From a virus: DNA of 20,836 nucleotides. Where the stretch lies: IMG/VR virus record IMGVR_UViG_3300025601_000159, positions 1-20,836 of that record. The stretch is one strand, 5' to 3'. Position 1 is the stretch's first letter. Each line of letters starts with the position of its first letter. The notes below the pieces were generated by a model. That model was not told the DNA's origin and made no database searches. It was given only the letters and a program-made list of their open reading frames with translations. Below are positions 1 through 20,836 of the stretch, piece by piece. A program made the translations under genes and the position numbers.

Positions 1-11
1 AAACAAATAAT

Positions 12-194
12 ATGACGATTGTTAGAAATATCGCATATAAACAAATAGAAAAAATGAATAAGAATATCAAAGAAGTTATTGAAGTTGATAATACTCTATT
101 AACTATGATTGATATTAATATGAAAAACGCTATTAACAAAATTATTAACGACTACAAATTAAAACAACATTTTGATTGGTTAGAAATCAAATAA
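12..194 (+). CDS. Small hypothetical protein (possibly 5'-truncated)
   Basis: A 60-residue lysine-, asparagine- and isoleucine-rich protein that I do not recognise. It is predicted to be mostly helical and has no membrane segment or motif. No Shine-Dalgarno is visible in the 11 bases before the ATG, and the frame stays open to the window edge, so the true start may lie outside the window. It is followed after 19 bases by a gene with a strong ribosome binding site, in the same direction, so it is probably the upstream member of the small-gene run reaching 1827. Function unknown. Confidence 0.5.
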   Translation: MTIVRNIAYKQIEKMNKNIKEVIEVDNTLLTMIDINMKNAINKIINDYKLKQHFDWLEIK

Positions 195-213
195 CAACAA
201 GGGAGAAAACACT

Positions 214-498
214 ATGACTACACTATCTACTAAAGCAATGAGTGACATTGAGAAATACAACAAGTTGAGAGAACAAGAAATATTAGATTTAACTAACAAG
301 TATAGATCAGATAAAAAAGAAACATCTGTTGTTAAAGGTATACCGATTGAACTATTAAGTAGATTTAAAACTTACATGAAAGTTATGAAAAAAAATGTTA
401 GATTTAGATACAGAGGTATTACTACAGATTTATATGACAGACCACAATCGTTTTGTCATTTAGCTGGTGCAACAAGTTTCGCAATATATAAAAAATAA
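214..498 (+). CDS. Hypothetical protein, 94 aa
   Basis: A basic 94-residue protein with a charged helical N-terminal half (about residues 8-35) and a compact C-terminal part rich in Arg, Tyr and Phe. The start is well supported: GGGAGAAAACACT precedes the ATG, and the 16 bases GGAGAAAACACTATGA recur exactly before the gene at 5530. No catalytic motif is visible. It lies in a co-directional run of small genes typical of the hyperplastic regions of T4-like phages. Function unknown. Confidence 0.65.
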   Translation: MTTLSTKAMSDIEKYNKLREQEILDLTNKYRSDKKETSVVKGIPIELLSRFKTYMKVMKKNVRFRYRGITTDLYDRPQSFCHLAGATSFAIYKK

Positions 499-513
499 CA
501 AAAGGAGTAAACT

Positions 514-717
514 ATGAAAACACAAAAAAACAAAATGAAAAAAGTATATGAATATATGACAGTATTCTTCGCAGTACTAGGTACCTTAGCTATGGTATCA
601 GCAACTGGTGCGGTAGAAACTGATCAATGGCTATTAGGTGCGGCAGCTGTGAGTACAGGTATTGCCAGCTTTATTATATCATTATTTTCACAACAATTAT
701 ATTCGGAGGCTAAGTAA
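514..717 (+). CDS. Small membrane protein, two TM segments
   Basis: A 67-residue protein with a basic N-terminus (about residues 1-12), a first hydrophobic segment at about 16-35 and a second at about 41-59, fitting a helical hairpin in the inner membrane. AAAGGAG lies 8 bases upstream of the ATG. Its TAA overlaps the next ATG as TAATG, which suggests translational coupling. Small two-span phage membrane proteins may be holin-like, exclusion or host-modifying proteins; nothing here decides between these. Confidence 0.65.
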   Translation: MKTQKNKMKKVYEYMTVFFAVLGTLAMVSATGAVETDQWLLGAAAVSTGIASFIISLFSQQLYSEAK

Positions 718-974
718 TGATTAAAGAAATGAACACTTTTAATAATAAGTTATTTTCAATGTCTATTGAAGACTTGAATAACACTAAAGACTTAATCGCT
801 GACATTATTAAGAACAAAGTAAAGTCTGTAATGAAAGTTGGTATGAAAGTTAATGTGGTACAAAAAACTAAAAAGACACCAGGTGTGATTACAAAAATCA
901 TGCAATCAAAATGTTTAGTTGATTTATCTGGTAGAGTATACAGAGTACCTATGTCAATGTTGGAGGTTGCGTAA
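717..974 (+). CDS. Hypothetical protein with a KOW/SH3-like C-terminal half
   Basis: An 85-residue protein. The N-terminal half is helical and charged. Residues from about 42 on alternate in a beta pattern (VGMKVNVVQ, PGVITKI, KCLVDLSG, VYRVPMSMLEV) like a small SH3/KOW-type barrel. This resemblance is inferred from the pattern only. It is joined to both neighbours by TAATG overlaps, so it is almost certainly translated from a polycistronic message. It could bind nucleic acid or protein; function unknown. Confidence 0.6.
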   Translation: MIKEMNTFNNKLFSMSIEDLNNTKDLIADIIKNKVKSVMKVGMKVNVVQKTKKTPGVITKIMQSKCLVDLSGRVYRVPMSMLEVA

Positions 975-1318
975 TGATAAGAGTAGAAGAAAAATCAGAA
1001 ACACTATTAGCTGGTATCGGTAAAATGATTGACGCCATGGTTGTTGATTATAGTAAAGGCAATACTAATGAAAGAATGTTTAACGAATACAAAGATGGTT
1101 TTAAAACTATCGTTGGTCAAAAGTTTATCAAAGTGACTAATAACGGTAGTGTAAAAGCTTTTGTTGTTAAACAAGACGATGGTAGATTTAAAATGGGTGA
1201 TATACTTAAAGCATCTAGTTGGAGAGCTCCAGCAAAGAATAGAGCTAGAGGTAATGTACTAGAAGCTGGTTATTCTATTCAATGGACAGGACCATTATAT
1301 TTGAGAGGTTATAATTAA
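974..1318 (+). CDS. Conserved marine-myophage protein of unknown function, 114 aa
   Basis: A 114-residue protein with a helical N-terminal third and a distinctive C-terminal part: a GQKFIKV segment, then FVVKQDDGRFKMGDILKA, a Trp-Arg-Ala-Pro-Ala-Lys-Asn stretch and an ending with SIQWTGPLYLRGY. I recall similar small proteins from T4-like marine phages, where they are unnamed; this is recollection, not a search. The start is fixed by a TAATG overlap with the preceding gene. The pattern suggests a compact beta-rich fold. No catalytic residues stand out. Confidence 0.65.
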   Translation: MIRVEEKSETLLAGIGKMIDAMVVDYSKGNTNERMFNEYKDGFKTIVGQKFIKVTNNGSVKAFVVKQDDGRFKMGDILKASSWRAPAKNRARGNVLEAGYSIQWTGPLYLRGYN

Positions 1319-1319
1319 A

Positions 1320-1448
1320 ATGAATAATAAAAGAAATAAATTAGAAAGAAAACTAGATGAATACAATCACACAATGGAGTTGATCAGAACTATCATTCCA
1401 GTTGCGATATTATGTCTTCAGGTAGTTATATTGGTAAAACTTATATGA
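1320..1448 (+). CDS. 42-aa single-span membrane peptide
   Basis: A short ORF beginning one base after the preceding stop. It has a charged N-terminal helix (about residues 1-20, rich in Lys, Arg, Glu) followed by one hydrophobic segment (about 23-41, IRTIIPVAILCLQVVILVKL) ending at the C-terminus. Its TGA overlaps the ATG of the next gene as ATGA, the coupling seen throughout this run, which is the main reason to accept it. It looks like a small tail-anchored inner-membrane peptide. Function unknown. Confidence 0.5.
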   Translation: MNNKRNKLERKLDEYNHTMELIRTIIPVAILCLQVVILVKLI

Positions 1449-1609
1449 TAAAAAAAGGTAAATGTACAGTATGTAAAAAAGTATTCATATTAAAGAAAGA
1501 TGAATCACTTATAGGTAAACTAGGAATAATACCTGTTGATCTATGTAAGACACACTTAAAAAAAGTTTTATCTTATGATGAAATGAATTTAAATGATACA
1601 AGGGTATAA
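1445..1609 (+). CDS. Small zinc-ribbon-like protein, 54 aa
   Basis: A 54-residue basic protein with Cys7-x2-Cys10 near the N-terminus and Cys34-x2-His37 further on, a CxxC...CxxH arrangement that could bind one zinc ion. I choose the ATG at 1445 because it overlaps the preceding TGA as ATGA. An in-frame ATG at 1412 would add 11 residues but start inside the previous gene. The stop overlaps the next start as TAATG. Such mini zinc ribbons in phages often bind nucleic acid or host proteins; the actual role is unknown. Confidence 0.55.
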   Translation: MIKKGKCTVCKKVFILKKDESLIGKLGIIPVDLCKTHLKKVLSYDEMNLNDTRV

Positions 1610-1827
1610 TGGACAAGTATCTTAAATGGATAGCGACAGGATTTCTAATGATAGGTTGTGCTGCTAACTCTGTGGGTATATATCCACTAGGACCAATCAC
1701 TACTTTAATAGGTGGGTTCTGTTGGTTGGCCGTAGCTATCATGTGGAAAGAAGCCGCACTCATAACAACCAATCTTGTATTATCAACAATCACTATTGTC
1801 GGTTTAGTATATACATATATTCATTAA
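1609..1827 (+). CDS. Small integral membrane protein, 72 aa
   Basis: A 72-residue, very hydrophobic protein with segments at about 6-22, 26-45 and 50-69, consistent with two or three membrane spans and short Lys-containing turns (MDKYLKW, MWKEAA). The start is set by a TAATG overlap with the zinc-ribbon gene. It is the last protein gene of this plus-strand run; the tRNA begins 5 bases after its stop, so the two may share a transcript. I recall similar small membrane proteins in marine phages without a known function. Confidence 0.65.
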   Translation: MDKYLKWIATGFLMIGCAANSVGIYPLGPITTLIGGFCWLAVAIMWKEAALITTNLVLSTITIVGLVYTYIH

Positions 1828-1832
1828 CACAG

Positions 1833-1906
1833 GCAGGTGTAGTTAAACGGTATAACACCTATTTGTGGAATAGAAGTCGGTTGTTCAACTCAACCCGCCT
1901 GTACCA
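1833..1906 (+). tRNA. tRNA-His (GTG anticodon), CCA encoded
   Basis: A full cloverleaf can be drawn. Acceptor GCAGGTG (1833-1839) pairs with CGCCTGT (1896-1902), with G-U at 1:72 and U-G at 6:67. TA fills positions 8-9. D stem GTTA/TAAC encloses AACGGTA. Anticodon stem 1858-1862/1870-1874 has a C-A mismatch at its top, and its loop TTGTGGA puts GTG at 1865-1867. T stem GGTTG/CAACC encloses TTCAACT. Discriminator A73 is at 1903, followed by CCA. GTG reads His codons CAC and CAU. Most bacterial tRNA-His has G-1 paired to C73; here A73 is present although the base before position 1 is a G. A73 is known for tRNA-His of a clade of alphaproteobacteria. Confidence 0.85.
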
Positions 1907-1909
1907 AAT

Positions 1910-2065
1910 TTAAATTCCTTGTAGTCTAGGATCCTTAGAAAAAAGATTTTTCTTCGCCTTTGGTCTAGCGACACTATCTTTACTTCTTTTTCTTAATTGA
2001 GCTCTAGTAGAAATTTCTTTACTTATCTCTTTTCTTTGAGCTCGTAGGTCTTTTATTAAGTCCAT
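1910..2065 (-). CDS. Small basic protein, 51 aa
   Basis: A 51-residue, strongly basic protein. A charged helix (MDLIKDLRAQRKEISKEIS) is followed by an Arg/Lys-rich stretch and a short tail ending in DPRLQGI. Its ATG follows AAAGGAG at ideal spacing. It lies downstream of pstS on the same strand, and its stop is only a few bases from the tRNA gene on the other strand. Its composition fits a nucleic-acid or RNA-polymerase-binding peptide, but no family is recognised. Confidence 0.55.
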   Translation of the reverse strand: MDLIKDLRAQRKEISKEISTRAQLRKRSKDSVARPKAKKNLFSKDPRLQGI

Positions 2066-2143
2066 ACTTTCTCCTTTTAAAAGAGCGTTTCTTCAACCTT
2101 TGTGGTTTACTTCCGTCCGTTTCCGGATAAACGATATAACTAT

Positions 2144-3088
2144 TTATTCAACTTTTGACACAGCATCCTTTAAATTTTCTAAAGGTACTAAACCTAAGTC
2201 TAATAGATAACCTCTTTTACCTGCGGCTTTTTTAGAAGTAAACTCTTTTACATATTCATCAATACCTGGTATGACACCAATGTGTTGATTTTTTACATAA
2301 AAGAATAATGGTCTACTTATTGGATAAGAACCATCTTGTATTGATTCTAAAGATATTTCTACATCTTCAATTGTATGTGCTTGAACTTTATCCATTGAGT
2401 TATCGTAATAAGAGAAACCAAAAATACCAAAGTATTGTGGCTCACCTACTAACTTGTTAATAATCAAAGTATCGTTTTCACCCACTTCAATAACTGGTCC
2501 ATCTTCTCTTAAAAGATAACAAGCCTTTTTACCTTTTTCTTTTAAGATTTCTTCTGGACAACCTTTTTTCATCACTAGACTATTCCAAGCATCTCTTGTA
2601 CCAGATGTTGCTGGTGGAGTTAGAATTGCTATTTTATAGTCTGGTAAACTAGGATCAATATCTGACCATTTAGTTGGTCTAGGACCTAAGTCAGCCATTG
2701 CTTCCCATAAGTGTTTTTTTGTAAAGTTATATTCTTTACCTTTTACAGAACTTGTAAATGCGATACCATCTAATCCTACTATAACTTCAGTAATATCTGT
2801 GACACCATTATTTTTACAAAGTTTTATTTCTTTTGATTTGATCTTTCTACTTGCGTTTGACATATCGGGTGTGTTTACTCCGATACCAGCACAAAATAAT
2901 TTCATACCACCACCAGTACCTGTAGATTCAATTACAGGTGTTTTAAACTTTCCTGACTTACCAAATCTTTCTGCTACAACTGTTGAAAATGGATATACGG
3001 TAGAACTACCAACTATATTAATTTGATCTCTTGCTTGTGCTGTTATTGTCATCAAAGACATTATAAAAGCGATTACTAATAATCTCAT
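2144..3088 (-). CDS. pstS: PstS-type phosphate ABC transporter substrate-binding protein
   Basis: A 314-residue periplasmic phosphate-binding protein. Residues 1-19 form a signal peptide (MRLLVIAFIMSLMTITAQA) with likely cleavage before RDQINIVG. Phosphate-site motifs of the family are present: GSSTVYPFS at 27-35 and STGTGGGMK at 55-63; later come a PATSGTRDAW segment and a YYVGxx-like region (FFYVKNQHIGVIPG). AGGAG precedes the ATG. No pstC, pstA or pstB is in this window, so it would work with the host transporter. pstS is a well-known auxiliary metabolic gene of marine T4-like phages, thought to support phosphate uptake during infection. A Pho-box-like direct repeat lies about 50 bases upstream. 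Confidence 0.93.
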   Translation of the reverse strand: MRLLVIAFIMSLMTITAQARDQINIVGSSTVYPFSTVVAERFGKSGKFKTPVIESTGTGGGMKLFCAGIGVNTPDMSNASRKIKSKEIKLCKNNGVTDITEVIVGLDGIAFTSSVKGKEYNFTKKHLWEAMADLGPRPTKWSDIDPSLPDYKIAILTPPATSGTRDAWNSLVMKKGCPEEILKEKGKKACYLLREDGPVIEVGENDTLIINKLVGEPQYFGIFGFSYYDNSMDKVQAHTIEDVEISLESIQDGSYPISRPLFFYVKNQHIGVIPGIDEYVKEFTSKKAAGKRGYLLDLGLVPLENLKDAVSKVE

Positions 3089-3138
3089 CTTATCTCCTAT
3101 GTTTGTTAAGACTTAAAGTATTTACCTTTTCTTTTTAG

Positions 3139-3159
3139 ACTTTAACAAAACTTTAACAA
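3139..3159 (-). promoter_or_regulatory. Pho-box-like direct repeat upstream of pstS
   Basis: On the minus strand the 10-mer TTGTTAAAGT occurs twice with a period of 11 bases (plus strand 3139-3148 and 3150-3159). Two direct repeats at 11-bp spacing are the architecture of PhoB boxes, and TTTAACAA units with 3-bp gaps resemble the cyanobacterial Pho box. A weak -10-like TAAATA lies about 13 bases downstream and the pstS ATG about 50 bases downstream. Control of phage pstS by the host phosphate response is known in cyanophages. The assignment here rests on architecture and position. Confidence 0.55.
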
Positions 3160-3283
3160 TTCTCTTTTCGTCTTTAGGTTGTTTCTCAATTAGCTTAAGG
3201 AAATAAATGGTGAGTAGTGAGTTGGGTTGGTAGGAGGTGTATTCGCTTCGTTTCTTATTCACAAAGTTTACTTTTATTTAGTA

Positions 3284-4279
3284 TTACTTTGCTTTGAATA
3301 ATATCCTTAAATAACGAGGTCCAGTATCAGTAGATGTAGTACCTCTAAATTGAAAATCTATCTCATAGTTATGTCCATTGACAACTGCTCTAAATCGTAT
3401 AAAGTTATATTTTCTTACACCTGTTTCAGCATAACCATAACTGTCTTTAGTTAAACCAGATAATGAAATCTTATGACCAAATCCTTTTATATTATCAATA
3501 TGATTATTACCTGGACCAACTTTCAATACTAATACAATATCAGGTCCTAAGCATTGTATTAATAAATCTCTAAATCTTGTCAGTATAGATGAATAGTTAT
3601 AATTCTTTGGTGTCTTTGCCGCATACTCTTTACCAAATGCTTTACCCATTTTAACACCATCAAAACCAAAGAACTCATTAATCATTGTTCTTACACTAGC
3701 AGTCGGTGATCTAAAGTAATTAATCACAGTCGCATTATAGATGTAAAATGAATTACTAAACTTTAAAGATAGATGATGTAATACACGATTGCTTTTATTG
3801 TAGATATTGACATCAGATACTTTACCTTTAACATTGTTTGTGACGGTTGCTTTTGTCTTTGTAAAAGTAGGAGGTCTACGAGTATTTTCTGAACCCACTC
3901 CTTTAACATAATAACTGCTATCTTGTTTTAATCTTATAGTCTTAACTAATTGTTGAATAGTGTCAGGGTGTTTTAACTCATCATAGTCAGCACCTTTTAA
4001 CCAGTTATTTAAATCAGCAACGATTTGGTCTTCAAACTTTAGACCACCCGCACCTTTTGCCGCCATAGGCTTAAACACTAATACTTGACTAGCGCCTGTG
4101 ACATCTAATTCTGTAATCTTCTTTCGTGGGTTAAAGAGTATTCTATTTCTTTTAAAATACTTCTCCGTTTGTTCTTGTAGTGAAGTCCGATCTTTAGACC
4201 GAGCAAACAATTGCTTTCCCTTAACCTCAAACTTTACCCCTTTATAGAAGTCTAACTTTTCTAACTGTTGTTTTAACAT
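3284..4279 (-). CDS. Conserved hypothetical protein, possible PD-(D/E)XK-type nuclease
   Basis: A 331-residue soluble protein. Candidate nuclease-core elements are GGLKFEDQIVADL with Glu83, then SDVNIY with Asp156, then a strand with HHLSLKFSN giving Ser171-Leu-Lys173. This has the order E...D...(S)xK of variant restriction-endonuclease-like folds, but I am matching the pattern by eye. The C-terminal half is beta-rich and ends in RGTTSTDTGPRYLRILFK. No strong ribosome binding site is visible before the ATG. It is co-directional with the 92-aa gene behind a late promoter. It could instead be a structural or DNA-packaging protein. Confidence 0.6.
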   Translation of the reverse strand: MLKQQLEKLDFYKGVKFEVKGKQLFARSKDRTSLQEQTEKYFKRNRILFNPRKKITELDVTGASQVLVFKPMAAKGAGGLKFEDQIVADLNNWLKGADYDELKHPDTIQQLVKTIRLKQDSSYYVKGVGSENTRRPPTFTKTKATVTNNVKGKVSDVNIYNKSNRVLHHLSLKFSNSFYIYNATVINYFRSPTASVRTMINEFFGFDGVKMGKAFGKEYAAKTPKNYNYSSILTRFRDLLIQCLGPDIVLVLKVGPGNNHIDNIKGFGHKISLSGLTKDSYGYAETGVRKYNFIRFRAVVNGHNYEIDFQFRGTTSTDTGPRYLRILFKAK

Positions 4280-4364
4280 AATACTTACTCTATACTATAT
4301 TTAGAGAAAAGTCAACAGAGAAATTTCGCTAAATTTTCAGAGTCGCTGGAGGGGGTGCTTGGCA

Positions 4365-4643
4365 CTAATAAAGAAAGTAATCCTTAAACTTATTATACCA
4401 GTATTTCCCTGATTCTCTTAAAGTTTCATTCTGTTGTCTTAATCGTTCTAGTTTCCGTTCTAAGACACGCAGAGAAACTTTACTGATTGGCCGTTCAACC
4501 TTATACGACTTTTCTACTCTTTCAATTACAAAGTCAATATCGGGACAAGTATAGTCCGGTACTTTAGGAGCTAAACGCTTTAATCTTTTTAGATGTTTAC
4601 TTCGATCAGTCTTTGTATTGACCTTATTAGTCCTTTTAAACAA
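4365..4643 (-). CDS. Small basic coiled-coil protein with TTG start
   Basis: A 92-residue basic protein. The first 25 residues are Lys/Arg-rich (KHLKRLKRLAPKVPD), and about 50-80 form a heptad-like helix (SLRVLERKLERLRQQNETLRE). The reading frame opens with TTG at 4643, and AAGGA (4655-4651) sits 7 bases before it, which supports this start. A late-promoter TATAAATA lies about 80 bases upstream. It may be a virion or DNA-associated protein expressed late; no family is recognised. Confidence 0.6.
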   Translation of the reverse strand: MFKRTNKVNTKTDRSKHLKRLKRLAPKVPDYTCPDIDFVIERVEKSYKVERPISKVSLRVLERKLERLRQQNETLRESGKYWYNKFKDYFLY

Positions 4644-4725
4644 ATCCGTGTCCTTCTATTGAGGATAGTCTAATCGCTGATGTGATGTGAAATTCGCTTG
4701 TTGTTGTTTTTCTTAAATACTCTAT

Positions 4726-4733
4726 TATTTATA
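4726..4733 (-). promoter_or_regulatory. T4-type late promoter box TATAAATA
   Basis: An exact TATAAATA on the minus strand, the sole recognition element of T4-type late promoters read by the gp55/gp33 system. It lies about 80 bases upstream of the TTG-started 92-aa gene and would also serve the 331-aa gene behind it. Confidence 0.65.
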
Positions 4734-4788
4734 GACTCTATGGTTCCCTGAGACCATTCAACATGGATATGTATAAGAACTCTGAACT

Positions 4789-5385
4789 CTACACTATAAC
4801 GCTACAATTAAACGCTAAGGATATTCTATCGCTATCAGAATTGTTTGTCATCACTCTGTGTGTCAAAAAAGACGGAAACAATATTAACTCATTAGCAATT
4901 GGATTGTATTCATAATCAATGGTATTGTACGGCGTGTAATTATCTACTACATTCTTACCAAAGAACATATCAAACATAGAAATCGGATTTGTAAAAACAA
5001 TACCACCACTCCCTTTAGGAACACTTAAATAGAACACACCAGAGATTAACGACAATGGGTGTCTGTGAGCTATATTATAAGAACCAGGAGGATTAATGTT
5101 AATCCATAAATTGTCTATCTTTGTAGGCATTTTCATTCCAAGTCTTTGACAATACGCATTACAAGTATAATCAATATCTTTAAACAATTCATTTAACGGA
5201 AGATGAGCGCCGGTTAGTATTTGACTTTGATAACCACCATCATTAGATACGACAACACTTGGATTGTTTCGTTTGTATTGAAGGACATAATCAATCATAG
5301 ATTTGTTATCCAGATGATCAAACACTGTGTTGTATAATGGGGTTTTAAATATGTCTTGTATCATGTCGTCTATTGTATCATACAT
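4789..5385 (-). CDS. 2OG-Fe(II) oxygenase-like protein (198 aa)
   Basis: A double-stranded beta-helix dioxygenase of the phage 2OG-Fe(II) type. The N-terminus DIFKTPLY (11-18) is typical of the family. The core has NIAHRHPLSLISGVFYLSVP with metal-ligand candidates His107 and His109, then LFPSFLTHRV with His176, and Arg187 in RISLAFN as the likely 2-oxoglutarate anchor. Such enzymes are frequent in marine myophages; substrates are unknown. The start is doubtful: a TATAAATA late box abuts the first ATG, so a transcript from it would begin inside the frame and would favour Met8 (5364). Neither ATG has a good ribosome binding site. Confidence 0.8.
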   Translation of the reverse strand: MYDTIDDMIQDIFKTPLYNTVFDHLDNKSMIDYVLQYKRNNPSVVVSNDGGYQSQILTGAHLPLNELFKDIDYTCNAYCQRLGMKMPTKIDNLWININPPGSYNIAHRHPLSLISGVFYLSVPKGSGGIVFTNPISMFDMFFGKNVVDNYTPYNTIDYEYNPIANELILFPSFLTHRVMTNNSDSDRISLAFNCSVIV

Positions 5386-5393
5386 TATTTATA
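5386..5393 (-). promoter_or_regulatory. T4-type late promoter box abutting an ATG
   Basis: An exact TATAAATA on the minus strand, followed immediately by the ATG at 5385 of the 2OG oxygenase. Late transcription starts about 6 bases after the box, so initiation would fall inside the annotated frame. This argues for the downstream Met8 start or for another upstream promoter. Confidence 0.55.
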
Positions 5394-5473
5394 AAGTCAA
5401 TACTAAGCGTAAAAGAGAACAAACAAAGAACACGACTTCAAAAATACCCTACAAAAACAATGCAAATAAACCA

Positions 5474-5502
5474 TTGACATTCCACCGAATCTATGTTATA
5501 CT
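5474..5502 (+). promoter_or_regulatory. Consensus sigma-70 promoter (TTGACA-N17-TATACT)
   Basis: TTGACA at 5474-5479, a 17-base spacer and TATACT at 5497-5502, a near-perfect host housekeeping promoter on the plus strand. Transcription would start near 5509 and give a short leader to the ATG at 5530. This suggests that the 56-aa gene and the sigma region 4 gene are expressed early by host RNA polymerase. Confidence 0.8.
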
Positions 5503-5529
5503 AAATGAATAACCAAAGGAGAAAACACT

Positions 5530-5700
5530 ATGATAAAAAACACTATAACAAAACAATCACTATTTAATACATTTAAGACTTTAAATGATAATAAATCAAA
5601 GATATCGTTTCTAACGAAAATGAAGAATCTTAAATCATCTACAAATAAGTTGAAACATTTAGATATCAATTTTGATAATCTAATTAAACTATACTCATAA
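5530..5700 (+). CDS. Small hypothetical protein, 56 aa
   Basis: A 56-residue Lys/Asn/Ser-rich protein, mostly helical, with no recognisable motif. The start is strong: AAAGGAG sits 8 bases before the ATG, and GGAGAAAACACTATGA repeats the signal before the gene at 214. It follows a consensus host promoter by about 20 bases and precedes the sigma region 4 gene by 24 bases, so the two probably form an early operon. It may be an early host-takeover peptide; this is inferred from position only. Confidence 0.6.
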   Translation: MIKNTITKQSLFNTFKTLNDNKSKISFLTKMKNLKSSTNKLKHLDINFDNLIKLYS

Positions 5701-5724
5701 ACTAACAAAGAGAGAAAACACACT

Positions 5725-6174
5725 ATGAAATATAATAGAAACTTAAACCTTGATATTGATAATAACGATTATTATTATAGAATCAACAAAAACAAAAACA
5801 ATCATATCGTACAACAAAAAGTAGACAGACCACAATATCTAAAAGATGATATAATGAGATTATCAACAAATGAGTCACTTGATACGATTAGTGAAGTGTC
5901 GCCAGTTGTAGTTGATAATTGTTTAGAAGAATTTAAAAGACAAAATTTTAAAGAAGTAGTATCTTTAGTATTGTCTTCTTTAAGACCACATGAAGAAAGA
6001 GTATTGCGTTTACGATTCGGTATAAACACAGAAGAACATACCTTAGAAGAAGTCGGCGTGAAGTTTCATTTAACAAGAGATCGAATTAGACAAATAGAAG
6101 CGAAAGCGTTAAGAAAGTTAAAACACCCTTCTCGTTCTAAAGAATTGAAAGACTTTCTATCTCAATGTTTATAG
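5725..6174 (+). CDS. Stand-alone sigma-70 region 4 protein
   Basis: A 149-residue protein whose C-terminal half is unmistakably RpoD-like. Residues about 60-100 resemble the end of region 3.2 and region 4.1 ([25 protein letters not shown]). Residues 106-145 are region 4.2 ([19 protein letters not shown], then [20 protein letters not shown]), including the helix-turn-helix that reads -35 boxes at about 112-133. Residues 1-55 are Asn/Tyr/Asp-rich and unlike sigma region 2, so there is no -10 recognition or core-clamp domain. It is therefore not a complete sigma factor and is unlike T4 gp55, which lacks a normal region 4. It may bind the beta flap or -35 DNA to redirect or block host sigma. It is the second gene after a consensus early promoter. 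Confidence 0.9.
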
Positions 6175-6255
6175 TCTAAAAAATATACTCGAAAAAAATT
6201 CAATATAAAGACTAAGCAATGAGCCGGAGATTGAGCGCCACCTTAATAGTACGAG

Positions 6256-6290
6256 AAAAAAAATAACTCTCAAGGTATGCCTTAAAGTTG
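6256..6290 (-). terminator. Rho-independent terminator of the gp5 end of the tail operon
   Basis: On the minus strand, AACTTTAAGG (6289 downward) pairs with CCTTGAGAGTT across a CATA loop, with two G-U pairs and one bulged A, and is followed after TA by a run of eight T (6263-6256). It lies about 65 bases past the gp5 stop and faces the plus-strand sigma region 4 gene, so it would end tail-operon transcription. The rest of 6175-6356 shows no gene. Confidence 0.6.
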
Positions 6291-6356
6291 TTATTACATT
6301 TATAGATTAGAAATAGCAACAGCTTTCATAAAGGCCTTTTCTATATACTGAGCAAT

Positions 6357-7433
6357 CTAAGGATTTAAATCTATTGTAGAGCCTCGGTGTGTGACACCAC
6401 CAGTAGTATTGGAAGTCTTTGTTCCTTCTATTGTTTCTGTTGTATTGCCGGCTACTTCTACCGTATAGTTCCCACCAACTTTTAAATTGTAATCACCGCC
6501 GGCATTCATATTAATCTTCCCTTGTACTGTGTGTATATTAACATCGCCACTGTCTACTTGTATATTAATGGAAGCGCCGGCGCCTATCTGTATATCATAG
6601 TGATTGTCCGTTGTATTACTCTTATTGATAAACAGCTTATGTCTGCCATCTATTGTAATGTCTGATTGGCCAGCGATTGCTATTCTTTTGTTAGCACTCA
6701 TTAGCTCATACGAATCACCTTTGATTATCTCAATCTTATTGCCATCCTTGTCTATCTCATATGATGTTCCTGTTCTATGGCTCTCGTGTATTCTCTCATT
6801 GCCGCTGGTGTCATCAAATTCTCTTATATGTCCACTCTCACTTTCATAGACATGATTGTATGGATAATGCGCAGCATACGGTATCGCTGGCTGGTCAAAT
6901 GTGTCACCATCAGACGAAACAGCATCAGAGCCATCGGCGTTGACAAAGGCGTTAAAGTCAGCTGTGGCTATCCCAGTTAATCGTGTTGATTGTCGTAATG
7001 TTAAAGATAGATGTGGATTGTCCTCATTGTTCACAGCTAATCTATTGACATCAGGTTCTTGTTTGTATTTGGGATAGATACCATTCGGGTCATAGAATCC
7101 ACCAGCTTGCGACAGCTCCGATGGCTTCCCTGGTAAAGAACCAAGGACCAATGGCTCTTGCTTATTGTTCCCATCTCTAAAGTATCCAAACACCCAAGAG
7201 CCTTCTACTAGACCTAATGGCGTTTGACCTAATCCACTTATACCTGAACTTGTAATAGGAAGAACAACTTGCGCCCATGGTAAATCAGCTGTAGGAAGAA
7301 TACTTTGATTGCTTGTGTGATGGCCAAGTGCTCTCACTCTTACTCTGCCTGCGAACTCCGGGTCTTGTCTATTCTCTACAACGCCAACGAACCACAGAAA
7401 ACCATTGTGTCCTATAAATTTGTCATTAATCAT
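6357..7433 (-). CDS. gp5: Baseplate central spike / hub protein (T4 gp5-like, no lysozyme)
   Basis: A 358-residue tail spike protein. The N-terminal 100 or so residues form the gp5 OB-fold (FVGVVENRQDPEFAGRVRVR, then ADLPWAQVVLP and GLVEGSWVFGYFRDGNNKQEPLVLGSLPG). The C-terminal part, from about 205, shows repeated short beta strands (DGNKIEIIKGDSYELM, GDVNIHTVQGKINMNAGGDYNLKVGGNYTVEVAG when split by turns) that build the triple-stranded membrane-piercing needle. The T4 lysozyme domain between them is absent, as in many marine relatives. It is the last gene of the minus-strand tail operon, with a terminator beyond it. Confidence 0.9.
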   Translation of the reverse strand: MINDKFIGHNGFLWFVGVVENRQDPEFAGRVRVRALGHHTSNQSILPTADLPWAQVVLPITSSGISGLGQTPLGLVEGSWVFGYFRDGNNKQEPLVLGSLPGKPSELSQAGGFYDPNGIYPKYKQEPDVNRLAVNNEDNPHLSLTLRQSTRLTGIATADFNAFVNADGSDAVSSDGDTFDQPAIPYAAHYPYNHVYESESGHIREFDDTSGNERIHESHRTGTSYEIDKDGNKIEIIKGDSYELMSANKRIAIAGQSDITIDGRHKLFINKSNTTDNHYDIQIGAGASINIQVDSGDVNIHTVQGKINMNAGGDYNLKVGGNYTVEVAGNTTETIEGTKTSNTTGGVTHRGSTIDLNP

Positions 7434-7515
7434 TTTTATTTTTTCCGATATGCCTTTTGTTTTAATACACTGGCTTTACGCTATTTAATAGCATTTAGCG
7501 AAAGCACACGCAAGG

Positions 7516-7764
7516 TTAGCTATATGTATTATCTTTGTTGTTTATCAATTTAAGACTCGCAAGAAGGCCCTTAATTCTAAGTAAACAAGGGTGTTTTACA
7601 TGGTTCCAAGAGCTATCAGTGCCTCGGTGTCCTTTAAAGAACCCATTGTACTTGTTTCTCTCATTGGCCTCTGCTGAAGCAAATGAGTAGTCATCTATGA
7701 TTGTCTTAATTTCTTCTTTAATATTCATTATCATTCTCTTATATTGTGAAAGTATGTCTTTCAT
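7516..7764 (-). CDS. Hypothetical protein between hub and spike genes, 82 aa
   Basis: An 82-residue protein, helical in the first 30 residues (ILSQYKRMIMNIKEEIKTI), then polar, with GHRGTDSSWNHVKHPCLLRIKG. No family is recognised. It lies 4 bases after a 29-aa ORF and 82 bases before gp5 in the baseplate hub operon. An in-frame Met11 (7734) is an alternative start. By position it may be a virion or hub-assembly accessory, which is inference only. Confidence 0.5.
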   Translation of the reverse strand: MKDILSQYKRMIMNIKEEIKTIIDDYSFASAEANERNKYNGFFKGHRGTDSSWNHVKHPCLLRIKGLLASLKLINNKDNTYS

Positions 7765-7768
7765 GTTG

Positions 7769-7858
7769 TTAGTTATCTATCCTCTCATAGCCACCGCTTA
7801 TAGTCGTTCCTACACGCTCTAGCAGCGATTCTTCAGCGATTCTCGGAGTGTATCCCAT
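7769..7858 (-). CDS. 29-aa coupled mini-ORF
   Basis: An ATG at 7858 overlaps the stop of the upstream hub gene as TAATG, the coupling style of this operon. It encodes a 29-residue peptide beginning MGYTPRIAEESLLERVG and ending in ISGGYERIDN, stopping 4 bases before the next ATG. AGGATAG near its 3' end may be the ribosome binding site of the 82-aa gene. It may be a real small protein or a coupling device. Confidence 0.35.
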   Translation of the reverse strand: MGYTPRIAEESLLERVGTTISGGYERIDN

Positions 7859-9333
7859 TATACCTCATCTCCTTGGTCTTTAAGTATATTATCGTCTAAA
7901 TCGTATTGTAATATGTTTAATCTGTCTTTGTTGTTTCTTTCTGACAGTGTATCTAAATCTTCTTCTGGATATGAATCCTTAACTGCGTCTTTAATCATCT
8001 CTATGTTCATCGCATGGTAATCGTTTACTGTGTCTATGCTATGTCTGATTGATTTGACTAGGTATCTGCCAGATAGAAAAGGGTCGTTATCGTAGGGATT
8101 ATCTCTTCCCATTGGCTCGTATGCTGGCATTTCAAACGCAACTAAATCACCACATGAAATACCAGTAAATCCTGGGACATCTATTGATATGTTCATTGTT
8201 TCAAATGACAGTCTTTGTGATAATCGTTTTGGTGTGGTCTCGTGGTAATTTGGCATCTCTGCGTTGTTATGTATATTACTTGTATCACTTAAAAAGTATA
8301 ATGTGCCTTCGGGAAAATCACTAAATGACTTACCTTGTTTGTAATTAAACAGTGGCAGTATACCTTTGCCATCTGTCTTACTTCCTTGTCCATCATGTTC
8401 TGTATGAAATGCTTTAGGATACTCTGTTAGATAATCAAAATCTGTTTCTTTAAATGTCTTGTTGAAATTGTCATGTGATACGACTTTACTGTTATAGATA
8501 CCGTTTCTTAAATTCTTTAGTGTATCAAATTGACTGTTGATTTGAAAGCCTTTAACTGTCTGCATCTCTTTTACAACTTGTCTATTGCCTGTTTCATCTC
8601 TTATGTTTGCCGGTGTAGGACGATACAGCGCCACTACTGGTCGTGCTGTTGTATCTGTACTCGCCAACATACTCTCATATGATTTAAAGTGAAATCCAAG
8701 TGCGTTTTCAAAGAACATCATACCTGGTGTGTGATGTTTCTTACTTTCTGCTGACTTACAAAACAAATCCAATGTTTCAAAGGGTCGTATTCTTGGTATG
8801 ACAAATTTACGAATACCTTTTGTTTCTTCTAAAATTAATGTCTTGTCACTGTCTAAATTGTTTCTGACTACTTTCAATACATTATTGTCTATGCTGTCTT
8901 CAAATGCGTTCTTTACTTTGACTTGTTCATTTGTAATCATTTCTTTACTTGCGAAGTTAAGTACATAGATTTGAGTACGAGGATTTAATCCTTGTCTATT
9001 TGAAATCTTGTAGATATGCATTGGGTGACCTGTGGCTGTGGTAAAGTCATATGCTCTACTTGTTCCAGGTGTAAACAACTTAAATTCTATTTGTTCAAAG
9101 CCAGTTAGTGGTAAGTGATTGGGAACATTCTGTGCGTCTGTTAAGACAATGTTGCCTGATAGAGTTTTGTTTGTAATACTTTCATATACATTCAACTCAG
9201 TCACAAGCGACCTTACACTTATTCTTTTAGGTTTGTTTTGACCTTCTGACGATTGGTATGAAACTAACTGGACATCTGATAAAGAATATTGTCCAGCTCT
9301 GTTTAGTTGTTCTGTGTTAATATCATTGTACAT
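7858..9333 (-). CDS. Baseplate hub protein (gp27-like position), 491 aa
   Basis: A 491-residue structural protein. The N-terminal region (about 15-130) has SLVTELNVYESITNKTLSG, then GNIVLTDAQNVPNHLPLTGFEQIEFKL split over several strands, typical of tail hub beta-barrel domains. The mid region has IRPFETLDLFCKSAESKK and MMFFENALGFHFKSYESM, found in hub proteins that make the gp27-like ring. The C-terminus is acidic. It lies between gp53 and gp5, where T4-like marine phages carry the hub that anchors the gp5 spike. I do not see clear sequence identity with T4 gp27; the assignment is by strand pattern, size and order. Confidence 0.65.
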   Translation of the reverse strand: MYNDINTEQLNRAGQYSLSDVQLVSYQSSEGQNKPKRISVRSLVTELNVYESITNKTLSGNIVLTDAQNVPNHLPLTGFEQIEFKLFTPGTSRAYDFTTATGHPMHIYKISNRQGLNPRTQIYVLNFASKEMITNEQVKVKNAFEDSIDNNVLKVVRNNLDSDKTLILEETKGIRKFVIPRIRPFETLDLFCKSAESKKHHTPGMMFFENALGFHFKSYESMLASTDTTARPVVALYRPTPANIRDETGNRQVVKEMQTVKGFQINSQFDTLKNLRNGIYNSKVVSHDNFNKTFKETDFDYLTEYPKAFHTEHDGQGSKTDGKGILPLFNYKQGKSFSDFPEGTLYFLSDTSNIHNNAEMPNYHETTPKRLSQRLSFETMNISIDVPGFTGISCGDLVAFEMPAYEPMGRDNPYDNDPFLSGRYLVKSIRHSIDTVNDYHAMNIEMIKDAVKDSYPEEDLDTLSERNNKDRLNILQYDLDDNILKDQGDEV

Positions 9334-9339
9334 TTTTCA

Positions 9340-9873
9340 CTACTTACTAATTAATTTATCAAATTCTTCTATGAATACACCTAGGAAACCAGGTTGTAAT
9401 AGTTTAATACTTCTTTTCTCATCTTGTAATCTTTGTTCGTATTCTCTATTGGATACTGACGCAGCTCCAACTTCTGTACTGTTGACTTCTATTTTGTGTG
9501 AGTAATCATTTGGTCCGTTGCTTGTCAATGGTCCACTTGATTGTGTAATTTCATAATGATGTATCGCATCTGGATTATCATACTTTGTAGTTATATACTT
9601 TTCAAAGTCTTGGTTTGTCAGTGGCCAACCGTAATATCTATCTGTGATATTATTTGTCATTAGAATTACCCAATGTAATTCAGGGTCACCAAAATGTTTG
9701 TATGCTGTGTCTTCTGGTTTCTCACCATTTGGTACATCATAAGTGTCATATAAAGAAACTTCATCTATAATCTTACTTCTTACCTTGACTCTTCTCATTA
9801 GGTCAGTCACAATCTTTTGATTGCCGTCACCTTTCATATCGTAATTACCTGTTGGAAATTTAGAAAAATACAT
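9340..9873 (-). CDS. gp53: Baseplate wedge subunit gp53
   Basis: A 177-residue baseplate wedge protein. Features of the family are seen: an N-terminal MYFSKFPTGNYDM, a mid VSLYDTYDVPNGEKPEDTAYKHFGD followed by LHWVILMTNNITDRYYGWPL, then an acidic-aromatic FEKYITTKY, a repeat-poor hydrophilic region, and the C-terminal KRSIKLLQPGFLGVFIEEF. In T4, gp53 joins wedges to the hub. It lies one base from the gp48 gene and 6 bases from the hub gene, all co-directional, behind the late promoter at 11055. Confidence 0.88.
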   Translation of the reverse strand: MYFSKFPTGNYDMKGDGNQKIVTDLMRRVKVRSKIIDEVSLYDTYDVPNGEKPEDTAYKHFGDPELHWVILMTNNITDRYYGWPLTNQDFEKYITTKYDNPDAIHHYEITQSSGPLTSNGPNDYSHKIEVNSTEVGAASVSNREYEQRLQDEKRSIKLLQPGFLGVFIEEFDKLISK

Positions 9874-9874
9874 A

Positions 9875-11032
9875 TTAGAATCCGTCCGCCACTCTTTCTT
9901 TTGTCATAATTTCTGTTTCTTTAAATGTCAGATTGACTGTTGCTAGTGTTGGCGCAGCACCACCTTCATCAGGTATGAAAGATGAAATCACACCTTCTGG
10001 TGCATAATCTACTTCCATGTTAGTTAGTACACAACGACTTACTCTAGGTATGTATGTGTTTATATCTTCTCTGTACATATATGTTATTTGAAATTCACTT
10101 GGTGTATTGAAATAACCTTTTGTTGTTCCCTGGTACTCGGGCAACATATGAAACTTGAACATATTAATAATTTTGTGTATGCTATCTTTTTCAGATGGGT
10201 TCTTAGGAGCAAACTCAAAGGGGAAACTAAACTCTCTAAATGGTACAGATTGAAATGTCACTTCCATTTGTGGGTTAACAGCTTGTCCAAATGCTTTATC
10301 GTATGCCGCTTCAGCACCTTCAAATCCTGGTATCAAACTAGCAGCACCAAATAGTGCCTTTCTACCAATTTGTTTTACAGCGTCACCACCGACACTACCC
10401 ATTGATTTTAATTTCTCTACAAATCCTTTTGTATCTCTAAAGTCACCTATTCCTTGTCCTATTAGACCAGCGATACCAGTGGCAGGCGTATCGTATGTAG
10501 CGCCATATCCAAACTTCAATGACTGAGCTGGTGTGTATAATATTATACTATCACTTATAAAACTATGTGTTGGTGTCTTTTCATTTAGTCCTGATTTAGG
10601 ATTTATCTTTCTCGCCTCAGCAAATTTACTTGCCTTAATTTTGTTTACAGTATCTCCTTGCGCAGAAGAATAACCATATTCACCAACTAAATTGTTTGAG
10701 TTAGTAGCAATCTTATTATTACTAAAATTAGTTGATTTGAATTTTGATGAGTTATGCATTATAACATCAAATATTACATAGTGGCCTTCTCCTAAGTTTG
10801 CTGTTTCGTTAGGGTAGAATACTGTACCATATGAATATGGATTTTCTTTCATATGTGATGTTGGATTGATATTTTCTATCTCTAAAGGTGACTTGTTTAG
10901 TAGTTTAGCCGCAACCTTAGCAGATTGTGATTTACCCGCAACTAGTCCATGCGTCAAACTACCAATTGAGCTGGTAATCTGATTCTTAATCGCACCTTTT
11001 ATAACATTTGAAATCTTACTTGTAAAAGCCAT
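9875..11032 (-). CDS. gp48: Baseplate tail tube cap protein gp48
   Basis: A 385-residue protein. The N-terminus is helical and amphipathic (ISNVIKGAIKNQI), then comes YPNETANLGEGHYVIFDVIMHNS. The C-terminal half is a tube-like domain (MEVTFQSVPFREFSFPFEF, then FNTPSEFQITYMYR and VSRCVLTNMEVDYAPEG, ending with TVNLTFKETEIMTKERV). In T4, gp48 caps the hub and, with gp54, starts polymerisation of the tail tube. AAGGA sits 7 bases before the ATG, and a TATAAATA late promoter lies about 20 bases upstream, so it is the first gene of a late operon gp48-gp53-hub-gp5. Confidence 0.88.
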   Translation of the reverse strand: MAFTSKISNVIKGAIKNQITSSIGSLTHGLVAGKSQSAKVAAKLLNKSPLEIENINPTSHMKENPYSYGTVFYPNETANLGEGHYVIFDVIMHNSSKFKSTNFSNNKIATNSNNLVGEYGYSSAQGDTVNKIKASKFAEARKINPKSGLNEKTPTHSFISDSIILYTPAQSLKFGYGATYDTPATGIAGLIGQGIGDFRDTKGFVEKLKSMGSVGGDAVKQIGRKALFGAASLIPGFEGAEAAYDKAFGQAVNPQMEVTFQSVPFREFSFPFEFAPKNPSEKDSIHKIINMFKFHMLPEYQGTTKGYFNTPSEFQITYMYREDINTYIPRVSRCVLTNMEVDYAPEGVISSFIPDEGGAAPTLATVNLTFKETEIMTKERVADGF

Positions 11033-11054
11033 CTAAATATCCTTGTAATGATAA

Positions 11055-11062
11055 TATTTATA
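11055..11062 (-). promoter_or_regulatory. T4-type late promoter box before gp48
   Basis: An exact TATAAATA on the minus strand, 22 bases before the gp48 ATG. It leaves a leader of about 17 bases containing AAGGA at proper spacing. It lies in the 35-base divergent gap between gp48 and gp4. Confidence 0.75.
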
Positions 11063-11067
11063 ACACC

Positions 11068-11499
11068 ATGAGAAAGTCATACCAAGGTTTATATCGCCCA
11101 TCAAACCCTAAAAAATATGTGGGTGACCCGGCCAAAATAGTGTATCGTTCTTTACTAGAGCGTAAGTTTATGCTACATTGTGACCGTAATCCAGACATAA
11201 CTAATTGGGCTAGTGAAGAAGTATCTATTAGATACTTCAATCCTATTGATAAAAAGTACCACAAATACTATCCTGACTTCATTGTTAAGACTATTAAGGA
11301 TAAGAAATTTGTTATAGAGATTAAACCATCTCGTCAATGTGTACCACCAAAACCTACCAAAAAGAAAACAAGATCGTTTATGCGTGAGTCATTTGAATAT
11401 ATTAAAAATCAAGCGAAATGGAAAGCAGCACAAGCTTACTGTGAAGATAATAATGCTGAATTTAAATTGATTACTGAAAAAGACTTAGGCCCTTATTAA
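11068..11499 (+). CDS. gp4: Head completion nuclease gp4
   Basis: A 143-residue head completion protein of the T4 gp4 family, a TnsA-like PD-(D/E)XK fold. Likely active-site residues are Glu31 in YRSLLERKF, Asp70 in KYYPDFIV and the Glu84-Ile-Lys86 of FVIEIKPSRQ, followed by a basic stretch and KWKAAQAYCEDN. In T4, gp4 acts after packaging to finish the head so that tails can attach. It is the only plus-strand gene in the tail block. No clear ribosome binding site precedes the ATG. Its TAA overlaps the opposing tape measure stop in a 4-base TTAA. Confidence 0.9.
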   Translation: MRKSYQGLYRPSNPKKYVGDPAKIVYRSLLERKFMLHCDRNPDITNWASEEVSIRYFNPIDKKYHKYYPDFIVKTIKDKKFVIEIKPSRQCVPPKPTKKKTRSFMRESFEYIKNQAKWKAAQAYCEDNNAEFKLITEKDLGPY

Positions 11500-13013
11500 G
11501 GCATTACATAGTTGAGATTTGTAAATGTATCGTCAACATTTTTATTCTGTACAAATCCTACAGTTGTACTACCACTACTATTAACACTAGATTGATTTGT
11601 ATTATTTAATATGACAGGTGGGACTTCGCCAGTATCATACATCTTAGATTGTTTCTGTTCTTGGAATAAAGTTTTAGCAGTTGACGCATCACCTGTTCCA
11701 GTTGCACCTGAACCTCTTAATTGGTTTCCAACAACTTGTCTATTCATCATTATTGCTGACTTGGTACCTTTGTCATAAACAACATTAGATTGTTCATTAC
11801 CCATACCTGCGTTATCGCTAAATCCATTATCTTGTTCTCTTATTGGTTCCAGGTATCCACCTTTATCTACAAACCCACTTTGTGTATTTGCTTCAACATC
11901 ACCAGTAAAGTCTGCTGCACCTTTTTTAATTCTTTCTTGTTTTGCTGCTTCTTCTTTTTTCTTTTTCATTGTAGAAGTTTCCATTAATGTTCCAAAATCT
12001 CCCATGAAAGGTAATTTTCTTATTAATCCAATAACTGTATTAACTGCAATTTTAAAGAAATCTGTAAATGCCGTAAATGCTTTCTTAATAAAATCACCTA
12101 TCATTTTAGGAACACCCATTATAAACTTACCTACAGCCATTATCTCGTCTTTGAAATATACTATTCCAGCTATTACACCAGCAATCGCAAGACCTATTAA
12201 TACTTTAGTTCCCATTAAAAATTTACCTATTGCCATTATACCTTTTTTAAAACCTTTTAGACCTTTCATCAAACCACCATCAGCAAAAAACTTACCAATC
12301 TTCATAATGTCTTTACCAAGGTCACCTATTGCCATAAACGCATCTCCAACAGCTATGAATGGTGCTTTTAATTCTTCGTAAAATGTACTACTAGGTCCAA
12401 ATCCAGTATCGCCATCTGGTTTCAATGGATTTAATGTTTTATCTTCTCTTTCAATTTTTAACTTATCAGCTTGTATTTGTTTCTCGCCTTCTATTATTTC
12501 TTGTCTATCATCATTAGAAAGTTTTTCTTGCGATAACAGTTCGTCCATTCTAGCAATAATTTTCTTTTCTCTATCTTCAGCAAGACTCTTATTCTTTTGT
12601 AATAACTCTGTTCGTTCTGCTATTTCTTTTTTAGTCAGTATGTGAGTTTCGTACATAAACTCTCTACCTTGTTTATCAGCTTTAACCTCAGCAACAATAT
12701 TACTAGCTCTAAGCGTTTCAACTTCTTTTATTTTATCATCTCTTTGGACTTGTGCTTCTTTTAGTGTTTTGGCTAGACCAGAATTAAAATCTCTTAAATC
12801 AATATCTAACTTGTCTAAAACCTTTTCTGTTTGAGCAAGTGCGTTCTCAAATCTAGTAATACTACCACTTGTAGCATCTTTCGTTATTTGAATTGCAATG
12901 TTTCTTACTTCTGTAGGTGATATGACAGTTTTCTGACCAGCAGCCACAGTCTTCATAGTAGAAGACATTACCACTTTCATTAAACCTTTAATATCTGATT
13001 CTTTTATTGCCAT
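11496..13013 (-). CDS. Tail tape measure protein
   Basis: A 505-residue protein. Residues about 1-200 are highly helical and charged, with long coiled coils (KTLKEAQVQRDDKIKEVETL; EKKIIARMDELLSQEKL). A central region at about 215-345 is hydrophobic and Gly-rich with recurring amphipathic units (IMKIGKFFADGG, IMAIGKFLMG, IMAVGKFIMGVPKMIG) including one strong membrane-like segment (KVLIGLAIAGVIAGIVYF). A low-complexity Ser/Thr/Asn-rich tail follows. This layout, and its place after the gp26/gp51 chaperones and a small membrane protein, fit the tape measure (T4 gp29 role) that sets tail length. Direct identity with gp29 is not visible. Confidence 0.75.
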   Translation of the reverse strand: MAIKESDIKGLMKVVMSSTMKTVAAGQKTVISPTEVRNIAIQITKDATSGSITRFENALAQTEKVLDKLDIDLRDFNSGLAKTLKEAQVQRDDKIKEVETLRASNIVAEVKADKQGREFMYETHILTKKEIAERTELLQKNKSLAEDREKKIIARMDELLSQEKLSNDDRQEIIEGEKQIQADKLKIEREDKTLNPLKPDGDTGFGPSSTFYEELKAPFIAVGDAFMAIGDLGKDIMKIGKFFADGGLMKGLKGFKKGIMAIGKFLMGTKVLIGLAIAGVIAGIVYFKDEIMAVGKFIMGVPKMIGDFIKKAFTAFTDFFKIAVNTVIGLIRKLPFMGDFGTLMETSTMKKKKEEAAKQERIKKGAADFTGDVEANTQSGFVDKGGYLEPIREQDNGFSDNAGMGNEQSNVVYDKGTKSAIMMNRQVVGNQLRGSGATGTGDASTAKTLFQEQKQSKMYDTGEVPPVILNNTNQSSVNSSGSTTVGFVQNKNVDDTFTNLNYVMP

Positions 13014-13315
13014 TAGTCTTTATTTTTTACTTTAGATGGTTTACCGTTTACATATATCGCAAACCAGCCAGCGCCTGCGCCAACTACAACAGATACTAAA
13101 CCTGCTTGTGCGTTGTTAGGTGCTTCTAGTGCCATAAACCAAGTTATAACTTCCATGAAAGCATAAGCATATGCTATCATCATTAATCTTGGTACAAATC
13201 TCCAATTAGAAAGCAATTCAGGTATTTCTACCTCTATGAAATGCCATAGTTGTTTTATGCCGTATTTAAATCCTGACCAACCTGATCCAAATATGTTTTT
13301 AATTTTTTGTATCAT
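13013..13315 (-). CDS. Small membrane protein, holin-like candidate
   Basis: A 100-residue protein with an amphipathic N-terminus (IKNIFGSGWSGFKYGIKQLWHF), two hydrophobic segments at about 43-63 (VPRLMMIAYAYAFMEVITWF) and 70-88 (AGLVSVVVGAGAGWFAIYV), and a basic C-terminal tail (NGKPSKVKNKD). A short hydrophobic hairpin with a charged tail fits phage holins, but the place within the tail operon leaves other roles open. Its ATG overlaps the stop of the frameshifted gp51 frame as TAATG, and its own stop overlaps the tape measure start as TAATG, so it is tightly coupled. Confidence 0.6.
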   Translation of the reverse strand: MIQKIKNIFGSGWSGFKYGIKQLWHFIEVEIPELLSNWRFVPRLMMIAYAYAFMEVITWFMALEAPNNAQAGLVSVVVGAGAGWFAIYVNGKPSKVKNKD

Positions 13316-13500
13316 TATTTCTCTCCTCTACTTCGTCTTTCGTTTTCGTCTTTAATATGATTTATTAGCATTTGAACATATATATCTCGTTCCCAAGGCA
13401 ACATATTCTCTACTTCATTCAAACTATATTTATGATGATGTAATAACGCAAAATTGACTTCAAAATAGGCCTCTAGGCTATTATGGGCGAGGCTGATTCG
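13315..13500 (-). CDS. gp51: gp51-like assembly factor domain, -1 frame extension of gp26
   Basis: An open frame of 61 codons, running from the slippery site to a TAA that overlaps the next ATG as TAATG. The product reads RISLAHNSLEAYFEVNF, then LLHHHKYSLNEVENMLPWER and DIYVQMLINHIKDENE, ending in RRSRGEK. The LNEVENMLPWERDIY segment is typical of gp51-like and gpGT-type tail assembly chaperone tails. There is no suitable start codon with a ribosome binding site at its beginning, and a TGA in this frame lies just before the slippery run, so it appears to be made only as a gp26 fusion of about 298 residues by -1 frameshifting. Confidence 0.75.
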   Translation of the reverse strand, partial: RISLAHNSLEAYFEVNFALLHHHKYSLNEVENMLPWERDIYVQMLINHIKDENERRSRGEK

Positions 13501-14210
13501 AAAAAATCATTCAGTCCAGTAAGCGTGACCTTACTTTTTACATTAGTCGTAGGGTTAGTCACCTCAAATTCGTGTCTAACTCTTGGCATAGTATCAAAAA
13601 ATTTCTTAATTTTAGCAAAGCTTTCTTGCGATAAACTTTCAAAAAACTCCTTAATTTCTTTCTCTGTACTATCCTTCGCTGGATATATTTTCTCGCCCTC
13701 AAATATGTGATCAACGCATGTGGCTAGCATATTAAATACTTGTTCCATATTCGCTTGATCTATATTTGTGCCTGACTTTAATACCTGCATCGTTGGATAC
13801 TTCATCACTACACCTAAATTTCTACTCTCGTCCACAATAATTTTATTTGTGTGGTCATCATCTACTTCTACATTTACTTTTGTTAAGTCAATCTCAACAT
13901 CAGCATAAGTCTTTTTGTCATCTGGACATAAAACTTTAAACTTTGATACTTCACCTACGGATTTTGCTCTTATGTTCAAAAAAAGATATTCTAAATCAAA
14001 CATAGGTAATTCCTCAACATTTAGGGAACCATATGTACAAGTATCAACAATTTGTTTTGTTGCCTCATATATCTCAGATTCCTTTTGAGATTCCATAGCC
14101 ATTAAAAGTATCTTTTCTTCTTTTACTAGAAATGGTCTGTATTTAACTTTTATATCTTGTGATGGTAAAGTCAATTCATATCGTGGTGCTTCCACCTTTG
14201 GTAATGCCAT
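13473..14210 (-). CDS. gp26: Baseplate hub assembly protein gp26
   Basis: A 245-residue protein of the T4 gp26 type. It has an N-terminal beta region (ALPKVEAPRYELTLPSQ then VKYRPFLVKEEKILLMAMES), a middle with SLNVEELPMFDLEYLFLNIRAKSVGE and KVLCPDDKKTYADVEIDL, and a C-terminal helical domain (EKEIKEFFESLSQESFAKI, KKFFDTMPRVRHEFEV, SKVTLTGLNDFFES). It acts in assembly of the baseplate hub, comparable with tail tape measure chaperones. Near its end T TTT TTC encodes Phe236-Phe237 and starts a likely -1 shift; unshifted translation adds only ESASPIIA. It follows gp54 by 16 bases. Confidence 0.85.
   Translation of the reverse strand: MALPKVEAPRYELTLPSQDIKVKYRPFLVKEEKILLMAMESQKESEIYEATKQIVDTCTYGSLNVEELPMFDLEYLFLNIRAKSVGEVSKFKVLCPDDKKTYADVEIDLTKVNVEVDDDHTNKIIVDESRNLGVVMKYPTMQVLKSGTNIDQANMEQVFNMLATCVDHIFEGEKIYPAKDSTEKEIKEFFESLSQESFAKIKKFFDTMPRVRHEFEVTNPTTNVKSKVTLTGLNDFFESASPIIA
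13500..13506 (-). promoter_or_regulatory. Slippery heptamer T TTT TTC for -1 frameshifting
   Basis: On the minus strand GA-T-TTT-TTC-GAA is read in frame by gp26. Slipping back one base keeps Phe-Phe pairing and enters the open gp51-like frame. A TGA in the -1 frame lies directly before the site and the zero-frame TAG is 9 codons after it, the arrangement seen in lambda G/GT-type tail genes. Confidence 0.75.
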
Positions 14211-14226
14211 TATATCTTACTCCTTA

Positions 14227-15078
14227 TTATAAATTTAACGGTGGTATTTTAAATGGTGGGAATACTCTTCCACCAGTTATTCTACCGATTGGCGCTCTTC
14301 TTCTTAAATCGTTAAGAACATCACGCCCTGCTCTTCTCAATTCTGGTGGTAGTCTTCCTAATAATCCACCAAATAGTCCACCTGCTGTTTTTACTTCAGG
14401 TGTTCCAAATTCTGATTGACCTAAGTCTATTTGACCTGCTTTGTCAATAAAGTAATTAACCCAATATCTAAATCCAAATGTCACTTGGAAAGTTTGTACA
14501 TTGTTGTTTTCATGTGAAAATTCAACTGCACTAATATTTTTTGGATAACAATCAAATAGTTTAACTGCATATGTTATATCATCACGCTCTTGTCTGCTAG
14601 CAAAACTTCCTAACGCAAATATATTCATATCAGATACATAATTGTCGTAATAGTTTTTATTAAATGATGTTGTACTAAATGCTGCTTGTTGCCATAACTC
14701 AAAGTATGATCTTTCTCTCATAAACTTATCCAAGTAAAATGTTGCAGTTATATCTGCTGAGTTAAAATCTACTACATGACTTCTAGCTGGAGAATTTCCA
14801 TGTCTAATTTCTTTTGTCACCACTTCTCTATTTGGCATAGCTATTTCAGCACAAAATGCTCTAACTCTTTTACCATTCGCATTGTGTACTGCTTGTAATT
14901 CTTCTGACAATTTAAATGCTTCTATTCCTTCGCCAGTTCCTTTAACATTAACAGCTGTATCTTCACCACCAACACCTCCACCAAAAGATAATCCTCTTGG
15001 TAAGAAAAATTCTGTATAAAATCTTGCCTTACGAGCAAAGCCTTCAGCTTCATTTACATAAGCTTGAAATCTACCCAT
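14227..15078 (-). CDS. gp54: Baseplate tail tube initiator gp54
   Basis: A 283-residue protein, read from the first available ATG. RFQAYVNEAEGFARKARFYTEFFLPRG resembles the N-terminus of T4 gp54 in spacing, and the C-terminal half is tube-like (ADITATFYLDKFMRERSYFELW; YAVKLFDCYPKNISAVEFSHENNN followed by FQVTFGFRYWVNYF), as expected for a relative of tail tube gp19. T4 gp54 is about 320 residues, with gp48 as partner. The frame remains open upstream through 15213, adding 45 protein-like residues to give 328, but it has no ATG, GTG or TTG there. The ATG at 15078 has no ribosome binding site, so the true start is probably upstream at a non-standard codon. Confidence 0.8.
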   Translation of the reverse strand: MGRFQAYVNEAEGFARKARFYTEFFLPRGLSFGGGVGGEDTAVNVKGTGEGIEAFKLSEELQAVHNANGKRVRAFCAEIAMPNREVVTKEIRHGNSPARSHVVDFNSADITATFYLDKFMRERSYFELWQQAAFSTTSFNKNYYDNYVSDMNIFALGSFASRQERDDITYAVKLFDCYPKNISAVEFSHENNNVQTFQVTFGFRYWVNYFIDKAGQIDLGQSEFGTPEVKTAGGLFGGLLGRLPPELRRAGRDVLNDLRRRAPIGRITGGRVFPPFKIPPLNL

Positions 15079-15213
15079 AGTAGTTTCAGGATTACCACCA
15101 GCTTTCTGTCTTAATCTTGGATCTCGTTCTACATTGTCAAGTGAGCGATCTCTGGGTATACCTACTCGTATGTCGTATCCACCAATTCTTTTTCCTCCTC
15201 GTAAGATAGCTAT
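15079..15213 (-). other. Probable ancestral N-terminal coding segment of gp54, start codon ATA
   Basis: In frame with gp54, 45 codons read IAILRGGKRIGGYDIRVG, then IPRDRSLDNVERDPRLRQ and KAGGNPETT before the ATG at 15078. The sequence looks like real protein. The first codon ATA (15213-15211) follows AAGGGGG by 8 bases, where MAILRGG would be a natural start. A second strong signal, GAGGAGG, precedes ATT by 7 bases. The ATA overlaps the TAG of the homing endonuclease in CTATAGC. A G in place of this A would restore ATG. Confidence 0.55.
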
Positions 15214-15743
15214 AGCTGTATCCCCCTTTCGACTCTCCAGTATTTTCTAGCAGTCGGTCTGCTTATATTTAAATCTTTACACATTTCTATTAAACTCTTA
15301 TAAACTTTTCCTTTATAAATTCTTTCTTTGGCACCTATACCTAATTTGCCATACATATGATTTCCTTCACCTGACATCTTTTCTGATGTATTTAATCTCT
15401 TTGCTCTTTCTATTGCGCTCTTACTCATATTCTCTTTCCACTCTTGTGTGAAAGTTCTTGTTGAACCTATCGCAACTGGTGTTTTTATTCCACCTGGCAT
15501 AATATTGTAATAACCATACTTCTTAATATATTTATCTTCTTGTTCAAACGCATCACTACCCTCATATATGGTTTTGACACTAAAATTCTCTTTGCCATAT
15601 TTTCTTATAGCATTATGTAAAGGCCACTTCGCACCACTTCTAGCAGTTCCCAAATGACATCTAAATCTTTTCATCATAGGTTGCGATGTAAATCCAACAT
15701 AACTGTGGCTATTTAATTCGTTTGTAATCTTATATACTATCAT
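15210..15743 (-). CDS. GIY-YIG homing endonuclease (free-standing)
   Basis: A 177-residue site-specific endonuclease. The N-terminal GIY-YIG nuclease domain (1-85) has VYKITN at 3-8 as the GIY strand, YVG at 15-17 as YIG, an Arg-rich helix (MKRFRCHLG), Glu67 in AFEQED as the likely metal ligand, and YYNIMPGG. A middle NUMOD3-like segment (QEWKENMSKSAIERAKRL; GEGNHMYGKLG) and a C-terminal helix-turn-helix of the NUMOD1/IENR type (YKSLIEMCKDLNISRPTARKYW) bind DNA. It sits between coupled late genes with no room for a group I intron core, so it is a free-standing homing gene. Its ATG overlaps a 22-aa ORF as ATGA. Confidence 0.9.
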   Translation of the reverse strand: MIVYKITNELNSHSYVGFTSQPMMKRFRCHLGTARSGAKWPLHNAIRKYGKENFSVKTIYEGSDAFEQEDKYIKKYGYYNIMPGGIKTPVAIGSTRTFTQEWKENMSKSAIERAKRLNTSEKMSGEGNHMYGKLGIGAKERIYKGKVYKSLIEMCKDLNISRPTARKYWRVERGIQL

Positions 15744-15808
15744 TTTTTACCGCATTGACATCTCTTGCCAAATAGTTTGTCTATTAGTTTGTTCCAAAGT
15801 TTTTTCAT
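15740..15808 (-). CDS. 22-aa ORF between a structural gene and the homing endonuclease
   Basis: A tiny ORF encoding MKKLWNKLIDKLFGKRCQCG plus two lysines. It starts at a TAATG overlap with the stop of the 174-aa gene and ends in an ATGA overlap with the endonuclease. The amphipathic basic helix followed by Cys-x-Cys could be a genuine small peptide, or the surviving 5' end of a gene cut by the endonuclease insertion. Confidence 0.35.
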   Translation of the reverse strand: MKKLWNKLIDKLFGKRCQCGKK

Positions 15809-16332
15809 TAATACGGTTTTCCTTTTTTAAACTGTGCAACTGGCAACATAACTGCCAATGCTGCTTCGTCAAAATCAACTCTTAAAAAACTTGACCTAAC
15901 ATGACTATACAAATATTTCTTAACAGTAGTTGCTGCGATACCTACATTCTTAACTCTATCATAGGTCGCATCAATTCTTGTACTCTTTGCCATTCCACCA
16001 GTAGCAAATCTTTGTAAATTATTCAATAGACTTATTCTTTGTAGAGGTCTTATATAATGAAAGTTCAATCCCATAAAACCACCTGGTATTGTTTCCAATG
16101 GTAATACAAGTGGAAATGTATCATACAAAGGTAATGTCTTCTTATATTTAGGGTCGTAAAAGAACATATTTAATCTTCCTTTACTAGGAATACCATTTAA
16201 TTTACCACTATTCATTAACTTTCTAGCTGTAATTCTATCACCTAAGTCGGCAATAGTTTTTCTATACCAATTAGCACTCTTACGAATGCCGCCTTGTTGA
16301 GTTTTTAGTGGGTCAAGGATGCTTATTGCCAT
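15808..16332 (-). CDS. Conserved T4-like marine phage protein, 174 aa
   Basis: A 174-residue protein. It starts MAISILDPLK, continues with SANWYRKTIADLGDRITARK and has a distinctive core (MFFYDPKYKKTLPLYDTFP, then LVLPLETIPGGFMGLNFHYI and RPLQRISLLNNL), ending with VRSSFLRVDFDEAALAVMLP and a basic tail. I recall this core from other T4-like marine phages but cannot name the function with certainty; virion or tail-associated is likely from position. A late promoter TATAAATA ends 5 bases before the ATG, so the message would have almost no leader. Confidence 0.7.
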   Translation of the reverse strand: MAISILDPLKTQQGGIRKSANWYRKTIADLGDRITARKLMNSGKLNGIPSKGRLNMFFYDPKYKKTLPLYDTFPLVLPLETIPGGFMGLNFHYIRPLQRISLLNNLQRFATGGMAKSTRIDATYDRVKNVGIAATTVKKYLYSHVRSSFLRVDFDEAALAVMLPVAQFKKGKPY

Positions 16333-16337
16333 GTCTA

Positions 16338-16345
16338 TATTTATA
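16338..16345 (-). promoter_or_regulatory. T4-type late promoter box, near-leaderless
   Basis: An exact TATAAATA on the minus strand, 5 bases from the ATG of the 174-aa gene. Initiation about 6 bases after the box would give a leaderless or almost leaderless message. The gp32 terminator T-run lies 2 bases upstream, making a compact terminator-promoter junction. Confidence 0.7.
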
Positions 16346-16347
16346 CG

Positions 16348-16379
16348 AAAAAAGAGTGCCGTATTTCTACGACACCCTT
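16348..16379 (-). terminator. Rho-independent terminator after gp32
   Basis: On the minus strand, AAGGGTGTCGTA (16379-16368) pairs with TACGGCACTCTT (16363-16352) across a GAAA loop. There are 12 pairs including two G-U, and the hairpin is followed by the rest of a six-T run. It lies about 27 bases past the gp32 stop and separates replication from late tail genes. Confidence 0.85.
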
Positions 16380-16405
16380 AAAGTTTACTGAAGCTTGAGA
16401 GAGAT

Positions 16406-17293
16406 TTACTCTTCCTCGGCTAATTTACTAAAATACGATAAAGTATCGTCTTCACTAGCAGCAGGAGAAGTAGCTTCTGTACTTTTCACACTTGGTGCTG
16501 ATTGAGATGGGAGGTCTACCTTATCAGCAGTTGTCGTGCTTCGTACACCTGTAATCGTCCTATTCAGTTTCTCTTTGAGTTCGTCATAGGTTTTGAAATT
16601 ATCGGGTGCAAGAAATGGTTTAAGAGGGTGTTGAGAAGACCATAATTTCTTAATGTCTTCATCACCTTCTTTGATTTGTGACACAGCCTCAAATTCAGAC
16701 TTGTCATAGTTCCAATAACCGTCAACTTTTCTAATCTTCAATTTGAAGTTAGCGCCTTTCCAAAAGTCAAAAGGATTGACTGGTTTCTCATCTTCAAATG
16801 CTGGTTGCATAGCTTCTGTAATCTTATCAAATATCTTTTTACCAAATTTGAATAAGAATACTTTGCCCTCATTTTCAGGATGCTTTGGATCTGATTGTAC
16901 TAATATATTTGCATAGTAAGATAATTTTCTTTTTCTCTTTCTAGCAATTTCTTTGTCACTATCTAAACCTGTATTCCAAAGTCTAGTGTTTTCTTCTGAC
17001 ACAGGGTCTTTGTGACCTAATGTAGTTAGTGAGTTTTCAATGTACCAGCCACCAACATCTTGGAATGCATGTGACCATACTCTTTGCCAAGGTAAGTCTT
17101 CTCCATCAACTGATGGTAAGAATCTAATGACAGCGTATCCATTACCAGTTTTATCTAGTTCTGGTTTCCAAAATCTGTCGTCTTGGTATTTTGATTTGTT
17201 TTGATCTTTATTTTCTGTACCAAGATTGGCTTCAATAGCCTTGGTAAGTTTGTCAAAGTTTGAGCTTGACTGTTTAAGTGATTCGAAATCCAT
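16406..17293 (-). CDS. gp32: Single-stranded DNA-binding protein gp32
   Basis: A 295-residue T4 gp32 homologue that coats single-stranded DNA in replication, recombination and repair. The N-terminal cooperativity region (1-30) is followed by the OB-fold core: DRFWKPELDKTGNGYAVIRF, LPWQRVWSHAFQDVGGWYIE, ARKRKRKLSYYANILVQSDP, KVFLFKFGKKIFDKI and NPFDFWKGANFKLKIRKVDG. The acidic C-terminal tail ends SEDDTLSYFSKLAEEE, the part that recruits partners such as gp59. AAGGAG precedes the ATG, and a late-type TATAAATA lies about 70 bases upstream. gp59 lies further upstream, not adjacent as in T4. Confidence 0.93.
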   Translation of the reverse strand: MDFESLKQSSSNFDKLTKAIEANLGTENKDQNKSKYQDDRFWKPELDKTGNGYAVIRFLPSVDGEDLPWQRVWSHAFQDVGGWYIENSLTTLGHKDPVSEENTRLWNTGLDSDKEIARKRKRKLSYYANILVQSDPKHPENEGKVFLFKFGKKIFDKITEAMQPAFEDEKPVNPFDFWKGANFKLKIRKVDGYWNYDKSEFEAVSQIKEGDEDIKKLWSSQHPLKPFLAPDNFKTYDELKEKLNRTITGVRSTTTADKVDLPSQSAPSVKSTEATSPAASEDDTLSYFSKLAEEE

Positions 17294-17360
17294 TATATTT
17301 TCTCCTTGTATGTATTTTCGTATTATTATATTTGTGTTTCCTGTTTAATCGGAATCATTA

Positions 17361-17528
17361 TTATTTATAAGACTTCTCTCTTTGTTCTACCCACTTTTTT
17401 AGACTTTTTGATTTCGCCTGTTCGTTGTAAGCAGATTTAGGTAAAGACTTTCTTATTTTATATGCTTTATATCGTTCTATCAATTCTATAATCTTGTCTA
17501 AAGATTTGTATATAATTCTATCTAACAT
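17361..17528 (-). CDS. Small basic helical protein, 55 aa
   Basis: A 55-residue protein starting MLDRIIYKSLDKIIELIERY with a long amphipathic helix, then a Lys/Ser-rich half ending KKWVEQREKSYK. GAGGG lies just before the ATG. A consensus TTGACA-N17-TATAAT promoter ends 9 bases upstream of the ATG, so it is the first gene of an early or middle transcript that continues into gp32. Its stop codon overlaps the late promoter of gp32. Function unknown. Confidence 0.6.
   Translation of the reverse strand: MLDRIIYKSLDKIIELIERYKAYKIRKSLPKSAYNEQAKSKSLKKWVEQREKSYK
17362..17369 (-). promoter_or_regulatory. T4-type late promoter box upstream of gp32
   Basis: An exact TATAAATA on the minus strand overlapping the end of the 55-aa gene (its last codons are TAT AAA TAA). 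It would start a gp32 transcript with a leader of about 60 bases, giving gp32 both an early (17538) and a late supply. Because the box is also coding sequence, it could be coincidental. Confidence 0.5.
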
Positions 17529-17537
17529 ATTACCCTC

Positions 17538-17566
17538 ATTATACCATATTATTGATCATTTGTCAA
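17538..17566 (-). promoter_or_regulatory. Consensus sigma-70 promoter TTGACA-N17-TATAAT, copy 1
   Basis: On the minus strand TTGACA (17566-17561), 17 bases, then TATAAT (17543-17538), a perfect host promoter. Its -35 is within the last codons of the 291-aa gene (reading Leu-Thr-Asn-Asp-Gln-stop). Transcription would start within a few bases of the ATG of the 55-aa gene. The core is identical to the promoter at 20417. Confidence 0.85.
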
Positions 17567-17568
17567 CC
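17540..17568 (-). repeat. 29-bp direct repeat, copy 1 (promoter core)
   Basis: Identical over 29 bases to 20419-20447. It covers the -35 box, the spacer (containing TGATCA) and most of the -10 box. The copies lie at the 3' ends of two unrelated genes in different reading frames, so the conservation is at DNA level. Confidence 0.9.
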
Positions 17569-18424
17569 CTAGTTCAAACTTCTTATTGAATTTCTTAAAT
17601 GACATATATGATATGTTCTTATTCTTTGACCATTCGTGTATCTCTTTTGATACTCTTTCATTAATATCACCATCTTTACCAAGTGGATTGACTTTAATAA
17701 AATTAACATTAGGAAACTCAGCCATCAAATGATTCCATTGACTAATCCAATTAGTACATGGTATTGGTGGTGCCTCTGGTGCGCCATAACAAGTTGTTCC
17801 CTTGTACAAATTGTTTATTTTAGGTCCATTACTATATAAGTCATGGCCAAGTAAATATATGTCTGTTGTATCTGTGAATTTTGTTAATCCTACCAAGCCA
17901 GCTGTGGCGCCACACGCCCAACCTCTATCTCTTAAAACTGATGGTATCAAATCTGTTAAGTCATTTGATTTGTCATTTTCTTGTATCCAACTTACATAAC
18001 AAGCTGTGTTATTAATCTCTCTTTTAATTAGTTCTGCATTACCTTTATATCTTTTTACAATAGTTGCTTTACCTGATATAGCTGACCCATGGAATACAAA
18101 TTGTTGAGCATTACCTTTATCGTTTATCTTTATATTATCAAAATATTGTTTTGCTTCTTTCGCAAGTTCAGGTTCTGTACCATAAACAGTATGTTCAAAC
18201 ATCATTGCTGGAAGTTTAGTCCAGTTTCTTAACCAAGTTTCGTTTTCTTGGCAATATCCACTATGATATACTTCATGCGAGATTGCTTGGTCAACAGCAC
18301 ATAATATATCTGGCGCAAAATCTCTATACAATCCATTACAACCAGCAGTCTTACCATGTGGCTTTAGTTTATTTAAATCTATTGTATTTCTACTTTGTCC
18401 ATTACCTATACAAAATAAGTTCAT
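17549..18424 (-). CDS. Conserved hypothetical protein, possible DUF115/MptE-like
   Basis: A 291-residue soluble protein. It begins MNLFCIGNGQSRNTIDLNKL followed by HGKTAGCNGLYRDFAPDILC and AVDQAISHEV, a glycine-rich Rossmann-like start with NG, a conserved Asn and a VD pair. Later come ACGATAGLVGLTKF and DIYLLGHDLYSNG. This arrangement recalls the DUF115/6-hydroxymethylpterin pyrophosphokinase-like and sugar-transferase-like proteins, but only loosely. Its start overlaps the 85-aa gene by 4 bases (ATGA). It may modify sugars or a small metabolite; function unproven. Confidence 0.6.
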   Translation of the reverse strand: MNLFCIGNGQSRNTIDLNKLKPHGKTAGCNGLYRDFAPDILCAVDQAISHEVYHSGYCQENETWLRNWTKLPAMMFEHTVYGTEPELAKEAKQYFDNIKINDKGNAQQFVFHGSAISGKATIVKRYKGNAELIKREINNTACYVSWIQENDKSNDLTDLIPSVLRDRGWACGATAGLVGLTKFTDTTDIYLLGHDLYSNGPKINNLYKGTTCYGAPEAPPIPCTNWISQWNHLMAEFPNVNFIKVNPLGKDGDINERVSKEIHEWSKNKNISYMSFKKFNKKFELGLTNDQ

Positions 18425-18678
18425 TCTTTTTCCCTCGTTATTAAATTATCTGGCTTATCAATTGGTTGTCCCATTCTATTAAACCATTTAGTATTAGCAT
18501 GATAGACATGGTTTAAAGTACCATCAGCGTTCTTAATAGACTTCTTATCTATCTTACCTTCATACTCCTTACCATTCTTCAATATTAGATTAAGATGTCC
18601 ATATAAGTCACAATATAATCTATCAACAGCTTCACCATTTGGTCCAATCTTATTACTCTCTGGTATAGTATTACTCAA
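18421..18678 (-). CDS. Hypothetical protein, 85 aa, TTG start
   Basis: An 85-residue polar protein. It has MSNTIPESNKIGPNGEAVDR, then YCDLYGHLNLILKNGKEYEG and a Lys/Asp-rich end with ANTKWFNRMGQPIDKPDN. The frame opens with TTG at 18678, 7 bases after GGAG, overlapping the end of the 2OG oxygenase by 8 bases. Its own end overlaps the next start by 4 bases. It belongs to the gp59-oxygenase-unknown operon. No family is recognised. Confidence 0.6.
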   Translation of the reverse strand: MSNTIPESNKIGPNGEAVDRLYCDLYGHLNLILKNGKEYEGKIDKKSIKNADGTLNHVYHANTKWFNRMGQPIDKPDNLITREKE

Positions 18679-19324
18679 TGTTCAACTCCAACTTTGTGAC
18701 TTTCTTTTCTTGTCCTATACCACCAGTGACAAAATAGTTAGCACCAACTATGTATCTTTGAAAATCACTATCGTTTGGAGTTGTCATATGTTCCATATGA
18801 CCTGGTATAATAACAATATCACCTGTCTTAACTTTACAATTAAAACTCGTACTGTTAAATATGTTTCTATTAGTCTTGTAATTAAAATCTAAATTCCACT
18901 TTTCTTCTATAAAATTATTTCTAGTTGTTAATACTAAATCGCCACTATAACATCTAGCATAATATACTACACTAAAAATACAATTCTTGTGGTCATGTGG
19001 TGGGTGTGAGTTGCCTCTTGTAGTTTTTGCTGCCCAACTCGCTGACATAGTAAATTTATTAAACATACCTAACACTTCATCTACATAAAAATTCTTATGT
19101 TTTTCAAAAACATTTTCTAACTCTTTAAAGTCATAGTCTTTGAAAAGCTTTTGTGAATTAGATACGACAGATATTTTTTTTCTATGTTCATCAAAATCCT
19201 CTGAGGGTGGATAAAACCATTCTACTTCTTTTAGTCTTTCAAACTCTTTTGTATCCATAACATAATCAGTATGAGTATGATATAGTGGAGTAGAAAATAA
19301 TGGTATGATACTATTTGGATTCAT
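18671..19324 (-). CDS. 2OG-Fe(II) oxygenase-like protein (217 aa)
   Basis: A second 2OG-Fe(II) dioxygenase-type protein. The N-terminus IIPLFSTPLYHTH is typical. The core holds HPPHDHKNCIFSVVYYARC, with candidate metal ligands among His107, His110 and His112, then GDIVIIPGHMEHMT with His176 and His179, and Arg190 in RYIVGANYFV as the 2-oxoglutarate anchor. Such enzymes often sit beside replication genes in marine phages and may hydroxylate or demethylate protein or nucleic acid. It overlaps gp59 by 14 bases at its start. Confidence 0.78.
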   Translation of the reverse strand: MNPNSIIPLFSTPLYHTHTDYVMDTKEFERLKEVEWFYPPSEDFDEHRKKISVVSNSQKLFKDYDFKELENVFEKHKNFYVDEVLGMFNKFTMSASWAAKTTRGNSHPPHDHKNCIFSVVYYARCYSGDLVLTTRNNFIEEKWNLDFNYKTNRNIFNSTSFNCKVKTGDIVIIPGHMEHMTTPNDSDFQRYIVGANYFVTGGIGQEKKVTKLELNIE

Positions 19325-19928
19325 TTACAAATACATCTTTCATAATAAATTTACATTCTGTTGCATTATAGTTTATAAACGGTTTCAATCTGGTAATCGT
19401 AGATGCGATTTCAGGCCAGATAAAAGTTTCTTTAATCTCCACATTCCAATTTTTAATAAACGACAAAAAGTGTTCCAAGACGACTGCAGTCTGGTACCCA
19501 ACTTTTCTTTGAATAAGAAGTTGTAAGATTCTAGGATGCTGACCTTTAGGACTTCTAAAAGCGTTATTAAAAGAAATAGACTTATCATGCAAATCATTGC
19601 TAATAGATACACAGTCTGATCTAAAATGATAGGCAAATGCTTCTTTCCTTTTTCTATAATCCAAGTAAACATCTTTACCATCATTTTCCAACAGATTACC
19701 AATCCATCTCTTGCGATCTGCAAGAAAGTTAGCAACAAAGAAGTCAAGTATATTATCTTGTCCATATTTTGTACTTAATTTGTGAAAAAAGTATCTATCC
19801 TTTCTTTTAGTAAAACTACTGAGTGTCGCATTGACTTTACCACCATATTTGATATAGTCATAAGTTTTAGATGTAAAATGTAGCTTGACACCGAGATAAA
19901 CTTTATAAACATCAAAACCTCCATACAT
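19311..19928 (-). CDS. gp59: DNA helicase loader gp59
   Basis: A 205-residue homologue of T4 gp59, which loads the gp41 helicase on gp32-coated forks. It has MYGGFDVYKVYLGVKLHF, then YDYIKYGGKVNA, KRKDRYFFHKLSTKYGQDNI, and VANFLADRKRWIGNLL, matching the order of T4 gp59 (VYKLYL, YDVIKYN, RRDKYFFQKLSEKY, WIGD). The C-terminal domain includes HPRILQLLIQRKVGYQTAVV and LEHFLSFIKNW. I choose ATG 19928, since the upstream extension to 19949 starts at GTG inside the gp33-like gene and adds nothing family-like. gp32 is in the same strand block. Confidence 0.92.
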   Translation of the reverse strand: MYGGFDVYKVYLGVKLHFTSKTYDYIKYGGKVNATLSSFTKRKDRYFFHKLSTKYGQDNILDFFVANFLADRKRWIGNLLENDGKDVYLDYRKRKEAFAYHFRSDCVSISNDLHDKSISFNNAFRSPKGQHPRILQLLIQRKVGYQTAVVLEHFLSFIKNWNVEIKETFIWPEIASTITRLKPFINYNATECKFIMKDVFVNESK

Positions 19929-19929
19929 A

Positions 19930-20145
19930 TTAAATTGGTAATATACCACCCTTTGGAGTGTTTAACAACCTTAAATCAATTGCTTCTACTTGTACTTTTT
20001 CTTTTAAACTTTTTGAAACTAAAGATGAAACTGTTCCTGGGTCAATATCGTTTTCTTCGCAATAATGAAGTATAGCTTCCATGTATGTAGTTCTTTTTTC
20101 TTTTACTATCTTCTCAATTTCAAAACTAAACTCTTTACTATTCAT
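19930..20145 (-). CDS. gp33: Late promoter transcription accessory protein gp33-like
   Basis: A 71-residue protein: MNSKEFSFEIEKIVKEKRTT, then YMEAILHYCEENDIDPGTVS and SLVSKSLKEKVQVEAIDLRL, ending NTPKGGILPI. The YMEAILHYCEENDIDP helix followed by a basic helix and a hydrophobic tail resembles the short gp33 proteins of marine T4-like phages. In T4, gp33 bridges the RNA polymerase beta flap and the sliding clamp for late transcription. The start is the ATG at 20145, since an in-frame TTG one codon earlier is less likely. It sits directly before gp59, where T4 has the order 59-33-32. Confidence 0.7.
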   Translation of the reverse strand: MNSKEFSFEIEKIVKEKRTTYMEAILHYCEENDIDPGTVSSLVSKSLKEKVQVEAIDLRLLNTPKGGILPI

Positions 20146-20347
20146 CAAAATCCGATCTTACTATATGTTTCCTTAAGGCTCTTACAAGTCTTTCTAGGTT
20201 ATCTATAATATCAATCATAGATTTATCTGTAATGTAATGCTGTTTTGCTTTTAATTTGTCGTATTCTTTTAATGAAATTGAAACCATTGGTGTTGGTGGA
20301 CTTGCTTCATTTTCATAACTTGCGTCTTCTGATCTATCGTCTGTCAT
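20138..20347 (-). CDS. Small acidic/helical protein, 69 aa
   Basis: A 69-residue protein with an acidic, Ser/Pro-rich N-terminus (TDDRSEDASYENEASPPTP) and a helical rest (LKEYDKLKAKQHYITDKSM; IDNLERLVRALRKHIVRSD). AGGAG precedes the ATG. It is the first gene after promoter copy 2, with a leader of about 60 bases that can fold, and overlaps the gp33-like gene by 8 bases. No family is recognised. Confidence 0.6.
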   Translation of the reverse strand: MTDDRSEDASYENEASPPTPMVSISLKEYDKLKAKQHYITDKSMIDIIDNLERLVRALRKHIVRSDFDE

Positions 20348-20368
20348 TATATTCTCCTAATTATATAA

Positions 20369-20401
20369 GTGTAGGGTACTTACTCTCGCTTTCGCCTACA
20401 C
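20369..20401 (-). other. Foldable hairpin in the leader after promoter copy 2
   Basis: Minus strand GTGTAGG (20401-20395) pairs with CCTACAC (20375-20369), 7 bp, enclosing an alternative small GC-GAAA-GC hairpin (20395-20388) and a purine-rich loop. It lies in the untranslated leader between the promoter at 20417 and the ribosome binding site of the 69-aa gene. It matches no riboswitch that I recognise. Confidence 0.45.
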
Positions 20402-20416
20402 AGTTGCAACTCTATT

Positions 20417-20445
20417 ACTATACCATATTATTGATCATTTGTCAA
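20417..20445 (-). promoter_or_regulatory. Sigma-70 promoter TTGACA-N17-TATAGT, copy 2
   Basis: On the minus strand TTGACA (20445-20440), 17 bases, then TATAGT (20422-20417). It overlaps the end of the 111-aa gene (last codons Val-Asp-Lys-stop) and would start transcription of the 69-aa gene, gp33-like and gp59 near 20410. Confidence 0.8.
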
Positions 20446-20447
20446 CC
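20419..20447 (-). repeat. 29-bp direct repeat, copy 2 (promoter core)
   Basis: The second copy of the 29-base element at 17540-17568. It extends from inside the -10 box through the spacer and -35 to two bases beyond; the flanks differ. Confidence 0.9.
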
Positions 20448-20770
20448 GTTGTTAGGTCAAATGTATGATATAATATACATCTTTCTGTTCCACTAGGAAC
20501 ATCAATTACTGACATTGTTTCGGTGTTATCAGTATTCACCATTATAGTCATCATATAAACTGCTTTACCATTAATTTTCATGCCTTCTCTACCTAATGAG
20601 ATAAAGAGTGGCTTCATATCTGCGTGGTCTGTGTATGACTGAATCATTTCAGGTGTACCACATAATGCAGGTACATTCTGAAAATAGACCTCGCCTGTCT
20701 GTTCTTCATGGTCTGCGTTAACACTAAATGCAACCAAACCGAATAATAGTATTATTAGTAATTTTTTCAT
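20435..20770 (-). CDS. Exported small protein with signal peptide, 111 aa
   Basis: A 111-residue protein with a clear signal peptide (MKKLLIILLFGLVAFSVNA, likely cleaved before DHEEQTG). The mature part is about 92 residues with two cysteines (VPALCGTPEM and TERCILYHTF) that could form a disulfide in the periplasm, and beta-type segments (FISLGREGMKINGKAVYMMT). I recall similar small exported proteins in marine phages, with no known role. AAAGGA precedes the ATG. It shares its strand with the partial gene at the window edge. Confidence 0.7.
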   Translation of the reverse strand: MKKLLIILLFGLVAFSVNADHEEQTGEVYFQNVPALCGTPEMIQSYTDHADMKPLFISLGREGMKINGKAVYMMTIMVNTDNTETMSVIDVPSGTERCILYHTFDLTTVDK

Positions 20771-20784
20771 AGTTAATCCTTTAG

Positions 20785-20836
20785 CTATTTAGTATAAATT
20801 TTATTACCAATAACCAAAACATCTATATCTGAATTT
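20785..20836 (-). CDS. Partial gene at the window edge (C-terminus)
   Basis: An open frame enters from the right edge and ends NSDIDVLVIGNKIYTK with TAG at 20787-20785. Only 16 residues are visible, so no function can be given. It ends 14 bases before the exported protein gene and is probably co-transcribed with it. Confidence 0.35.
   Translation of the reverse strand, partial: NSDIDVLVIGNKIYTK

Follow-up and report, generated by a model that had tools for sequence, protein, structure and literature searches.

A conserved inverted Pho-type box at fixed distance from a promoter-like core before pstS in T4-like phages related to Pelagibacter phage Mosig

The window, i.e., the whole stretch of DNA analyzed here (20,836 nucleotides), is a 20.8-kb viral record and comes from a T4-like relative of Pelagibacter phage Mosig. 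Matches in Mosig EXVC030M, which was isolated on Pelagibacter ubique HTCC1062, were found for 19 of the 32 window ORFs tested, and the PstS protein encoded in the window is 67% identical to that of Mosig and 57-62% identical to PstS proteins of Pelagibacteraceae. From these matches and identities we infer a host within SAR11, a group that is among the most abundant marine bacteria. The pstS gene is a classic viral metabolic gene. Its product in the window scores 140 bits with Pfam PBP_like_2 (cut-off 27) and 135 bits with TIGR02136, which is under the cut-off of that family (206.6). Residues S28, S29, T30, S80, G163 and T164 are invariant in 14 aligned sequences and were paired, by motif and order, with Ser32, Ser33, Thr34, Ser83, Gly174 and Thr175 of a SAR11 PstS structure (PMC12421899); the placement of Thr61 is uncertain.

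Elsewhere in the window, a tRNA-His (gtg) gene at 1833-1906 (+) is convergent with pstS, and an ORF at 15210-15743 (-) is GIY-YIG endonuclease-like by eye. Positions 5725-6174 (+) encode a phage protein of 149 aa that contains sigma-70 region 4 (PF04545, 56 bits) and most resembles the C-terminus of RpoD; it is found in two of ten related viral records and is absent from Mosig.

The pstS gene and its upstream region contain the following features:

2144 to 3088, minus strand: pstS, phosphate-binding protein of 314 aa (Pfam PBP_like_2)
3094 to 3098, minus strand: probable ribosome-binding site of pstS, AGGAG, read from the sequence
3119 to 3124, minus strand: -10-like core TAAATA, GGTAAATACTT in the window and GTTAAATACTT in most relatives
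3125 to 3138, minus strand: spacer of 14 nt between box and core, a length that recurs in 50 of the 51 viral loci with an inverted box
3139 to 3160, plus strand: inverted Pho box of 22 nt, pointing away from pstS and scored with a SAR11 matrix; its half-sites of 11 nt each are ACTTTAACAAA (3139-3149) and ACTTTAACAAT (3150-3160)
3122 to 3262, minus strand: short ORF of 46 aa with a GTG start, the last codons of which cross the box and the stop codon of which, TAA, lies within the core

Identical copies of ACTTTAACAA occupy positions 3139-3148 and 3150-3159 of the plus strand, 11 nt apart from start to start, and the pstS start codon is 50 nt from this repeat. The initial annotation had described a perfect 10-mer repeat with a period of 11 about 50 bases before pstS, and its coordinates agree exactly with those found here. 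Such perfect 10-mers of period 11 occur twice in the window, whereas 60 simulated windows had 0.017 on average and never more than one. The other one, CAGCGATTCT at 7823-7843, is located just past the 3' end of the ORF at 7858-9333. An ORF like the 46-aa one of the window is present in L002, L003, L004, L005 and L012 and is shortened in L007. Coding constraint as the origin of the repeat was rejected, as the box is kept without the short ORF in other lineages. Since the box does not lie inside a short ORF outside the lineage of the window, it is conserved as DNA.

For a footprint, 29 pstS promoters, i.e., those of the window, Mosig and 27 IMG/VR loci, were aligned on TAAATA and thinned to 16 non-redundant ones. 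Six of 34 loci, with upstream DNA or gene start missing, had been left out (L006, L009, L028, L033, L034, and L035), as was L031, which has a PstS of 41% identity and upstream DNA with no such box. On the pstS strand, TATTAAAnTTTTGTTACA-N14-GTTAAATACTT is present in 16/16 relatives; the 14-nt stretch is mostly free in sequence, the length from box to core is constant, and conservation drops upstream of the box. The core (T0 A1 A2 A3 T4 A5) is invariant in all 16. The repeat is perfect only in the window and in L002; the half-sites of most relatives differ, with the 11-nt register kept in every one of the 16 promoters. This conservation across relatives is stronger evidence than the repeat itself. 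A substitution-tolerance test gave no discrimination between registers: 27 of 48 minor letters were tolerated in register, 7-29 in other registers, and up to 34 on the opposite strand. The idea of a generic phage promoter was discarded, as the composite of box and core is found at pstS alone, except that two patterns each have a single stray match in Mosig. A promoter directed outward, away from pstS, was also considered, and no conserved core was found on that side in the 16 aligned promoters. In Mosig (L036, 11850-12001), pstS and a gene with the annotation UDP-2,3-diacylglucosamine hydrolase are arranged divergently, and TATAAT is present on the side toward which the inverted box points.

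A half-site matrix was made from 12 SAR11 pstS promoters (36 half-sites, consensus TCTGTAACAAA), with phage data excluded and also without L038, which has no anchor, and L070, which was mis-anchored. The window box scores 24.5 bits with this matrix, compared to a best score of -13.5 on the pstS strand, and is the sole match of ≥11 bits in the window. An antisense match at one position was found in all 16 non-redundant phage promoters (11.9-24.5 bits, p ~0.003-0.007 for each in 300 shuffles), with scores of ≤1.7 bits on the pstS strand. Viral DNA totaling 326 kb has 38 matches of ≥11 bits, of which 29 represent the pstS element and nine lie elsewhere. One of the nine, a forward Pho-like match in Mosig (107701-107722, minus strand), 67 nt before the gene for an ssDNA-binding protein, scores 15.7 bits, which is equal to the score of Mosig's pstS site. 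That a matrix derived exclusively from SAR11 singles out the window box makes its designation as a Pho-type box well supported by sequence. The earlier proposal of a Pho-box-like site before the phage pstS is borne out in that SAR11 pstS promoters carry like half-sites of 11 nt.

The matrix is useful, not clean. In a complete SAR11 genome of 1,437,930 bases, eight sites reach at least 17.1 bits, and the 24.5 bits of the window box are reached once. The top site, with 25.5 bits, lies in the pstS-pstC gap. Another, with 18.3 bits, precedes a phnS2-like gene that scores under the cut-off of its family, and a site of 17.2 bits is located inside the neighboring permease gene of what is a phosphonate-transporter-type operon. 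Five of the eight sites have no evident phosphate link, including those near a PhyH gene, regA, and an ABC ATPase gene. A strict Pho pattern identified eight sites in six of eight genomes, five of them in pstS promoters (L121, L123, L125, L127, and L128) and three elsewhere (L122, L124, and L126). When a phosphonate-transporter gene was sought in 10 further genomes, distant matches were found in two. With ≤2 mismatches, the composite is present in at least 112 of 147 SAR11 genomes, a backwards control being about equally frequent by eye among the matches listed, so that this match rate carries no information. In the comparison with host pst and phn sites, as suggested in the initial annotation, half-sites are shared and matches are found in the pstS-pstC gap and before the phnS2-like gene; the boxes of SAR11 pstS genes are forward. 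A further sequence, CAACTAAAAAGTTA, is conserved directly upstream of the half-sites in SAR11 pstS promoters, e.g., in L059 and L063.

In all 16 non-redundant phage promoters, the box is antisense to pstS and points away from it, a direction that had escaped the initial annotation. A wider scan of the best 80 of 224 viral relatives, which includes the loci of these 16 promoters, left 76 with upstream DNA after L260, L263, L292, and L295 were dropped, and 75 were classified, L265 being too short. Within this sample, the box is inverted in 51 loci and forward in nine, and 15 have no box at 11 bits; after thinning (n = 50), the respective numbers are 30, nine and 11. Where PstS is ≥61% identical, 41 of 42 loci are inverted and one is forward, and where it is <61% identical (n = 33), 10 are inverted, eight are forward and 15 are without a box. 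Bacterial pstS genes (n = 80) have a forward box in 59 cases, no box in 21, and an inverted one in none. The box is forward in 45/45 SAR11 cases, which include the training set of the matrix, and in 14 of the 35 other, independent ones, with the remaining 21 being without a box.

In 50 of the 51 inverted loci from the best 80 of 224 relatives, the 22-nt box is followed by TANATA, i.e., TAAATA, TATATA or TAGATA, at a distance of exactly 14 nt; the sole exception, L327, may be a chance match. As yardsticks, TANATA is found at 14 nt for one of 74 matrix matches in the SAR11 genome, and, when Mosig is divided into 615 segments of 230 bp, four contain any match of ≥11 bits. The locus L321, on a contig with a T4-type major capsid gene, was classed as having no box (10.7 bits), yet has the inverted layout. 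Among the nine forward viral loci, six (L306, L318, L319, where it follows the third half-site, L320, L326, and L333) have TATAAT, TATAAG or TATACT 5-7 nt past the last half-site, a layout that resembles the canonical Pho promoter. L323 has TATAAT at 10 nt, and L324 and L276 have no clear -10. In L276, an inverted box of 11.1 bits is accompanied by a forward box of 18.2 bits, which overlaps both spacer and core. This locus was not taken to have exchanged its inverted box cleanly for a forward one, as the inverted box persists together with TACATA at the core position.

On a PstS tree of 70 sequences, with L321 labeled inverted by its layout, the inverted label changes six times, and at least five of these changes are forced by well supported branches. 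Inverted boxes are found in a 20-row pelagimyophage clade, including L276 with both boxes, in a clade of L308-L312, and in L313, L321, and L328, the latter of which adjoins the forward-box loci L318 and L333. Since the label appears in separate PstS lineages, the layout arose, or was passed from one pstS gene to another, on more than one occasion. An argument based on helical phase was set aside because, depending on the hexamer chosen as the -10, its distance to the 18-nt box is 14, 15 or 17 nt.

Three to four genes with a Trans_reg_C domain are present per genome in six SAR11 genomes, and Mosig has none. In all six, the strongest Trans_reg_C match lies ~6 kb from a pst site. One SAR11 protein, L134, passes TIGR02154 (308.5 vs. 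296.2) and was identified as PhoB. Because the target is pstS and the host pstS shares the site, PhoB appears to be the likeliest binder of the box. We consider it highly probable that phosphorylated host PhoB (PhoB~P) controls the phage pstS via the inverted box, whatever the sign of the regulation, and we favor activation with moderate confidence. A SAR11 host would phosphorylate PhoB when phosphate is low, PhoB~P would occupy both half-sites in a head-to-tail arrangement directed away from pstS, and, at a fixed distance, it would recruit RNA polymerase to the TAAATA core. The resulting pstS transcription would maintain phosphate uptake while the cell is infected. It is from the DNA that we infer the binding of PhoB, the activation and the benefit to the phage. 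Activation is favored because other viral pstS genes have forward boxes, L276 has an additional one, and reversed PhoP boxes of Salmonella can be active (see below). An argument against it is that the inverted orientation and the distance depart from the canonical layout, and strict spacing was stressed in an E. coli study (PMC10294691).

According to the same study, PhoB activates or represses depending on its position (PMC10294691), which is consistent with the less likely possibility that PhoB~P represses. The inverted box would then cover a sigma-70 -35 sequence, and the phage pstS would be shut in a starved host that makes its own PstS, whilst the phage copy would be of use in cells that were phosphate-replete at infection. 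A half-site reads TTGTTA on the pstS strand, 17 bp from TTAAAT, in the majority of the 16 promoters, and Salmonella PhoP did not activate from reversed boxes at 12 and 23 nt (PMC3335776). However, both the -10 and the -35 match weakly, regulation in the opposite sense to the host pstS is less expected, forward boxes of the activating layout are found at other viral pstS genes, and L276 has a forward box added. The spacing of TTGTTA-17-TTAAAT would also fit a plain sigma-70 promoter, with an accidental likeness to a Pho box and a pstS gene free from phosphate control, but this is improbable. The hexamers match in 8/12 positions in most relatives, the window has GTAAAT, and no 9-of-12 sigma-70 match was found at the box-core site of the window. 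Against this reading, conservation (ATTAAAnTTTT) extends well upstream of a -35 hexamer, a score of 24.5 bits with the host matrix is reached once in 1.44 Mb, and the composite is confined to pstS apart from the two stray Mosig matches mentioned above. It is very improbable that a different host regulator of the OmpR family (ChvI-, OmpR- or CtrA-like) occupies the repeat. The number of Trans_reg_C genes in each of the six SAR11 genomes would allow for it, and the TTAA-N7-TTAA of the repeat resembles a CtrA site, but the gene context and the host pstS promoters point to PhoB. Of the 21 Trans_reg_C matches, four, representing four regulator types, were compared with the CtrA model, and among these none attains its cut-off (best score 127.7 of 350), which disfavors CtrA within this set.

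A T4-type late promoter, NATAAATA, is clearly recognizable in the Mosig genome (L118-L120), where 38 of 201 upstream regions contain it vs. 3.2 expected, and the Mosig annotation includes a late sigma factor, a late accessory protein, and a sliding clamp. In a pelagimyophage study, late-promoter prediction was unsuccessful (PMC7029224). The likeness to the pstS element resides in the core TAAATA, and GTTAAATAC differs from NATAAATA by one letter. Nevertheless, the chance that the core is a variant form of the late promoter of the phage is minimal. NATAAATA is not present before pstS, where the window has GGTAAATA and most relatives have GTTAAATA, and the element differs by a T for A at the second letter, the deviating position never being A in the 16 promoters (15 T, one G). 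The form found at pstS, NTTAAATA, is not enriched in Mosig (3/201 upstream regions vs. 5.7 expected), and the conserved upstream box would be left unexplained. If the core is not a late promoter, it would be served by a host-type polymerase or would be a weakened late promoter that needs PhoB. Region 4 of sigma is the usual contact of PhoB, and the phage polymerase with gp55/gp33 lacks it. A tentative variant of PhoB control is a phage-only class of PhoB promoters, in which box direction and core type are coupled and host PhoB works with the gp55/gp33-modified polymerase: forward boxes would mostly go with a TATAAT-like -10 at 5-7 nt and inverted ones with TANATA at 14 nt. The TANATA core of the inverted boxes is about one letter away from the phage's own late promoter. 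If such a class exists, pstS would require the phage program and host starvation together.

Host phosphate control of phage pstS has been reported for cyanophages; the inverted box at a fixed spacing is new in the literature covered. No description of the element was found in the open-licence literature covered on Pelagibacter or pelagiphage pstS, pelagimyophage phosphate, EXVC030M, and inverted Pho boxes; phosphate terms were not found in PMC7892664, a paper on EXVC030M, and a paper on Bacillus RNases gave no useful information on box direction. Under PhoB control, the regulation of phage pstS by the host phosphate sensor would extend from cyanophages to SAR11 phages. If PhoB activates from the inverted box, the geometry would be unlike any in the literature covered; alternatively, these phages may invert the phosphate response.

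A Pho box consists of two 11-nt direct repeats with seven conserved and four less conserved positions (PMC4415409), and such repeats are shared by the window element and the canonical PhoB promoters of E. coli pstS and phoA. In E. coli, the box is forward with ~10 nt between the 18-mer box and the -10, whereas the window box is inverted with 15 nt from the 18-nt box to the core. Thus, the element resembles a Pho promoter but fails two canonical features, direction and spacing, and the match to PhoB binding architecture claimed initially is not supported. PhoP of Salmonella, a related response regulator, activates mgtC, pagC, ugtL, and other genes from reversed boxes (PMC3335776). A reversed PhoP box was active at 27, 37, and 48 nt and inactive at 12 and 23 nt, with 14-17 nt absent among the reverse positions shown as tested, and natural boxes of architecture V are located 30-58 nt upstream and are accompanied by a second one (PMC3335776). 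The SAR11 host pstS promoters share the half-site consensus, but have three half-sites on the coding strand where the phage has two antisense ones, and no host -10 or shared core was found at them. Control of pstS by host PhoBR has been reported for the cyanophages P-SSM2 and S-SM1, although predicted phage Pho boxes were termed unreliable (PMC10976474). In P-SSM2, two to three repeats before PSSM2_247-pstS, with TATAAT downstream, are likely boxes along the direction of transcription, a weak reading since a minus-strand match elsewhere in the gap equals it (15/16). These cyanophages likewise combine a phage pstS with a host-type Pho box; in comparison with P-SSM2, the box of the window is inverted and its probable host is SAR11.
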